A DNA stretch of 64,000 nt from an uncultured Chlorobiaceae bacterium. Lineage in GTDB: Bacteria > Bacteroidota > Chlorobiia > Chlorobiales > Chlorobiaceae. The stretch is taken from NCBI GenBank assembly GCA_903940125.1, contig CAJAJL010000008.1, positions 1 through 64,000 of the forward strand. Direction: 5' to 3'. A model generated the notes under the pieces. It worked only from the letters and a program-made list of their open reading frames with translations, ran no database searches and was not told the DNA's origin. Position 1 is the stretch's first letter; every line of letters starts with the position of its first letter. The translations under genes were made by a program, and so were the position numbers. Of the stretch, positions 1 to 64,000 are shown piece after piece.

Positions 1-1425
1 CCCCCGCGGGCGCGTGGATTGAAACCCATTTCGCATTGCGCAGCTCCCCAGGACGGACAGTCGCGCCCCCCGCGGGCGCGTGGATTGAAACGGCTGCAGC
101 ATCAAGCAGTCGCTGAATATCTTCAGTCGCGCCCCCCGCGGGCGCGTGGATTGAAACTTGCCACACTGCATCAGCTTCATAATACAATCGTCGCGCCCCC
201 CGCGGGCGCGTGGATTGAAACAACACTTGTACTTCATCGACAGGTAAAGTTAAATCGTCGCGCCCCCCGCGGGCGCGTGGATTGAAACGTTGACACGCTG
301 GTAAAATGCGCCAACGCACAGAAGTCGCGCCCCCCGCGGGCGCGTGGATTGAAACAAGCTTAATTCTTGCCTGATTTATGTGTGCTGAAGGTCGCGCCCC
401 CCGCGGGCGCGTGGATTGAAACCCTGATTTGCTGCTGTAGCAATTCCTGTATTCCCCGGTCGCGCCCCCCGCGGGCGCGTGGATTGAAACACTTGAGCGG
501 AAAGAGTTGTAACTGTTCCGGCAGGTCGCGCCCCCCGCGGGCGCGTGGATTGAAACCGACCTATCTGGATCAGGTCATGGGAGACCAAAGGTCGCGCCCC
601 CCGCGGGCGCGTGGATTGAAACTAAATTCCTTCCGGCTCATTACCTCGCTGACAAAGGTCGCGCCCCCCGCGGGCGCGTGGATTGAAACATCAGACCGAT
701 ACTGCTCGAAAACCAAGGATGGTCGTCGCGCCCCCCGCGGGCGCGTGGATTGAAACAGTGGGAAGAACATGGAGCGGAAAACAAGAACATCGTCGCGCCC
801 CCCGCGGGCGCGTGGATTGAAACAGGGTTGGGATGGAAGTATGCAGGCACTGTTTTGAGTCGCGCCCCCCGCGGGCGCGTGGATTGAAACGCTTGCTTTG
901 ACTACCTGCAACTCCGGATAAATCCTGTCGCGCCCCCCGCGGGCGCGTGGATTGAAACACAATAGGTCAGCGAAAAAATAAGAACATCAACGTCGCGCCC
1001 CCCGCGGGCGCGTGGATTGAAACTGCTCAAGAAGTCTGTTGAACTCGTTGATAAACGCCGTCGCGCCCCCCGCGGGCGCGTGGATTGAAACCGACAACAG
1101 ATAACACATTAACTGAATCGGCAGCTGTCGCGCCCCCCGCGGGCGCGTGGATTGAAACAAGTCAAAGCTATTGCTATCGTCTCATAATATCGTCGCGCCC
1201 CCCGCGGGCGCGTGGATTGAAACTGTCTACGGTTTAACGCTCCCTGTGATTTATGGAGGTCGCGCCCCCCGCGGGCGCGTGGATTGAAACAACGCCATTT
1301 AACTTTTCAACCATTCTCATCCCACGTCGCGCCCCCCGCGGGCGCGTGGATTGAAACTCGATAACGTCATCCCTCGTCGGCCCGTGAACTCGTCGGGCCC
1401 CCCGCGGGCGCGTGTGGATTGAAAC
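1..1425 (+). CRISPR. CRISPR array, type I-C-like repeats, trailer end
   Basis: Twenty-two copies of a 32-base repeat that begins GTCGCGCCCCCC and ends GGGCGCGTGGATTGAAAC, separated by 21 unique spacers of 32 to 36 bases. The first copy (1-25) is cut by the window edge. Full copies start at 60, 126, 190, 257, 324, 391, 459, 525, 591, 658, 725, 792, 859, 927, 992, 1060, 1127, 1192, 1259 and 1326. The last copy (1392-1425) is degenerate: one C to G change near its start and a two-base TG insertion. Each repeat can fold as CGCGCCC paired with GGGCGCG, leaving an ATTGAAAC tail, the form known for type I-C. The orientation and the decayed last repeat place the leader, and probably the cas genes, upstream of base 1. 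No cas gene is in the window. Confidence 0.98.
1392..1425 (+). repeat. Degenerate terminal CRISPR repeat (34 bases)
   Basis: Last repeat of the array. It reads GTCGGGCC where the others read GTCGCGCC, and GCGTGTGGATT where the others read GCGTGGATT. The change breaks one stem pair and lengthens the 3' handle side by two bases. Decay of the trailer-end repeat is normal and marks this as the oldest end of the array. Confidence 0.9.
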
Positions 1426-1652
1426 CCACCTTCAATACTGGCCAGCGTCGCAAGGAGCTTGATCAACGCTTGGAGAAAGCTGGGTTGCAGTTTGAATGGG
1501 AAGATATCAAGCACGACCTGAACGCACTCCAGGAAGTAACGCTGGAGGAGAGCGGACGAAAACTTGCCATCAGAACAGCAAGTGTTGGGACGTGTGGTAA
1601 GGTTTTTCAGACAATAAGGGTAGCTATGCCGCCGAGTATTCGTAACGTATAG
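1426..1652 (+). pseudogene. Transposase C-terminal remnant (IS1634-like)
   Basis: This reading frame continues straight out of the last CRISPR repeat and gives about 75 residues ending at a TAG. The tail (GKVFQTIRVAMPPSI) and the preceding stretch with FEWEDIKHDLNALQEV resemble the C-terminus of IS1634/IS4-type transposases, which end with a GKVFQ-x-x-GVA-x-PP motif. The catalytic DDE region is absent and there is no start codon of its own, so it is a dead fragment. The family call is from memory of the motif and is moderately sure. Its position flush with the array end suggests an IS insertion or a deletion trimmed the trailer side of the array. Confidence 0.6.
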
Positions 1653-1902
1653 TGATGGGTTGCTGGAAGACATGAAAAAACACCATCAGGTGGTGCCAAC
1701 ACTTTTTTTGAAAATGCTAACTTGTTATTATGATAATACTTGATTATTGAAACTGTAGAAGATAAGTCTGGCAGTCAAGGCGATGATCGACAAGGTCGAA
1801 GCCCTGCCGAAGATTCTCGCATTGAGGTAGAGGCTTCATGACGATTTCTATTGTGGTATATTGCTGTTTGGATGCAAGAACGCTTTAACTGTTAGTGAAA
1901 CA

Positions 1903-2493
1903 ATGAGCAGAATACGCATAAAAAATTTTGGCCCCGTCAAGGATGGTTTCTGTGACGATGATGGCTGGATCGATGTGAAATCGGCTGGAAAATTACCTAT
2001 CGAAAGAAGACGAGAAGAGTGTTTTTGAATATCGTGGAGATGTTTTTGAAATTAAATATGAGAATGATGGACTTATTATTAATGAGATTTCTGATGTCTC
2101 ATATAGGCTTCCTCAGATTATGTATGTTCCTTCAGAGAGGAATTTCATCTCTTATGTTAAGGCAGCAAAAGATCTGAAGCTATGACAACGCATAGCCCTT
2201 ATGTCGTTAATTGCCTCAGTATTGTTATACAGGGTTATGAGTTAAAAAATAAGATAGAGAAGTCGGATAAGGCTGATTTGCTGAGAGAAAAATTGTACAA
2301 GGTAGTTTCTGAGAAGTCATTGGTTTCACCGAATTCAGTGGCGATTTATGAGCTGGATGCAAAAGGAATGATCAGGCGTTTGCCTGATTTTGAGGGGATT
2401 CCTTCAGATAGCAATGTTTTGAATGAAATGCTTAAAGAGGGGAACTTGATTTTCGATGCACTACTGGAAATCGAGGAGGCCTTACAGTTATGA
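1903..2493 (+). pseudogene. Decayed AAA/SMC-like ATPase (Walker A lost)
   Basis: Three pieces of one protein lie in order in different frames. Piece one (1903-2026) starts MSRIRIKNFGPVKDGF, the usual first strand of RecF/OLD-like AAA ATPases. Piece two (about 1990-2185) carries LENYLSKEDEKSVFEY and YVPSERNF, a motif seen between Walker A and Walker B in such ATPases. Piece three (2182-2493) opens TTHSPYVVNC, the conserved His segment near the end of these ATPases. Internal deletions removed the Walker A loop and the region between pieces two and three, including the signature motif and Walker B, and shifted the frame at both junctions. It cannot be a working ATPase. The last piece overlaps the next gene by ATGA, so the two were an operon. 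Confidence 0.75.
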
Positions 2494-2615
2494 ATTTCTT
2501 CGATCTCGAATGTCAGAAACCTGCACAAAATGACCTTCTATTCGGATTGTGCGATGATCAGGACGGGACAAAAGCATATACCAATACAGATAATTCATCG
2601 AGATGGGTCACTTGA
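2490..2615 (+). pseudogene. Truncated partner gene of the decayed ATPase
   Basis: A 41-residue frame starts MNFFDLECQKPAQNDLLFG, overlapping the ATPase stop by four bases (ATGA), and includes CDDQDGTKAYT. It then runs into unrelated sequence at about 2598 and stops at 2613. ATPases of this type are often followed by a coupled partner gene, and the translational coupling here fits that. Only the N-terminal start survives, so its activity cannot be read. I do not recognise the family with confidence. Confidence 0.5.
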
Positions 2616-2731
2616 AGTACCATAACCACAGTCCTGAGTTTTATAAACTCCTCGACGCTGTAATCCCCGGTTGGGAAAAAGAAAAACTTCGCAGATTGCT
2701 GCACGGACATCATATACCGAACAATAGATAA
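2598..2731 (+). pseudogene. C-terminal remnant of a YgjP-like (M48/DUF45) metallopeptidase
   Basis: From 2603 the frame reads MGHLKYHNHSPEFYKLLDAV, then PGWEKEKLRRLLHG, and stops at 2729-2731. This is the typical end of YgjP/DUF45 proteins, whose zinc motif is HExxH followed by NHS and an aromatic residue. Immediately upstream the frame reads I-E-M-G-H, so the first zinc His of HEMGH has been replaced at the deletion junction. The rest of the enzyme is missing. YgjP-like genes are common beside restriction-modification operons, which fits a former defence-type locus. Assignment is from motif recognition. Confidence 0.65.
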
Positions 2732-2755
2732 AGGCGCATCTCCATGCGCCTTTAT
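2728..2755. terminator. Bidirectional hairpin terminator
   Basis: Perfect 12-base inverted repeat ATAAAGGCGCAT and its complement around the loop CTCC (stem arms 2728-2739 and 2744-2755). It lies downstream of sucD on the minus strand and downstream of the remnants on the plus strand. The A/T-rich arm ends give short T tracts in both directions. Confidence 0.75.
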
Positions 2756-2797
2756 CGTTTACTATCTAATTATGCTGAACAGACTCGCCGGGTTGTA

Positions 2798-3697
2798 TTA
2801 CCTGCCGAGTGCCTTGATCATGGCTTCGCCCAAATCAGCAGGGCTGTCAACGACATGAATACCAGCTTCTTCCATTGCTCTTATCTTGTCGTCAGCGGTT
2901 CCTTTGCCACCGGAGACAATGGCACCTGCATGACCCATTCTGCGTCCTGGAGGCGCTGTGCGTCCGGCGATAAATCCGACAACGGGCTTTTTGAAGTATT
3001 TTTGAATGTACTCTGCGGCCTCTTCCTCCGCGCTTCCGCCAATTTCACCAATCATAATAAGCCCTTCGGTCTCATCATCAGCCGCAAAGAGCTTGATGGC
3101 ATCGATAAACCGTGTACCAATAATCGGATCGCCTCCAATACCGATGCAGGTTGACTGACCAAGACCAACCTGAGTCAGCTGATGTACAGCTTCATAGGTC
3201 AGGGTACCACTGCGGGAAACTACACCGATTGTTCCTTTTTTGTGAATAAAGCCCGGCATAATACCGACTTTAGCTTCACCAGGGGTAATAACGCCAGGAC
3301 AGTTCGGCCCAATCAGAACTGCTCCCTTTTCCTTGACAAAGGCATAAGCTTTCATCATATCGTTAACAGGAATACCCTCAGTAATACAGATAATCACCTT
3401 CAAACCTGCATCGGCTGCCTCCATTATAGCATCGGCAGCAAAGAAAGCCGGAACAAAAATAACTGTAGCATTGGCTTCGGTTTTTTCCACAGCCTCCCTT
3501 ACGGTATTGAACACAGGAACAGGTCGACAGAACTTGTCTTTTTCATTGCCATGATAAAGAATATCACCTTTTCCGGGTGTTACTCCGGCAACGACATTGG
3601 TTCCATATTCAAGAATCTGGGAGGTATGAAAGGTACCTTCTGCTCCGGTTATCCCCTGCACAAGCAGACGGGTATCCTTGTTTACTAATACACTCAT
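2798..3697 (-). CDS. sucD: Succinyl-CoA ligase [ADP-forming] subunit alpha
   Basis: 299 residues, normal length. It forms the CoA-binding alpha subunit of succinyl-CoA synthetase, which interconverts succinate and succinyl-CoA with ATP. The N-terminal Rossmann CoA-binding domain shows [12 protein letters not shown]; the middle has [11 protein letters not shown]; the phosphorylated histidine is H256 in [14 protein letters not shown]. In green sulfur bacteria the enzyme runs in the reductive TCA cycle for CO2 fixation; this is known biology of the group, not visible here. The beta subunit (sucC) is not adjacent. The ATG has no overlapping neighbour; gatA lies 46 bases upstream on the same strand. 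A strong hairpin terminator follows. Confidence 0.97.
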
Positions 3698-3743
3698 GGT
3701 ACAGAATATTATGATTATTGGTTACTTTGTACTCACACTGAAA

Positions 3744-5171
3744 TCATAGAGAGTGCTGCATTTTTTTTGCAATACCAAGCAGCTTTCCTTCCTCAAAAAA
3801 ATTGCAGATCAGATGCATTCCGACAGGAAGGTTGAGAGTGTCGAACCCAAGCGGAACACTGACAGCCGGCATACCGACAATACTTGCCGGCACCGTGAAA
3901 ACATCAGCAAGATACATCTCAAGTGGATTTTCTGTCTTATCGCCGATACCGAACGGTGGGAAGGGCGATGTAGGGCCAGCTATAACATCAACCTTCTCCA
4001 GTGCTTCCCGATACTCGTCCTGAAATATCCGTCTTACCTGCTGGGCTTTTTTATAATAGGTGTCGTAATACCCTGCAGAAAGCACATAGGTACCAAGCAT
4101 GATCCTGCGTTTAACCTCTCGGCCGAACCCTTCTGTCCTCGAATTGACATACATGGCTGACAAATCTTCCGAATGTTCTGAACGGTAGCCATACCTCGCT
4201 CCATCAAAACGGGCAAGGTTGGAGGATGCTTCAGCAGTAACAAGAATATAATAGGCAGCTATGGCATATTCACTATCCGGAAGGTGTATATCGACAAGTT
4301 CTGCCCCTTTATCGCGAAGTTCATGGAGCTTACCCTTCACAATACGGGCAACATCCGAATTGAGAGATTCGGGAAAATACTCTTTTGGAACACCGATTTT
4401 AAGTCCTTCAACCGAAACATTCGCCATTTCTGCAGAGTAATCGGTAACAGCATGATATGAGGAGGTTGCATCGTGGCCGTCCTTGCCAGCCATAACCTCA
4501 AGCACAAGCGCAGCATCATCGCAATTACGTGCAAGCACCCCTATCTGGTCGAATGATGATGCGAATGCCACAAGCCCGTATCGGGAGATCCTGCCGTATG
4601 TCGGTTTCAGACCTACAATATCGCAGAACCCTGCCGGCTGCCGAACTGAGCCTCCGGTATCCGAGCCGAGAGCCACCATGGCAAGAGCGTTGGCAACTGC
4701 TGCAGCGGAACCACCCGAACTTCCGCCGGGCACCCTGTTTTTATCAAAGGGATTAGGAACATTGCCAAATGCGGAATTTTCATTTGAGCTACCCATGGCA
4801 AACTCATCCATGTTGGTTTTACCAAGAAAAACAGCATCTTCCTGCTCCAGCCTCAGGACTGCGGTTGCGTCATAAACACTTTCGTAATTCTCAAGAATTT
4901 TCGATGCACAGGTAAGGCGACCTCCTTTCATGGCAATATTATCCTTGATGGCCATCGGCAGTCCGAAAAGCTTTCCAAGGCTTTGACCTTCCCTCAGTTT
5001 CCGGTCAAGACTTCTGGCCCTTTCCAGAGCCTGCTCATGAAAGACTGTGATATAAATATTATCATCTTTATGGCGATCGATACGTTCAAGATAAAAACGC
5101 ACGACCTCTTCGCAGGTTATCTCCTTCGAGAACAGCCTGAGGCGTAAATTTTCGTAACTACTTAAATGCAC
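3744..5171 (-). CDS. gatA: Asp-tRNA(Asn)/Glu-tRNA(Gln) amidotransferase subunit A
   Basis: 475 residues. It is the amidase subunit of GatCAB, which releases ammonia from glutamine and amidates misacylated Glu-tRNA(Gln) (and Asp-tRNA(Asn) in many species). The amidase signature is complete: Lys76 in MAIKDNIA, the cis-serine Ser151 in [12 protein letters not shown], and the nucleophile Ser175 in [12 protein letters not shown], the Ser-cisSer-Lys triad of the family. gatB and gatC are not beside it, so the complex is encoded at scattered loci. It is the first gene of the minus-strand pair gatA-sucD, and uppS reads away on the plus strand from about 220 bases upstream. Confidence 0.96.
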
Positions 5172-5389
5172 GTCAGTTGTGAATTATTTAACTAAAAAAC
5201 CTTCTTTCCGATAACGCTCCCATTCATGAAAAACATTCCTGTGGACATTACCGGTTTTCACTTATGTCTAAAGTTTGTATAATAGTAAATAACTGCATAT
5301 AATTCAATTCGAGCAATTTTAGGCTCCAGAAGATGAGTGTATGGAAAGTACATGACCGTCCGTTAAGCGATAAGGAGTAAAAAGGATTT

Positions 5390-6238
5390 ATGGCACTCAC
5401 AACAAATATGAATCGTTCATCACCTTTTAATCCTCGCTGGTTTTCTTCGGACAATTCCTCTGTTGATAAAAAAATACAAGCAGAACTTAAATCATCGTGC
5501 ACGCTCCCTCTCCATATTGCCGTTATTATGGATGGTAATGGAAGATGGGCAAGCTCGAAAGGCAAAACAAGAATTGAGGGACATGCTGCAGGGGTTGACT
5601 CCGTCAGAGATGTTGTTGAAGCATGTACAGAACTTGGCATCCACGTTCTGACTCTTTTCACCTTTTCAACTGAAAACTGGAAACGTCCGAAAAACGAAGT
5701 TTCAGCTCTGATGAGGCTTCTTGTAAAAGTTATCGGCAGGGAAACCCGTAAACTTCATGAAAACAATATCCGTCTCAATGTCATAGGCGATATGGATGCA
5801 CTGCCTGATAAAGTACGTGCCACTATGATGAAAACCATGGAGCTTACGAAGAACAACACAAAACTCATCCTGAATATTGCTCTCAGTTACAGTGGTCAAT
5901 GGGATATTGTACAGGCGTGTCAGGCTATTGCCTTTGATATTAAAGCAGGACGTGTCTGTCCCGAATCAGTGGATGAACAACTTTTCTCATCATACCTTTC
6001 TACAGCCTCCATGCCTGATCCGGAACTTCTGATCCGCACAAGCGGAGAGTTCAGAATCAGCAACTTTATGCTCTGGCAAAGTGCATATTCCGAAATTTAT
6101 TTCACGAACACTTACTGGCCTGACTTTCGCCGTTCACAACTTTATGATGCCATACTTGAATTTCAGAAAAGAGAACGTAGATTTGGACTGACAAGTGAAC
6201 AAGTTCAAAAAAAACATATACCAGCCGGCAAGCTTTAA
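5390..6238 (+). CDS. uppS: Isoprenyl transferase (undecaprenyl diphosphate synthase)
   Basis: 282 residues; cis-prenyltransferase that extends farnesyl diphosphate to the C55 carrier lipid for peptidoglycan and glycan assembly. The active-site segment HIAVIMDGNGRWA places the metal-binding Asp at residue 48; FSTENWKRP and the end motif RTSGEFRISNFMLWQSAYSE (product and substrate binding) are intact. The first 38 residues are an extra N-terminal stretch compared with E. coli; the start is supported by AAGGAG about 12 bases upstream. bamA starts 23 bases after its stop, so the two are probably cotranscribed. In many bacteria uppS also sits just before envelope genes. Confidence 0.95.
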   Translation: MALTTNMNRSSPFNPRWFSSDNSSVDKKIQAELKSSCTLPLHIAVIMDGNGRWASSKGKTRIEGHAAGVDSVRDVVEACTELGIHVLTLFTFSTENWKRPKNEVSALMRLLVKVIGRETRKLHENNIRLNVIGDMDALPDKVRATMMKTMELTKNNTKLILNIALSYSGQWDIVQACQAIAFDIKAGRVCPESVDEQLFSSYLSTASMPDPELLIRTSGEFRISNFMLWQSAYSEIYFTNTYWPDFRRSQLYDAILEFQKRERRFGLTSEQVQKKHIPAGKL

Positions 6239-6261
6239 CCTGATTACTTCCTGATATTCAC

Positions 6262-8769
6262 ATGAAAAAAACGCGAAAGCTGATAACTTTAGTTCTGCTT
6301 GCTCTTGCCTTGAATACCATAGCGAACACCGTTGAAGCAAAAACCAAGCTGGTCAGATCCAGCAAACAGACTGCAGCGGCAGAACAGACAAAGAGCCCTG
6401 ATGCAAAAAAAGATGCCTACACTCTCTCAGCCATCTCTTTCAGCGGTCTTGAGACGCTGAACGAAAAGGAAATAACCGCCAGTCTTCCGCTCAAAGTCAA
6501 CGATCAGATTGCCATTCCCGGCCCTGAGCTCCCTGCGGCTATGCAATACCTCTGGCAGCTTCAGCTGTTCAGTGATATCAGCGTTCAACAAACTAATGCT
6601 GCGGGGAAAACCATCGCTCTGAACTTCAGCGTCAAGGAGCTGCCTGTTCTTGACAAGGTGACTTTTGAAGGCAACAAAAAGCTTGACAATGACGAGGTGA
6701 GGCGGAAAGCTTCCCTTGTCGCCGGAAAAAGAATCAGCCAGCAGGAGCTGCTTACCGCATCGAATAAAATCGAAAAGCTCTATGCATCGAAAGGCTACCT
6801 GACGGCAAGCGTTGCATTTCACCTGCAGGACAACGGCAAAAATCATGTCAATGCTCTTTTTTCGATCACCGAAGGCAGCAAGGTCTCTATTGAAAAGATC
6901 ACCTTTCATGGCAATAATGCTTTCGACCAGAAAAAACTGAAAGGTGTGTTCAATGAAACGCATCAGAACTCCTGGTGGCGTAAAATCTTTGGGTCGCCAA
7001 AACTTGATACCGATAAATTCAACGACGACAAAAACCTGCTGGTTGAGTTCTACAGGAACAACGGCTACCGCGATGCCAGGGTTTTACGCGATGCCATCAG
7101 TTATACCGATGACAAAAAAGGCCTTATTCTTGACATTTATCTTGATGAAGGCCAGAAATATTATATCGGAAATGTCACATGGAGCGGCAATACCAAAGAT
7201 TTTGCAACAACGGAGCTGCTCAATACCACCTTCAAAATCAAAAAAGGTGATGTATACAATGCAAAACTTATTCAGGAAAGGCTGAATTTTTCTCAGGATA
7301 ACGGCGACATCAGCTCGCTTTATCTTGATCGCGGCTATCTCTCCTTCAAAGCGAAACTGGAGGAAAAGGTCATTAAACCAGATACCGTCGATCTTGATAT
7401 CTCTCTGCGGGAAGGTGAACCGTTTCAGTTGAACACCGTCAACATCAAGGGCAATACCAAAACAAAAGATCATGTCATCCGTCGGGAGCTCTATACGATT
7501 CCTGGCGATATGTTCAGCCGCCAGAACGTTGTACGCAGTATCAGGGAACTGAGCATGCTCAACTACTTTGACCCGGAGCAGATCACACCCGATATTCAGC
7601 CTAATCCCGATAACAATACGGTTGACCTTATCTACAATGTCAGTGAAAAACAGACTGATACCTTCAACACATCGGTCGGTTACAGCAGCACAGGCTTTGT
7701 CGGTTCACTCGGCCTGACGTTCAGTAACTTTTCGCTGAAGGACATCTTCAATCGCGAAGCCTATCAGCCTCTCCCGCACGGTGATGGCCAGAAACTTGGC
7801 TTTCAATGGCAATTCGGCAGCAGCAACTACAACACCATAAGCCTTTCCTATACGGAACCATGGGCATTCGGCACCCCTACCGCCGTCGGATTTTCAGTCT
7901 TCGACACCCATAGCGCTTATATCTATAACAGTGACGGCGTTACACCAACCATCATGGATCAGTACGGCACCACTCTTTCGGTTGGAAGACGTCTGACCTG
8001 GCCTGACGATTACTTCTCGATCAACTGGAAGCTGAAATACCTGCACACGAACGGTGGGCTTTTGAGTTTATACGCATCGCAGGCAAATATTCCCAACCAG
8101 GCTGATGAGTACTCGATAACGCAAACCATTACCCGCAACAGCATTGACAGCCCGATCTATCCGCGCAAAGGCAGTAAAAACTCGATTTCGGGAGAGCTTG
8201 CCGGTGGACCACTGCCGGGTACGGTTGATTTTTATAAGATTATCGGAAGTTCAAGCTGGTTTTTCCCAATCACAAGAAGTCTTGTCTGGAATGTTTCGAC
8301 CCAGCATGGGTATCTGGGTACCTTTACCAACAATGATTACGTCCCTTACACCGATTTCTATTATATGGGCGGCAGCGGCATGTCAACCCTGCCTACCGTG
8401 CCGCTGAGAGGGTATAATGACCGGAGTCTCGGATCAAATTTATACCCTGGAGATCCTTCATCAACTCTGTATGGCGGTAAATTCTATTCAAAGTTCACCT
8501 CAGAACTGCGATACCCGTTGACCATGTCACAGTCAGTGAGTATTTATGCGTTGGCGTTCGTTGAAGCGGGTAATCTCTGGATGAACACGGAATCGGTAAA
8601 ATATTCAGAACTGAAAAAATCAGCGGGCCTTGGTTTGCGTCTCTACCTGCCTATTATCGGTCAAATCGGGCTTGATTACGGTTATGGATTCAATGCTGTT
8701 GACAGTATTCCAAACAAGAAACAGCAGGGTTTCAGCTTTACCTTCAGTTTCGGCGGGGCTAATGATTAA
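6262..8769 (+). CDS. bamA: Outer membrane protein assembly factor BamA
   Basis: 835 residues with an N-terminal signal peptide (MKKTRK then a hydrophobic run, cleavage likely after VEA near residue 26). Residues about 50-440 hold repeated POTRA modules, with the recurrent pattern of V-x-F-x-GN-x-K (for example VTFEGNKKLDNDEV and VNIKGNTKTKDHV). From about 460 on, alternating aromatic strands form the 16-stranded beta barrel, with the family motif VPLRGYNDRSLG near residue 715. It inserts barrel proteins into the outer membrane. The barrel strand near the end (QQGFSFTFSFGG) is followed by AND rather than ending on Phe. A strong terminator follows. Gene pairing with uppS is common in this role. 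Confidence 0.95.
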   Translation: MKKTRKLITLVLLALALNTIANTVEAKTKLVRSSKQTAAAEQTKSPDAKKDAYTLSAISFSGLETLNEKEITASLPLKVNDQIAIPGPELPAAMQYLWQLQLFSDISVQQTNAAGKTIALNFSVKELPVLDKVTFEGNKKLDNDEVRRKASLVAGKRISQQELLTASNKIEKLYASKGYLTASVAFHLQDNGKNHVNALFSITEGSKVSIEKITFHGNNAFDQKKLKGVFNETHQNSWWRKIFGSPKLDTDKFNDDKNLLVEFYRNNGYRDARVLRDAISYTDDKKGLILDIYLDEGQKYYIGNVTWSGNTKDFATTELLNTTFKIKKGDVYNAKLIQERLNFSQDNGDISSLYLDRGYLSFKAKLEEKVIKPDTVDLDISLREGEPFQLNTVNIKGNTKTKDHVIRRELYTIPGDMFSRQNVVRSIRELSMLNYFDPEQITPDIQPNPDNNTVDLIYNVSEKQTDTFNTSVGYSSTGFVGSLGLTFSNFSLKDIFNREAYQPLPHGDGQKLGFQWQFGSSNYNTISLSYTEPWAFGTPTAVGFSVFDTHSAYIYNSDGVTPTIMDQYGTTLSVGRRLTWPDDYFSINWKLKYLHTNGGLLSLYASQANIPNQADEYSITQTITRNSIDSPIYPRKGSKNSISGELAGGPLPGTVDFYKIIGSSSWFFPITRSLVWNVSTQHGYLGTFTNNDYVPYTDFYYMGGSGMSTLPTVPLRGYNDRSLGSNLYPGDPSSTLYGGKFYSKFTSELRYPLTMSQSVSIYALAFVEAGNLWMNTESVKYSELKKSAGLGLRLYLPIIGQIGLDYGYGFNAVDSIPNKKQQGFSFTFSFGGAND

Positions 8770-8786
8770 CAAAAGCGTGCTCGCTC

Positions 8787-8826
8787 TATAATAAAAAAGG
8801 AGGCTTCTGCCTCCTTTTTTATTATA
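8787..8826. terminator. Bidirectional terminator between bamA and the DUF151 gene
   Basis: Perfect 18-base stem (arms 8787-8804 and 8809-8826) with loop TTCT. The GC core GGAGGC is flanked by A6 and T6, so it can work as a Rho-independent terminator for the converging genes on both strands. Confidence 0.93.
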
Positions 8827-8837
8827 GGTTCCTCCAT

Positions 8838-9428
8838 TCAGGAACTGCTTTTCAATCGAGTAATCTCATCCCGCAAACGGGCGGCTTCTTCATAGTTTTC
8901 ATTGTTTATCGCATCATTGAGCGCTGCCTGCAGTTCTTCAAGCCGGACATTAGGAGAAGGTATACCAAGGGGAACCTCTTCTGCCTGTACCAATGCATCT
9001 TCCTCTCCTTCCTCTTTTTGCTCTTCCTTTATACCGGCCTCGTCCATGATCTCTTCAGTAACAAACAAGGGCGCGTTAAATCTCACAGCAATCGCAATGG
9101 CATCACTGGGACGTGCATCGATTTCATGAACTTCGCCATTGACTTCACAGACAACCTTGGCGTAAAACGTCTCATTGTGCAGTTCATCAATAATTATTTC
9201 ATTGACATGCAGATGAAAAACATCGGCTATATTTTTAAAAAGGTCGTGGGTAAAGGGTCTCGGCGGTTTTATATTTTCAAGCTTGAGGGCAATTGCCTGA
9301 GCTTCAAACCCACCGATAATAATCGGAAGCTTGCGCTTGCCTTCCAATTCATAAAGAATAAGAGCATAGGCTCCGTTCGTATGTGGACTTGTCGAAAGCC
9401 CGAGAATATCTACCTGTAGTTTACGCAT
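8838..9428 (-). CDS. Bifunctional nuclease (DUF151) with C-terminal UVR domain
   Basis: 196 residues from the ATG at 9428. Residues about 1-130 are a DUF151/bifunctional nuclease domain (LPIIIGGFEAQAIALKLE, then RPSDAIAIAVRFNAPLFV), a family reported to have RNase and DNase activity. An acidic linker (EEQKEEGEEDAL) leads to a UVR motif at the end (LEELQAALNDAINNENYEEA), the short helix-turn-helix that UvrB and ClpC-type proteins use for protein contact. A TTG at 9473 would add 15 residues and has AAAGGG upstream, but the added segment (YEIYPWNETLFFQP) is not family-like. DUF151-UVR fusions are known in this group of bacteria; the cellular role is open. Confidence 0.88.
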   Translation of the reverse strand: MRKLQVDILGLSTSPHTNGAYALILYELEGKRKLPIIIGGFEAQAIALKLENIKPPRPFTHDLFKNIADVFHLHVNEIIIDELHNETFYAKVVCEVNGEVHEIDARPSDAIAIAVRFNAPLFVTEEIMDEAGIKEEQKEEGEEDALVQAEEVPLGIPSPNVRLEELQAALNDAINNENYEEAARLRDEITRLKSSS

Positions 9429-9504
9429 TGGCTGAAAAAAAAGAGTTTCGTTCCAAGGGTATATTTCATACAACCCTTTCTTACAAACATTAAAGTACCG
9501 TTAA

Positions 9505-10482
9505 TCATTGCTTCTTCAAAAATTCCTTTAGGGAATCAATCAGTTTCGGCAGAACAATGTGCACATCGCCTGCAAGGCCATAATCGGCTACATCAAAAAT
9601 CGGCGCATGCCGGTCACGGTTTATGGCAACAACAATACCGGCTGACCCCATTCCTGCAAGATGCTGAACTGCACCCGATATTCCACATGCAAAGTACAGG
9701 GCTGGAGCTACTGTTTTTCCTGTCTGCCCGATCTGCTCTGCATGAGGGCGCCACCCTTCATCAACCGCCGCCCTGCTCGCCCCTATGGCACCACCAAGAA
9801 GCAACGCAAGCTGCTCAAGGAGAGCAAACCCCTCCGCACCTCCCATTCCTCTTCCTCCTGCAACAATAATTCTGGCCTCAGCTACATCAGGCATCCCCAC
9901 ACGCATCACAATCTGACGAACAACCGGAAAAATATCCTCCATTGAAACGTTCTGAGGCTCAACATCAATGAGACGGATATTACCTCCAGCCGAGTATGCC
10001 GGGAGCGGTGCATTTGACGAAAGAAGAAATATACACTGATGACGTTTTGGAACAAATGAAGCCAGGAATGAGCCTGAATAAACCGGTCGCAATACCCCAC
10101 CTTCATCCGCATCAGACACTGCAGATCCACTGAGTAATGAGGCCTGAAGACGCACTGAGAGCCTTGGCGCCAAGTCCCTGCTCATGGCCGTATCGGCAAA
10201 AAATAAGGCAGTACAAGCTTCCCGTTTAAAAGTATCCTCAATAACTCCGGTATAATATTCTTGACTGTATAACCTGTACCTATCGTCTTTTGCATGATAC
10301 ACAACCCCATCGCCAGCCATTGCTCCATCAAGCTGCCGGATATCTGCCGGCCCGATAAGAATTCCTGATACAACAGCGTTATTTTGTAAAGCAGCAATCT
10401 CCTGAACCCTGTTCCAGAGAGAAAGAGAGGCTTTTTTAACAACACCTTCTCTCTGTTCAAGAAATACCAGAAATTTATTCAT
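9505..10482 (-). CDS. etfA: Electron transfer flavoprotein subunit alpha
   Basis: 325 residues. The C-terminal FAD-binding domain is clear: GGRGMGGAEGFALLEQLA, GASRAAVDEGWRPHAEQIGQ, then TGKTVAPALYFACGISGAVQH and AINRDRHAPIFDVADYG. The N-terminal half is poorly conserved, as usual for the alpha subunit. With the beta subunit (etfB, upstream) it forms a soluble dimer that carries electrons from dehydrogenases to the quinone pool or ferredoxin. etfB and etfA are 31 bases apart on the same strand, clearly one operon. No acyl-CoA dehydrogenase or ETF-quinone oxidoreductase is near, so the redox partner is unknown. Start is the only reasonable ATG. Confidence 0.94.
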   Translation of the reverse strand: MNKFLVFLEQREGVVKKASLSLWNRVQEIAALQNNAVVSGILIGPADIRQLDGAMAGDGVVYHAKDDRYRLYSQEYYTGVIEDTFKREACTALFFADTAMSRDLAPRLSVRLQASLLSGSAVSDADEGGVLRPVYSGSFLASFVPKRHQCIFLLSSNAPLPAYSAGGNIRLIDVEPQNVSMEDIFPVVRQIVMRVGMPDVAEARIIVAGGRGMGGAEGFALLEQLALLLGGAIGASRAAVDEGWRPHAEQIGQTGKTVAPALYFACGISGAVQHLAGMGSAGIVVAINRDRHAPIFDVADYGLAGDVHIVLPKLIDSLKEFLKKQ

Positions 10483-10513
10483 TGCCGCCTGTACTTTTCG
10501 GTTGACATTTCTG

Positions 10514-11263
10514 TTAGAATAGATTGTGTTCTTGACTGAGTAGCCGGATCAGTTCATGTTCATCAGGTAAAAAAGAACATCTTTTTTTTCTTTCAAGAGG
10601 CTGAAGAGCTGTCATAACTGCATAAGGTGCCTCATGAAGGTTGACCTGTAACGTATCAATAGATTTTTTTCTCGCTTCCATGACTGCCCTGATACTGGTT
10701 TTACGAGGCTCATTCAAGCCTTTTTCAGTACTGAGCACTGCAGGACAGGCAACATCGATATATTCAATTCCTCCTTCAATTTCCCGCTCTACCCGGAGAG
10801 AGTCGAGAGAAGGATTCAGTGAGGTAATCCCACTGACTGAAGCCATACCAAGCATTTCAGCAAGCATCGAAGGCACCTGGGCACTTTGAAAATCCGTAGA
10901 CTGCTTTCCGCAAAAAACAAGGTCAGGTAAAGCATCCGGATAATAATTGGAAATCGCCCGACACAGCACCTGAGCCGTTTGAAAAGGGTCTGATACCTCT
11001 TCAGAAGAAGTTACCCTGACAGCCCTGTCAACTCCAAAAGCAAGAGCTTTGCGAAGTACATCTGCTGCAGAATCAGAGACAACACTGAAAACGGTGATGA
11101 TGCTTTCAGAAAAGCGCTCTTTGAGACGCACAGCTTCTTCGAGAGCATACTCATCATAAGGATTTAAAACCCTGTTCACTCTTGAATAGTCTATAGCTCC
11201 ATCAACATATCCAATCACAGAGGCAGTATCGGGTACCTGACAGACACATACGGCAATATTCAT
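10514..11263 (-). CDS. etfB: Electron transfer flavoprotein subunit beta
   Basis: 249 residues from the ATG that gives MNIAVCVCQVPDTAS, the expected ETF-beta start; an upstream ATG at 11293 would add ten residues not typical of the family. The AMP/nucleotide-binding region is seen as NPYDEYALEEAVRLKE, then ALAFGVDRAVRV and DLVFCGKQSTDFQSAQVPSMLAEMLG. The conserved segment SVSGITSL and VLSTEKGLNEPRKTSIRAVMEARKK are intact; the last is the recognition loop region that contacts dehydrogenases. First gene of etfB-etfA. A terminator at 11308-11337 separates it from the tRNAs upstream, so it should have its own promoter in the short gap. Confidence 0.94.
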   Translation of the reverse strand: MNIAVCVCQVPDTASVIGYVDGAIDYSRVNRVLNPYDEYALEEAVRLKERFSESIITVFSVVSDSAADVLRKALAFGVDRAVRVTSSEEVSDPFQTAQVLCRAISNYYPDALPDLVFCGKQSTDFQSAQVPSMLAEMLGMASVSGITSLNPSLDSLRVEREIEGGIEYIDVACPAVLSTEKGLNEPRKTSIRAVMEARKKSIDTLQVNLHEAPYAVMTALQPLERKKRCSFLPDEHELIRLLSQEHNLF

Positions 11264-11307
11264 TGATTTTTTTCTGATTATCAGAAACGGCAATGACCAG
11301 CGGGAAA

Positions 11308-11337
11308 TTAAAAAGCCGCTTTGCAGCGGCTTTTTAA
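11308..11337 (-). terminator. Rho-independent terminator after the tRNA genes
   Basis: Inverted repeat with 13-base arms (11308-11320 and 11325-11337), core GCCGCT/AGCGGC, loop TTGC, flanked by A5/T5. On the minus strand it follows tRNA-Leu and precedes etfB, so it ends the small-protein/tRNA transcript. Confidence 0.88.
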
Positions 11338-11347
11338 AAAAAACAAG

Positions 11348-11429
11348 TGCCCGAGAGGAGATTCGAACTCCTACACCTTTCGGCGCTACCCCCTCAAGAT
11401 AGTGTGTCTACCAATTTCACCACTCGGGC
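11348..11429 (-). tRNA. tRNA-Leu (GAG anticodon)
   Basis: 82 bases including discriminator A73; acceptor stem GCCCGAG pairs with CTCGGGC. The D arm has GGTAGAC, the anticodon stem CTATC/GGTAG holds the loop TTGAGGG with anticodon GAG at 11393-11395, and a long variable arm (GCGCCGAAAGGTGT) marks a class II tRNA. T loop TTCGAAT is present. The 3' CCA is not encoded. Confidence 0.95.
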
Positions 11430-11463
11430 TTGTCAATACACTGAAATAAAAAACATATTTCAG

Positions 11464-11536
11464 TGAGAATAGAAGGACTCGAACCTTCGACCCTCTGCTT
11501 AAAAGGCAGATGCTCTACCGACTGAGCTATATTCTC
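11464..11536 (-). tRNA. tRNA-Lys (TTT anticodon)
   Basis: 73 bases; acceptor stem GAGAATA with TATTCTC and discriminator A. Anticodon stem TCTGC/GCAGA encloses CTTTTAA, anticodon TTT (11501-11503). T arm GAAGG-TTCGAGT-CCTTC is perfect. CCA is not encoded. It lies 34 bases after the small basic protein gene and 34 bases before tRNA-Leu, so the three are likely one transcript. Confidence 0.96.
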
Positions 11537-11570
11537 AACCTATAACATAGGTACAGGAGAGTACCGGAAC

Positions 11571-11678
11571 TTACTTATTCTGGTATCTCTGGCGCTTCTT
11601 GTGCCTGTTCTTACGGCGCATTTTCTTACGCTTGTGTACCGCCATTTTATGACGTTTTCTCTTTTTTCCGCAGGGCAT
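11571..11678 (-). CDS. Small basic AURKAIP1/COX24-domain protein
   Basis: 35 residues, MPCGKKRKRHKMAVHKRKKM then RRKNRHKKRQRYQNK. More than half are Lys or Arg. The pattern HKMAVHKRKKMRRKNRHK matches the AURKAIP1/COX24 domain, found in mitochondrial small-subunit ribosomal proteins and in tiny proteins of Chlorobi and Bacteroidetes. It probably binds RNA on the ribosome; this is inference from the family. A purine-rich AGAGGAAAG lies about 11 bases before the ATG. It is the first gene of a likely transcript with tRNA-Lys and tRNA-Leu. Confidence 0.82.
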   Translation of the reverse strand: MPCGKKRKRHKMAVHKRKKMRRKNRHKKRQRYQNK

Positions 11679-11850
11679 ATAGTAAGTGTCTTTCCTCTTG
11701 TTTTAAAGGCAGATAATATAGAAACTTTTTTCAAAAGCGCAAACCCTAATTCATCAATAACGTAAATTCTCCATACATAACAAGCGGCAGGTTTATCTCT
11801 ACGGCTTACCTATCCTTTAGTACCAATATATTGAATATCCGAGCGTTGCC

Positions 11851-13140
11851 TCATGCATTCATATATTTGAAAAACTCCTTGTTGTCTTTGGTATCAGCCA
11901 TTTTTTCTCGCATGAACTCCATACATTCGATGGGGTTTTTGTCGGCAAGATACTTTCTGAGAAGCCATGTTCTGGAAAGCTCTTCCTGTGAAAAAAGCAG
12001 TTCTTCTTTACGGGTACCGGAACGGAGAATATCGATGGATGGAAATATCCTGCGTTCAGAAAGCCGGCGATCGAGCAGAAGCTCCATATTACCTGTTCCT
12101 TTAAACTCTTCAAAAATAACATCATCCATACGCGAGCCAGTATCAACAAGCGCCGTGGCGATAATAGTCAAGCTGCCGCCTTCTTCAATATTGCGGGCTG
12201 CACCAAAAAAACGTTTCGGTTTAGTAAGCGCATTGGCATCAATACCACCCGACAAAATCTTGCCAGAGTGAGGAATGATGGTGTTATGAGCTCTCGCCAG
12301 CCTGGTAATGGAGTCAAGCAGCACAACCACATCCCGACCGACTTCCACAAGCCGCTTTGCCTTTTCAAGAACCATGTCTGCCACAAGAACATGACGTTCA
12401 GGATCCTCATCAAAGGTAGAACTCACCACTTCTGCCGGTACACTTCGTGCCATATCGGTAACCTCTTCAGGGCGCTCATCGATAAGAAGAACAATAAGGT
12501 AAACCTCAGGATGGTTTTTTATGATCGCATTGGCAATCATCTGCAGAAGCATCGTTTTACCTGTTTTCGGCTGTGCGACAATGAGCCCTCTCTGTCCTTT
12601 ACCGATAGGAGTAAAAATATCCATAATGCGTCCGCAAGCTTCTGACTGCTTTGTTTCGAGCTTGAGGCGTTCACGGGGAAAAAGAGGTGTCAGATTTTCA
12701 AAGTAAGGCCTTTCTCTGGTAATTTCCGGATCGTTCCCGTCGATAGTGTTAATTTTCAGCAATGCAAAAAAACGCTCTCCCTCCTTGGGCGCCCTCACCT
12801 GACCTGATACCGTATCTCCGGTTCGCATGTTAAACCGCTTGATCTGCGAGGGAGATACATAAATATCGTCTGGAGAAGAGAGGTAGTTATAATTGGCGGA
12901 TCGTAAAAAACCGTATCCTTCCGGTATTACCTGAAGAACACCGGTATTAACCATCACATTGCCACTTTCTGAATCCGTATTTTTCTGTGACTGTGCCTCA
13001 ATAATTTTAAAAATCAGTTCTTCCTTCCGTAAGCCGGCTGCCATAACGCCAATCTCTTTGGCTAAAGCATGCAATTCATAAACCTTTTTTTTCTGGAGCA
13101 TATTGATGTCCAGACCTTTAAAAACCGAATTGTTAGACAT
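11851..13140 (-). CDS. rho: Transcription termination factor Rho
   Basis: 429 residues, standard size. The N-terminal Rho domain ([18 protein letters not shown]) is followed by the cold-shock-like RNA-binding domain ([31 protein letters not shown] split over residues 71-101). Walker A is QPKTGKT around residues 191-196, Walker B region [14 protein letters not shown], and the Q/R loops [20 protein letters not shown] are present. It is a hexameric RNA helicase that ends transcription at C-rich unstructured RNA. It has no long N-terminal insertion. About 290 bases separate it from folC upstream, a long leader. Confidence 0.97.
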
Positions 13141-13431
13141 TGTAATTGTATTCTACGCTTGTTATGTGTAAAGAAAATGGGTGAGATTGACAGATCCAAC
13201 GTAATGGCCGATGGAAAGACTCATTAATGGGGATTACCTTTAACGCTTTGTCATGTAACATGAAAGCTGGAAAAAGAATATGAACGGGGAAATCAATACT
13301 TGAAATAAAGGGATAATCACTACAAGATTTTATGGCATGAGGTATGCCCTTACATGCATGAAGAATTTTGGTGGTTTGAAATAAATATAAAATTTTTTCA
13401 ATAAAAAAACGCTTTTCAACCCAATGCTTCA
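13141..13431 (-). promoter_or_regulatory. Long leader/intergenic region upstream of rho
   Basis: 291 bases between the folC stop and the rho ATG. On the minus strand the folC-proximal end holds TTGAAA followed by an AT-rich run with TATATT, a plausible promoter. A frame of 100 codons crosses the region but its composition (many His, Phe, Cys) looks non-coding. rho genes elsewhere often have long leaders used for autoregulation; here that is inference only. Confidence 0.35.
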
Positions 13432-14700
13432 TCATATACAGTAAGTAATAATATCACCGGCAAGATAAAACGACCCTGTCACAAGAATCAGATCATCGTC
13501 GCATGCTTTTTCCAGAAGGTCGACAAGCCCTTCATGTCCGGTACTGAATACTGTTGCCTTACCTCCCTCACGTTCACATAAAACGCGAAGTTCTTCAGCC
13601 GGCAGACTTCGTTCGGTAGGAAGAGTAACAGGGAAAAAAGAGCAGTTCAAACGAAGAAGTTCGCGGATAACAGACTGGGCATCCTTATCCGAGGCAAGCC
13701 CAAGAATAACGTATACTTTCCGATATCTATCCCTGAACGAAAGCAGTGTCGTTACGGTTTGGCGCATACCGTCAGGATTGTGCGATACATCAAGTAGTAC
13801 TGCAGGATGAGTACCGATCATTTCAAGCCTGGCCCTGTACCCTGTGTGCAATAGATGCTCAAGCCCTTCACGGATCTCTTTTTCCCCAATACCTGCATCT
13901 TCTGCAACCATAACAGCAAGAGAGACATTGGATGCGTGAAATGATCCGGTCAGCGGAACTTTAAGGCCAAGGTAATCTCTCAAAGCACTCCTTACCTCAA
14001 GCTCCAGCATACCGGGCCCGGAAGCTGATACACTAGTCATCACATCTCTTCCGACAACAAATAACGGCGCATCGCACCATTGAGCCTGCTGCTCTATAGG
14101 CATAAAAGCTTCAGGGTCAGTTACAGCGGTATATACCCTGCACCCTTTATGTATAATGGCCGCTTTTTCTGCAGCGATCAAGGAGAGAGTTCCTCCCAGC
14201 CACTCAGTATGATCCATACCAATAGTTGAGATCACTGCATAGGTGCTGTCCACAACATTGGTTGCATCCAGCCGACCACCCATGCCGGTTTCGATGATAG
14301 AAACTTCTACTGATTCATCGGCAAACCAGGCAAATGCAAGGGCAGTAGTCGCTTCAAAAAATGTGGAATGGTTTTGGATGACCGCATCCTTAAGCAGTGA
14401 ACAATAGAAAGCAACCTTCTCTTGTGATATCGGCTTCCCGTTGATTCGAATCCTTTCAGTAAAATCAACCAGATGAGGAGATGTATAAAGTGCTGTCTTT
14501 TTCCCATCAGCCTGAAATATCGAAGCAAGTGCAGCAGCAACAGTTCCTTTGCCATTTGTACCGGCTATATGTACTACCAGCCCTAATCGCTTATGCGGTG
14601 AACCAAGAGATTCCAGCAGGGTATAAACACGATCAAGGCCGGGTTTGATTCCGAATCGATGAAGAGGATAAAGAAAATCGAGAGCTTCCTGGTAGGTCAC
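13432..14700 (-). CDS. folC: Folylpolyglutamate/dihydrofolate synthase
   Basis: About 422 residues from a GTG at 14700 (V-T-Y-Q-E-A-L-D-F), ten bases after the ruvA stop; longer frames reaching back to an ATG at 14793 would overlap ruvA by over 80 bases. Mur-ligase fold: HIAGTNGKGTVAAAL is the ATP loop; ETGMGGRLDATNVV and STIGMDHTEWLG are folate and metal sites; LDVSHNPDGM begins the C-terminal domain. It adds glutamate to folates and probably also makes dihydrofolate. The C-terminal end reads LVTGSFYLAGDI. Likely cotranscribed with ruvA. Confidence 0.93.
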   Translation of the reverse strand: MTYQEALDFLYPLHRFGIKPGLDRVYTLLESLGSPHKRLGLVVHIAGTNGKGTVAAALASIFQADGKKTALYTSPHLVDFTERIRINGKPISQEKVAFYCSLLKDAVIQNHSTFFEATTALAFAWFADESVEVSIIETGMGGRLDATNVVDSTYAVISTIGMDHTEWLGGTLSLIAAEKAAIIHKGCRVYTAVTDPEAFMPIEQQAQWCDAPLFVVGRDVMTSVSASGPGMLELEVRSALRDYLGLKVPLTGSFHASNVSLAVMVAEDAGIGEKEIREGLEHLLHTGYRARLEMIGTHPAVLLDVSHNPDGMRQTVTTLLSFRDRYRKVYVILGLASDKDAQSVIRELLRLNCSFFPVTLPTERSLPAEELRVLCEREGGKATVFSTGHEGLVDLLEKACDDDLILVTGSFYLAGDIITYCI

Positions 14701-14710
14701 TGTTTTGCGG

Positions 14711-15313
14711 CTAACTTTTATGAATGGACACAAGTGCTGATTTGACCACCTCTTCGACCGTGAGATCAGGGTTTTGTTCAAGAATACCGACAACTGCCTT
14801 TTGCACCGAAGGTCTTGAAAACCCTAAGGTTACAAGAGCATTGACTGCATCTTCACGCAAACGGGTCGTTTGAAGCACAGGTGATAGTGCTAAACCGCCC
14901 ACCGGAGGGAGTTTGAGAATTTTATCTCTTAATTCAAGAATTATTCTTGCTGCAGTTTTCTTTCCGACACCCGTAATACCGTAAAGGCGCTCCGGGGCAT
15001 TAGAAAGAATAGCCTCATGAACATCCTGAACAGGTAATCCGGAAAGTACCGCCAAAGCAAGCTTCGGCCCTACACCTGAAGTAAGCAGAAGCAGACGGAA
15101 CAATTGACGTTCTTCTTCACTGAAAAAACCATAAAGCTGAAGTGCATCCTCTCTAACTGAAAGATGAGAAAACAACAGTACTTCGCTGCCAGGCTCGGGC
15201 AGCTGACGATGTGTGCTTGAGGAAATCAGAAACCTGTAAGCAATACCTGAAACCTCCACAACAGCTTCTTCTGGTAAAAGTAAAGCCAGCTTGCCGCGAA
15301 AATATGCAAACAT
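14711..15313 (-). CDS. ruvA: Holliday junction branch migration protein RuvA
   Basis: 200 residues. The N-terminal OB fold begins [12 protein letters not shown]; the two helix-hairpin-helix motifs are [20 protein letters not shown] and [19 protein letters not shown]; domain III at the end ([23 protein letters not shown]) contacts RuvB. It binds four-way junctions as a tetramer and loads RuvB helicase. ruvB and ruvC are not adjacent. It is followed by folC at ten bases. Confidence 0.96.
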
Positions 15314-15438
15314 GAAAACGATTTAATGGAACCCCAGCTATAAAACTTTAATAAAATATCAACCGATACTGTTCCAGCCTAAAAGCTAAGACGTTACGGT
15401 TTGATATTTTCGCTGTATCAAGACGTTTCCCTCTCTTA

Positions 15439-15711
15439 TCAAGCCTGCACGTAATTATTTAAAAGACGTGTCAACTGAGATTTTTTACGGGATGCTTTAT
15501 TGGCGTGAATGTAATTTTTTACACCGAGTCTATCGAGCTTCTGGACAGCTGAGCGGTAGGCAACTTCAACGACAGCTTTGTCTGCACTGGTATCAATCAG
15601 TTTCTGCATGTTTTTCACAAGAACTTTCAGCTCTTTTTTCCTTGATCTGTTCCTGGCATTTCTTCTTTCAGACTGCCGCAGTCTTTTTTCAGCCGATTTG
15701 TGTAAAGGCAT
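15439..15711 (-). CDS. rpsT: 30S ribosomal protein S20
   Basis: 90 residues, [20 protein letters not shown] at the start, typical of bS20: a basic helical protein binding 16S rRNA. The conserved internal stretch ([30 protein letters not shown], split here by residues) matches the family's C-terminal helix. It is monocistronic: ruvA starts 126 bases downstream and glmM diverges upstream. No clear terminator is visible after the stop. Confidence 0.96.
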
Positions 15712-15816
15712 AGAGTGTTGCTGTTAGGATAAAATAATTTTGAATAACAAACGGTCTGCAATATAAAATAATCAAGTAACAAATCAAATGGTAACTCGGG
15801 TGAATTCGGAAAAGGT

Positions 15817-15833
15817 TCTGTCAGACTGACAGA
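15817..15833. promoter_or_regulatory. Perfect palindrome in the rpsT-glmM divergent region
   Basis: TCTGTCAG-A-CTGACAGA, an 8-base dyad around a single A, flanked by GGTTC and, seven bases later, GAACC. It lies in the 150-base gap between the divergent rpsT and glmM genes, about 65 bases before the glmM start. An odd-centred dyad of this length suits a dimeric repressor site, or a stem in the glmM leader. No regulator can be named. Confidence 0.4.
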
Positions 15834-15898
15834 AGAGGAACCTATCCCTTCTTTTTCTTATATTGCGCCAAATTTTCATCATCGTAATTACTTGTATT

Positions 15899-17323
15899 AT
15901 GAGCCTCATGATCAGTGTTTCCGGGATAAGAGGGATTGTCGGTGACAGCCTGACCCCAAAAAATCTTACAACATTTGCCTTGGCCTTTGCCTCATGGATT
16001 CTTCGAAAACAAAAGGAAAATTACCATCGTCATCCGGAGACAAAGCCCAGAATCGTCATCGGACGGGATACCAGACCTACAGGGAAAGCCATCGGAAATC
16101 TCATCAGCAATACGCTCGTACTTTGCGGTTGCGATGTTATCGATATCGGCATAGCTACCACTCCTACCGTTGAAATTGCTGTTACTGACGAAGGTGCAGA
16201 TGGCGGTCTTATTATTACAGCATCTCATAACCCTGTAGCATGGAATGCACTCAAAATGCTCAATCACCAAGGCGAATTTTTAAGCAGTAAGGAGGTTGAT
16301 GAACTACTTGAGATTGCTGAAAAAGAGCTTTTTGTCTATGCTCACTGGGACTCCATCGGCACGATCTCACAAAATGACCAGTATGATGAACTGCATATTG
16401 AAAAAGTCCTTCAGCTGCCATGTATTGATCCGTCAGCCATTGCAGCACAGCATTTCCGCGTTCTTGTAGACTGTGTCGAAGGTGCCGGATATTCTATTGT
16501 CCCGAAACTTTGTCAAAAACTCGGTATAGAAAACATTGTGCCTTTTGCATGCGGCGGCACCGGCTTGTTTCCCCGGAACCCTGAACCCATTGAGGAAAAT
16601 CTATCCATCACCATTGCTGCTTTAAGAGAGAGCAAATGCGATTTTGCCCTTGTCGTTGACCCGGATGTTGACCGGCTCGCCGTTATCTGTGAAGACGGCT
16701 CACTTTTCGGCGAAGAGTACACCCTTGTCGCCTGCGCTGATTTTTACCTGCATCAGAACATCGGGCCCGTTGCAAACAACCTTTCAAGCAGTCGCGCCCT
16801 GCGTGATATTGCACAACAACACGGTGTGGAGTGCTATAGCGCAAAAGTTGGTGAAGCCAACGTTGTTGACCTGATGAAGCAAATGGATGTTGTCATCGGC
16901 GGTGAAGGTAATGGAGGGGTTATTCTTCCTGAACTGCATTACGGCCGGGATGCCTTGGCGGGCATAGCACTGTTTGTTCAGGCTTTCACTCTATGGCGTA
17001 CCGAAAACAAAGGCGGATCACTCTCTGAATTCAGACTGCACTTCCCCAGTTACGTTATGTCAAAGCAAAAAATCACGCTTGGCTCGACAGACCGCAGCTC
17101 TCTTGAAAACGTATTTGCAGATATTGCCAGGCAATACCATACCGCCAAAGCAAACACTTTTGACGGACTAAAACTTGATTTCGCCGATAGCTGGGTTCAT
17201 TTACGACCATCAAATACCGAACCCATTGTGCGAATCTATGCCGAAGCACCTTCGAGGGAACAGGCTGAAGAACTTGCCAGCGAACTGAAGCACGACATAG
17301 AGAAACGAACGCTCAAGGGTTAA
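15899..17323 (+). CDS. glmM: Phosphoglucosamine mutase / phosphohexomutase
   Basis: About 474 residues from the ATG at 15899 ([15 protein letters not shown]); further upstream frame is hydrophobic and unlikely. Alpha-D-phosphohexomutase fold in four domains: metal-ligand phosphoserine loop in [18 protein letters not shown], metal loop DPDVDRL, sugar-binding loop [20 protein letters not shown], and phosphate-binding loop [12 protein letters not shown]. In the GlmM role it converts glucosamine-6-P to glucosamine-1-P for UDP-GlcNAc; a phosphomannomutase role is possible since this family overlaps and the window also makes GDP-fucose from GDP-mannose. The ABC exporter follows after 38 bases. Confidence 0.85.
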
Positions 17324-17361
17324 GCAGCCCGACAACGGTATATATTCTTCATCAACATCTT

Positions 17362-19185
17362 ATGAGTAACGATCAGACAAAAAAAAGTTTCAAGCCACAG
17401 CAGGACGAAACACTTCAAAAAAAGAGAAAAGGTTCGGTTGACCTCTACATTGTCTCCCGCCTGTTAGCCTATCTCAAACCCTATAAAACGCTTATTGTCG
17501 TTGCTATTGCGATAACAATCGCCGGATCCTTTCTCGGTCCGCTGAGGCCTTATCTGACAAAAATTGCTATTGACGATTATATCGCAAAAGGTGATCTCAA
17601 CGGGCTGACAACGATCAGTATTTTTCTTGCAGGGGCTATTATTCTGGACGGTGTCAAACAGTATATCACCACATGGATGACTCAGATTATCGGCCAGAAA
17701 GCAGTATTCGACATCCGGATGGATATCTTCACTCATCTGCAGAAACTGCCTGCACGATTTTATGACCGAAACCCGATAGGGCGTCTGATAACACGATCAA
17801 CCAATGATGTGGAATCGCTGAACGAAATGCTTTCAAGCGGCATAATCACCATTCTCGGCGACCTCCTGCAGCTTTTTTTTATTGTTGTCCTGATGATATG
17901 GAGTGATTGGCAGCTGACTCTTATTGTCCTGAGCATTCTGCCCCTGATGATCTATGCAACAATAAAATTTAAAAACAAGGTAAGAGCAGCTTTCCAGGAT
18001 GTCCTCACCAATCTTGCGCGTCTGAACACCTTTTTTCAGGAGCATATTACCGGGGTGACAATCGTTCAATTGTTTAACCGAGAAGCACGCGAATCCAAAA
18101 AATATGCCGGAATTAATGCCGACCACAGAGATGCTAATATTCGAACTGTCTTTTATTTTTCAATCTATTATCCATTAATTGAGGTTCTGAGCTCGGCAGC
18201 TGCAGGTCTGGTTATCTGGTACAGCGGTATACGCCTGCTCAAGGCAGATCTCACCATTGGAGTTGTTGTCTCCTTTGTTCAATATATCTGGCTTTTTTTC
18301 CGTCCGCTGCAACATCTTTCCGACCGGTTCAATGTTATTCAGACCGCCATTGCAAGCTCAGACCGCATTATCAGACTGCTTGATGAACAGGAAGGCATAG
18401 AAAACCCGTCAGGGATGCACCACCTTACCGCATTCAGAGATACTATCAGATTCAATAATGTCTGGTTTGCTTATGATCAGGAAAACTGGATACTCAAAGA
18501 TATCTCTTTTGAAATCCGGCATGGTGAAAAGATTGCAATTGTAGGCGCAACAGGAAGCGGAAAAACCACTCTTATCAATATTCTCTCAAAACTCTATCCT
18601 TTCCAAAAGGGTTCTATAACCATTGACGGTATTCAGCTTCAAGACATTGATGAACACTCTCTGAGAAAACTTGTCGGTGTTGTCATGCAGGATGTTTTTC
18701 TGTTTTCCGGAACTATAAAAGAAAACCTTGCATTCGGCAACCCTGATGTCTCTGACGACACAATCAGGGAAGCGGCAACAATAGTCGGGGCTGACCGATT
18801 TATTGATCAGCTTCCTGACAAGTACGAGTATAAGGTTCTTGAAAACGGAACAGGACTTTCCTCTGGACAGAAACAGCTGATAGCCTTCGTCCGGGCACTC
18901 CTTTACAATCCTGAAATCCTTGTCCTTGATGAAGCCACCAGTTCGGTCGACACCGAAACCGAAACCCTTATCGATTCGGCAACGGCCAATCTCATGAAGA
19001 ACCGAACCTCCATTATTATTGCTCACAGACTTTCCACCGTTCAGAAAGCGGATAGAATTATTGTGCTGCACAAAGGGGTTATCAGAGAAACCGGAAATCA
19101 TCAGGAACTGCTCGCCAACCGGGGGCTTTACTATAAACTTTACCTACTGCAGCATCCCGAACAAACCATCTCAAAACAAGAGTGA
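17362..19185 (+). CDS. ABC exporter, fused permease-ATPase (MsbA/LmrA-like)
   Basis: 607 residues: a charged N-terminal tail of about 30 residues, six membrane segments over residues about 42-340, then a nucleotide-binding domain. Walker A is GATGSGKT (about 395-402), Q-loop VMQDVFLFSGTIKEN, signature LSSGQKQ rather than the usual LSGGQ (about 500), Walker B ILVLDEATSSVD, and switch His in IIIAHRLST. The exporter works as a homo- or heterodimer in the inner membrane. The substrate cannot be told; lipids or drugs are typical. Serine in the signature's third place is tolerated in the family. Its stop is followed within three bases by a remnant of the FtsX permease gene from the other strand. 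Confidence 0.92.
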   Translation: MSNDQTKKSFKPQQDETLQKKRKGSVDLYIVSRLLAYLKPYKTLIVVAIAITIAGSFLGPLRPYLTKIAIDDYIAKGDLNGLTTISIFLAGAIILDGVKQYITTWMTQIIGQKAVFDIRMDIFTHLQKLPARFYDRNPIGRLITRSTNDVESLNEMLSSGIITILGDLLQLFFIVVLMIWSDWQLTLIVLSILPLMIYATIKFKNKVRAAFQDVLTNLARLNTFFQEHITGVTIVQLFNREARESKKYAGINADHRDANIRTVFYFSIYYPLIEVLSSAAAGLVIWYSGIRLLKADLTIGVVVSFVQYIWLFFRPLQHLSDRFNVIQTAIASSDRIIRLLDEQEGIENPSGMHHLTAFRDTIRFNNVWFAYDQENWILKDISFEIRHGEKIAIVGATGSGKTTLINILSKLYPFQKGSITIDGIQLQDIDEHSLRKLVGVVMQDVFLFSGTIKENLAFGNPDVSDDTIREAATIVGADRFIDQLPDKYEYKVLENGTGLSSGQKQLIAFVRALLYNPEILVLDEATSSVDTETETLIDSATANLMKNRTSIIIAHRLSTVQKADRIIVLHKGVIRETGNHQELLANRGLYYKLYLLQHPEQTISKQE

Positions 19186-19188
19186 GTT

Positions 19189-19247
19189 CTACAGACTGCT
19201 ATCCCTCAGCACACTGACCGGTTCAAGTTTAGCTGCCCTTGCTGATG
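19189..19247 (-). pseudogene. Remnant: duplicate 3' end of the FtsX/LolE permease gene
   Basis: 59 bases match 20454-20512, the end of the intact permease gene, at 55 of 59 positions. Both encode SARAAKLEPVSVLRDSSL and a stop. All four differences are silent: three at third codon positions (Val, Leu, Ala) and TAG versus TAA for the stop. The similarity ends abruptly at 19248. The two copies flank the VapC toxin-antitoxin genes. Confidence 0.85.
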
Positions 19248-19274
19248 TTTTCAATGTCGTAAACTTAAACGACG

Positions 19275-19691
19275 TTAAAGCAGGTTCGTTTTCCAATTCT
19301 CTATTTTTAATCCAGAAACCCTTTCAAAATGGTTTTCATTGTTGGTAACCAACGTCATATCATTCTCAATTGCTATACCAGCAATCAACAAATCGATATC
19401 ATCTATTATTTTACCAGTCCGCTTTAACAAAGAATATAATTCAGCAGAAATTTCAGCAGATTTCTCAGTCATTGGCACAACAATATTTTCAGCAACAAAA
19501 TCTTCAAAATCATGTAATTGTTTAAAAGCACTTTTTGCCAATAGTCCACCAACAACCTCATAATAAGTTACTAGACTGATCTCAATCAAATCATATTGCT
19601 GCAAATATTTATCAAAATTTTTAATAACAATATTGTCACCTTTGAAATAATAAGATAATATATCAGTATCAATAAGTACCCTATTCATCAA
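19275..19691 (-). CDS. vapC: VapC-type PIN-domain toxin ribonuclease
   Basis: 138 residues. PIN domain with the acidic set: Asp8 in LIDTDILSYY, Glu45 in YYEVVGGL, Asp100 in IIDDIDLLIAG, and the TNNENHF end motif. VapC toxins cut RNA, often tRNA, unless bound by their antitoxin. The start overlaps the antitoxin stop by 11 bases, so they are translationally coupled. Two Met codons in a row (19691 and 19688) are possible starts. The pair lies between two copies of a permease gene end, so it was probably acquired. Confidence 0.9.
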   Translation of the reverse strand: MMNRVLIDTDILSYYFKGDNIVIKNFDKYLQQYDLIEISLVTYYEVVGGLLAKSAFKQLHDFEDFVAENIVVPMTEKSAEISAELYSLLKRTGKIIDDIDLLIAGIAIENDMTLVTNNENHFERVSGLKIENWKTNLL

Positions 19692-19917
19692 TCCTCCGTC
19701 TGTTTCTCTGGCGATGACTTATCAAGTCATTTGTCAATGCATTAAATACCGCATCATCAATATTTTTCCATGATCCTGCAAATGAAAGGATTTTAGACTT
19801 CCGAACCACACCTTCTTCGAGTTTGGAAACAAAATCGTCCAGCTCCTTGAGCTTATCAACAGGAATACGATTTACTTTCCTTAAAATCTGAGTTCTTCTC
19901 TGTGTATCAGTAATCAT
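19681..19917 (-). CDS. Antitoxin partner of the PIN toxin
   Basis: 78 residues: helical N-terminal part (RRTQILRKVNRIPVDKLKEL), linker with SKILSFAGSWKNIDDAVFNA, and a basic end (HRQRNRRRIDE). The motif SFAGSWKNIDD followed by a short acidic/basic helix is typical of small antitoxins placed before VapC genes of this subtype (DUF2281-like). No AbrB or ribbon-helix-helix motif is evident. It should bind the toxin with its C-terminal half and its own operator with the N-terminal half. First gene of the pair. Confidence 0.82.
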   Translation of the reverse strand: MITDTQRRTQILRKVNRIPVDKLKELDDFVSKLEEGVVRKSKILSFAGSWKNIDDAVFNALTNDLISHRQRNRRRIDE

Positions 19918-20034
19918 GATTGAATCATTTTTACAACGTTGTTAATTCTTCAACAAAGCAATTATTGGCTATACCGCTTGTTACAAGGCACTCTAGCACA
20001 CACAATCATACACTACTCGGCGTATTTGCAACCG

Positions 20035-20130
20035 TTAAGCACTCCACCGGTAATTCGCCCTGATGCTATCGAGGAATGACTCGTCATATTGTATCCTTTC
20101 AATGAGCGCCTTTGCCTGTACTGTTGACAT
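20035..20130 (-). CDS. Possible truncated Nif11-like leader peptide
   Basis: 31 residues: MSTVQAKALIERIQYDESFL followed by DSIRANYRWSA. The pattern MS, then A-K-x-L-I-E-R-I, then D-E-x-F, resembles the first half of Nif11-type precursor peptides, which green sulfur bacteria carry in number. The second half with the usual leader cleavage site is absent, so if real it is truncated. No modifying enzyme is near. Weak call. Confidence 0.25.
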   Translation of the reverse strand: MSTVQAKALIERIQYDESFLDSIRANYRWSA

Positions 20131-20204
20131 GAAATCTGAAGTGATTATGTGTAGAGTAAAAATCTTTACTGTTGAGCCGGCAGGTTTTAAAAATAATATA
20201 CGTA

Positions 20205-20357
20205 TTAATAAGGTATATGTAAAATACCATGAAGCTCAGCCATTTCGTAGAGTGCTGACCAGTGGGTTATATCCCCTGCCAATTTCTTCAGAAGAATAAG
20301 ATCCTCTTCGAAATGATAGAGTTGAGCTGCGGTAGTTATACAGAGTTCCTCTGTCAT
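20205..20357 (-). CDS. Possible small protein of unknown function
   Basis: 50 residues beginning MTEELCITTAAQLYHFEEDL and ending ELHGILHIPY. AAGGAAGG lies about five bases before the ATG, a good ribosome site, which is the main support. The sequence is acidic and probably helical. I do not recognise it. It may be a remnant of a larger gene, given the mobile context. Confidence 0.3.
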   Translation of the reverse strand: MTEELCITTAAQLYHFEEDLILLKKLAGDITHWSALYEMAELHGILHIPY

Positions 20358-20453
20358 CGCATCCTTCCTTTGATAAAGGAATTTTAAAGCAACTTCACTT
20401 AACTGCGAAGAGCCAAAGTTTTCATGCGAGCCTACTGAAATATGAGGTATAAT

Positions 20454-21722
20454 TTACAGACTGCTATCCCTGAGTACACTGACCGGTTCAAGTTTGGCTG
20501 CCCTTGCTGATGGAAGAATTGCCGCCAGTGTACTGATTATAACGGTCACACCAATAACAAGAAAAAAATAGACAGGATTATAAGACATACTGAAGCCGGT
20601 TTTGGTAATGGGACCCTGGGAACTTTCAATCGGAAGACTGGCAAACAAGTTGATCGAACCAATAGCCAGTACTCCTCCGGCAACAGCCCCGGCAAGACCA
20701 ACGATAAATCCCTCAAGAATAAACATGCTGACCAGCTGCAGTGCAGAAAACCCCAACGACTTCATAATGGCAATGTCTCTGCTCTTTTCAAACACTGTGG
20801 TAACAAGAATGTTTGCCACGCCAAACCCTGAGACAATGCCCACAAATGCCACAAGAGAAAAAACGATATAACCGATACGGGCAAAAAGGGAGAGGACACT
20901 TGCATTTTCCTCCTGCCAGGTCAGGCATCGATACCCGGTAACCTTTTCCAGATCCCTTGCCAGATGTGCATTGTCAAGAGGATTGTCTACTTTCAGCGCA
21001 ATACCTGAAACCTTGTTTGAAGGCAGGCCCTCAATGATCTGAGCAAGCTTGAGAGAGGCCAGAACACTATTATCGACTGCATTAATGCCGGAAAAAAAAA
21101 TACCTGCCACCTTACACTGTCTGCTTTTTCCTGAAGCAGGAATAATAATAACCTCATCATTCAATTTGAGATTCATATCCCTCGCCACAGTACGTCCAAC
21201 AAGAAGCGCATTGGTCGTTTTTTCAAACATGGCGATGTCCCCGGCGAGCAACTTGTTCCGGATTCCACTTATGGCATTTTCCTGATCGATCAGAACACCT
21301 TTAAGAAGAAGAGGCTGGTTGCGGCTTCCTTTGACCGCCATAACTTGTGACTCGACATAGGGTGATGCTGCAAGTACCTGTGTTTTATATTGCGGTAAAC
21401 TGAAAACGCTGAGAATCTGACGATAATTCCGCACCTCTTCGGGCTCCTGCTTATGAATATTATTTTCAACGATTGCCACTGTTGCCGCACTCTGGCCTGC
21501 AAGAATATCAACCGGCATGGGACGCATTTTTTCCCCCTTGACCGTTATATGCGGCGCAACATTTACAATGGTCTCAATAAAGGAATCGAGCAGCCCTCTT
21601 GTCAGTGAGTTGGTGGTAATGAGCACCATAGTACTTATGGCAACACCAAAAATAGTCGTCAACGTCTGGCGGCGGCGTCCAAGCAGATGACGCACGGCTA
21701 TAGACAACAATGTTTTCAGCAT
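20454..21722 (-). CDS. FtsX-family ABC transporter permease (LolC/LolE-like)
   Basis: 422 residues. One N-terminal membrane helix (residues about 22-42), a periplasmic domain of roughly 220 residues, and three C-terminal helices carrying the FtsX/MacB permease domain (SLVAFVGIVSGFGVANILVTT, then KSRDIAIMKSLGFSALQL with the coupling-helix motif). The end reads SARAAKLEPVSVLRDSSL, the typical PARRAA-like tail. This fold is used by LolCDE (lipoprotein release) and MacB (export). No ATPase gene adjoins it in the window, so the partner LolD is elsewhere. A 59-base copy of its 3' end sits at 19189-19247. HigA lies eight bases upstream on the same strand. Confidence 0.87.
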   Translation of the reverse strand: MLKTLLSIAVRHLLGRRRQTLTTIFGVAISTMVLITTNSLTRGLLDSFIETIVNVAPHITVKGEKMRPMPVDILAGQSAATVAIVENNIHKQEPEEVRNYRQILSVFSLPQYKTQVLAASPYVESQVMAVKGSRNQPLLLKGVLIDQENAISGIRNKLLAGDIAMFEKTTNALLVGRTVARDMNLKLNDEVIIIPASGKSRQCKVAGIFFSGINAVDNSVLASLKLAQIIEGLPSNKVSGIALKVDNPLDNAHLARDLEKVTGYRCLTWQEENASVLSLFARIGYIVFSLVAFVGIVSGFGVANILVTTVFEKSRDIAIMKSLGFSALQLVSMFILEGFIVGLAGAVAGGVLAIGSINLFASLPIESSQGPITKTGFSMSYNPVYFFLVIGVTVIISTLAAILPSARAAKLEPVSVLRDSSL

Positions 21723-21730
21723 GAAGATAC

Positions 21731-22099
21731 TTATCTCATCAATTGATAATCATGAATTAATAAATCTGCTGAAAGATTTAATTTTGGAGTCAATTTTCTG
21801 ATCATCTCAACAGTCAACTTTCGCTTGCGATTAAGTACCTCAGAAGCCTTATGTTTCCCACCTAAAGCATCAACAAGATCAATCGGCGTCAATTGCATTT
21901 CTTCCATTCGTATCTTTATAGCTTCAATCGGGTCTGGAGCCTCTACAGGATAATTCTTTTTTTCATAATCGTCGATCATCAAGCCAAGTATATCGGCCTC
22001 ATCACTCTCTTCTGTACCAACTATCGTATCAAAAATCACTTCCAATCTTTTTAATGCCATCAGGTAATCATTTTCTGTTTTTATCGGTTCAATATTCAT
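21731..22099 (-). CDS. HigA-like antitoxin / HTH transcriptional regulator, orphan
   Basis: 122 residues. The N-terminal part (IKTENDYLMALKRLEVIFD, then DEADILGLMIDDYE) and the C-terminal helix-turn-helix (IRMEEMQLTPIDLVDALGGK then ASEVLNRKRKLTVEMIRKL) match the COG5499 HigA-type antitoxins. Such genes normally follow a HigB mRNA-cutting toxin, but the 190 bases upstream hold no HigB-like frame, only a 35-codon frame of no family. So it is an orphan or the toxin was lost. It could instead regulate the permease gene eight bases downstream. Confidence 0.8.
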   Translation of the reverse strand: MNIEPIKTENDYLMALKRLEVIFDTIVGTEESDEADILGLMIDDYEKKNYPVEAPDPIEAIKIRMEEMQLTPIDLVDALGGKHKASEVLNRKRKLTVEMIRKLTPKLNLSADLLIHDYQLMR

Positions 22100-22376
22100 A
22101 GGTTATGGTATTTAAATTATATTGGCATCAATTTTACCACCTCCCTTTTTCCTTTCCGCTTTTATAATAATACAATAAACGCTTTTTTACATCAGTATTT
22201 TCCGCTTTCAAGGCGGATTCTTCGGTAGTCTGCTCGCTCATCCGAAATAACGCGAAAGAGAGGTCACTGCCTCTTCTGTTATTGTGTGCTCATGAATGTG
22301 GAATATTTTTGTTAAGTTGAATATTTTGGCATCCAAGTACCAAGGCATCTTGACAAAAAACCTATCAGGGGCGGGA

Positions 22377-23450
22377 ATGAGCGACAGCACAAGCAATATA
22401 ACAATAGAGCGCAAGCACAGCCATGTTGAGATATGCCTGCATGACGATATTGCCTTTAACAGCAAGAACACAGGTTTTGAAAAGTTTGAATTTGAGCATA
22501 ATGCTCTCCCTGAAATTTGTTTCTCCAATATAGACCTCTCCACAACCTTTCTCGATAAAAGAATCGGTGCTCCGTTCATGATATCCTCCATGACTGGAGG
22601 ATACAGCGAAGCTGCAACTTTGAATAGGCACCTTGCTGAAACTGCTGAACATTTCAGCATTCCCCTTGGTGTCGGCAGTATGCGGCAGGCACTTGAAAAC
22701 AGTTCATACCGCGACAGTTTTGCTATTGTCAGAAAGTACGCCCCTTCTGTACAGATTTTTGCCAACATCGGAGCACCGGAAATCGCAAAAGGTCTGACTG
22801 ACCTGGAAATCAACATCTTGCTTGAACTTCTGGAAGCGGATGGACTGATTGTACACCTGAATGCCGCCCAGGAACTTTTTCAACCTGAGGGAAATACTGA
22901 TTTCAAACATTTTCTTCAACAACTTTCCATCATCACCGCTAAAATTCCTGTACCGGTTATTGCCAAAGAGGTCGGATGCGGCATCTCGGCATCGGCTGCT
23001 CTCAAGCTTATTGAGGCCGGAGTCAAAGTTATTGATGTTGCGGGCGCAGGAGGAATCAGCTGGCAGAAAGTTGAAGAAATACGCTATACCAGACAGTTCG
23101 GGCACGATACCCGTTTCAGCACACCAGCACTTGAAGAGCTTCTTAACTGGGGTATTCCCACTGCTCAATGCCTGCTTGATATCAATACACTCAAAAAAGA
23201 GCATCCGGAATTCCGCAACACTGAAATCATTGCGTCAGGAGGAATCCAGAGTGGTATTGATATTGCAAAATCATTAGCGCTTGGTGCTCAGCTTGCCGCT
23301 TCCGCCAAGTATGTCCTTAAAGCACTTCATCAGGGAACTCTTGAAGAAACTATAAAAACCTGGCTGAACGACCTCAGGGCTGTCATGTTCCTTACCGGTT
23401 CCGCCAGCATAGAGCAGCTTCGCAATAAAAGCCTTATCATTAAACAATGA
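22377..23450 (+). CDS. fni: Isopentenyl-diphosphate delta-isomerase, type 2
   Basis: About 357 residues from the ATG at 22377 ([13 protein letters not shown]), with AGGGGCGG just upstream; the frame extends further but the added residues are not family-like. FMN/NADPH-dependent enzyme that interconverts IPP and DMAPP. TIM-barrel markers: [54 protein letters not shown] and [15 protein letters not shown] for flavin phosphate. It has no relation to the type 1 enzyme. Overlaps the prenyltransferase gene by ATGA; together they make the C20 precursor for carotenoid, phytol tails and quinones. Confidence 0.95.
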
Positions 23451-24460
23451 CCAATTTCATAATGAATATTCCAATAACACAAGAGCTTGTAGAAAAAAAG
23501 TACCATCTCTACCATTCGAGAATAAATAGTGCTCTCGGGGCTTGTTTCGAAAAGGAGCTCCCGGAAACCCTTTATGCGCCTGCCCGGTATATTCTTGAAG
23601 GAAATGGCAAAAGAATCCGTCCATTTCTGACTCTTCTGGCCTCAGAAGCTGTATGCGGTTCTTCAGAAACCGCTCTTGATGTGGCGCTTGCTGTTGAAAT
23701 TCTCCATAACTTCACCCTGATACATGACGATATCATGGACCAGGCAGACCTTCGCCACAACAGGCCTACCGTTCATAAGCAATGGAACGTCAATTCGGCC
23801 ATTCTGACTGGAGACATGATGATAGCCTATGCCTATGAACTTGCCTTGCAAGCCAGAACCGACAGGCATGCGGAACTTATTCATATACTCAATCATGCCA
23901 ATATAACCATCTGTGAAGGCCAGGCGCTCGATATGGAACTTGAAGAAAAACAAGATGCCACCATTGCTGACTACCTCGACATGATTGCAAAAAAAACCGG
24001 GCGTCTTATTTCAGCCGCACTTGAAGCCGGTGGCGTTGCCGGTAACGCAACGAATGATCAACTTCAACATCTGGTACTGTTCGGTGAAAAAATCGGAAGG
24101 GCATTCCAGATACAGGATGATTATCTTGACATCATGGCAGAACACGGCAAGTCCGGCAAAATGGCTGGTGGGGACATCATTAACGGTAAAAAGACCTACC
24201 TTCTCCTCCGGTCTCTCGAACTGACAACTGACGCTGATCATGATCTGCTGCACTCCGTCATTGTCAATAAAGGCATCAGTGCCGATAAGGTCTCTGATGT
24301 AAAAAAAGTCTATGAAAGGTGCGGAATTCTTGAAGAAACTGCCGCACTTATCAACAGTGACACTGAAGAAGCACTTTCGGCAATTGATCACCTCCCTCAT
24401 GCCGAGGGGAGAGAATATCTGAAAGGATTTGCCAACATTCTCATGAAAAGAGACTTTTAA
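23447..24460 (+). CDS. Trans-polyprenyl diphosphate synthase (GGPP synthase-like)
   Basis: 337 residues; the start overlaps the fni stop by four bases, with a second possible ATG at 23462. First aspartate-rich motif DDIMD (residues 94-98, in [20 protein letters not shown]) and second DDYLD (in FQIQDDYLD) are complete, plus GKRIRPFL and [14 protein letters not shown]. It condenses IPP with allylic diphosphates. Chain length cannot be read surely; the residues before the first motif suggest a C20 or C15 product. In a green sulfur bacterium GGPP feeds bacteriochlorophyll tails and carotenoids. dprA follows after 25 bases. Confidence 0.9.
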
Positions 24461-24485
24461 CCTTCCATGCTTCATCTCATTATCC

Positions 24486-25634
24486 ATGTACATGGAAAAC
24501 AACACGCTGCTGCTTGTATTGACTCTTATCCCGGGAATCGGGCCCGCAAAAATCAAAGCAATCACAGAGCATCTGCATGGCAGGTTGACAGATGTTTTGC
24601 ACACTGATGTGACCGACCTGATGCAAGTATCCGGAATCGGAGAAATCCTTGCACGACAGATTTACAATTTTCTTCATCATTCAGTAACTCGTCAGGCAGC
24701 TGAAAAGAGCGCTGAAGAGCAGATTTCAGGACTTCACCGCCTCAAGGCAACCACAGTAACAATTCTGGACCCGAATTACCCTGGGCTGTTAAGGGAAATA
24801 TATGATCCCCCACCCTGCCTCTTTGTACGGGGAACTCTTCCACCCGCGGACTCTCCCGGCATTGCGGTAGTGGGTACCAGACAGGCATCGCTCTACGGCA
24901 GACAAAGTACGGCACTTCTTTGCAAGGAGCTGGTCAACTACGGAATCAGCATCAACAGCGGCATGGCCTACGGTATCGATATGTCGGCACATGCGACAGC
25001 TCTGGAACACGGAGGAAACACCGTTGCTGTTCTTGCAAGCGGTGTTGATACCATCTATACCGATCCAAAAGGAAAACTATGGCCAAAAATTGTTGAACAT
25101 GGAGCGATTATTTCAGAAGAGTGGCTTGGTTCAGAACTCTCTCCAGGAAAATTCCCTAAACGGAATCGTATTATATCTGGAATGTCCTCCGGCACCGTTG
25201 TCATAGAATCCGATCTGAAGGGTGGTTCGCTGATCACTGCTGCTACCGCCCTTGAGCAAAATCGAGAAGTTTTTGCAGTACCAGGAAGCATTTTTTCCCG
25301 AACCTCAAGGGGAACAAACAAGCTGATCCAGCAAGGGTTGGCCAAACCGGTCATGAATGGGGAGGATATTATAACCGAACTTGGCACTCGATTCATAAAG
25401 AGTTATTCCGCAAAAAAAGATCGGCAGAAAAGCACACCTCTCACCAGCTATACCGCTCAGGAACAAACCATCCTGCTCAGTATGGGCACAGAGCCCATAC
25501 ATATCGATGCACTTGTATCCATGACCTGTATTGACGTATCATCCCTTCTTGTACACCTTTTTGAACTGGAAGAAAAAACTGCCATAGTACAGCAACCCGG
25601 ACAGTTGTTCCAAAAAAAAGTTTTTAATTTATAG
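24486..25634 (+). CDS. dprA: DNA-processing protein DprA
   Basis: 382 residues. N-terminal helix-hairpin-helix region (TLIPGIGPAKIKAITEHL), central Rossmann-like fold with the family motifs VVGTRQASLYG, SGMAYGIDMSAHATAL, ASGVDTIYTDP and FPKRNRIISGMSSG, and a C-terminal winged-helix part (EPIHIDALVSMTCIDVSSLL). DprA loads RecA onto incoming single-stranded DNA in natural transformation. It sits at the end of the fni operon, and a hairpin at 25664-25680 with T tracts follows. Confidence 0.95.
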   Translation: MYMENNTLLLVLTLIPGIGPAKIKAITEHLHGRLTDVLHTDVTDLMQVSGIGEILARQIYNFLHHSVTRQAAEKSAEEQISGLHRLKATTVTILDPNYPGLLREIYDPPPCLFVRGTLPPADSPGIAVVGTRQASLYGRQSTALLCKELVNYGISINSGMAYGIDMSAHATALEHGGNTVAVLASGVDTIYTDPKGKLWPKIVEHGAIISEEWLGSELSPGKFPKRNRIISGMSSGTVVIESDLKGGSLITAATALEQNREVFAVPGSIFSRTSRGTNKLIQQGLAKPVMNGEDIITELGTRFIKSYSAKKDRQKSTPLTSYTAQEQTILLSMGTEPIHIDALVSMTCIDVSSLLVHLFELEEKTAIVQQPGQLFQKKVFNL

Positions 25635-25663
25635 TGCCTCAACCTTAAGCATAGCTTCCCCAC

Positions 25664-25690
25664 GCCTTCATGAAGAAGGCTTTTCAGCTT
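25664..25690 (+). terminator. Terminator after dprA
   Basis: Stem GCCTTC/GAAGGC (25664-25669 and 25675-25680) with a five-base loop, then TTTT, and another T run shortly after. It lies 30 bases past the dprA stop. Confidence 0.7.
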
Positions 25691-25799
25691 TTTATAGTTT
25701 TTTAACAGGGAATTCTTACCTTTGAATGTATAATTGTGATCACTTCAGCATTATACGGTATCGCAATAGTTAAATGATAACCTTAACCATGAAATATTG

Positions 25800-26348
25800 A
25801 TGAAGCATTCAAGAAGATTTATGACGATGTCTCGCCGTATCATTATGGCGGTTGCCCTGAGCCTGGTGCTGGTTGCTCCCCGTTCGTTTGCTGCACAGGA
25901 TAGTGGAAAAGTCGGCGTTGTAGATTCCGGTAAAATTCTCCAGCAGTTACCAGAAACAAAACAAGCGGAGGCCACGTTGCAGTCAACCGCTGCACCTCTC
26001 CAGAAAGAGCTTGACCGCTTGACCCAGGACTATCAGAAATCAGTTGCAGCTTACCGCCAGCAGGCGGCTTCCTTGACAAAAGCAGCAAGAGACCAGAAAG
26101 AAAAGGAGCTGAACCTGAAAGGACAGGCCCTTGAAAAATACCAGCAGGAGAAGTTCGGACGTGGAAGTATTATGGAAAAGAAGCAACAGGAGCTTTTAAT
26201 ACCGATTCGCCAGAAAGTATTGTCCGCCATTGAATCAATTGCAAAAAATGAAGGAATCACGGTGGTTATTGAGAAAAGTGCTTCAGTCTATGTTACGCCT
26301 GAACATGATCTCACCTTCAAGGTGATGAACCATTTGAATATCAAATAA
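25800..26348 (+). CDS. OmpH/Skp-family periplasmic chaperone
   Basis: About 182 residues from the ATG at 25800; other Met codons at 25821 and 25827 are possible. Signal peptide: basic start, then MAVALSLVLVAPRSFAA with cleavage after Ala near residue 32. The mature part begins KVGVVDSGKILQQLPETK, the OmpH signature, followed by a long coiled coil (about residues 60-130) rich in Gln, Lys and Glu, as in the tentacles of Skp. It holds unfolded outer membrane proteins before BamA; bamA is elsewhere in this window. LptC follows in the same direction. Confidence 0.9.
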   Translation: MKHSRRFMTMSRRIIMAVALSLVLVAPRSFAAQDSGKVGVVDSGKILQQLPETKQAEATLQSTAAPLQKELDRLTQDYQKSVAAYRQQAASLTKAARDQKEKELNLKGQALEKYQQEKFGRGSIMEKKQQELLIPIRQKVLSAIESIAKNEGITVVIEKSASVYVTPEHDLTFKVMNHLNIK

Positions 26349-26360
26349 TTATCGCCTGAT

Positions 26361-26906
26361 TTGAAAAAAGTTGCTGTTCTTTTTCTGCATGTTATTGTTA
26401 TCATGGCATCTGGATGCGGCGATTCACATAAGGATCGCCGTTCTCCCGAAACAGTCTTGATTGGTATTAACCATCCCGTACAGGAAAGCTGGACTGTCCG
26501 CCTGACCCTGACTGAATCCGGCATAAAACGAGGAATCATTGAAGCCGGACACGGAGAGGAATACAAAATAAACACCGGTAATGAGCATCATCTTGATGAT
26601 GGTATCAACGTTACTCTCTTTGACATCACTGGCAAGCCTTCAACAACTATAACCGCCGAGAAGGCTGTTATTTACGATAATCAGGATATTGAGGCAGAAG
26701 GGCATGTTGTTATTACTTCCCGTGGCACAACGTTCATCAAAACAGAGTATGTTAAACGGACGAGCAATGATAAAATGATTCGTTCAGACAGGTTTGTCAC
26801 CATTACCAAACCGGATGAAACCATCACTGGCCAGGGTTTTGAGAGTGATGAATCCTTAAAAAAATACCGGATTTTCCGGGGTAGCGGGAAAGCATTTATA
26901 AAATAA
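26361..26906 (+). CDS. lptC: LptC-like LPS export protein (lipoprotein)
   Basis: 181 residues from a TTG start 12 bases after the ompH stop. A lipobox-like IMASGC in the first 20 residues suggests the protein is lipid-anchored, although E. coli LptC has a membrane anchor instead. The rest has the LptC/OstA beta-jellyroll pattern: [20 protein letters not shown] then [21 protein letters not shown] and [15 protein letters not shown]. It would hand LPS from LptBFG to LptA. Neighbour ompH and later panD fit a general envelope block. Confidence 0.85.
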
Positions 26907-26925
26907 TTTTGAAGTTTGTCTGTTC

Positions 26926-27312
26926 ATGAAATTACACGTTTTAAAATCGAAAATTCACAACGCTATAGTAACCAGCGGAGACCTCGAATATGAAGGAAGC
27001 ATCACCATTGACAATGAGCTTCTTGAAATGGTCGATATGATTCCCAACGAAAAAGTACTTGTTGTCAACAACAATAACGGCGAACGATTTGAAACGTACA
27101 TTATCAAGGGAGCTCACGGCTCCAGGGAAATTCAGCTCAATGGAGCAGCCGCCCGATGTGCCCTTGTCGGAGATGAGATCATTATCATGACTTTTGCCAC
27201 CATGGACCCTGCTGAAGCACGCATCCATAAACCGATGGTTCTTATTGTCGACAAACAGAACAACCCGAAAAGTCGACATCATGTAGGTGAACAAGGCGAA
27301 CAGTTGTCGTAA
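26926..27312 (+). CDS. panD: Aspartate 1-decarboxylase
   Basis: 128 residues. Proenzyme that makes beta-alanine from aspartate for pantothenate and CoA. The self-cleavage site is Gly24-Ser25 in YEGSITID; Ser25 becomes the pyruvoyl group. Active-site region [10 protein letters not shown] and the conserved [17 protein letters not shown] are intact. Lies 19 bases after lptC and 35 before the uridyltransferase. Confidence 0.96.
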
Positions 27313-27347
27313 TTTCCCTAAACACCCCCACCACTGATCAACAACAC

Positions 27348-28085
27348 ATGGCACTTGCAGTAATCGTTATGGCTGCCGGAAAAGGCACTCGAATGCATTC
27401 AGACCTTCCAAAGGTGCTGCACCAGGCAAACGGACGTCCTCTGATCGACTATGTGCTCGACACATCATATGCTCTCGAACCAGAAGAAGTTATCCTTATC
27501 ATCGGACACCAGTCAGCACTGGTAAAAGCTGCGACAGCGAGGTACCGGGTCAGCACAGCACTTCAGGAGCCACAGCTCGGAACCGGTCATGCTGTCATGC
27601 AGGCAGAAGCTCAGCTCAGCAATTTTGAAGGAGAGGTACTTATCCTGTCCGGAGATGCCCCGCTGGTCACCATCATGACCCTCAAGAAACTTATTGCCTT
27701 TCACCATTCCAGAAACGCTGTAGCAACCGTACTGACAGCAGAGATGAGTGATCCAACCGGATACGGAAGAGTTATTCGACAGCATCAGAGCGATATTGTC
27801 CTGAAGATTGTCGAACAAAAAGATGCTTCCGAAGATGAACTCGCCGTCAGGGAGATCAATTCAGGCATTTATGTTTTCAATGCACGAATACTTTTCGAAG
27901 CTCTTGCAAAGATCACTACTGACAATGCTCAGAAAGAGTACTATCTGACTGATGTGTTCAGTATCTGCTTCCAGAGCGGCAAGCGGGTCTGCGCTTTTAA
28001 AACTGACGATCCCAACGAAATAATCGGCATCAACACTCCCGAACAGCTTAGGGATGCAAAACGGCTGTTGCTGGAGCAGGTGTAG
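27348..28085 (+). CDS. Stand-alone GlmU-type N-acetylglucosamine-1-P uridyltransferase
   Basis: 245 residues, about half of E. coli GlmU (456). The pyrophosphorylase domain is complete: MAAGKGTRMHSDLPKVLH (nucleotide and metal site), GTGHAVMQAE, LSGDAPLVT, and the sugar-binding EINSGIYVFN and YYLTDVF. The left-handed beta-helix acetyltransferase domain is missing, and the frame closes with a clean TAG, so this is a short version and not a frameshift. It would make UDP-GlcNAc if acetylation happens elsewhere. The gene glmM in this window supplies the step before. Confidence 0.87.
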   Translation: MALAVIVMAAGKGTRMHSDLPKVLHQANGRPLIDYVLDTSYALEPEEVILIIGHQSALVKAATARYRVSTALQEPQLGTGHAVMQAEAQLSNFEGEVLILSGDAPLVTIMTLKKLIAFHHSRNAVATVLTAEMSDPTGYGRVIRQHQSDIVLKIVEQKDASEDELAVREINSGIYVFNARILFEALAKITTDNAQKEYYLTDVFSICFQSGKRVCAFKTDDPNEIIGINTPEQLRDAKRLLLEQV

Positions 28086-28171
28086 CTCAACACCGCAAAA
28101 AAGATGAGTGAATCAGGAGAGTAATCAGAGGAAAGTGAAAAAATCGGATTGAGCGGCTCTTTTATCAAGAG

Positions 28172-28426
28172 TTAATGAGTGTTTACAGAAAATCGAGAGC
28201 GAATGGCATCGTTAATTGCTTCTGTTGAAAGTGGTTCTCTTTCCGGCTTAAAAAGTTTACCGTAAAGATCATCAACTTTTTTTTTGAGAGGCCTGACTAT
28301 AAGCTTTCCCCCTTTTTTGCAGGAAAACTCAAGCTTATCACCGGAATGAAGCCCCAGCATATCCCTAACCTCTTTGGGAATGGTTATCTTGCCTTTATTC
28401 GATATGGTTGCAATAAGCATACTCAT
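28172..28426 (-). CDS. AbrB/SpoVT-type transcriptional regulator or antitoxin, orphan
   Basis: 84 residues from MSMLIATISNKGKITIPKEV, the swapped-hairpin AbrB fold with the usual G-K-I-T-I-P-K-E-V-R sequence and KLEFSCKKGGKLIVRPL. The C-terminal tail (KPEREPLSTEAINDAIRSRF) is the toxin-binding type seen in VapB antitoxins. No PIN toxin follows downstream, so it is orphan or acts on another toxin, perhaps the VapC at 19275. A longer frame would reach back into the VOC gene and is not needed. Confidence 0.82.
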   Translation of the reverse strand: MSMLIATISNKGKITIPKEVRDMLGLHSGDKLEFSCKKGGKLIVRPLKKKVDDLYGKLFKPEREPLSTEAINDAIRSRFSVNTH

Positions 28427-28457
28427 CACTGTATTTTCAAAGTCTAATTTATTGCAA

Positions 28458-28955
28458 CTATTTTCTGGAACGGCGGGTTTTTTTTGACTCCACATCCTCA
28501 ACCATTTTCTTCCGGGTTGAAATAGTTTGTGGATGTGGAGAAGTCAGATCAATAGCAAGGCTGTCGTTCTGTATGCCGGTATCGTGCATTGAATAAAACT
28601 CTACAAGATTGCCATCAGGATCCATGACAAAGAATGCTCGTCCTTCCCGACGATGAGCGGGTCGGGTAACGATATGGACTCCTCTTTCTTCCAGATAATG
28701 AACAGCTGCATCAACTTCTTCATCTGAAGAGAGTCTGAAGCCAAAATGATCAACCCTGATATCCCTTGCCTGGAGAGAACCGGGGGTTTCGGCTTTCACA
28801 AGCACAAGCATATCCGAGTTCAGACGCAGATAGGAAATATTTGCACCTACCCTGTGATCGAGCCTGAGCCCAAGAATACCACCGTAAAATTCCTCGGCCA
28901 GACGCAAGTCATTGACCCGAAGGGTAAGCTGATTAATCCCGGTCAGTTTCATCAT
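28458..28955 (-). CDS. VOC-superfamily (glyoxalase-like) protein
   Basis: About 165 residues. Single VOC module pair: INQLTLRVNDLRLAEEFYGG and LGLRLDHRVGANISYLRL; then VDHFGFRLSSDEEVDAAVHY and DPDGNLVEFYSM. Metal-ligand candidates are the His in VDHFGF and the Glu in VEFYS. The last 35 residues (SPHPQTISTRKKMV and a basic end) are extra. It may be a lyase, dioxygenase or resistance-type protein; substrate unknown. The start (28955 or 28952) overlaps the rpoZ stop by about 20 bases, so it is in the yicC-gmk-rpoZ operon. Confidence 0.8.
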   Translation of the reverse strand: MMKLTGINQLTLRVNDLRLAEEFYGGILGLRLDHRVGANISYLRLNSDMLVLVKAETPGSLQARDIRVDHFGFRLSSDEEVDAAVHYLEERGVHIVTRPAHRREGRAFFVMDPDGNLVEFYSMHDTGIQNDSLAIDLTSPHPQTISTRKKMVEDVESKKTRRSRK

Positions 28956-29286
28956 CTTCTTCAGTTGGTACAACCTTTTTTTCTACTGGTTTTTCTATGG
29001 TATAATCGTATTTATGCGCAAAATAATCGGCAACAGCCTTATGCGATGACTTTTCGCGGCATTCAAATTCAAGGCTTATGGCTATCTGTTCAGGAAATAT
29101 CTTGTCCGATTCAGATTCGCTGCTGGGATTGCGTATCATCTCTTTGTAAGGCAGAAGCTTGTCTTCAAGTTCCGCACGCTCTTCATCGTGCAGTCTTTTT
29201 GCTTTTTTGGAAATTGCGACTACCGTCTCATACAAATTCGAGTGCGCACTTCTCAACTTATTCAGATCAACGGGTTTAACCGACAT
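28933..29286 (-). CDS. rpoZ: RNA polymerase omega-like subunit
   Basis: 117 residues: DLNKLRSAHSNLYETVVAIS is the omega/Rpb6-like helix used to clamp the beta' subunit, followed by KKAKRLHDEERAELEDKL. The C-terminal part (HKAVADYFAHKYDYTIEK and an acidic tail) is longer than E. coli omega, as usual in Chlorobi and Bacteroidetes. Position directly after gmk supports it, since gmk-rpoZ is a common pair. Confidence 0.85.
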   Translation of the reverse strand: MSVKPVDLNKLRSAHSNLYETVVAISKKAKRLHDEERAELEDKLLPYKEMIRNPSSESESDKIFPEQIAISLEFECREKSSHKAVADYFAHKYDYTIEKPVEKKVVPTEEDDETDRD

Positions 29287-29297
29287 TGGACGTTATT

Positions 29298-29882
29298 TTA
29301 CGGTTTTGATAGAAATTTAGTAATTATCGTTGCAATGGCCTCAACCGCGCGCTCAAGATCATCATTGACGACAACCTGATCAAACTGGTCTGAGTATTCC
29401 AACTCAAGCCTTGCCCTTTCCAATCGGGCATTCAGACTCTCTTCATCTTCACTTTCCCGCCCTTGAAGTCTCTGTTTTAAAACCTCCATACCTGGGGGTT
29501 TTATGAACAGTAATAATGAATTATCAGGGAAAATCTTTTTGAGATTGACAGCACCCTTCACATCAAGATCAAGCAGGATGCTGGCGCCTGAATCAATCAC
29601 TTCACCTGTTTTATCAAGCAGGGTACCGTAGTGGTTTCCAAAAAAAAACTCATGCTCAATAAAACCACCGGTGCGGATCTTTTCTTCAAATGTATCGTTA
29701 CTCAGAAAATAATAGTTGATACCTTCGGTCTCCCCTGTTCTTTTCTGCCTGGTTGTGGCTGATACCGAAAATCTCAAGTTGGGAAAGCGCTCAAGAATCA
29801 GTTTAGCAATTGTAGATTTACCGGTACCTGATGGAGCTGAAAAAACAATCAGTTTTCCCCGCGGTTTCCGTTCTTCAACCAT
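29298..29882 (-). CDS. gmk: Guanylate kinase
   Basis: 194 residues, P-loop APSGTGKSTIAK near residue 18, GMP-binding SATTRQKRTGETEGINYYF and FIEHEFFFGNHYGT, then SILLDLDVKGAVNLKK. It phosphorylates GMP to GDP. Sits 11 bases upstream of rpoZ and five bases after yicC on the minus strand. Confidence 0.96.
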   Translation of the reverse strand: MVEERKPRGKLIVFSAPSGTGKSTIAKLILERFPNLRFSVSATTRQKRTGETEGINYYFLSNDTFEEKIRTGGFIEHEFFFGNHYGTLLDKTGEVIDSGASILLDLDVKGAVNLKKIFPDNSLLLFIKPPGMEVLKQRLQGRESEDEESLNARLERARLELEYSDQFDQVVVNDDLERAVEAIATIITKFLSKP

Positions 29883-29887
29883 TGTAC

Positions 29888-30775
29888 TTACTCTATATTT
29901 TGCAGTTGCTCCCTGATTTTCTCAAGATCTTCCTTGATCTGAACAATTTTCTGGGATATTTCCGCATTCTGGGATTTTGATGCAATGGTGTTGGCTTCGC
30001 GCAACTGCTCTTGAAGAAGAAAATTCAGTTTTCTGCCGGTACCGCTTTCATCGTTTTTCATCTCCTCAATAAAAAACTTGTTATGGCTGGCAAAACGGGT
30101 CAACTCTTCCGTAATATCAAGTTTGTCAGCTGCTAAAACCAGCTCCATTTCGAGACGGTCACGACTGTAGGTCAAATCCTTTCCAGCAACAGCCTCTACC
30201 TTTGCGGCAAGCCTTTTCCTGACAGTTTCAAGATTATCAGCCGCAAGAGCGGTAACAGACACAAGCGTGTTTTCAATCCCGGCTATTCTTCCACTAAAGT
30301 CCATTGAGAGCTCTTCACCTTCCCTGCGCCGCATTGCTTTGAGACGGTCAATAGCTTCCTGCAGAAGTTTTTTTACTATCGGCCAGATGTTGTCAGAACT
30401 GTCAATAGATGAAGCTCCATTATCGAATATTTCAGGAAACCGGAGCAGATGTTCCAGATGAACAGGGGTATCGAGATCAGCTTCTTTAGTAAGAGTATCA
30501 AGCAGGCTTTTATATGCTTTAACCTTTGCTACATTGATAACCAGAGAAATTGGCTGTTCCTCACCAAGCTGAATCTGAACAAAAGCAGATATCTTCCCTC
30601 TCTGAAAATGTGCCCGTATCATTTCACGGACCTCAAGTTCATACGAGAGAAGCTGGCGTGGAAGTTTGACACTGATTTCAGCGAACCTGTTATTAACGGA
30701 GCGCAGCTCAACAAGCATCTTTACACCGCTTTCAACTGACTCCGCGCTGCCGTATCCGGTCATGCTTTCCAACAT
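29888..30775 (-). CDS. yicC: YicC/YloC-family endoribonuclease
   Basis: 295 residues. Start MLESMTGYGSAE is the family hallmark, with ELRSVNNRFAEISVKLPR next and the C-terminal DUF1732 region (EELTRFASHNKFFIEEMKND then GRKLNFLLQEQLREANTIAS ending in K-S-Q-N-A). YicC has been reported as an endoribonuclease acting on structured RNA; details here are from the family only. First gene of yicC-gmk-rpoZ-VOC. Confidence 0.92.
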   Translation of the reverse strand: MLESMTGYGSAESVESGVKMLVELRSVNNRFAEISVKLPRQLLSYELEVREMIRAHFQRGKISAFVQIQLGEEQPISLVINVAKVKAYKSLLDTLTKEADLDTPVHLEHLLRFPEIFDNGASSIDSSDNIWPIVKKLLQEAIDRLKAMRRREGEELSMDFSGRIAGIENTLVSVTALAADNLETVRKRLAAKVEAVAGKDLTYSRDRLEMELVLAADKLDITEELTRFASHNKFFIEEMKNDESGTGRKLNFLLQEQLREANTIASKSQNAEISQKIVQIKEDLEKIREQLQNIE

Positions 30776-30832
30776 AGTATCCTTTCCTTGCTGCTTCTGT
30801 TTGTTAAAAAGATACCGCTCTCTTCGACGTTC

Positions 30833-31102
30833 TTATTTACGAAGATCAAGTTCACCGATCACTTTACGGTAACGATTGATATCAATATTCTTCAGGTAGT
30901 TCAGCATTTTTTTGCGCTTGGCTACAAGCATAAGCAATCCTCGACGGGAGTGCTTGTCTTTGGGATGCAGCTGAAGATGACCGGTTAGATCGGTTATCCG
31001 GCGGGTATACAAAGCAACCTGAACCTCGGATTTTCCGGTATTCTTCTCTGAAGCACCAAACTGCGTGATAACTTCTGCTTTAAATTCTTTTGTCAGACTC
31101 AT
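30833..31102 (-). CDS. rpsO: 30S ribosomal protein S15
   Basis: 89 residues, MSLTKEFKAEVITQFGASEK at the start, DTGK-like region NTGKSEVQVALYTRRITDLTG, and the rRNA-binding HLQLHPKDKHSRRGLLMLVA. It binds 16S rRNA early in assembly. It is the last gene of the rimP-nusA-infB-rbfA-truB-ribF-rpsO chain, 49 bases after ribF. A small AT-rich hairpin in that gap (AAATC/GATTT) is too weak to call a regulator. Confidence 0.96.
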   Translation of the reverse strand: MSLTKEFKAEVITQFGASEKNTGKSEVQVALYTRRITDLTGHLQLHPKDKHSRRGLLMLVAKRKKMLNYLKNIDINRYRKVIGELDLRK

Positions 31103-31151
31103 ATATCTTCGTTTGTTATATTAAATCGGTTGATTTGTAATATAATATTAT

Positions 31152-32114
31152 TTAACAATACAACTCCACCGTTTTTTTATCTTTTTCAAGCTGCATTTTG
31201 AGCTCTTCCAAAGAAGAAAATTTCCGTTCATCCCTGATAAACCTGAGCAGGGTGAACCTCATGCTTGCGCCATAAAGATCGCCGCTATATCCAAGAATGT
31301 TGACCTCCACTGTTGTAATCCCTTCTGAAGAGACTGTAGGACGCACTCCGACATTCATCATTGCGTTATAGAGCGTACCATTTATCTCCGTCTGAGCATG
31401 GTAGACACCCGGACGCGGTAAAAGCTTGTCCGGATCGGACAGCTTCACATTGACTGTTGGAAACCCGATCGTGCGTCCACGCTTCTCACCAGCAACCACC
31501 CATCCAGTGATCATATAGGGATAGCCGAGAAATTCATTGGCTTCTTCAATGTTTCCGGCTTCAAGCAGCTTCCTTATCCTTGTACTCGAAAAATGTTCAT
31601 GGCCGATGCATACCTCCTCGACAACCTCCACATCAAAACCAAGCTCAATACCCAAATATTCCAGAGTTCTCTGGCTTCCGCTCCTGTCTCGACCGAACGC
31701 ATGATCATAACCGATGATGATGGTTTTTGCACCGAGCACCCTGACAAGAACATTTCTGATAAAATCATCGGAAGTGCGTGATGCAAAATCCGGAGTAAAA
31801 CGGATAATGAAAAGAAGATCGATTGCTTCTCCGGCAAGAAGATCTATTTTTTCTTCAAGAGTGGTCAGGAGTCCAAGTGGCCCGGAAACAGACCCCTTGA
31901 GTACTCTTCTTGGATGGGGTTCAAAAGTGACTACCACGCTTCTGAGATGGCGTGATCGAGCTATAGCCGCCATTCTGGCAATAATCTTGCGGTGCCCTTC
32001 ATGCACTCCGTCATAAGAACCGACCGTTACAGCAGAAGCGGTGGATAACAGATCAACAGGAGACCGGGAGCCATAGTTGCAAACAAGATCATTGTCATAT
32101 TCAACAATACGCAT
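31152..32114 (-). CDS. ribF: Bifunctional riboflavin kinase / FAD synthetase
   Basis: 320 residues. N-terminal adenylyltransferase domain: VGSYDGVHEGHRKIIA, VVTFEPHPRRVL, and IIGYDHAFGRDRSG, with ISSTRIRK-like FSSTRIRKLLE. C-terminal kinase domain: GWVVAGEKRGRTIGFPTVNV then PRPGVYHAQTEINGTLYNAM. It makes FMN and FAD. It follows truB by nine bases; the flavin genes elsewhere are not in the window. No FMN riboswitch is seen. Confidence 0.95.
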   Translation of the reverse strand: MRIVEYDNDLVCNYGSRSPVDLLSTASAVTVGSYDGVHEGHRKIIARMAAIARSRHLRSVVVTFEPHPRRVLKGSVSGPLGLLTTLEEKIDLLAGEAIDLLFIIRFTPDFASRTSDDFIRNVLVRVLGAKTIIIGYDHAFGRDRSGSQRTLEYLGIELGFDVEVVEEVCIGHEHFSSTRIRKLLEAGNIEEANEFLGYPYMITGWVVAGEKRGRTIGFPTVNVKLSDPDKLLPRPGVYHAQTEINGTLYNAMMNVGVRPTVSSEGITTVEVNILGYSGDLYGASMRFTLLRFIRDERKFSSLEELKMQLEKDKKTVELYC

Positions 32115-32123
32115 ACCTCTTTT

Positions 32124-32855
32124 TTATCTCCCTTCACCCTGATGGGTGGTTGATGCCTGATGAAGAATTGCTTCAATGGTCTCTGATACGGTATTAGAAC
32201 AGCTGAGCTGATAGGTACCGATGGAGAGACGCCGGAGAGAAGCCAGATACCCGCCAACGCCAAGTGCAGCACCGAACTCATGGGCAATTACCCTGATATA
32301 TGCCCCCTTGGATACATGAAGAACAAAATAAACCATCGGGAGTTCAATGCGGCTAATCTCAAAACGATGAACAACAATTTCTTTTGTTTTTCGTTCCTTG
32401 ATGACAACTCCCTTACGGGCATGAGCATAAAGCCTTTTTCCATTGTGCCAGGCAGCGGAATGCATGGGAGGCTGCTGCTGGTGTGTTCCCTCAAATCCGG
32501 ACGCCAGGGTGATGATCTGCATCTCCGTCAGATGATCTACGCTGCAATGACCATACTCAGGGGTTTCAATATCATGGCTTTCCGTCATGACACCAAGTTT
32601 TATTGCGCCTTCGTATACCTTGTCAAGCACTTCAAGAGAGGCAATTTCTTTCGTTTTTCTGCCTGTAGCAAGAATAAGCAGACCTGTTGCCTTTGGATCA
32701 AGAGTCCCCGAGTGACCAACCTTTCGCTTTAAACCAGCAATCTTAAACGTATTTCTGATTTTTGCTACAACATCAAACGATGTCCAGTCAAACGGCTTGT
32801 CAATCAGAAGAAAATCACCCTCATCATGAATGATACTGTCGGATATGCCAGTCAC
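32124..32855 (-). CDS. truB: tRNA pseudouridine(55) synthase TruB
   Basis: 243 residues. FLLIDKPFDWTSFDVVAKIR, KVGHSGTLDPKATGLLILAT (catalytic Asp in TLDP), and VLHVSKGAYIRVIAHEFGAALG are intact. The C-terminal PUA domain seems absent, as in short bacterial versions. It makes pseudouridine 55 in tRNA T loops. Overlaps rbfA by four bases. Confidence 0.95.
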   Translation of the reverse strand: MTGISDSIIHDEGDFLLIDKPFDWTSFDVVAKIRNTFKIAGLKRKVGHSGTLDPKATGLLILATGRKTKEIASLEVLDKVYEGAIKLGVMTESHDIETPEYGHCSVDHLTEMQIITLASGFEGTHQQQPPMHSAAWHNGKRLYAHARKGVVIKERKTKEIVVHRFEISRIELPMVYFVLHVSKGAYIRVIAHEFGAALGVGGYLASLRRLSIGTYQLSCSNTVSETIEAILHQASTTHQGEGR

Positions 32856-33211
32856 TTATGCTCAACACCGCTTTTTCTCACTTCATTCAACAACTGCTCA
32901 ATCCTGCTGGCACGCTCATAGAGGTGATCTTCATGAAATTCAAGTTCAGGAATTCGCCTGAACTGATGCCGGATCTTCGAAGAAAGAATCATTCTGATAC
33001 TCTTTGTTTCATCCCGCAAAAATGCCATTGCGTTTTCCTGGTCTTTATCTTTACCGATAATAGAGACATAGACCCTTGCAATACTTAAATCACCAGTAAC
33101 CTTGACTTCAACAATGGTAACAATCGGACCTCCACGAGGAAGCTCCTTCTGAAGAATTGCACCAAGCTCATGCTGCAGAAGGGATGCGACTCTATCTGTT
33201 CGTATCGACAT
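32852..33211 (-). CDS. rbfA: 30S ribosome-binding factor A
   Basis: 119 residues: RVASLLQHELGAILQKEL, ITIVEVKVTGDLSIARVYVSI (KH-type fold), and a C-terminal IRHQFRRIPELEFHEDHLYE. It aids late 16S maturation and cold growth. It starts 18 bases after infB and overlaps truB at ATGA. Confidence 0.93.
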   Translation of the reverse strand: MSIRTDRVASLLQHELGAILQKELPRGGPIVTIVEVKVTGDLSIARVYVSIIGKDKDQENAMAFLRDETKSIRMILSSKIRHQFRRIPELEFHEDHLYERASRIEQLLNEVRKSGVEHK

Positions 33212-33229
33212 AGATCAACAATAAACTGT

Positions 33230-35926
33230 TCAAAGTTTTCTTTTTTTCTCAACGATCTTATAAGCCTCGACAACGTCACCAACCTTGATATCATCATAAT
33301 TCTTGAGGCTCATGCCGCATTCATAACCGGCATCGACCTCCTTAACATCATCCTTGAAGCGTCTGAGTGCTGCAAGATTTCCTTCATAGATCTGAACACC
33401 ATCACGAAGCAGACGCACCTTGGAATCTCGGAAAATTTTGCCTTCAAGCACATAACAGCCACCTACATTGCCGATTTTAGGCACTTTGAAGATCTGACGA
33501 ACCTCAAGAGAACCAAGACTCTCTTCATGGAGTTCCGGTGAGAGCATACCTTCAAGCGCTTTTTCAACATCTTCAAGCACATGGTAAATTACGCTGTAAA
33601 AGCGGACATCAAGATCTTCTTTTTCGGCAAGCTTTTTAGCGTTGACATTCGGCCGCACCCTGAAGCCGATAATAATAGCATCAGAAGCTGCAGCAAGCAG
33701 CACATCAGTTTCAGTTATCTGCCCGACGCCCTGGTGAATGATCTGCACCTTGACCTCATCGTTCTGAATTTTCATCAGTCCATCAGCCAGTGCCTGAATC
33801 GACCCATCAGTATCAGCCTTTATAATGACACTCAGCTCTTTCATCAACCCTTCCTTGATCTGGCGGGCAATGCTGTCAAGCTTGACACGCGTACTGCGAC
33901 GGAAATCATGCTCACGACGGATGACCTGCCGCTTCTGAGCCAAGTCACGGGCCTCCCTGTCTGTAGACATAACCGTTAAAACATCGCCTGACTGCGGAAG
34001 ATCCTCAAATCCAAGCACCCTGACCGGCTGAGAAGGATTGGCAAAAAGTATTCTCTTGCCTCTCTCATCCATAAGGGCACGAACCTTACCCATGGTATTT
34101 CCAGCGACAAAAGGATCGCCAACCTTAAGAATTCCTCGCTGAACCAGAACTGTTGAGATAACGCCTTTGCCCTTATCAAGTTCAGATTCAACAATAATAC
34201 CACTTGCATTGATTTCTGTGGAGTAGTTCCCTCTCAGTTCACGCATTTCAGCCTCAGTCAGCACTTTCTCCATAAGCTCGGCTATCCCGATACCTTTCTT
34301 GGCTGAAATTTCCTGACACTGATAGGTTCCGCCCCACTCTTCAACAAGTACTCCTGCTTCCGAAAGCTGAGTTTTAATTTTCTCAGGATTTGCTTCGACC
34401 TTGTCAATTTTATTCAGAGCTACAACAATCGGCACTCCGGCAGCCTTGGCATGGTTGATTGCTTCGATGGTCTGGGGCATTACACTGTCGTCAGCCGCGA
34501 CCACAAGAATAACAATATCGGTCACCTGAGCGCCCCTTGCACGCATAGCGGTAAATGCTTCATGACCAGGTGTATCAAGAAACGTGATTTTCCGGCCACC
34601 TTCGACCGATACTTCATACGCGCCAATATGCTGGGTAATACCACCGGATTCACCAGCAACAACTTTACTGCTGCGAATATAATCGAGGAGCGAAGTTTTT
34701 CCGTGGTCAACATGTCCCATAATGGTAACAACCGGAGGACGTGTCTGCAAATCAGATTCCAAATCCTCGTCAACAACAACCGCAGTTGCCTCAACCTCAG
34801 AAATAAATTCCGCCTCAAAGCCAAACTCAAGCGCTATAAGCTCAATTGACTCCTTGTCAAGTCGCTGATTAATGGTAACAAATTTGCCGAGAGCAAAACA
34901 CTTCTGGATAATTTCCTTGGCTGTAATCCCCATAAGCTCCGCAAGTTCATGCGGTGAGGCATACTCGGTAACCCTGACAACCATCCGTTGAGCCTCACGA
35001 AAGGCTTCATCCTCTTCATGCTCGCGCTCACGTTCTGTTCTGCGCATTTTGCGGAATTTCTGGCGTGAGCCTGTACTGCTGCGATCCTCAATACCACTGA
35101 TCGTTTTTTGTATATTCGCAGAAATGACCTTATCGTCAACCTCAGGCTTCTTTTTCTTCTTTCCTTTTTTCTTTTTGATGCCTGAACTTTCCCCGGCTAC
35201 TACAGGTTTTGGCTTGACATCACTGACAACTTTAGCCGGTTTCTTAGCCGTGACCACCTTTTCTTCAACATGAACTTGAACATCCTCAACTGCCTTCGGG
35301 ACAAACTCATCTTTCAAGGCGTCAGCCTGTTCCTGAAAATTCTTTTTACGGTTTTTCTTGTTTCTTCCAGCATGAATGTCCAGAGTACCGAGAACAGTAA
35401 GGCCTCCCATCATCTGCGGAATATCAAATGAAACCAGATGCTCGTTGACCGACGGCTCCTCTTTTTGAGGCTCAGATTCGGGAAGTTCATCAATCTCAGG
35501 AATCTCAGGAACTTCAGGGATAGATGATTCAGGCTCTTGAGCAAGAGTAAGATCCAGAGCTGGCGTTTGAGCTACTTCATGAACAACCTCTTTTTTCTCT
35601 TCGACAACAACGACAGGAGCCGGGTGAGGACTAAGGGTTTCGCTGAGATGCTTCTCTTTTTCATAGGTTTTTCTGGACTGCTCCTCAAGCCTTGACAAGC
35701 GCTTCTCTTTTTCCTCTCTTATTTTTTTGGTCTCATCTACCATTTTCTTTTCAACACTGAAATGACCAAATATATTGGAGTGCATCTCTTCACCTACCAT
35801 AGAGGATGTAGAGGCCACCTTGCCCCCTTCCTTTTTGACAAAAAGTAATACTTCCTGCGGACTCACCTGCAGTTCTCTTGCAATATCACTTATTCGGTAC
35901 TTTTTTTCCATGTCCTCAAGGGCCAT
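33230..35926 (-). CDS. infB: Translation initiation factor IF-2
   Basis: 898 residues. N-terminal IF2-N motif ([20 protein letters not shown]), then a variable region of about 300 residues rich in Lys, Glu and Pro, a second IF2-N motif ([20 protein letters not shown]), and the GTPase domain from about 400: [12 protein letters not shown] (G1), LDTPGHEAF (G3), NKIDK (G4). Domains II-IV follow and end at [14 protein letters not shown]. It brings initiator tRNA to the ribosome. AGAGGAGG lies five bases before the ATG, fixing the start. Second gene after nusA. Confidence 0.97.
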
Positions 35927-35991
35927 TACATCCTCCTCTGGATTTTAAAACTCTTTACTCTTTATCCAATGTTTTCGTCAAATGACAGTGC

Positions 35992-37536
35992 TCATGCTTC
36001 ATCCACCGTCACATCATCCTGCTCAGGCTCAGCATCGTCATCAAAAAGACCCTGCAAATCTGACTCTGTAAACTGTTCTTTTATGGTTTTATAGATATTT
36101 TCGGCAATCTTCTTCCAATAGCGCTTCTCTTCCTCGGTAACTTTTCGTTCCCTCGGTTTCACGCCAGTCTTAATCGTTTTACCAAAAATCGTCTGCTCTT
36201 CTGGCTTAGCCGGCCCGAGAAGCGCCTGCTCAATCTCATCAACTCCTGCTTTCAGGACTTTTTTAGCTGTATCGAAACCACTATCCAGAAGCTGGTAAAT
36301 CATATCATCACCAAACTCTTCACGGAACTCGATGATATCAATGTCTGTAGGATCCTCCATCGACTTGTCAATAACATCACGATAGACATCGATCTCATAG
36401 CCCGTAAGTTTTTCAGCGAGATGGATGTTATTGCCGTTTTTTCCGATAGCATACTTAATCTGATCAGGCTTGAGCATCACCCTCGCTTTCCGGGTTTTGA
36501 CATCAGCATGAACCGTCAGAGGATCAATTTTCGCCGGCTGCATCGCTCTTGAAATATATATCTCAGGCTCATCAGCATAATAAATAACATCAATATTTTC
36601 GTTATTCAGCTCCTTGACAATACTCTGGATACGCTTGCCCCGATATCCTACGGTCGCCCCAACCGGATCAATCCTTGCACTGGTTGACTCAACAGCTACC
36701 TTTGCCCGTTCACCCGGCACCCTGGCAATCGCCTTGATGACAATAAGACCATCCAGAATTTCAGGAACCTCATGTTCAAAAAGTTTATACAAGAATCTGT
36801 CGTCAACTCTCGAAACAATAACCTTCATACCGCCATCAGCTTTTTCCCGCTCGATCATACTGCCATCTTCAAGCCTTACTTTTGCTTTCTCGCGTTCAAT
36901 TCGCTTGACATAGAGTTTCATCCTTGGTGTTCGGCGCGGATTATCCTTTTTCATCATCTCCGCCTTCGGTAAAACAAGTTCAACACGATGATCTTTCGAG
37001 GTGTTATAGGTGAAAATAACCTCATTGGCACGAATCTGGTATACCTCACCGGCAACAATTTCACCGACTTTTTCCAGACACTCTTCATAAACAACAAGAC
37101 GCTCAAGATCACGGACTTTTTTCTGTACAGACTGTTTGATAATCTGTATGGATTTGCGACTCAAATAATCTTCAAGCTTGATCGGCCCCTCTTCATAAGT
37201 ATCCCCAATTTCAAGGGAGTCGTCAATTTTTCTAACCTCATCAAGCGTGATCTCAATACTTTCAATGTCTATTTCCTTGACAATCTTTTTCAGAATATAG
37301 ACCTCAAAGTCCCCGCGTTCGGGGTTGATGAAAATGTTGGATTCAACTTCAGGATCGTAGTCCTTCCTGAGCTGCTTCTGAATAATATCCTTGAGAAGAT
37401 CGGCAATATCCATTTTGACAGCCGCACTTTCCGTACGCTTATCCAGAAAGATCTTGGACTGCTCGATTTCACCAAAAGCGCTTGAAATCTGCAACCTCCT
37501 GTCCTGACCCTCATCTTTTATCTTCTTTTTGGCCAT
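35992..37536 (-). CDS. nusA: Transcription termination/antitermination protein NusA
   Basis: 514 residues. NusA N-terminal RNA polymerase domain (residues about 35-170), S1 domain (VGEIVAGEVYQIRANEVIFT onward), two KH domains (including VGATVGYRGKRIQSIVKELN and YAIGKNGNNIHLAEKLTGYE), and an acidic tail (EQFTESDLQGLFDDDAEPEQ). The tail lacks the E. coli AR repeats. It tunes pausing and termination. It follows rimP by about 56 bases, the standard rimP-nusA-infB order. Confidence 0.97.
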   Translation of the reverse strand: MAKKKIKDEGQDRRLQISSAFGEIEQSKIFLDKRTESAAVKMDIADLLKDIIQKQLRKDYDPEVESNIFINPERGDFEVYILKKIVKEIDIESIEITLDEVRKIDDSLEIGDTYEEGPIKLEDYLSRKSIQIIKQSVQKKVRDLERLVVYEECLEKVGEIVAGEVYQIRANEVIFTYNTSKDHRVELVLPKAEMMKKDNPRRTPRMKLYVKRIEREKAKVRLEDGSMIEREKADGGMKVIVSRVDDRFLYKLFEHEVPEILDGLIVIKAIARVPGERAKVAVESTSARIDPVGATVGYRGKRIQSIVKELNNENIDVIYYADEPEIYISRAMQPAKIDPLTVHADVKTRKARVMLKPDQIKYAIGKNGNNIHLAEKLTGYEIDVYRDVIDKSMEDPTDIDIIEFREEFGDDMIYQLLDSGFDTAKKVLKAGVDEIEQALLGPAKPEEQTIFGKTIKTGVKPRERKVTEEEKRYWKKIAENIYKTIKEQFTESDLQGLFDDDAEPEQDDVTVDEA

Positions 37537-37592
37537 CTCTCTCTTAATTGTGCATGTTGAAAAGAAAATTTACTAACCCGTCTAACACTGCT

Positions 37593-38114
37593 CTATATCT
37601 CCGCATCAGGAACCGCACGAGTGACCTGATCGAGATAAACTCTGATTCCTTCAAGTATCGGCTGATGCCCCTTCTTTTTATTTTTTTCCGGCATCATGAC
37701 AATCCACGACCGCTCATCTTCAGAAAGCGATACATCCTGAAGATGACCATTCAACTCAATCTGTTCGCCTTTTTCATCGGTAAACGTAACCCTCATAAAT
37801 TTTCCGACATGCCTTACATACTGTCGGGGGAGGATGATCGGCTCTCCAAGACCGGGAGAAGAGACAACCAGATCAAAATTTTCCCCAATCAGATCAAGCA
37901 ACTCATCATCACCCTCAATCCGCTCCCGAATCCTTCTGCTGAGATAGGCACACTGATGAATGCGGATACCATCATCAGCATCAACCAGCACCTCAATTTT
38001 CCGGCTCTTCAGAGAACCTTTAACCGTTGCATCGATAAAATAAGCACCTTCACCCCGCGTACCGACCGAATCAGCAATAATCTGGAGAACACAATTTCTA
38101 ACGCGCTCTTGCAT
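37593..38114 (-). CDS. rimP: Ribosome maturation factor RimP
   Basis: 173 residues from the ATG at 38114 (MQERVRNCVLQIIADSVGTR). A longer frame to 38147 would start inside the T run of the terminator just upstream, so the shorter start is preferred. The family pattern RKIEVLVDADDGIRIHQCAYLSRRIRERI then LVVSSPGLGEPIILPRQYVR is clear. It is needed for 30S maturation. First gene of the long operon ending at rpsO. Confidence 0.92.
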   Translation of the reverse strand: MQERVRNCVLQIIADSVGTRGEGAYFIDATVKGSLKSRKIEVLVDADDGIRIHQCAYLSRRIRERIEGDDELLDLIGENFDLVVSSPGLGEPIILPRQYVRHVGKFMRVTFTDEKGEQIELNGHLQDVSLSEDERSWIVMMPEKNKKKGHQPILEGIRVYLDQVTRAVPDAEI

Positions 38115-38140
38115 GAAAAAACCGCATAAACTTTTTTTAG

Positions 38141-38167
38141 AAAACAAAAAAGTGGGGAAACCCCACT
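38141..38167 (-). terminator. Terminator or attenuator directly before rimP
   Basis: On the minus strand AGTGGGG-TTT-CCCCACT is followed by T6 and a further T-rich tract (38141-38150). It lies about 30 bases ahead of the rimP start, past the DUF4834 gene. It may simply end the upstream transcript; if the rimP promoter lies above it, it would be an attenuator of the rimP-nusA operon, a position where NusA could act. Confidence 0.8.
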
Positions 38168-38243
38168 CTCAGATAAGATAATGCCGCCAGTCGTCAAATC
38201 AAGTTCATTATTATACAAAAAAACCTGTCAACAGCAAAACACC

Positions 38244-38459
38244 TTATTTCGATGCTTTCGTGTCTTTATCGTTGAGATTACTTTCAATCACTTCGTAATC
38301 AGCCTCTTCAATACTCTTCCCGGATGAAAACGATCCCGGCGAACCTTGAGAACGTTGACGATTTCCCTCCAGAAAAAAACGCAAACCAAACCTTAACACA
38401 CGCACTACAACACGTATGACCAAAAAGAAAACAATGACAAAAATAATAAATTTCAACAT
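38244..38459 (-). CDS. DUF4834 small membrane protein
   Basis: 71 residues: one N-terminal membrane helix (residues 1-22, LKFIIFVIVFFLVIRVVVRV), a basic stretch (LRFGLRFFLEGNRQRSQG), and a short ending with EEADYEVIE. This length and layout match DUF4834 proteins found across Bacteroidetes and Chlorobi. Function is unknown. Confidence 0.75.
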   Translation of the reverse strand: MLKFIIFVIVFFLVIRVVVRVLRFGLRFFLEGNRQRSQGSPGSFSSGKSIEEADYEVIESNLNDKDTKASK

Positions 38460-38660
38460 TGCAACACACTCATACTATGGAACGATATTCATAATCTACA
38501 GTTACCTGACAGACCCCCACCATAATTCATAGTTGCCTCGATAAATCTCGGAATGACAATCAATCAGGGGAGGACATTCTTGACAATCAGCTGAAAGACA
38601 AGATTTTAACGTACTGCTGGAAACAAGTTTATTTGACGCACTGTTGCCTCGATTGAGGCG

Positions 38661-38909
38661 CTAAGCTTTCAATAATGCAAGCAGTCGGCTTTCATTCACC
38701 CGATACTTAAAAACCTGGACCCCATCTACAAAAACAACCGGTATTTTCAGCCCAAACTCAGCAAGCAGTTCGGGGTTATCGGAAATATCTATTTTTGCAA
38801 GATCGAACGGTACTGCAGCTTCCACCTTCAACAGCACCTCCATCGCCTCATCACATAAACAGCACTCTTTTTTTCCATAGAGTGTCACGGTATGTCGCAT
38901 GAAAGTCAT
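38661..38909 (-). CDS. Glutaredoxin-family thioredoxin-fold protein
   Basis: 82 residues: [20 protein letters not shown] has the active CxxC (C-L-C after a Cys), followed by [20 protein letters not shown] with the cis-Pro, and [13 protein letters not shown]. Such DUF836-type glutaredoxins act as small dithiol reductants; partner unknown. Start at 38909 overlaps the hisS stop by ATGA; the ATG at 38900 is an alternative. Confidence 0.85.
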
Positions 38910-40198
38910 AAGTCAAGCAGCTCCTTCGCAGCGGGTTCTCGAAGAATTTCAAGCACCGCGTCAAGTGAAAGTGACGTCTGTTCAGAAGTAACAAGATTCT
39001 TCAATGCATACAACCCTGACTCAACTTCAGTTTTACCAATAAAAAGTGCATAAGAGGCCCTTATCCTGTTTGCCTCCCTCATTTGCGCCTTCATACTCCT
39101 TGCGGCCAAATCAATTTCTGTCATAATACCAGCCTTGCGCAACCGGTAAGCAATCTGCAAACCATGATCTCCAAGCTCCTGACTCTGCACGACAACATAA
39201 ACAAGCGGTCCACAAGGAGTCAGCGCAGCAAAAAGTCCCTGCTTTTCCATAGTCATCATAAGTCTCTCCATACCCACAGCAAACCCTGACGCCGGCACAT
39301 CCGAAGAGCTGCCAAGCTCTCTTGCAAGACCATCATACCGCCCACCTCCACCGATGGCATCCTGTGCGCCAAGCTCTGAACTGGTCACTTCAAAAGCAGT
39401 GTAACAATAATAGTCAAGCCCCCGTACAAGCCTGTGATCTATTTCATAAGCAATACCCCGTTCTCCAAGGTAAAAAAGCACCTTCTCAAAATCCTGAACA
39501 GCAGCATCCTTGAGATAATCATACAACCTTGGAGCCCCTGCAACAAGGTCCTGCACAAAAGGATTTTTTGAATCAAGAATCCTGAGAGGGTTTTTGTCGA
39601 GCCTCTCTCTGGACGCCTCATCAAGCACGCTGTGAAAAGGAGCAAAATAACCCTGTAAAGCCTCCCTGTATCGAAACCGATCCTCCGTATCACCAAGTGT
39701 ATTAACCCGCAACTTCAAACCGTGAAGACCAAGCGACTCAAAAACCTGCATCATCAGCGTCATAACCTCAGCTACAGCCGCGGGAGAAGAGACGCCAATC
39801 AGCTCCGCTCCAAACTGGGAAAACTGACGCTGCCTGCCTGCCTGTGGCCTTTCCTTGCGAAACAGCTCACTGATATAATAGAGCTTGTGCACAGGAGCCG
39901 ACGAAAGCAGATTATTCTGAAGCGCCGCCCGCATCACACCTGCAGTCATTTCAGGGCGCAGAGTCAGAGAACGCCCTTTCGGATCAGGCTGAAACGTAAA
40001 CATCTCCTTACCAACAATATCCGTCGTCGAACCTATCCCTCTTTGAAAAAGTTCGGTATACTCAAAAACCGGTGTGCGAATTTCGCTGAACCCGTAAATA
40101 GATGCGAGATTGTGCACAACCCCTTCAACATACTTCCATTGAGCAGCTTCTTCCGGAAAAATATCCCTCGTGCCCTTGACAGCCTGGTACTGCGACAT
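38906..40198 (-). CDS. hisS: Histidyl-tRNA synthetase
   Basis: 430 residues from [18 protein letters not shown]; upstream frame to 40243 overlaps ptsN and is not family-like. Class II motifs: motif 2 [20 protein letters not shown], the His-specific [15 protein letters not shown], motif 3 [14 protein letters not shown] then GFAVGMERL. The C-terminal anticodon domain follows. Sits between ptsN (stop at 40200, two bases apart) and the glutaredoxin gene, as one transcript. Confidence 0.96.
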
Positions 40199-40199
40199 A

Positions 40200-40670
40200 T
40201 TATATCTGTGGTAAATCCTTTTCCCCTTCCCTGAAAAGCTCAATGACTGCTGAAGGTGACGTTAAAAGAAGCAGACTCCGGCGAAAATCGTCCTGACCTG
40301 CCAGTCTGGTAATACGTCCAAGAAGCTTCAAATGCTCCGCAAGCATCTCCTCAGGCGTTGCAAGAAGAAAAACAAGACGAACAGGTTCCTGATCGATGGA
40401 ATCGAAATTCATCTCATTGCGTAGCGTAGCAAAAGCCATTACAGGCTCCGTAACTCCATCAGTTTTGGCATGAGGAAGAGCTATACTCTTGCCGATACCT
40501 GTCGACATCTCCTGTTCACGTTTCAATACATCCTCCCGTAGCTTGCTGATATTATTAACTCCAGCATGATCGGTTACAAGTGATACCATTTTTTCAATGA
40601 CCTGACTTTTCAAAGCCAGTTCAAGATTCAATGCGATATATTTTTCGGAAAGAAGACTTTCAATTTTCAT
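40200..40670 (-). CDS. ptsN: PTS EIIA-type nitrogen/regulatory protein (PtsN-like)
   Basis: 156 residues. EIIA-2 fold with phospho-His67 in [14 protein letters not shown] and the partner segment [23 protein letters not shown] (His in the loop). No sugar EIIB or EIIC is beside it, so it is a regulatory EIIA(Ntr) type that reports phosphorylation state rather than transporting sugar. First gene of ptsN-hisS-grx. Confidence 0.88.
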
Positions 40671-40768
40671 TATTGCAACCTTTTGCGGTTAATACTCCTG
40701 CCCGTTTCAACGGGTAATATAAAAAAACATTTATCCATACCACCAGCGGGCAAATCCTCTCTGTCAGC

Positions 40769-41590
40769 TTAGAAATAAAGCGTAATAAAATAGATAAACG
40801 GCGAAACAAACATGATAGTATCAAAACGATCAAGCACACCACCATGGCCGGGAATCAAACCTGAAGAATCCTTTACACCCGCATCCCTTTTAAACATCGA
40901 TTCTATCAGGTCTCCTGCAGGACTTGCAAGACCAATCAATAATCCCGTCAGCAACGCGGTCTTTAACGGCAGCTGCGGAACAAAACTCCCATACATCATC
41001 GATGCAGAAACACTTCCTGCAAGTCCGCACAAAAAACCCTCCCACGTTTTATGAGGGCTCAGACGCTCAAACAATTTCCGATGGATAAAACGTCCACCCA
41101 ACGTACTCCCTCCGAAATACGCAAAAATATCAGCAGACCATACACAAAAAAACATCAGAAAAACCATAAGTTCCCCTATTCCATCAGTATTTCCGAGGCG
41201 AAGTCTCAACAGGGAACCAAAAGAAAGATTAACATAGAGCAGGCCAGGAAAAACCGCCCCAAGATTAAGCAGTGGAGAACCATCTTTCAAAAACAGCTCC
41301 ATCACCAGAAGAGCGAGAACAACAACCAGCAAAAGCTCCCATACTTCAGCAAACTGCTTATAAAAGTTAACCTGAAACAAAAGCGTTATCATGAGAACAA
41401 TCCAGAGAGCCGGAGGATGAGCCTTATGCACAGCAAGACGATGAAACTCAAAAACAGCCAAAAGAGCCAACAGTGAAAAAAAGCAAAAAAACCAAACACC
41501 GCCAACCTTGATCAGCCAAAGCAGAAGAGGAATCCCCGCAAGAGCCACAATGACCCTCTGTAATAAATTAACGCTTAAAAGCTTCCCCAT
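40769..41590 (-). CDS. cdsA: Phosphatidate cytidylyltransferase
   Basis: 273 residues, about eight membrane helices. The family signature is near the end: KDSSGLIPGHGGVLDRFDTI, with the Asp and Gly residues needed for CDP-diacylglycerol formation. The earlier KTWEGFLCGLAGS box also fits. Central to phospholipid synthesis. It overlaps the 3' end of the CPBP protease gene by 23 bases, so both are one transcript. Confidence 0.93.
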   Translation of the reverse strand: MGKLLSVNLLQRVIVALAGIPLLLWLIKVGGVWFFCFFSLLALLAVFEFHRLAVHKAHPPALWIVLMITLLFQVNFYKQFAEVWELLLVVVLALLVMELFLKDGSPLLNLGAVFPGLLYVNLSFGSLLRLRLGNTDGIGELMVFLMFFCVWSADIFAYFGGSTLGGRFIHRKLFERLSPHKTWEGFLCGLAGSVSASMMYGSFVPQLPLKTALLTGLLIGLASPAGDLIESMFKRDAGVKDSSGLIPGHGGVLDRFDTIMFVSPFIYFITLYF

Positions 41591-42518
41591 TATCCCTTGT
41601 TAAAAACTGACCCGAAAAAATCCGCCTGACAACCATTACAAACAAAAACAAACTTCCCCCGACTATAATCCACCACCACGATGATTTAAGCAAAAATTCC
41701 GATTGAACCTGACTCGGGAAATTGCCGCCTGCTGTAAACAAAAGGAGAAGAAGAGCTGCAAAATTATTAACAAAATGAACACAAAACGGCACAGCCAAAT
41801 TCCCCGTTTTACTGTAAATATAGCCAATATACCACCCCAGCAAAGCAAGAGGAATAAGATTTGCCGCACTCATATGAAAAAAAGCAAACATACAACCAGT
41901 CACCAAAACAGCCCATCCTGAAGAGATGGAGACGCTGTAATTTTGCTGGATATACCCCCTGAAAAGCAATTCCTCACAAACTGCAGGAGTAAAAGCAAGA
42001 ACCACAGTTACTGAAATAAACTCCGGAACCGAACGCACCAGCGCAAGTTCCCTGATAAAGGAGTCCATCAGATCACGCTGACGAACAACTTCCCCCCCTG
42101 CATTACCAAGAGCAGGCCAGAGATACACATCCTGCAATGCAGTAATGGTATACAACAACGGCTGCATAAGAAAAATACCACCAACCGCCAAAGCGGCAGC
42201 ACCAAGGTTGAAATCTTTGCGTATCCCTAAAAAAGCAAGACTTTCCAGGGAAAATGGATTTTTCTTTCCCATATGCCAGGCGGCAAGAAGAATAACGGGC
42301 ATGCCAAGAACAAGAATCTGGCCACAAGCCTGAATCAGACGTATGGAGGGAAGCATCTTTCTGTCGAGATGGAATAAAGAATGCCCATCATGTACAAAAG
42401 AAAAGAGCATGGCACCAGCAAGCGGATAAAGGAGCATAATACCGATTAAAAAAAGCGTATTAGGCACAAAGGGTAGTCGCCTGGCCGCAAAAGTATCGGA
42501 AAAAGAAAAAGCCTGCAT
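41568..42518 (-). CDS. CPBP-family intramembrane metalloprotease
   Basis: About 316 residues from the ATG at 42518; a TTG at 42602 would add 28 polar residues and would overlap the start of the divergent glycosyltransferase. Membrane protein with eight or more helices. The glutamic-peptidase motifs of the Abi/CPBP (PF02517) family are intact: EELLFRGYIQ (Glu-Glu and Arg), FAFFHMSAANL, and FCVHFVNNF with the His/Asn. The family includes CAAX prenyl endopeptidases and bacteriocin-immunity proteins; the target here is unknown. It precedes cdsA. Confidence 0.85.
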   Translation of the reverse strand: MQAFSFSDTFAARRLPFVPNTLFLIGIMLLYPLAGAMLFSFVHDGHSLFHLDRKMLPSIRLIQACGQILVLGMPVILLAAWHMGKKNPFSLESLAFLGIRKDFNLGAAALAVGGIFLMQPLLYTITALQDVYLWPALGNAGGEVVRQRDLMDSFIRELALVRSVPEFISVTVVLAFTPAVCEELLFRGYIQQNYSVSISSGWAVLVTGCMFAFFHMSAANLIPLALLGWYIGYIYSKTGNLAVPFCVHFVNNFAALLLLLFTAGGNFPSQVQSEFLLKSSWWWIIVGGSLFLFVMVVRRIFSGQFLTRDNGEAFKR

Positions 42519-42601
42519 TGATTGTGGTAGGTCAGTTACACTGAATTTCTGAGAATGTGATACTTTATCGTTTTGAACTTTAAAAAAATCAGGTTCTTTC
42601 A

Positions 42602-43699
42602 ATGAACATCCTGATATTTGATGCTACACCGCACTGGTCGGGCGGAGCAAACAGAATCCTGTTATACAGTAAAGAACTTAAAAAGCGTGGTCATAACGTC
42701 ACGGTCTGCTGTTTGCCGGAAAGTGGCCTTTCGAGCCGTCTCCCTGATGAAAACATCGCCGTCAGCACGATAAATCCAAAATCGGACCTCAACCTTTTTC
42801 TGATCCCGAAACTTATACAGCTTATCATAAAGAACAAGATTGATGTTATAGATATCTGTTCCCCCAAATTTTACTGGGTCGCTTCGCTGGCGGGAAGAAT
42901 AACGAAAAGAACGGTTATTCTCACACGCAACGTTCCATACCGGAAAAAAGGGATTAAAAAATACATCAACAGAGTTCTTTACTCTGCACTTGTTGACAGC
43001 ATTATTGCTATTTCAGATAAAATCAAACGTGAACTCAGAGTTGATTTTAACATCCCTGACGATAAAATCACCGTTATTTATGACGGAATAGATCTCCTCC
43101 TGTTCAGCAAGCAAAAGCAAAACAACAATCGCGTAAACCCTGAACAATATGTTGCTGCTGTCATAAGCAGGCTCGACGGCAACAAAGGGCTGGAATGTTT
43201 TATCAATGCCATCCCGCACATCATTCAAAAAATCAACTCTGTCCTTTTTTTTATCGTCGGCACAGGCTGCATTGAACAAAAGCTCAAAGATCTGACAAAA
43301 AAACTCAAATTGTCCGAAAAAGTGATCTTTACCGGCTTCATGAACGATATTCCTGCAATCCTTGCCGGTGTTGATATAACCATAATGCCGTCGCCCGAAG
43401 AGGGCATGTCAATGAGCGCGTTAGAATCCATGGCATTCAGCAAACCGGTAGTCGCAACATCCGGCAGCGGACTGGCCGACATAATCGTCAATAACCGATC
43501 AGGTATGATTGTTACGCCCGACAACAGTCGCGAACTGGCCGACGGGGTTGTAACACTGTTACAATCTGATTATAAACAAGTCGGAAGAGAAGCAAGAAAA
43601 ATTATCGAAGAACGGTTTGCACTCCAGACAGTCGTCACCCAATACGAGCTGCTCCTTGAAACATTAATCAAATCAATCAAGTCTCATCCAGGAACATGA
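42602..43699 (+). CDS. GT4-family glycosyltransferase
   Basis: 365 residues. GT-B fold: N-terminal acceptor domain from MNILIFDATPHWSGGANRIL, C-terminal nucleotide-sugar domain with VAAVISRLDGNKGLECFINA, VGTGCIEQKLKDLTKKL, and the EX7E motif in PSPEEGMSMSALESMAFSKP. It is the first gene of the glycan locus, diverging from the CPBP gene. Overlaps the next gene by ATGA. Donor and acceptor cannot be read; LPS core or O-antigen work is likely from the neighbours. Confidence 0.9.
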   Translation: MNILIFDATPHWSGGANRILLYSKELKKRGHNVTVCCLPESGLSSRLPDENIAVSTINPKSDLNLFLIPKLIQLIIKNKIDVIDICSPKFYWVASLAGRITKRTVILTRNVPYRKKGIKKYINRVLYSALVDSIIAISDKIKRELRVDFNIPDDKITVIYDGIDLLLFSKQKQNNNRVNPEQYVAAVISRLDGNKGLECFINAIPHIIQKINSVLFFIVGTGCIEQKLKDLTKKLKLSEKVIFTGFMNDIPAILAGVDITIMPSPEEGMSMSALESMAFSKPVVATSGSGLADIIVNNRSGMIVTPDNSRELADGVVTLLQSDYKQVGREARKIIEERFALQTVVTQYELLLETLIKSIKSHPGT

Positions 43700-44754
43700 C
43701 AGCGAAAAAAAAAGATCACACTATCTTCAGAAAAAACTTTGCGCGCACCCTCCAGTTCATCGGAAAAAGAGGTCAGTCAAAACAAATGCTGCATGGTGCT
43801 CCCAAAAGCATCGTCATTCTCGCAAGAGAATGCTATGGTGATTGTATTTTACTCACTCCCCTTATCGGCAGTCTGCGAAAAGAGTATCCCGAGCTTTCAA
43901 TATACATCATAGCCTTCAGCCAGATCATCTTCAACTTTTTCAGTGCAGACACTAATGTTACTGAGGTCTATCATGCCAAAAGGAACATGAAGCGCTACTT
44001 CAAAGGGATCCTCTCAAAAAAGTTTGATCTTCTCTTCAATCCCAAAGACCACCCTTCAACCCATTTTCTTATCCAGTCAATGCTCATACAAGCCCGACAC
44101 AAAATTAGCCACTACAACCCAAACCATGAAGGACTTTTTGACCAGCTCATCACTCTTGAACCCAATACCCATGAATCTGCCAAAAATCTTTCTCTCCTGA
44201 GCGCCATCGGCTCAACAACTGTACAGCTATGCAGGCCATACCTTCCCACTATGCCGGTTTGCACTGAAACTGCCTCATTTCTGAAAACTCTTCATACGGG
44301 TAAATATATTGGCATCAACATCAGTGCCGGCCACATCGGAGGACACCGATCCCTGGAGCAATGGTCTCAACTCATCAAGAGTTTCACTGACGAGACCTTT
44401 ATTATTCTCTCAGCTCCCAAAGAACTTGAAGAAAAAAGAAAGCTTGAACAACCACACACCAACGTCCTGCCATCACCATCAACACAAAACATTTATGAAG
44501 TCGGCGAAATCGTCAAAAAGCTTAAGCTCCTGATAACCCCCGACACTTCCCTCGTCCATATTGCGGCATGCTCTGATACACCAATCATAGCCCTCTACCG
44601 CAAATACCTTGCTGATCGAACCCAATTCGGACCATTGAGCAGCCTGCAAAAAATCATTATATCCCCAACACCGGATATCATTGATATAGATTCATCTTTG
44701 GTGACCATCGCACTTCGCAAGATGCTGAACAAAACAAACAATATTCAAGCTTAA
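43696..44754 (+). CDS. GT9-family (heptosyltransferase-like) glycosyltransferase
   Basis: 352 residues. Starts with ILARECYGDCILLTPLIGSL, the GT9 N-terminal box (RxxxxGD), and has GINISAGHIGGHRSLEQWSQ and LLITPDTSLVHIAACSDTPI, the ADP-heptose site of WaaC/WaaF-type enzymes. It likely adds a heptose or similar sugar to LPS core. Note Glu/Cys/Tyr in place of the usual Arg-Gly-like residues around the first box. Follows the GT4 gene with a four-base overlap. Confidence 0.85.
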   Translation: MTAKKKDHTIFRKNFARTLQFIGKRGQSKQMLHGAPKSIVILARECYGDCILLTPLIGSLRKEYPELSIYIIAFSQIIFNFFSADTNVTEVYHAKRNMKRYFKGILSKKFDLLFNPKDHPSTHFLIQSMLIQARHKISHYNPNHEGLFDQLITLEPNTHESAKNLSLLSAIGSTTVQLCRPYLPTMPVCTETASFLKTLHTGKYIGINISAGHIGGHRSLEQWSQLIKSFTDETFIILSAPKELEEKRKLEQPHTNVLPSPSTQNIYEVGEIVKKLKLLITPDTSLVHIAACSDTPIIALYRKYLADRTQFGPLSSLQKIIISPTPDIIDIDSSLVTIALRKMLNKTNNIQA

Positions 44755-44891
44755 GGAACAATATTGATAAAGCAAATTGCAATCTTGCATTAATCCCTCA
44801 AACCTCATCACTTTTCCATCAACACTATCATAAGACTGATTTATAGATTATATTGGATTTCAATGATAAAAAACAAGATTCAAAGGTGCTT

Positions 44892-46799
44892 ATGAAGTTC
44901 GGGATATTGATGAGGATGCTGCGTTACATGGCCCCGTCAAAGGGTAAAATTTTTTTAGTGGTTATTGTCAGCGTTTTGACTTCATTGTTCAGCGTCGTAT
45001 CGATTTACTCCATTCTCCCCCTACTGAATGCAGTTTTTTCATCAGCTCCCGCAATTTCTCAAAATACTGAGTCCAAATCATCCACTTCTGTACAACAAAC
45101 GCTCCAGTTCTCAAATAAGACCACCAGTGCAGAAAAGGTAAAAAATTGGGCACTGATTGAATTTCAGCGGATGTTCGAAGCACCAACCAAACAATTGGCG
45201 CTTCTGAAAATCTGCTTCTTCCTGATTCTTGCATTCGCACTTAAAAATTTTTTCATCTACCTCAACGGCCAGATTATTTTTCGAATACAGACCAAAACTG
45301 GAAAAAAGCTCAGGGATGATGTCTTTAACAGCATCATTGAGATGCATCTTGATTACTTCAACAAGAATAGGGTCGGTAATCTGATGAACTACGTCTATAA
45401 TGATGTGGAAAACGTCAACAACAGCATTAGTACAACATTTGTCAATTTTCTGCAGAACCCCTTTTCAATTTTTGTCTATACCGGCGTACTTCTCGCTCTG
45501 AGCTGGAAACTGACCGCTTTTGCTGGAGTCACCTCTCTGTCGATTTTTTACGTTATCAACTTTTTGGGTAGAAATATCAAAGGCCTAGCTCAGAATTTTC
45601 AGACTAAAATGGGTGACATGAACTCCGTTTTACAGGAAAAGTTCAACGGCATAAAGGTTATCAAATCAACGGCATTTGAGGGAATTGAACTCGCAAAGTT
45701 TATGTCATTCACCAATGACTTCAGGCAGTTGAGCATAAAAATGTCAAGGATCCGCAATATTATCAGCCCGCTGAACGAAACACTGCTGATTGCCGCTATT
45801 GCATTGGTACTCTGGTTCGGTGGTCTCCAGGTATTCGATGGTGTGATGACCGCCAATGAACTGCTAGTTTTTGCATTTACCCTCTACTCCACCATGGGGC
45901 CCATCAAAATGCTTGGTGATGCCAATTTATCGATTCAAATGGGCATGATCTCTATCGAACGTCTGTTCGAAGTGCTCGATACAAACACCATCGTCACCAA
46001 CGGAACCCGCGCAATTCATAGCTTTTCTAGCAACATCACCTTCGAAGACGTCTCTTTTAAATACAACAAAGAGCCCGATGCACCCAATGTTCTCAACCAT
46101 GTCTCATTCGAAATAAAGAAAGGCGAAATGGTTGCACTTATCGGCCAGTCCGGTTCAGGAAAATCTACCGCTGTTGATCTCCTCCTGCGCTTTTATGATG
46201 TCGATTCAGGCCGCATCACCATTGACGGAATTGATATCCGTGAATTTGACTTTAAACAGCTCCGTCAGATGATCGGTATTGTCAGTCAGGAAGTGATTCT
46301 GTTCAATGACAGTATTGAACAGAACATTGCCTATGGTGTACACGGTGAAATCAACCATGCTCGTATAGAGCAAGCCGCGAAACTTGCAAATGCACATGAA
46401 TTTATTCAGGATAAACCGCTCCAATATCAGACCCTCATCGGCGACCGTGGACTGCAGCTTTCAGGAGGCCAGCGCCAGCGTATCGCTATAGCCCGGGCAA
46501 TGGTAAAAAACCCTGAACTCCTGATCTTCGACGAAGCAACCAGCGCGCTGGACAATGAATCCGAAAAAATAGTGCAACAGGCGATCGACAATGCCATGGC
46601 AAACAGAACTGCCCTTGTGGTAGCTCACCGTCTCTCGACCATTAAAAACGCCGACAAAATCATCGTATTGGAGCGCGGCAATGTTATGGAAGCCGGCAGC
46701 CATCAACAGCTTATTGAAAAAAACGGCGTTTATAAAATGCTCTATGACATTCAGTTTGCAGTCAAAGCGCCTGCGCTCGAAACACTGATCACTGCCTGA
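44892..46799 (+). CDS. MsbA-like ABC lipid/glycan exporter
   Basis: About 635 residues from the ATG at 44892, with AAGGTG just upstream; a TTG at 44853 would add 13. Six membrane segments with a long periplasmic insertion after the first helix (roughly residues 40-90, rich in Ser/Gln/Thr, a local difference from E. coli MsbA), then an ATPase domain: Walker A GQSGSGKSTAV, signature LSGGQRQRIAIARAM, Walker B LLIFDEATSALD, His in VVAHRLSTIKNAD. In this setting it may flip lipid-linked glycan or lipid A core. About 140 bases separate it from the GT9 gene. Confidence 0.9.
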   Translation: MKFGILMRMLRYMAPSKGKIFLVVIVSVLTSLFSVVSIYSILPLLNAVFSSAPAISQNTESKSSTSVQQTLQFSNKTTSAEKVKNWALIEFQRMFEAPTKQLALLKICFFLILAFALKNFFIYLNGQIIFRIQTKTGKKLRDDVFNSIIEMHLDYFNKNRVGNLMNYVYNDVENVNNSISTTFVNFLQNPFSIFVYTGVLLALSWKLTAFAGVTSLSIFYVINFLGRNIKGLAQNFQTKMGDMNSVLQEKFNGIKVIKSTAFEGIELAKFMSFTNDFRQLSIKMSRIRNIISPLNETLLIAAIALVLWFGGLQVFDGVMTANELLVFAFTLYSTMGPIKMLGDANLSIQMGMISIERLFEVLDTNTIVTNGTRAIHSFSSNITFEDVSFKYNKEPDAPNVLNHVSFEIKKGEMVALIGQSGSGKSTAVDLLLRFYDVDSGRITIDGIDIREFDFKQLRQMIGIVSQEVILFNDSIEQNIAYGVHGEINHARIEQAAKLANAHEFIQDKPLQYQTLIGDRGLQLSGGQRQRIAIARAMVKNPELLIFDEATSALDNESEKIVQQAIDNAMANRTALVVAHRLSTIKNADKIIVLERGNVMEAGSHQQLIEKNGVYKMLYDIQFAVKAPALETLITA

Positions 46800-46826
46800 C
46801 CACCAACCCTCGGCATATACTGTGTC

Positions 46827-47795
46827 ATGCTCATAAACATTTTTCTGCTGATCCTTTCCTCGATAGCTGCTCTGCTCTTCATCGCACGCTATCAAAAGCA
46901 TCTTAAAAAAAAGCGCGCTCGACTAAGTCGAGAAACTTGGGCAATTGGCATCTATAAAGGTCCATCACCCATTAACCTCTTCCCCCCGGAAGGCATCACA
47001 AACCCGATAATAAGCGCAAAAGATGTCACAGATATAAAAGCCCGTTTCGTTGCTGATCCATTCATGATACAAAACATAAACGGGTACTATCTCTTCTTTG
47101 AAGTACTTAATGAGAAAAGAAATACCGGTGAAATTGCCTATGCCTTCAGTAAAGACATGATGAAATGGCAATACCGCAACATCGTTCTCAGAGAACGCTT
47201 TCACCTCTCCTACCCCTCTGTTTTTTTATGGGAGGAGCGCTATTTCATGATACCTGAAAGTTACAACTCAGGTGGCATACGTCTTTATCAAGCTAAAAAT
47301 TTCCCTGACACATGGCAATACATCAGAACCATCATCAAAAGAAGCGGACGCTACTCAGCGCTGGTTGACCCAACCGTTATTCTCTATCAAAAACATTGGT
47401 ATCTGTTCAGCTATGCGCCAAAAAGTAAAAACCTCCATCTTTTTACCTCCAATACGCTCACTGGCCAATGGCAAGAACACCCCAAAAGCCCGATAGTGCA
47501 CAATAGTCCCCATTTTGCACGTCCCGGAGGAAAAGTAATCATGCACAATGGGGATATCTACCGATATGCTCAGGATGAAACCCCCAACTATGGTACAAAG
47601 GTCTGGGCGATTCAGATAACTGAACTGTCAGAAAAGAACTATCAAGAAAAAGCCCCTGAAAAACACCCTGTTGTAGAGCCTGGAAATGAATGGTGGAATA
47701 AAGATGGTATGCATACCGTAGATGCTCATCAGATCGCTTCAGGAGAGTGGATTGCCCTAGTGGATGGCTTCACGATCAAAACTGTCTCTGAATGA
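46827..47795 (+). CDS. GINT1-like beta-propeller protein, glycan locus
   Basis: 322 residues. N-terminal membrane helix (residues 1-18) then a possible five-bladed propeller: FVADPFMIQNINGYYLFFEV, IAYAFSKDMMKWQYRNIVLR, YPSVFLWEERYFMIPESYNS and PTVILYQKHWYLFSYAPKSK. This repeat and the WNKDGMHTVDAHQIASGEWI ending resemble the GINT1 N-terminal module (PF24793) and GH43-like folds, found near sugar transferases. Enzyme activity is not shown. Overlaps the GT10 gene by four bases. Confidence 0.65.
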   Translation: MLINIFLLILSSIAALLFIARYQKHLKKKRARLSRETWAIGIYKGPSPINLFPPEGITNPIISAKDVTDIKARFVADPFMIQNINGYYLFFEVLNEKRNTGEIAYAFSKDMMKWQYRNIVLRERFHLSYPSVFLWEERYFMIPESYNSGGIRLYQAKNFPDTWQYIRTIIKRSGRYSALVDPTVILYQKHWYLFSYAPKSKNLHLFTSNTLTGQWQEHPKSPIVHNSPHFARPGGKVIMHNGDIYRYAQDETPNYGTKVWAIQITELSEKNYQEKAPEKHPVVEPGNEWWNKDGMHTVDAHQIASGEWIALVDGFTIKTVSE

Positions 47796-48742
47796 AACAA
47801 ATAAAACTGTCCACTTTAGGGCAATATTATACCTATAAGGAAGATTCGTTATTACCACTACTGATATCCAATTTGGGATATCATATTACTTGGGTTAATC
47901 CTGATCAATGTGACTTATTGATCATTGGCAAACCAATGAACATAGTTAAATGGTTTTTAAAAAAAGGATCATCTGTTATTCTTCCCGATTACTGCCACTC
48001 TGTTATCAATAAATATATTAATAACAGATATTATAAACCGTTAACCCTCTTTCATACCTGTGAAAACTTACGCCATGATAGTGTCAAGACAGACTATTCG
48101 ATATCTTTTGACTTTTTACTAAACAATAAAAAGCATTACAGACTGCCCTACTGGATGGAAATGGTCGATTGGTCTCATGAAGGGTTGCGGGGAAATAAAA
48201 ATAAACGATTTGGAAAATTATTCAATATCGGCAGAATGATGCAGCCACTTGGATGCAATTTTTTATTAAAGCAGAGAAAAGCTGCAATATTTGCATCTCA
48301 CTTGGATGGGCCAAGAAAACATATTTTTTTATCAGTAAAAAAAGTTATTACTATCGATGGCTTCGGGAAATATTTTGATAACACTATTAAAAACCACACC
48401 AACAGTGGATTTGAAAAACTACATATTCTTAAGGACTACGCATTTAACCTCTGCCCTGAAAACAAATTATATCCCGGTTATTACACTGAAAAAATTCCTG
48501 AAGCTTTTCTTGGAGAGTCATTACCTCTGACATGGGTGGACAGACATGTATCAGCAGATTTTAACCCGAAGGCTTTTATTAATCTTGAGCAAATTGAGTG
48601 GAAAAATTATGATGTATTATATGAAATTCTACATTCTAAAGAAAAGTTAGCAGCTTATGCTGAAGAACCTTTACTGCTTACTGCACCATCTATTGAACCT
48701 TTTCGTGAATTTATTCGTAATCTCCTTTCTTATACATTGTAA
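47792..48742 (+). CDS. GT10-family (fucosyltransferase-like) glycosyltransferase
   Basis: 316 residues. HTCENLRHDSVKTDYSISFD and YRLPYWMEMVDW are in the first half; the second half has the GT10 core: GKYFDNTIKN, then LKDYAFNLCPENKLYPGYYT, EKIPEAFLGESLPLTWVDRH and FNPKAFINLE. These match the alpha-1,3-fucosyltransferase domain (PF00852), with the GDP-fucose-binding YxTEKI box as YYTEKI. The following genes make GDP-L-fucose, so donor and enzyme fit. Base composition is AT-rich against the housekeeping genes. Overlaps the upstream gene by ATGA. Confidence 0.87.
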   Translation: MKQIKLSTLGQYYTYKEDSLLPLLISNLGYHITWVNPDQCDLLIIGKPMNIVKWFLKKGSSVILPDYCHSVINKYINNRYYKPLTLFHTCENLRHDSVKTDYSISFDFLLNNKKHYRLPYWMEMVDWSHEGLRGNKNKRFGKLFNIGRMMQPLGCNFLLKQRKAAIFASHLDGPRKHIFLSVKKVITIDGFGKYFDNTIKNHTNSGFEKLHILKDYAFNLCPENKLYPGYYTEKIPEAFLGESLPLTWVDRHVSADFNPKAFINLEQIEWKNYDVLYEILHSKEKLAAYAEEPLLLTAPSIEPFREFIRNLLSYTL

Positions 48743-48805
48743 TTTCCTTGATTTGCTTATTTTCCACAAATACTAAGCTGATCATTGGTTAAAATGTTGT
48801 TGTTT

Positions 48806-49777
48806 ATGGCTAATCAACGCAGAATTTTTGTGGCAGGGCATCAAGGTATGGTCGGATCAGCCATTGTTCGCACACTCCTCCAAAACGGCCAGAGAAACCT
48901 TATCACCAGATCTCGCTCTGAGCTGGACCTTACCGATCAATCTGAAGTCCGTGCCTTTCTGAAATCTGAAAAACCAGATGAAATCTATCTTGCTGCTGCC
49001 AAAGTTGGAGGTATTCATGCAAACAATACCTATCCAGCCGAATTCATCTATAGTAATCTAATGATTGAGACGAACGTTATTCATGAGGCTTGGAAGGTAG
49101 GTGTAAAAAAAATTCTTTTTCTTGGTTCCAGTTGTATTTATCCTAAACTTGCGATACAGCCCATGAACGAAAGCGCGTTACTTACGGGAACACTTGAACC
49201 AACGAACGAACCTTATGCCATTGCCAAAATTGCAGGAATTAAACTCTGTGAGAGTTATAACCGACAGTACGGTCAAAGTCACGGTACAGATTACCGCAGT
49301 GTCATGCCGACCAATCTTTACGGGCCTGGTGACAACTATCATCCTGAAAACAGCCATGTGATCCCGGCACTTATCCGCCGTATCCATGAAGCAAAAAAAA
49401 ATAAATTGCCGCAAGTAACGATATGGGGTTCGGGCATTCCTCGCAGAGAGTTTCTTTATGTCGACGATATGGCAACTGCCTGCATGCATGTTATGAATCT
49501 TGATTATACAACATTCACAACCCACACTCACCCAATGGAAAGTCACATCAATGTTGGCTATGGTGAAGATATCACCATCAGTGAACTTGCAGAAACTATT
49601 TCAGATACGATCAGATATAATGGAAAGATTAAATTTGACACCACCAAACCAGACGGTGCACCACGGAAATTGATGGACAGTACCCGCATTAACACTTTAG
49701 GCTGGAAAGCCAAAGTTTCTCTTCAAAAGGGGCTAACATTAGCATATAAGGATTTTTTGAACTCATACTCATCATGA
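48806..49777 (+). CDS. fcl: GDP-L-fucose synthase
   Basis: 323 residues from the ATG at 48806 ([20 protein letters not shown]); an ATG at 48794 and a TTG at 48785 are alternatives. SDR fold: [12 protein letters not shown] loop, GSSCIYPK with the catalytic Ser/Cys, and [15 protein letters not shown] with the Tyr-x3-Lys pair. It epimerises and reduces GDP-4-keto-6-deoxymannose to GDP-L-fucose. Overlaps gmd at ATGA, so fcl-gmd is one unit; the usual order is gmd-fcl, here it is reversed. Confidence 0.94.
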
Positions 49778-50904
49778 TGACAACGCAGAAAGTCGCCCTC
49801 ATTACAGGTATTACCGGACAGGATGGATCATATTTAGCTGAACTCCTTCTTGAAAAAGGTTATGAAGTCCATGGCATTAAACGCCGAGCCAGCTCTCTCA
49901 ATACAGAACGCATTGATCATCTCTATCAAGATCCGCATATCAACCATAGAAACTTTGTGCTGCACTATGGAGATCTAACTGACAGCAGTAACCTTACCCG
50001 CATTATCGCAGAAATACAACCTGACGAGGTTTACAATCTTGGAGCACAAAGTCATGTCGCGGTAAGCTTTGAATCTCCGGAATACACCGCAGATGTCGAT
50101 GGTATGGGGACGTTGCGACTACTCGAAGCAATCCGCTTTCTAAAGCTGGAAAAAAAAACCAGATTTTACCAGGCATCGACCTCTGAACTCTATGGATTAG
50201 TACAGGAAATCCCTCAGCGTGAAACCACACCCTTCTATCCACGTAGTCCCTATGCCGTCGCAAAACTCTACGCCTACTGGATAACAGTTAACTATCGTGA
50301 AGCTTATGGTATGTACGCCTGCAACGGAATTCTTTTCAACCACGAGTCACCGCGCAGGGGTGAAACTTTCGTGACACGTAAGATTACCCGTAGCCTGGCA
50401 AATATATCTCAGGGATTTGAAAAGTGCCTTTATATTGGCAATCTTAACTCACTTCGCGACTGGGGACACGCTAAAGATTATGTCCGCATGCAATGGATGA
50501 TGTTGCAACAGGAGAGTCCCAAAGATTACGTCATAGCAACTGGAGTCCAGTATAGCGTCCGCGAATTCATAACAAAAGCTGCTAGCCAGATTGGCATTAC
50601 CATTACCTTTGAAGGAAGTGGCAAAGAGGAAAAAGCTATTGTCACTGCAGTAACAGGTGATAACGCTCCGGCTGTGCAAGTAGGTGATGTTATTGTAACT
50701 GTTGACCCTCGCTATTTCCGTCCGTCTGAGGTTGAAACGCTTCTTGGAGATCCAACGTTAGCTGAAGCTGATCTCGGCTGGGTTCCTGAAATCACGCTTG
50801 ATGAGATGATATCAGAGATGATCGAGCACGACCTTGATTTTGCAAAAAGACAGTCATTATTAAAAACACATGGTTACAGTATCTCCGTAAGCAAGGAGGG
50901 ATGA
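49774..50904 (+). CDS. gmd: GDP-mannose 4,6-dehydratase
   Basis: 376 residues. [23 protein letters not shown](P) loop, [20 protein letters not shown], catalytic TSELYG with Glu, and [20 protein letters not shown] with Tyr-x3-Lys; [18 protein letters not shown] for GDP-mannose. It gives the substrate of GDP-fucose synthase. The C-terminal third carries a slightly longer insert ([20 protein letters not shown]) than short forms. The GC bias falls sharply after this gene. Confidence 0.95.
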
Positions 50905-50911
50905 TTTTTTT

Positions 50912-51919
50912 ATGATATTACAGCGCTATGCAGTAAATAAAGCATTACTTTTATACAGTTTATTACGTAACTCCTTCAGAAGAAAACAGTTGCATATTAA
51001 AAAGCTTAATAATGCAATTCTTGCTTATTACCCTGAATACAACAAAACAATAAGAGATTACTACTTTTTCTGTATAGATCAACTTGGAAGCACAATACCC
51101 TTCCCTGATAAATGTAATATTATTTTCGGTCCCTTTACATGGACATTTCCCAACAATTATAGAACAATACGAATTCTCCTTCAACCCGAGCATACTCTTG
51201 TTAAACGTGGCGGACGACACTCTGACGGTGCTGTAAGTGGCGCAATTCCTGTAGGACAAAGCAAAGATGAAACATACCTGGTACGTATTGCTGACTATAA
51301 AAAACTCATACAAGGAGACATTGTTATTGACTATAGTCAAGCAAATATTATTAATATATTCAGCTCAGGGAAATTTTACGATCTATCTCACAAGCTTTTC
51401 CATTTTTGGCCATTGTTATATAAATATAAACGTGATGATCTTAATGCTCAACACAGAGAACTCAGTTTAATAACAATGTTTGGAAATCCAGACGAACTGT
51501 ATAGAAAAAACTTTTTAAAGATTCTTAACGATCATGGTATATATCCTGAAAATATCAATAACTCCTTTAAGAATATTGAATCAATTTATCGAAAAACCAA
51601 AATCCTGATTAATGTTAGACAAACAAATACTCACCACACTTTAGAAGAACTGCGAATTTTACCTGCGTTACTCTGCGGGGTAATAGTTATAAGTGAAATA
51701 GCTCCATTAACTGAATATTTGTTATATAGCGATTATATTTTTTGGGCAACTATTGATGATTTACCAATGCTGATTATGGATGTAATTAATAACTATGATT
51801 TTTACTATAAAAGAATTTTTGGAGGTCGAAAGTTAGCAGAAACAGTCGATATTTTACTTATGGAAAACAAAAATACTGCCGCCAATATTTTACATACTAT
51901 TACTAATCTTCTGATGTAA
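50912..51919 (+). CDS. Putative GT-B-fold glycosyltransferase, AT-rich
   Basis: 335 residues. No family is certain. The C-terminal part KILINVRQTNTHHTLEELRI LPALLCGVIVISEIAP resembles a group-1-type nucleotide-sugar domain, with Glu-Glu near the turn and the follow-on SDYIFWATIDDLP. The N-terminal part has an YYPEYNKTIRDYYFF stretch and IIFGPFTWTFPNN. It is very rich in Ile, Asn, Lys and Tyr and poor in GC against fcl-gmd, suggesting recent transfer. Starts eight bases after gmd. Confidence 0.45.
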   Translation: MILQRYAVNKALLLYSLLRNSFRRKQLHIKKLNNAILAYYPEYNKTIRDYYFFCIDQLGSTIPFPDKCNIIFGPFTWTFPNNYRTIRILLQPEHTLVKRGGRHSDGAVSGAIPVGQSKDETYLVRIADYKKLIQGDIVIDYSQANIINIFSSGKFYDLSHKLFHFWPLLYKYKRDDLNAQHRELSLITMFGNPDELYRKNFLKILNDHGIYPENINNSFKNIESIYRKTKILINVRQTNTHHTLEELRILPALLCGVIVISEIAPLTEYLLYSDYIFWATIDDLPMLIMDVINNYDFYYKRIFGGRKLAETVDILLMENKNTAANILHTITNLLM

Positions 51920-51944
51920 TACACATTAGTTTTTTATCGTATAT

Positions 51945-52709
51945 TTGATTATGAGCCTTTTACCACCTTTACTCCTGACATCATGCATATCTGTTTCAGC
52001 AAAAAACACAAAAATAATAGATCATAACCTTCGAATTGATTTAACTATTAAAGCAATAGAAAAATGGCTCAGAATATCTATGGATATAAAAATAGTTATT
52101 TGCGATGGCTCGAATTATGATTTTACGCCATTAATATATGATTTATTTCCAAATAACCGAATTGAATGTTTATGTTTTAATAATAATAGAAGAGCAGTTG
52201 CGCTTTATGGTAAAGGGTATGGGGAAGGTGAAATTATAAACTACGCACTTGAAAGATCAAAATATCTAAAAGAATCTGTTTTTTTTGCTAAATGCACATC
52301 AAAACTCTGGGTTAATAATTATTTTGACTGTCTACACTACTGGAATGGTACTTTTTTATGTGATTGTGATTTTTCTTACCTAAAAAAAATGAAACTTGTT
52401 ACATTTAAATCTGTAGACACAGCTTTTTACTTTGTTAATAAAAATTTTTACATTAATAACTTTTCTTATGCTTACCTATATGTTAGAGAAAAGCAACGAC
52501 ATTGGCTTGAACATTGTTTCAGAGATATTATTGTTACAAATAATATCAAATATTTTATGTTTCCTATTGCACCAATAGTGCTTGGTGTATCAGGAACACG
52601 AGGATCAGGAAACAGTTATTCATTAACTAATAAAGCAAACGATACATTAAAACGCTTTATCCTGAGAAATAATAAATCATATGTGGATTTTATTGCTACA
52701 AAACGATAG
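51945..52709 (+). CDS. Unknown glycan-locus protein, possibly a GT-A-like transferase
   Basis: 254 residues. LLTSCISVSAKN, IVICDGSNYDF (a nucleotide-sugar-like D-G turn), ALYGKGYGEGEIINYALERS, FFAKCTSKLWVNNYFDCLHY, and an end with GVSGTRGSGNSYS. The order of an early CDGS-type turn, a middle Gly-rich GEGE and a KCTSKLW box is a pattern I have seen in capsule loci but cannot name. No membrane helix. Strong AT bias. Confidence 0.4.
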   Translation: MIMSLLPPLLLTSCISVSAKNTKIIDHNLRIDLTIKAIEKWLRISMDIKIVICDGSNYDFTPLIYDLFPNNRIECLCFNNNRRAVALYGKGYGEGEIINYALERSKYLKESVFFAKCTSKLWVNNYFDCLHYWNGTFLCDCDFSYLKKMKLVTFKSVDTAFYFVNKNFYINNFSYAYLYVREKQRHWLEHCFRDIIVTNNIKYFMFPIAPIVLGVSGTRGSGNSYSLTNKANDTLKRFILRNNKSYVDFIATKR

Positions 52710-52764
52710 GATTGAGTACCTATATATTACTTTTTCATAGTATACTTTTAATACATATTTTTTT

Positions 52765-53526
52765 ATGTCAGTTACGTTTGAGACTAAGGTCTGGGAAAAA
52801 GACTGGAAATTATTATTGAAAACATCTCGTTTAGAAGAAACAATTAATCTCTGTAATTTCAATTTTTATACTAAATGCTTATACATTAATAATGTTAAAA
52901 ATCTTTCATTAGTTGAAAAAGCTGCTAATATAATGATTGAGAATAACATCATTGATAAAACCATAATTGTAGATGATGTCTCAAAAAATGTTTTGGATTT
53001 CTTTAACTTGAGCAAAAAATCGTTAGGAAAAGGTTATTATTATTCAATTGCTGAGTTAGTTTCGATATATTTTACAGAAACAAAATATTTATTACACTTT
53101 TCGAGTGATACCACCATTACAGCTGATGTTCCTAAAAATTGGCTGACAACAGGAATCAACGTTTTAGAAAACAACCACAACGTTAAAGTATTTAACCTTA
53201 CTTGGAACAACGATTACAGTGCAGCAAAGAAAGAATCTGAATATGAAGACACAGAATGCTATTATGGTTATGGTTTTTCTGATCAAATGTATTTAATAAG
53301 AACAGCAGATTTTAGGCAACCTATCTATAATTATTATCATAAAGCATCAGATCGATATCCCAATCATGGTGGTGAATCGTTTGAAAAGAAAGTTGATTCA
53401 TGGATGCGTAAAAATTCTTTTTTTAGAGCTACTTATAAGCATGGAAGCTACTCTCATAAAAATTTTTCAAAGAATAAATTCTTAATAAATATTTCCTCTT
53501 ACCTTAATAAGCCTAACTTTTTTTAA
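52765..53526 (+). CDS. Unknown glycan-locus protein, possibly a GT-A-like transferase
   Basis: 253 residues. YINNVKNLSLVEKAANIMIE, TIIVDDVSKNVLDFF, YLLHFSSDTTITADVPKNWL (an SSD/DxD-like turn) and YGYGFSDQMYLIRTADFRQP. The HFSSDTTI part and the downstream pattern are similar to cap-snatching GT-A sugar transferases of capsule loci, but weakly. Very AT-rich. Lies between two other uncertain genes; a 55-base gap upstream has no clear regulator. Confidence 0.4.
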   Translation: MSVTFETKVWEKDWKLLLKTSRLEETINLCNFNFYTKCLYINNVKNLSLVEKAANIMIENNIIDKTIIVDDVSKNVLDFFNLSKKSLGKGYYYSIAELVSIYFTETKYLLHFSSDTTITADVPKNWLTTGINVLENNHNVKVFNLTWNNDYSAAKKESEYEDTECYYGYGFSDQMYLIRTADFRQPIYNYYHKASDRYPNHGGESFEKKVDSWMRKNSFFRATYKHGSYSHKNFSKNKFLINISSYLNKPNFF

Positions 53527-53598
53527 TAAAACCAACCATTTATATTTTATGTTCAGCTTACCCTATGTTAAATATTATTTTTATAATTACTAAAACTG

Positions 53599-55401
53599 AT
53601 GAATAAGTTTTCTGAGTTTTTACATAAAACTTTATTATTTTTCAAGCAAGCCATTTCTATCAATACACAAAATATTAATAAGAATATAAGTTATTTCCAA
53701 AATTATAATAAATGGATACTGAAATACGACACCTTAACCAAAAATAATTATGCTGTTATAAATAAACAGATTAATCGAGCAGGGACTTGGCCATTAATAT
53801 CAATTATTTCGACTGTCCATAATCCGACTATACTTTTTCTTAATGATACTATTACATTTTTCAAGTCACAACTTTATCCATATTGGGAATTGTATCTATC
53901 TATTGATTACTCTTCTGACATACAAATACACAACTTGATACAAATGCATGTCAAGGCGGACAGCAGAATCAAGTATACCTACGTCAATACTTCAGTAACG
54001 GATTATTTTACACTGAATTTGGTATCAGGGGAGTATGCAGTACTCTTTGGCCAAGAAGACCTGCTTACTCCAGATGCGCTGTATTGGATTGCTCTCGAAA
54101 TAATTAAGCATCCAGACTCAGCTCTTATTTATACTGATGAGGATATTATAAACGAGAAAAATAAAAGATTCGATCCTTATTTTAAATGCGATTTTAATTA
54201 TTTTCTGTTCCTTACTCATAATTTTATAGGTAATTTTGCGGCATATAAAATAAGCTTACTCAAAGAGATTGCGGATTTACAATACGGTTACCACCAATAC
54301 CAGAATTATGAACTGGCGCTTAGAATTATTGAACATCTTGACTATAGCAGAATACGTCATATTCCTAAAGTACTTTACCACCGACGCAAGAGGGAGTACA
54401 ACTCCGGATTATCACAAGATTCCAATGCTATCAACCAAATAACCGCATTAAAGGCTGTTAATGAGCATCTCCAGCGGAAAGGCATTTCTGCTATTGCTGA
54501 ACCAGCACCAGAAGCCACTGGTATGAATCGCATTCGCTACCGCCTGCCATCCAAACCTCCATCCGTTGATATAATTATACTGACCAGAGATAAACCTGCA
54601 TTGCTCCATAATTGCATACAATCAATTCTTGATAAAACAACTTATCCATGTTATACAATTACTGTTATTGACAACGGATCCGCAGAAAAAGAAACTTATG
54701 ATTTATTTACAATATTGAATAATCAACCCCATATATCTATTATAAGAGATGACTCAGAGTTCAACTATTCAAAAATAAACAATAAAGCTGTTATCAATTC
54801 AGGGGCTGAATTTGTCTGCCTGATGAACAACGATATTGAGATTATAACAGGTGACTGGCTTGAAGAGATGGTAGGACATGGGCTACAAAAGAACGTAGGT
54901 GCAGTCGGTGCAAGACTGTGGTATCCAAATAAAACCTTGCAACATGGAGGTATCATCCTCGGAATAAAAGGTGTTGCTGGACATGCTTTTAAAAATATTG
55001 AACGGGGACAATCTGGTTATTATTATCGAGCCTGTCTGCAGCAGGAATTTTCGGCAGTTACAGCAGCATGTATGCTTGTTCATAAACATCATTATATCAG
55101 TGTTGGAGGTCTTGATGAAATCAATTTAACCATTGCGTTTAATGATGTAGATTTTTGCCTTAAACTTCGTGAAAAAGGACTGCGTAATCTATGGACACCA
55201 TATGCAGAGATGTACCATCATGAATCAGCATCACGAGGATCCGAAAACACCAAAGAAAAAAAATCACGCATAAAAAAAGAGATAATGTTCATGAAGCAAA
55301 AGTGGGCAAAAGAGTTACAGCTTGACCCGGCATACAATCCAAATCTGTCGTTAGAATCAGAGCATTTTTCATTATCATGGCCACCGAGAATAGTCAATTA
55401 A
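53599..55401 (+). CDS. Two-domain GT2-family glycosyltransferase
   Basis: 600 residues with two GT-A modules. The first (residues about 70-280) opens with WPLISIISTVHNPTILFLND and has YTDEDIINEKNKRFDPYF as its acidic site. The second (from about 320) begins PPSVDIIILTRDKPALLHNC, then VIDNGS, VCLMNNDIEI (DxD-like) and LDEINLTIAFNDVDFCLKLR. Tandem GT2 proteins build repeated or mixed linkages in O-antigen and rhamnan-type glycans. The second half is less AT-rich. It is convergent with the GT2 gene downstream. Confidence 0.88.
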   Translation: MNKFSEFLHKTLLFFKQAISINTQNINKNISYFQNYNKWILKYDTLTKNNYAVINKQINRAGTWPLISIISTVHNPTILFLNDTITFFKSQLYPYWELYLSIDYSSDIQIHNLIQMHVKADSRIKYTYVNTSVTDYFTLNLVSGEYAVLFGQEDLLTPDALYWIALEIIKHPDSALIYTDEDIINEKNKRFDPYFKCDFNYFLFLTHNFIGNFAAYKISLLKEIADLQYGYHQYQNYELALRIIEHLDYSRIRHIPKVLYHRRKREYNSGLSQDSNAINQITALKAVNEHLQRKGISAIAEPAPEATGMNRIRYRLPSKPPSVDIIILTRDKPALLHNCIQSILDKTTYPCYTITVIDNGSAEKETYDLFTILNNQPHISIIRDDSEFNYSKINNKAVINSGAEFVCLMNNDIEIITGDWLEEMVGHGLQKNVGAVGARLWYPNKTLQHGGIILGIKGVAGHAFKNIERGQSGYYYRACLQQEFSAVTAACMLVHKHHYISVGGLDEINLTIAFNDVDFCLKLREKGLRNLWTPYAEMYHHESASRGSENTKEKKSRIKKEIMFMKQKWAKELQLDPAYNPNLSLESEHFSLSWPPRIVN

Positions 55402-55480
55402 AGATCTCTTTAATTTGTCATTTACATAAGAAACATATGGCACAGCGCAGGAATATTGTATAATTCGATAATAATTTTTA

Positions 55481-56461
55481 TTATTTTTTTACATATTCTA
55501 GTACATACGACACCAAATATCTTCTCCCTGATTTAATACAGAGTTTATAAACACGACGGTAAAATTTTCTACTCATCAATTGTCTTTCCCGCAACAACTG
55601 AAACATGTGATATTTTATAAGCACTCGGAACCGTGCATAATGCCCTCTTTTATAGAAAAGGTTATCCCTTTCCATATAATCAATGAGTAAATTTATTTCC
55701 GCAATTCTTCTAATACCATCATCAGTAGCATTTCCCAGAAGCTTTTTCTCAACTCTGCACTTTGAAGACAACATAACATCAGGATTATTTGATCCGTTAG
55801 CACAATGACTTCTCCAAACAGAAAGCGGCTCCAACTTATAAAAATATACCGAAAATCCTGCAATCATGATCCTGATGTACATATCCCAATCATCATGTGG
55901 CTGAGTTAATGGATCGAAACCTCCTATTTTTTTAAAAACAGCATTGTGAATAAGGGGTGTAGATGAGAAAATAAAATTTTCATAGATCAGGTTTAAAAGA
56001 GCCATTTCATTATCGGCTTTCAAACGATATAACTTTTGAGAATACTTAGAATATTTCTGAATCTTATCACCTGCAGCATCAACAATAGTCACAGATGAAG
56101 TCACCATACACTGCTCTCCAATATGAGAAATCAGTGAAAACTGCTGCAACAGTTTGTCTGGATACCAGAAATCGTCTTGATCAAGAAAAGCTATATACTC
56201 ACCAGTACACTTATCAATGGCAAAATTTCGAGCAGCAGCAACCCCTTCATTTCGTTTCGTAAATACCCTGATACGCGGATCATCTGGAAGCTGAGATCTA
56301 AAGTGTTCACTTCCACCATCATTGACCAAAACAAGTTCCCGAACTGGATAGGTCTGACCTAACACTGACGAAACTGCTTTATCGAAAAAATTACTATCAG
56401 GATTATAAACTGCTATTATAGCTGAAACTGATCCCTGTTGATTGTCCATCTTTACATTCAC
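55481..56461 (-). CDS. GT2-family glycosyltransferase
   Basis: 326 residues. VSAIIAVYNPDSNFFDKAVS SVLGQTYPVRELVLVNDGG is the GT2 N-terminal core; DKCTGEYIAFLDQDDFWYPD holds the DxD-type metal site; PHDDWDMYIRIMIAGFSVYF is the acceptor-side acidic box. No membrane segment. It reads toward the preceding cluster, so it is not cotranscribed with the rest; likely works in the same glycan. About 250 bases to tolC follow upstream. Confidence 0.88.
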   Translation of the reverse strand: MNVKMDNQQGSVSAIIAVYNPDSNFFDKAVSSVLGQTYPVRELVLVNDGGSEHFRSQLPDDPRIRVFTKRNEGVAAARNFAIDKCTGEYIAFLDQDDFWYPDKLLQQFSLISHIGEQCMVTSSVTIVDAAGDKIQKYSKYSQKLYRLKADNEMALLNLIYENFIFSSTPLIHNAVFKKIGGFDPLTQPHDDWDMYIRIMIAGFSVYFYKLEPLSVWRSHCANGSNNPDVMLSSKCRVEKKLLGNATDDGIRRIAEINLLIDYMERDNLFYKRGHYARFRVLIKYHMFQLLRERQLMSRKFYRRVYKLCIKSGRRYLVSYVLEYVKK

Positions 56462-56707
56462 ACTTATAAATCACATTACAACTTATCGTTTTACCGCATC
56501 TTACCGGAATATTATATAAGAATGAACTACCCAGATATGAGAGGTTTTTTCATGTATACTCCTTAGCGGCACTAACCCGATTCCAGACTCTGTTACTGTT
56601 ACAATGCAAAAAAGCATTATATCAATGGGTTATCGATACAATGCTTTATGATTATTAAATAACAAGGATATTAGAAATAACTGTAAACAGTGATTAATCC
56701 TGAATAT

Positions 56708-58069
56708 TTATTTTTTCGCCACGCTAAGCCAGCTATTCACCTCTTCAACATCACTGGGTGACAACATGCCAGCACTATCCTTAAGCTGAAGATGATTCAA
56801 TATATACTGATAACGTGACTTAGCAAGATTTCTCCGGCTTGACAGCAGTTTCTGTTCCGCATCAAGCACTTCAACATTAGTGCGTAATCCCGCTTCAAAA
56901 CCTTTTTTAGTGCCTTGTAGTGCAGTTTGACCAGACTTTACTGCCTGCTCATACGCATGAATCTGTGAAATACTCGTTATCAGGCCGTTATAATACTTTC
57001 GTACATTCGAGGCAATAGCCCGTTCCTGGTAGCTGAGTTGTTCCTGTGCTTTCAGGCGCTTAGCCTGAGCCTGACGCACTGATGCACTGACATAACCACC
57101 TGAATATATAGGCAGACTCATTTGCAGACTGATTGAATATGTATCGTACGTTGAACCGATCGTATAATTATTATCACTATCTGAATAGTTTCTACTGCCT
57201 ACCAGATTAACTGAAGGGTAACGGACTGAGCGCTGCTTCTGAACCTCCCTATTGGCTATCTGAATTTCCTGACGCGCAGCAGCCACCTCATGATTTTCTG
57301 AAAGTGCAACATCTATCCAGGATTCGACATTATCAGGTACAGGTCTAGACAATATAAGCCTCTCAGGTAAAAGTGTACTGATTTCATCAGGGTAAACCCC
57401 TGTAAAATGCTCAAGCTCCCGACGATTGAACTCAAGAGCATTTACTGTTTCAACCCCATCTGCCAAGGCCATATCATAGCCTGCCTGTGCTTCACTAATT
57501 TCAGTAATAGTACCTAACCCTTTTTCAAAGCGTCGTTTAGTTTGTTGAAGCTGCTCTAACGATGCCTTTATATGAAATTGGCTAAACTCATAATTATCAA
57601 TCGCATACAAAACATTACAATAAGCCTCAGTAATTCGGATAATCAAATTAGCCTCTTCATTCTGAAGCAGTGCTTCACTTTTTGCCACCGAGGCTTTGGC
57701 CTGTTTATACTCTGCAAAATTTGAGAGATTAAACAACTGCTGCTGAACAGAAACTCCATAGTTAATTGAATTGTAAAACTGGTCATTATGCTGAAATGTA
57801 CCATAATAATAGGGTGTTACACTCTTTGTCTCGTTTCTGGCTCTTGAAACGTTAAGGTTTACTCTCGGACGAAATTGAGCCATAGTCTTGCCGACCTCTT
57901 CCCTGGATGCGAGATTATCAGCCTTCACCGCTCTTAACTGTGCATCATATTCCTCTGCTTTATTATAGAGCACCGATAAATCGACCTGACCGGCATAGAC
58001 AGGCATAGCAGCAAACAGCCAAGCAAAAACCATCATCCATACCAATAACTTCATATCCGATTTATCCAT
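56708..58069 (-). CDS. TolC-family outer membrane protein (type I secretion)
   Basis: About 453 residues from the ATG at 58069; a later ATG at 58054 is also possible. Signal peptide MKLLVWMMVFAWLFAAMPVY then AGQ. Two repeats of helical hairpins fit TolC: residues with LYNKAEEYDAQLRAVKAD and LIIRITEAYCNVLYAIDNYE in one, and VNLVGSRNYSDSDNNY then ISLQMSLPIYSGGYVSASVR in the next. The end carries LRTNVEVLDAEQKLLSSRRN. It forms the outer-membrane duct for the secretion genes upstream. Confidence 0.92.
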   Translation of the reverse strand: MDKSDMKLLVWMMVFAWLFAAMPVYAGQVDLSVLYNKAEEYDAQLRAVKADNLASREEVGKTMAQFRPRVNLNVSRARNETKSVTPYYYGTFQHNDQFYNSINYGVSVQQQLFNLSNFAEYKQAKASVAKSEALLQNEEANLIIRITEAYCNVLYAIDNYEFSQFHIKASLEQLQQTKRRFEKGLGTITEISEAQAGYDMALADGVETVNALEFNRRELEHFTGVYPDEISTLLPERLILSRPVPDNVESWIDVALSENHEVAAARQEIQIANREVQKQRSVRYPSVNLVGSRNYSDSDNNYTIGSTYDTYSISLQMSLPIYSGGYVSASVRQAQAKRLKAQEQLSYQERAIASNVRKYYNGLITSISQIHAYEQAVKSGQTALQGTKKGFEAGLRTNVEVLDAEQKLLSSRRNLAKSRYQYILNHLQLKDSAGMLSPSDVEEVNSWLSVAKK

Positions 58070-58140
58070 CACTTTTAATAAGACATGGTACAAAATACCC
58101 TTTTAATAAACCTGCATAAAAAAACACATCATAGTAGAAA

Positions 58141-59313
58141 CTACTCTTCTTTCATGGAAACCGTGACACGCTTGAACAACGGATCAACTATATAGGTCAA
58201 GAGTGAACGTTCACCAGTTTTAATGACAACCTGCACAGGCATACCCGGCTGCATTTGACGTTTACCTAAAGTTTTCATACCATCCGGAGTTACAAAAATG
58301 CGAGCAAGATAATAAGAAGCGCCAGGCATTGCAGGATTGACCTGTGGATCTGTTACAATATCTTTCGATAGCGACTCAACTTCTCCCTTCACAACCATCT
58401 GAGGAGAGTGGGAGAACGAGAAGAAACTAACATCAACAGGAAGCCCCTTACGGATACTATCAATAAACTGCGGGGAAACCTTTGCATCAATAAGAAGTCC
58501 CTCGTGAAGAGGCACAATATCCATAATCTTCTGACCCGGCTGAATCACTGCACCGACAGTCTGCACCTGTAAACCAACCACCTGGCCAGAAGCAGGTGAG
58601 CGTATCTCTGTATCTGCAAGTTCCTGAGCAAGTGCTCTTGTCTTTTCAGCATCAGCATCAACTTCAAGTTGAACCTGAGAGAGCTGAGAAGCTGTATTTG
58701 ATCTGATATCCTGAATCTTAAGCTCCAAATCCCTCTGCTGAGTCAGTGGTGCAAAACCTTCCTTGACGAGTTGCTTAATACCTGCATGTTGATCATTCAG
58801 AATCTTCAGAGTCATCATGCGCGATAAAAAGAGCTGCCGCTGATTTTGTATATTCTGTTCAACCAATACTCGATCAGGATCGTTTTTCAAATCTTTATGA
58901 AACTTAATGGACCCTGCTCCCCTCATCTCCGCGATGAGCCGATCTGCAGTAGCCCTCATACCAATATAACGCTGATGTGCCTCATCGTATCGAGCTTGAG
59001 CCGTTTGTTTGTCAAGTTTGATCAATACATCACCCTCACGGACAATCTGTCCCTCCCTGACATAGACATTTTGAATTTTTCCTCCATGCAAATTCTCCAC
59101 TACCTTACGCTTTGTTGCAATACTAACGATTCCCTGTGAAGGAACCCCCTCATCAAGCGGAGCAAAAGCGGCCCAAAGTAAAAAACCACCAAATCCAACA
59201 AGTAATATCCATATTCCGAGACGTATTGAACTACGAGTATTGCTATACTCACCATGATTTTCCTTTATTGCAGGTGCAGTCTTGTTTGTTGCCACGAGAT
59301 CACGAATACTCAT
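58141..59313 (-). CDS. HlyD-family membrane fusion protein (type I secretion)
   Basis: 390 residues. One N-terminal helix (LGIWILLVGFGGFLLWAAFA), then the lipoyl half VSIATKRKVVENLHGGKIQN and VYVREGQIVREGDVLIKLDK, long coiled coil (residues about 100-200), the second lipoyl half and a beta-barrel ending KTGERSLLTYIVDPLFKRVT. Joins the ABC exporter to TolC. Closest to PrtE/LapC-type adapters. Lies 34 bases after the second ATPase gene. Confidence 0.93.
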   Translation of the reverse strand: MSIRDLVATNKTAPAIKENHGEYSNTRSSIRLGIWILLVGFGGFLLWAAFAPLDEGVPSQGIVSIATKRKVVENLHGGKIQNVYVREGQIVREGDVLIKLDKQTAQARYDEAHQRYIGMRATADRLIAEMRGAGSIKFHKDLKNDPDRVLVEQNIQNQRQLFLSRMMTLKILNDQHAGIKQLVKEGFAPLTQQRDLELKIQDIRSNTASQLSQVQLEVDADAEKTRALAQELADTEIRSPASGQVVGLQVQTVGAVIQPGQKIMDIVPLHEGLLIDAKVSPQFIDSIRKGLPVDVSFFSFSHSPQMVVKGEVESLSKDIVTDPQVNPAMPGASYYLARIFVTPDGMKTLGKRQMQPGMPVQVVIKTGERSLLTYIVDPLFKRVTVSMKEE

Positions 59314-59347
59314 TGCTATCCTTTAAACATTTGACAAAATAATTGTA

Positions 59348-61057
59348 TCAGGCTTCAGATATTACTGGTTGTGCACTCACAGGACGCATCGCAGCTAAAA
59401 CCTGATCACGTGGTCCGCAATGGATAATTTTTCCAGCGTGCATTACCACTAATAGATCCGCTGTACCCAAAACACTGGGCCGATGTGTAATTAGAATTAC
59501 TGTTTTACCAGTCTTTCTTAAATCAATGACTGCATCAAGCAGTGACCTTTCACCGGCATCATCAAGGTTTGCATTAGGCTCATCGAGTACAATGATTGCC
59601 GGATTGCCATACATTGCTCTCGCAAGACCGAGGCGCTGCTTCTGTCCACCAGAAAGCATACCCCCAGCTTCTCCTATCTGTGTATCATAACCGCGCGGAA
59701 ACCGCAAAATCATCTCATGAATACCAGTACGTTTAGCTGCCTCAATCACCTTTTTGGGATCAACCTCGGCAAAACGTGCAATATTTTCAGCAATAGAGCC
59801 ATCAAATAACTCTATATCCTGAGGAAGATATCCAATATGTGGTCCAAGTTGCATCCTGTCCCAGCTCTCTATCGGTTCCCCATCAATAAGAACTCGTCCC
59901 TTCCTGCTTTGCCATACACCGACAATACATCGAGCAAGCGTTGATTTGCCAGAACCTGAGGGCCCAATCACCACTGCTACTCTACCAGCAGGAAATACAA
60001 CATCAAGATCATGCAAAATAGGTGTTTCACGACCATCGGCAATTGCAGAAAGTCCCTCAAGCCTCACTTCGCCCAAAGGATCCTGATGTGTAACACCAAC
60101 CTGACGTTCCGGAAATTCATCAAGAAGCTTCTCCAATCGAAGAAATGCCACGCGTGACTGAACAAATGGCTTCCAGGTAGCCACTACAAGATCAAGCGGT
60201 TGAAGCGCCTTCGACATCAGTACATTGGCTGCAATCATCGAACCAGCCGCCATCTTACCCTGAATTACCATGAGGGCACCAGCACCGAGGGTCAGAGATT
60301 GCATGCTGTAACGTATAAACTTAGCAAAAGCCTGCTGACGATGCTGTCTCTCAAGTGATGATTCCGCTTTTACAAGCGAAGCATCATGCATTTTGAACCA
60401 GCGCACTCTAAAGTTCCCAGCCATGCCCATTGCATGCACTGGCTCTATGTTTCTGAGTTTGCTCTGTACAAAACGATAGCTTTCGTTACCAGCTTCCGCC
60501 GATTTCTCTATCTCTTTAGTGGAAAGCCGATGCGTCTGCCATGTCAAGCCAAGCTGGATAACCGCAAATGCAATAGAAAGCCAGCCTAGAAATGGGCTGA
60601 GTAAAAATATCACTGCAATATAAACAGGAGTCCACGGAGTATCAAAAAATGCTATCATGCCGTTGGCCGTCAGAAACTGACGAATATTGGTCAAATCAGA
60701 AAAGGCTTCGACCACATTATGTCGAGTACGTTTCAGATAAGCCTCAAAACTCGCGTTAAAAACGAGCGAGTTAAGCGCTTCATCCAAGCGGACTCCGACA
60801 CGTACGAGAAGGCGTGAGCGAATCCACTCAGCAAAAGCCATAACACCATAAAAAAACAAAAGAAATAATGTCACCATAAGGAGTGTCAACTCACTACCGC
60901 TCTTCATAACACGACCATATACCTGGAGCATGTATATGGTCGGCGTCAGCATCAGCACATTAGCTATAAGACTGAAAATACCTACCCATACAAACTCTCT
61001 GCGAAACGTCCAGAGCTGTCGGGTTATTGCACTACGGTTAAAAAATTCAGGTTTCAT
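59348..61057 (-). CDS. Type I secretion ABC permease/ATPase (PrtD-like), copy B
   Basis: 569 residues. No N-terminal C39 peptidase or CLD domain. Six membrane helices (residues about 20-290), then ATPase: Walker A GPSGSGKSTLARC, Q-loop YLPQDIELFDGSIAENIARF, signature LSGGQKQRLGLARAMYG, Walker B IIVLDEPNANLDDAGE, switch His in LITHRPS. The DEPNANLD form is typical of PrtD-type type I secretion ATPases. It lies after copy A by 37 bases with the same order of motifs. Confidence 0.92.
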   Translation of the reverse strand: MKPEFFNRSAITRQLWTFRREFVWVGIFSLIANVLMLTPTIYMLQVYGRVMKSGSELTLLMVTLFLLFFYGVMAFAEWIRSRLLVRVGVRLDEALNSLVFNASFEAYLKRTRHNVVEAFSDLTNIRQFLTANGMIAFFDTPWTPVYIAVIFLLSPFLGWLSIAFAVIQLGLTWQTHRLSTKEIEKSAEAGNESYRFVQSKLRNIEPVHAMGMAGNFRVRWFKMHDASLVKAESSLERQHRQQAFAKFIRYSMQSLTLGAGALMVIQGKMAAGSMIAANVLMSKALQPLDLVVATWKPFVQSRVAFLRLEKLLDEFPERQVGVTHQDPLGEVRLEGLSAIADGRETPILHDLDVVFPAGRVAVVIGPSGSGKSTLARCIVGVWQSRKGRVLIDGEPIESWDRMQLGPHIGYLPQDIELFDGSIAENIARFAEVDPKKVIEAAKRTGIHEMILRFPRGYDTQIGEAGGMLSGGQKQRLGLARAMYGNPAIIVLDEPNANLDDAGERSLLDAVIDLRKTGKTVILITHRPSVLGTADLLVVMHAGKIIHCGPRDQVLAAMRPVSAQPVISEA

Positions 61058-61094
61058 TAAAGGATCTACTTCCGGATAAGAGTTAGCCCAGTGG

Positions 61095-62801
61095 CTACTT
61101 GTTTGAAGTTTGAGAAGCTTGTGGGGGAGACTGCAAAGCTGTCAGTACTTCCTGACAGGTACCAAAACGCTGAACCTGACCATCAACAAGGACAAGCATA
61201 TGCTCTATTGCCCCAAGAATATTCAAGCGATGTGTCATGACAATTACGGTTGTTCCCTTTGACCTCAGCAATTTTACTGCATTGAGCAGAGCAGCATCAC
61301 CAGCTTCGTCAAGGCTTGAATTCGGCTCATCAAGCACCACAAACTTCGGCATTCCATATAACGCACGAGCCAACGCAACACGCTGCCGTTCTCCCCCCGA
61401 AAGAAACGAACCATCATCACCTATCTGTGTATCGTACCCCTTCGGAAGCTGTTCAATAAAGTCGTTAAGGGCAACCATCCGACATGCTTCACGAACCTTC
61501 TCAATGTCTGGCTCACCAAAGCGGGCGACATTTTCAGCAATCGAACCTTCAAACAACTCAACATTTTGAGGTAAATAGCCTACATGCTGCCCAAGCTCTT
61601 CTTTATCCCACTGATAAATATCATTTCCGTCAAGCCTAACTTTTCCCTGCATTGCAGGCCATATACCCACCAAAAGCCTTGCAAGGGTGGTTTTGCCTGA
61701 TGCAGACGGGCCTACTATGGCAAGAGAACCTCCGGGGGCCACCCTGAACGTTACTCCTTTAAGAATTTGTACCGGACTTCTGGGAGCACCAGCAATAACA
61801 CCCTCAACAGAAAGATAGCCAGTGGGTGCCGGTAACGCCATCCCCTTTGCAGTAATAGGAAACTCTTTTAGCAAAACTTCAAGGCGATTGAACGACTCCA
61901 TAGTGCTTTCAACCTGGCGCCAGCTCCCAATAATCTGCACAAGAGGCGCTAGCACCCTACCTCCTAAAATTGAAGCAACAATCATGCCAGAACCATGCAG
62001 TTCACCCTTCAGAGTGAGCCAGCATCCCATACCAAGTAACAGAGAACCTAAAAGACTCTGGACCAATTTAGACAAAGCTGCATTAGTGCCCCCATAATCC
62101 GAAGCAACAGCCTGCTGAACAAGAAACTCACGCTGACGACCAATCCACCGTTTATGAATATCACCCAGCATCCCCATCGACTCAATTACCTGTGCATTTC
62201 GAATTACTCCATCAGCATAATTCTGAGTAATAATTGAACCACGATTAGCAGCCATCAGTGGTTCACGAATACGACGTTCATTAACGATACCAATCGCAAA
62301 CTGCGCCAAAGCACCTGCTACTGCAAACCAGCCGAGAGCTGGACTCATAAAAAAAATCAGAACAAGAATAAGTAGAGCAAAAGGGGCGTCGACAAAAGCC
62401 AGCAGTACCTGTGAAGGAAGAAATTCTCGAATTGTTTTAAGGTCTCGCAATGCCTGCGCTCCACCAACGGGTAGATTTAAAAGCCGCGCTGAAAAAATCG
62501 CACTGAAAACTCGTTCCCGTAACCCCTTGTCGAGTTCTATGCCAGCATCATGCATCACTTGACGGCGTACCCACTCCATTGCCTCAAGCAACGCATAAGC
62601 GCCGACCACCAAAATGGTGAGCATCAGCAACGTGATATGACTGCGACTGTTAACTACACGGTCATAAACCTCCATCATATATGCACTGGGCGCAAGCACT
62701 AATGCATTAACAAACAAACTGAAAAAAAAAGCTTGTTTAAGAGAAGGGAACATAAGCGCAAGAGCATCTCGCAAGGGGGAATTATCTTTAACTTTTTTCA
62801 C
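61095..62801 (-). CDS. Type I secretion ABC permease/ATPase (PrtD-like), copy A
   Basis: 568 residues with the same layout as copy B but clearly different sequence. Walker [15 protein letters not shown]-loop [20 protein letters not shown], signature [17 protein letters not shown], Walker [17 protein letters not shown], His in VMTHRLN. Both copies keep all ATPase residues, so either could act as a homodimer, or they pair as a heterodimer. It is the first secretion gene after the small DUF6447 protein. Confidence 0.92.
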
Positions 62802-62898
62802 ATCAGGGTATGCTTACATCATTATTCATCTTTTCAACATCATCACCCACCCCCCACATTCTTATCGTATCATTGTGAGCAGGTTTGATTATCACCAA

Positions 62899-63105
62899 TT
62901 AAGCGGGAAGTGACGCTATCAAAGCCTGCTCATAGGCACTGTGAGCGGTTTGGGCTATCGCCAATTGCATTTGCAGACGACGGATTTCATTTTCAGCCAC
63001 CTTTGCGTTCAATAATTGCTTCTGAGCTTCTTCAGAAAGTTCAGAAACTTTATACGTTTTACCGTTATGGGTCAATGTCGGTTCATCGCTCTTCGTTTTA
63101 GCCAT
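62899..63105 (-). CDS. DUF6447-like small protein
   Basis: 68 residues: THNGKTYKVSELSEEAQKQL LNAKVAENEIRRLQMQLAIA QTAHSAYEQALIASLPA is the full body, broken here by spaces. The layout (short beta start then one long helix ending in L-P) matches DUF6447 family proteins, which sit by secretion genes in several bacteria. Function unknown; probably a small adapter or chaperone. About 100 bases before copy A and the likely first gene of that operon. Confidence 0.7.
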   Translation of the reverse strand: MAKTKSDEPTLTHNGKTYKVSELSEEAQKQLLNAKVAENEIRRLQMQLAIAQTAHSAYEQALIASLPA

Positions 63106-63283
63106 AGCTCAACAGTCCTCTTTTGTTAATCCTTTTGTTTATTTAACTACTTTATCGGCTCATATTTTATAACATTTTAACCAATTTACCAAACTTTTGT
63201 TCTTTCTTTTAGGGAACAATGTTCATATATGGGTGTTACTGTAAGCTCTTGACTGATCCCTCATCCATTGTCAGTAAAATATT

Positions 63284-64000
63284 CTAACCATACATCCTTA
63301 GGACTAGTATGTTTTGAACTTCTTTTATCTTGGTATCGAGGTAAATCGACATCTCCGCAATCAAATCCCTACCTTCTTCATGAGCCTTTTTCACTTTTAC
63401 CATCATCACATAGAGATCAGAAGTCATGATCGTAGAAATTGCTGATTGTATGTCTGACATCCCTTTGTCAAGGAGTCTTATCGCTCGTTCAGTTCTCTCA
63501 AGTTCAGCATAGATACTTTCGCCTGCTACAGCCTCGGGACTTTCATACCATTGGTCAAGTATATGCTGCATCTTCATGGTGTCTTTTTGTGCATAGGCTT
63601 CGTTTAATTCAGCCATCAACTTTGTACGCAGCGTTCGAGACCGGACTTCCATTGCCTTATCCGGATGAATGATAGAAGCAATTTTTCTATACATTCTCTT
63701 TGTCTCTTTATAATCCTGAACAGCATGTGACACAGCCTTCGTTTTGAAGGTTATATTATTTCTGGTATATTTCGTATTTACTGCTGATTTCTTATTATCT
63801 TGTTTTATGTGCATTACATCAGATCCATACTCAGTGTTCTTAACCCTTAGTTCAGAGATCTGGGCATTGAGCCAGTTCAGTTCATTCTGCTTTTTACCCA
63901 CTTCGTTTGCATATCGCTGCTGAAACTGCTCGACAGTTTTGTTTAACTCCTGCAACCTGCTCTCCATTGCTTCGTGAAGGCTCAGCAATTTCTCTCCATA
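63284..64000 (-). CDS. Coiled-coil J-domain (DnaJ-like) protein, 5' end outside the window
   Basis: At least 238 codons; the frame is open to the window edge, reading Y-G-E-K-L-L before the first in-window start-like codon, so the N-terminus is beyond base 64000. An N-terminal coiled coil is followed by a J domain: YKETKRMYRKIASIIHPDKA with the HPD triad that stimulates DnaK, and helix III LMAELNEAYAQKDTMKMQHI. A C-terminal helix-rich part (RTERAIRLLDKGMSDIQSAI and on) completes it. No Gly/Phe or zinc domain, so not classical DnaJ. It reads toward the secretion genes, with 178 bases to the DUF6447 gene. Confidence 0.8.
   Translation of the reverse strand, partial: YGEKLLSLHEAMESRLQELNKTVEQFQQRYANEVGKKQNELNWLNAQISELRVKNTEYGSDVMHIKQDNKKSAVNTKYTRNNITFKTKAVSHAVQDYKETKRMYRKIASIIHPDKAMEVRSRTLRTKLMAELNEAYAQKDTMKMQHILDQWYESPEAVAGESIYAELERTERAIRLLDKGMSDIQSAISTIMTSDLYVMMVKVKKAHEEGRDLIAEMSIYLDTKIKEVQNILVLRMYG

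What the first reader, a model, noticed from the sequence alone, without database searches (positions are those of the whole stretch)
62899..64000. J-domain coiled-coil protein and DUF6447 protein at a secretion locus
A DnaJ-like protein with an HPD J domain but no other DnaJ parts, plus a small DUF6447 protein, directly precede the secretion genes on the same strand. A dedicated DnaK co-chaperone could keep the cargo unfolded before export, as SecB does for HasA. I know of no described type I system with its own J protein.
Basis: inference. Interest (0 to 1): 0.7.

Follow-up and report, generated by a model that had tools for sequence, protein, structure and literature searches.

The report
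Secretion locus with its own co-chaperone
In some green sulfur bacteria, the genes for a machine that pushes large surface proteins out of the cell come with a helper gene of the kind that switches on the DnaK folding chaperone, which suggests a private chaperone assistant for protein export; the genes and their linkage are shown, the job of the helper is inferred.

Summary
On the minus strand, a J gene (63284-64045, cut by the window edge), a DUF6447 gene (62899-63105) and a tandem PrtD-type ABC/HlyD/TolC operon follow one another; an RTX cargo gene lies just upstream, outside the window. The J protein (253 aa) has a central J domain (HPD invariant in 13 relatives; profile matches auxilin J domains, E 1.8e-6), coiled-coil arms and no other DnaJ parts. 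In the genus, J occurs in 8 genomes; in all 7 readable loci it precedes DUF6447 and the secretion operon. J-bearing operons form one clade, with a joint loss of J and DUF6447 in one member. But 32 of 39 readable loci of the same transporter lack J, so J is an accessory, not a core part. Outside green sulfur bacteria this J family was found with HEAT/TPR/Sel1 proteins, not with secretion genes. DUF6447 is different: in Proteobacteria it usually sits beside RTX/DUF4214 cargo or type I transporter genes. The likeliest role of J is to recruit DnaK and keep cargo exportable, as general DnaK/DnaJ does for HlyA. Function is untested. New variant of a known kind.

The parts
63284..64000 (-). Gene of the J-domain coiled-coil protein (full ORF 63284-64045, 253 aa; the first 15 codons lie beyond the window)
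63542..63721 (-). J-domain core, residues 109-168 (helix II, HPD loop, helix III, helix IV; canonical helix I not predicted)
63659..63667 (-). HPD motif codons, residues 127-129, invariant in 13 relatives
62899..63105 (-). DUF6447 protein, 68 aa; model: beta hairpin plus one 41-residue helix
61095..62801 (-). ABC1, PrtD-type type I secretion permease/ATPase (first of the tandem pair)
59348..61057 (-). ABC2, PrtD-type type I secretion permease/ATPase (second of the tandem pair, about 39% identical to ABC1)
58141..59313 (-). HlyD-family periplasmic adaptor
56708..58093 (-). TolC-family outer-membrane channel

Best explanation
The J protein is a dedicated (class C type) DnaK co-chaperone that one sub-lineage of Chlorobium acquired for its tandem-ABC type I secretion system. 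Its coiled-coil arms hold the cargo, or a component of the export apparatus, and its J domain makes the cell's DnaK bind the cargo, keeping the long RTX/DUF4214-type polypeptide soluble and unfolded until the ABC pair takes it. DUF6447 is a small cytosolic partner of cargo and transporter that is used much more widely and acts in the same handover step. Shown: gene identity, J-domain signature, conserved order, restriction to green-sulfur genomes with this transporter and DUF6447, shared ancestry of the J-bearing transporters. Inferred: DnaK binding, cargo binding, anti-folding role, and the role of DUF6447.
For: J lies directly upstream of, and on the same strand as, DUF6447-ABC1-ABC2-HlyD-TolC in 7 of 7 readable loci while the genes further upstream differ. 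J was found only at loci with DUF6447: 7 of 13 DUF6447 loci against 0 of 26 others (p 1.1e-4, not corrected for descent). A cargo-like gene is next to or near J in 4 loci: RTX here, a serralysin-type M10 protease with DUF4214 in L016, DUF4214/RTX proteins in L020 and L021. In a more distant genome (W9, G394, the same as G103) J, the transporter and a cargo-DUF6447 pair all occur although at three separate places. J-bearing ABC1 proteins form one clade whose one J-less member lacks J and DUF6447 together, and the sub-pairs agree with the J tree. HPD and the Y-R before it are invariant. The genome has one full-length DnaK, one canonical DnaJ and no SecB match. Precedents: in uropathogenic E. coli a dnaJ mutant makes HlyA but does not secrete it (PMC6775461); SecB holds HasA unfolded for its T1SS (PMC4257090).
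Against: About four fifths of the closely related transporter loci have no J and many have no DUF6447, so neither is needed by the machine as such. The J-less sister locus L075 keeps a cargo-like protein with a similar C-terminus. Phylogenetically the association is close to a single gain, so the counts are not independent. No J of this family seen outside Chlorobiaceae is beside secretion genes; there it pairs with HEAT/TPR/Sel1/WG repeat proteins or is fused next to a DnaA-like protein. The J domain lacks a predicted helix I and scores weakly alone. No interaction data exist.
Confidence: 0.5

Rival explanations
1. J acts with DnaK to take apart or remodel an assembly, as auxilin does with clathrin coats, rather than to hold cargo unfolded: for example it dissolves oligomers of DUF6447 or of the ABC/HlyD complex after each export cycle.
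For: The family profile matches auxilin J domains best among solved structures. J is tied to DUF6447 more than to any particular cargo. Elsewhere the family pairs with repeat proteins that look like scaffolds or adaptors.
Against: The best match to auxilin reflects the sequence of the J domain only; no assembly is known. Four loci have a cargo-like gene beside or near J.
Confidence: 0.2
2. J is a bystander of a variable surface-protein and glycosylation gene cluster that happens to have been inherited next to the transporter; it serves another process in the cell.
For: One acquisition explains most of the linkage. Flanking genes are glycosyltransferases and other surface genes. In W9 the J gene is not linked to the secretion genes. 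Relatives elsewhere have no tie to secretion.
Against: J stays close upstream of DUF6447 and the operon in all 7 loci although J proteins have diverged to 42-51% identity and the upstream neighbours have changed; in W9 DUF6447 and the transporter are still present; J and DUF6447 are missing together in L075.
Confidence: 0.22
3. J and DUF6447 control the amount or timing of cargo (for example DnaK-linked turnover or feedback on expression) rather than its folding state.
For: DnaK/J systems can direct proteins to proteolysis (general knowledge); DUF6447 genes in Sulfitobacter are often next to helix-turn-helix regulators.
Against: No DNA-binding or protease-adaptor domain was found in either protein; such regulators were not seen at the Chlorobium loci.
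Confidence: 0.08

Closest known systems
SecB and the HasA type I system of Serratia (PMC4257090)
   Same: A cytosolic chaperone needed to keep a type I cargo unfolded
   Different: SecB is a general Sec-pathway chaperone, not encoded at the T1SS locus and not DnaK dependent; this genome has no SecB match
General DnaK/DnaJ in HlyA secretion by uropathogenic E. coli (PMC6775461)
   Same: A J protein plus DnaK is required for export of an RTX cargo; same proposed step
   Different: Uses the housekeeping DnaJ; here a separate J protein lies in the secretion locus
Class C (type III) J-domain proteins; nearest solved J domains auxilin
   Same: J domain with HPD, internal position, no G/F, zinc-finger or C-terminal substrate domains
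   Different: Bacterial, flanked by coiled-coil arms, linked to type I secretion in Chlorobiaceae
DUF6447 (PF20045) proteins of Sulfitobacter, Ruegeria, Rhodospirillum and Pseudomonas plasmids
   Same: Same small family, mostly next to RTX/DUF4214 cargo or T1SS ABC genes
   Different: Single PrtD-type ABC or none nearby, no J protein
J plus HEAT/TPR/Sel1 two-gene modules of Desulfobacterota, Acidobacteriota and Ca. Hatepunaea
   Same: Same coiled-coil J family over nearly the full length (about 27-34% identity)
   Different: Partner is a repeat protein with a shared N-terminal motif; no DUF6447 in the four genomes tested and no secretion genes beside it

Membership tests
J-domain protein family | HPD motif in the loop between helices II and III | tested here: met
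   Invariant in 13 sequences; modelled helix-loop-helix
J-domain protein family | Statistically significant similarity to known J domains | tested here: met
   PF00226 in 8 of 8 members, best E 1.2e-5; auxilin in PDB E 1.8e-6 with the profile; the window sequence alone is below the Pfam cut-off
J-domain protein family | Match of the model to solved J-domain folds | tested here: inconclusive
   Helical-bundle matches fill the Foldseek and VIA-align lists
J-domain protein family | Stimulates Hsp70 ATPase | not testable with these tools
   needs purified proteins
Classical DnaJ (class A/B) | G/F region, zinc finger or C-terminal substrate-binding domains | tested here: not met
   No such domain in Pfam or NCBIfam scans
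Type I secretion system, PrtD type | PrtD-family ABC, HlyD-family adaptor, TolC-family channel in one locus | tested here: met
   TIGR01842, TIGR01843, TIGR01844 above cut-off
Type I secretion system, PrtD type | Cargo with RTX repeats next to the operon | tested here: met
   1194-aa protein with HemolysinCabind above cut-off; its secretion was not tested
DUF6447 (PF20045) | Curated Pfam score cut-off | tested here: inconclusive
   26.4 against 27 bits, E 5.8e-6; orthologues in the same position exceed the cut-off
Dedicated T1SS chaperone | Required for secretion of the cognate cargo | not testable with these tools
   needs deletion strains
Dedicated T1SS chaperone | Conserved linkage to the transporter across genomes | tested here: met
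   7 of 7 readable loci in Chlorobium; one unlinked exception in W9

The most novel reading that the evidence does not exclude
A type I secretion system with its own private Hsp70 co-chaperone: the J protein, with DUF6447, selects RTX/S-layer-like cargo and hands it with DnaK to a heterodimeric ABC pair, so that chaperone recruitment is part of the secretion apparatus.
Probability: 0.4. Interest if true: 0.7.

Novelty: new variant of a known kind. Interest (0 to 1): 0.5.

Why it matters
How type I cargo is kept unfolded before export is known for very few cases (SecB for HasA, housekeeping DnaK/DnaJ for HlyA). A transporter locus that carries its own J protein would give a defined, deletable part for that step. 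The survey also shows that DUF6447, which has no known function and is not mentioned in any paper held here, is a widespread companion of type I cargo and transporter genes in two phyla, which makes it a testable general accessory factor.

Tried and rejected
Fold comparison of the J model gave only helical-bundle matches; no J domain appeared in the lists, which says nothing either way. Fold comparison of DUF6447 gave nothing. The hits in four other genomes of the phylum (L022-L025) are a different protein (about 340 aa) at an unrelated conserved locus and were set aside. A 53% match of L083 to the cargo was a short local hit; the full protein is a different cargo type with a Gly-rich hydrophobic C-terminus. 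An apparent DUF6447 fusion in Rhodospirillum rubrum may be a gene-start error, as an internal Met precedes the domain; not used. Genome-level co-occurrence of J with the transporter within the genus is only borderline (p 0.049) because the transporter is common. Promoter and terminator scans were near shuffle level and not used. No plasmid record matches the locus DNA. Searches for a described T1SS J protein or any paper on DUF6447 found none.

Full report
What is there. The window is the first 64,000 bases of contig C8 of a green sulfur bacterium (the nearest named relatives are Chlorobiaceae; the genus is called Chlorobium here by inference). On the minus strand, in order of transcription, lie an RTX-repeat protein of 1194 aa (contig 64440-68024, outside the window), the J protein (63284-64045, 253 aa), the DUF6447 protein (62899-63105, 68 aa), two PrtD-family ABC proteins (61095-62801 and 59348-61057), an HlyD adaptor (58141-59313) and a TolC channel (56708-58093). 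Gaps between genes from cargo to ABC2 are 394, 178, 97 and 37 bases.

Is it a J protein? The window sequence alone matches PF00226 weakly (17.2 bits). Eight relatives all match it (best E 1.2e-5); the alignment profile finds auxilin J domains in the PDB at E 1.8e-6 and many DnaJ-type domains below that. H127 P128 D129 and the Y119-R120 before them are invariant in 13 sequences that are otherwise as low as 28% identical. AlphaFold (mean pLDDT 82.7) shows a long N-terminal helix, a disordered linker, a helix-HPD-helix-helix core and three C-terminal helices. Helix I of the canonical J domain is not predicted. So: a J-domain protein with coiled-coil arms and no other DnaJ parts.

Is the linkage real? 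Of 101 genomes searched, 8 of the same genus (this one included) have the J protein; the 7 others are 42-51% identical, and four distant hits are unrelated. All 8 genomes have the tandem-ABC system, which 40 of the 61 genomes of the genus have by an ABC1 match of 52% identity or more. In the 7 loci that can be read, J precedes DUF6447 and then ABC1-ABC2-HlyD-TolC on the same strand; the eighth is cut by a contig end. In 5 loci a further conserved gene without Pfam match (about 165 aa, called X165 here) lies between J and DUF6447. Reading the upstream side of 41 ABC1 loci (two too short to read), DUF6447 is next to ABC1 in 13; J is in 7 of these 13 and in none of the 26 readable others. A tree of 42 ABC1 proteins puts the 7 J-bearing loci in one clade of 8 (support 91/90); the eighth (L075, G005) lacks J and DUF6447 together. 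The J tree repeats its sub-pairs. So J was gained about once, inherited with the operon, and kept beside it through large sequence change. Descent means that the loci are not independent witnesses. A ninth green-sulfur genome, W9, has J, the tandem transporter and a cargo-DUF6447-X165 cluster at three separate places.

DUF6447 outside this locus. Orphan copies in Chlorobiaceae follow directly on large RTX-like or DUF4214 genes (L056, L060, L062). Among 12 annotated plasmid regions of Proteobacteria, 10 have DUF6447 beside or one gene from a DUF4214/RTX gene, a very large unknown protein (one case), or a T1SS ABC gene; two Pseudomonas plasmids have it before a SapC-family gene, one of them also after a 704-aa unknown protein. 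X165 homologues follow DUF6447 on the way to the ABC gene in two of them. No J protein of this family is there. DUF6447 is therefore a wide T1SS/cargo companion; J is a green-sulfur add-on. The DUF6447 model is a beta hairpin and one long helix, without a fold match.

The J family elsewhere. Full-length relatives in Desulfobacterota (12 of 395 genomes at E below 1e-30), Acidobacteriota, Ca. Hatepunaea and Paraburkholderia are mostly followed by a HEAT, TPR, Sel1 or WG-like repeat protein with a shared N-terminal motif, often with overlapping genes, or form a fused protein of about 440 aa after a DnaA-like gene. None is next to secretion genes in the stretches read. The four genomes tested have no DUF6447. 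The family as a whole seems to lend DnaK recruitment to different partners (inference).

How it most likely works. Established: type I cargo is exported unfolded; SecB does the holding for HasA (PMC4257090; PMC3034196); in uropathogenic E. coli a dnaJ mutant makes but does not secrete HlyA (PMC6775461). This genome has one full-length DnaK, one ordinary DnaJ and no SecB match. Inference: the locus J protein recruits DnaK to the cargo or to the docking site so that the long polypeptide stays exportable, with DUF6447 in the same handover. Against a necessary role: four fifths of related loci lack J, and L075 keeps a cargo-like gene without J or DUF6447. The cargo at several J-less loci is of another type, with a hydrophobic C-terminal anchor (L077, L079, L083, L100), which would fit a cargo-specific helper but was not tested statistically.

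Verdict. Function remains inferred. I found no paper on a T1SS with its own J protein or on DUF6447 in the library held; subscription journals are largely missing from it.

Noticed in passing
L016 10208-10711, L017 15790-16356, L018 9461-9958, L020 9369-9851, L021 10515-11030; L122 5231-5779; L124 5137-5724: A conserved protein of about 165 aa without any Pfam match (motifs VEDRI and VVFWLT) lies between J and DUF6447 in Chlorobium and after DUF6447 on Roseobacter-group plasmids with T1SS genes; a paralogue sits beside atpD/atpC in several Chlorobium genomes (L104-L110). It is absent from the window's genome.
   Followed up: partly
L131-L142, L034-L037, L116: The J family forms two-gene modules with HEAT/TPR/Sel1/WG repeat proteins that share an N-terminal RGLxDL-like motif, and a fused form of about 440 aa following RuvB-like and DnaA-like genes in Desulfobacterota.
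   Followed up: partly
L111 and L118 (Pseudomonas plasmids), about 9.0-10.1 kb: DUF6447 directly precedes a SapC-family gene, a family named after the S-layer export region of Campylobacter fetus.
   Followed up: no
L077, L079, L083, L100: J-less tandem-ABC loci carry very large proteins upstream that end in a Gly-rich stretch plus a hydrophobic C-terminal segment, unlike the soluble-looking C-termini at J/DUF6447 loci.
   Followed up: no
window 1-1432: CRISPR array: about 21 copies of a 32-nt repeat GTCGCGCCCCCCGCGGGCGCGTGGATTGAAAC at 64-68 nt spacing, running off the window start.
   Followed up: no
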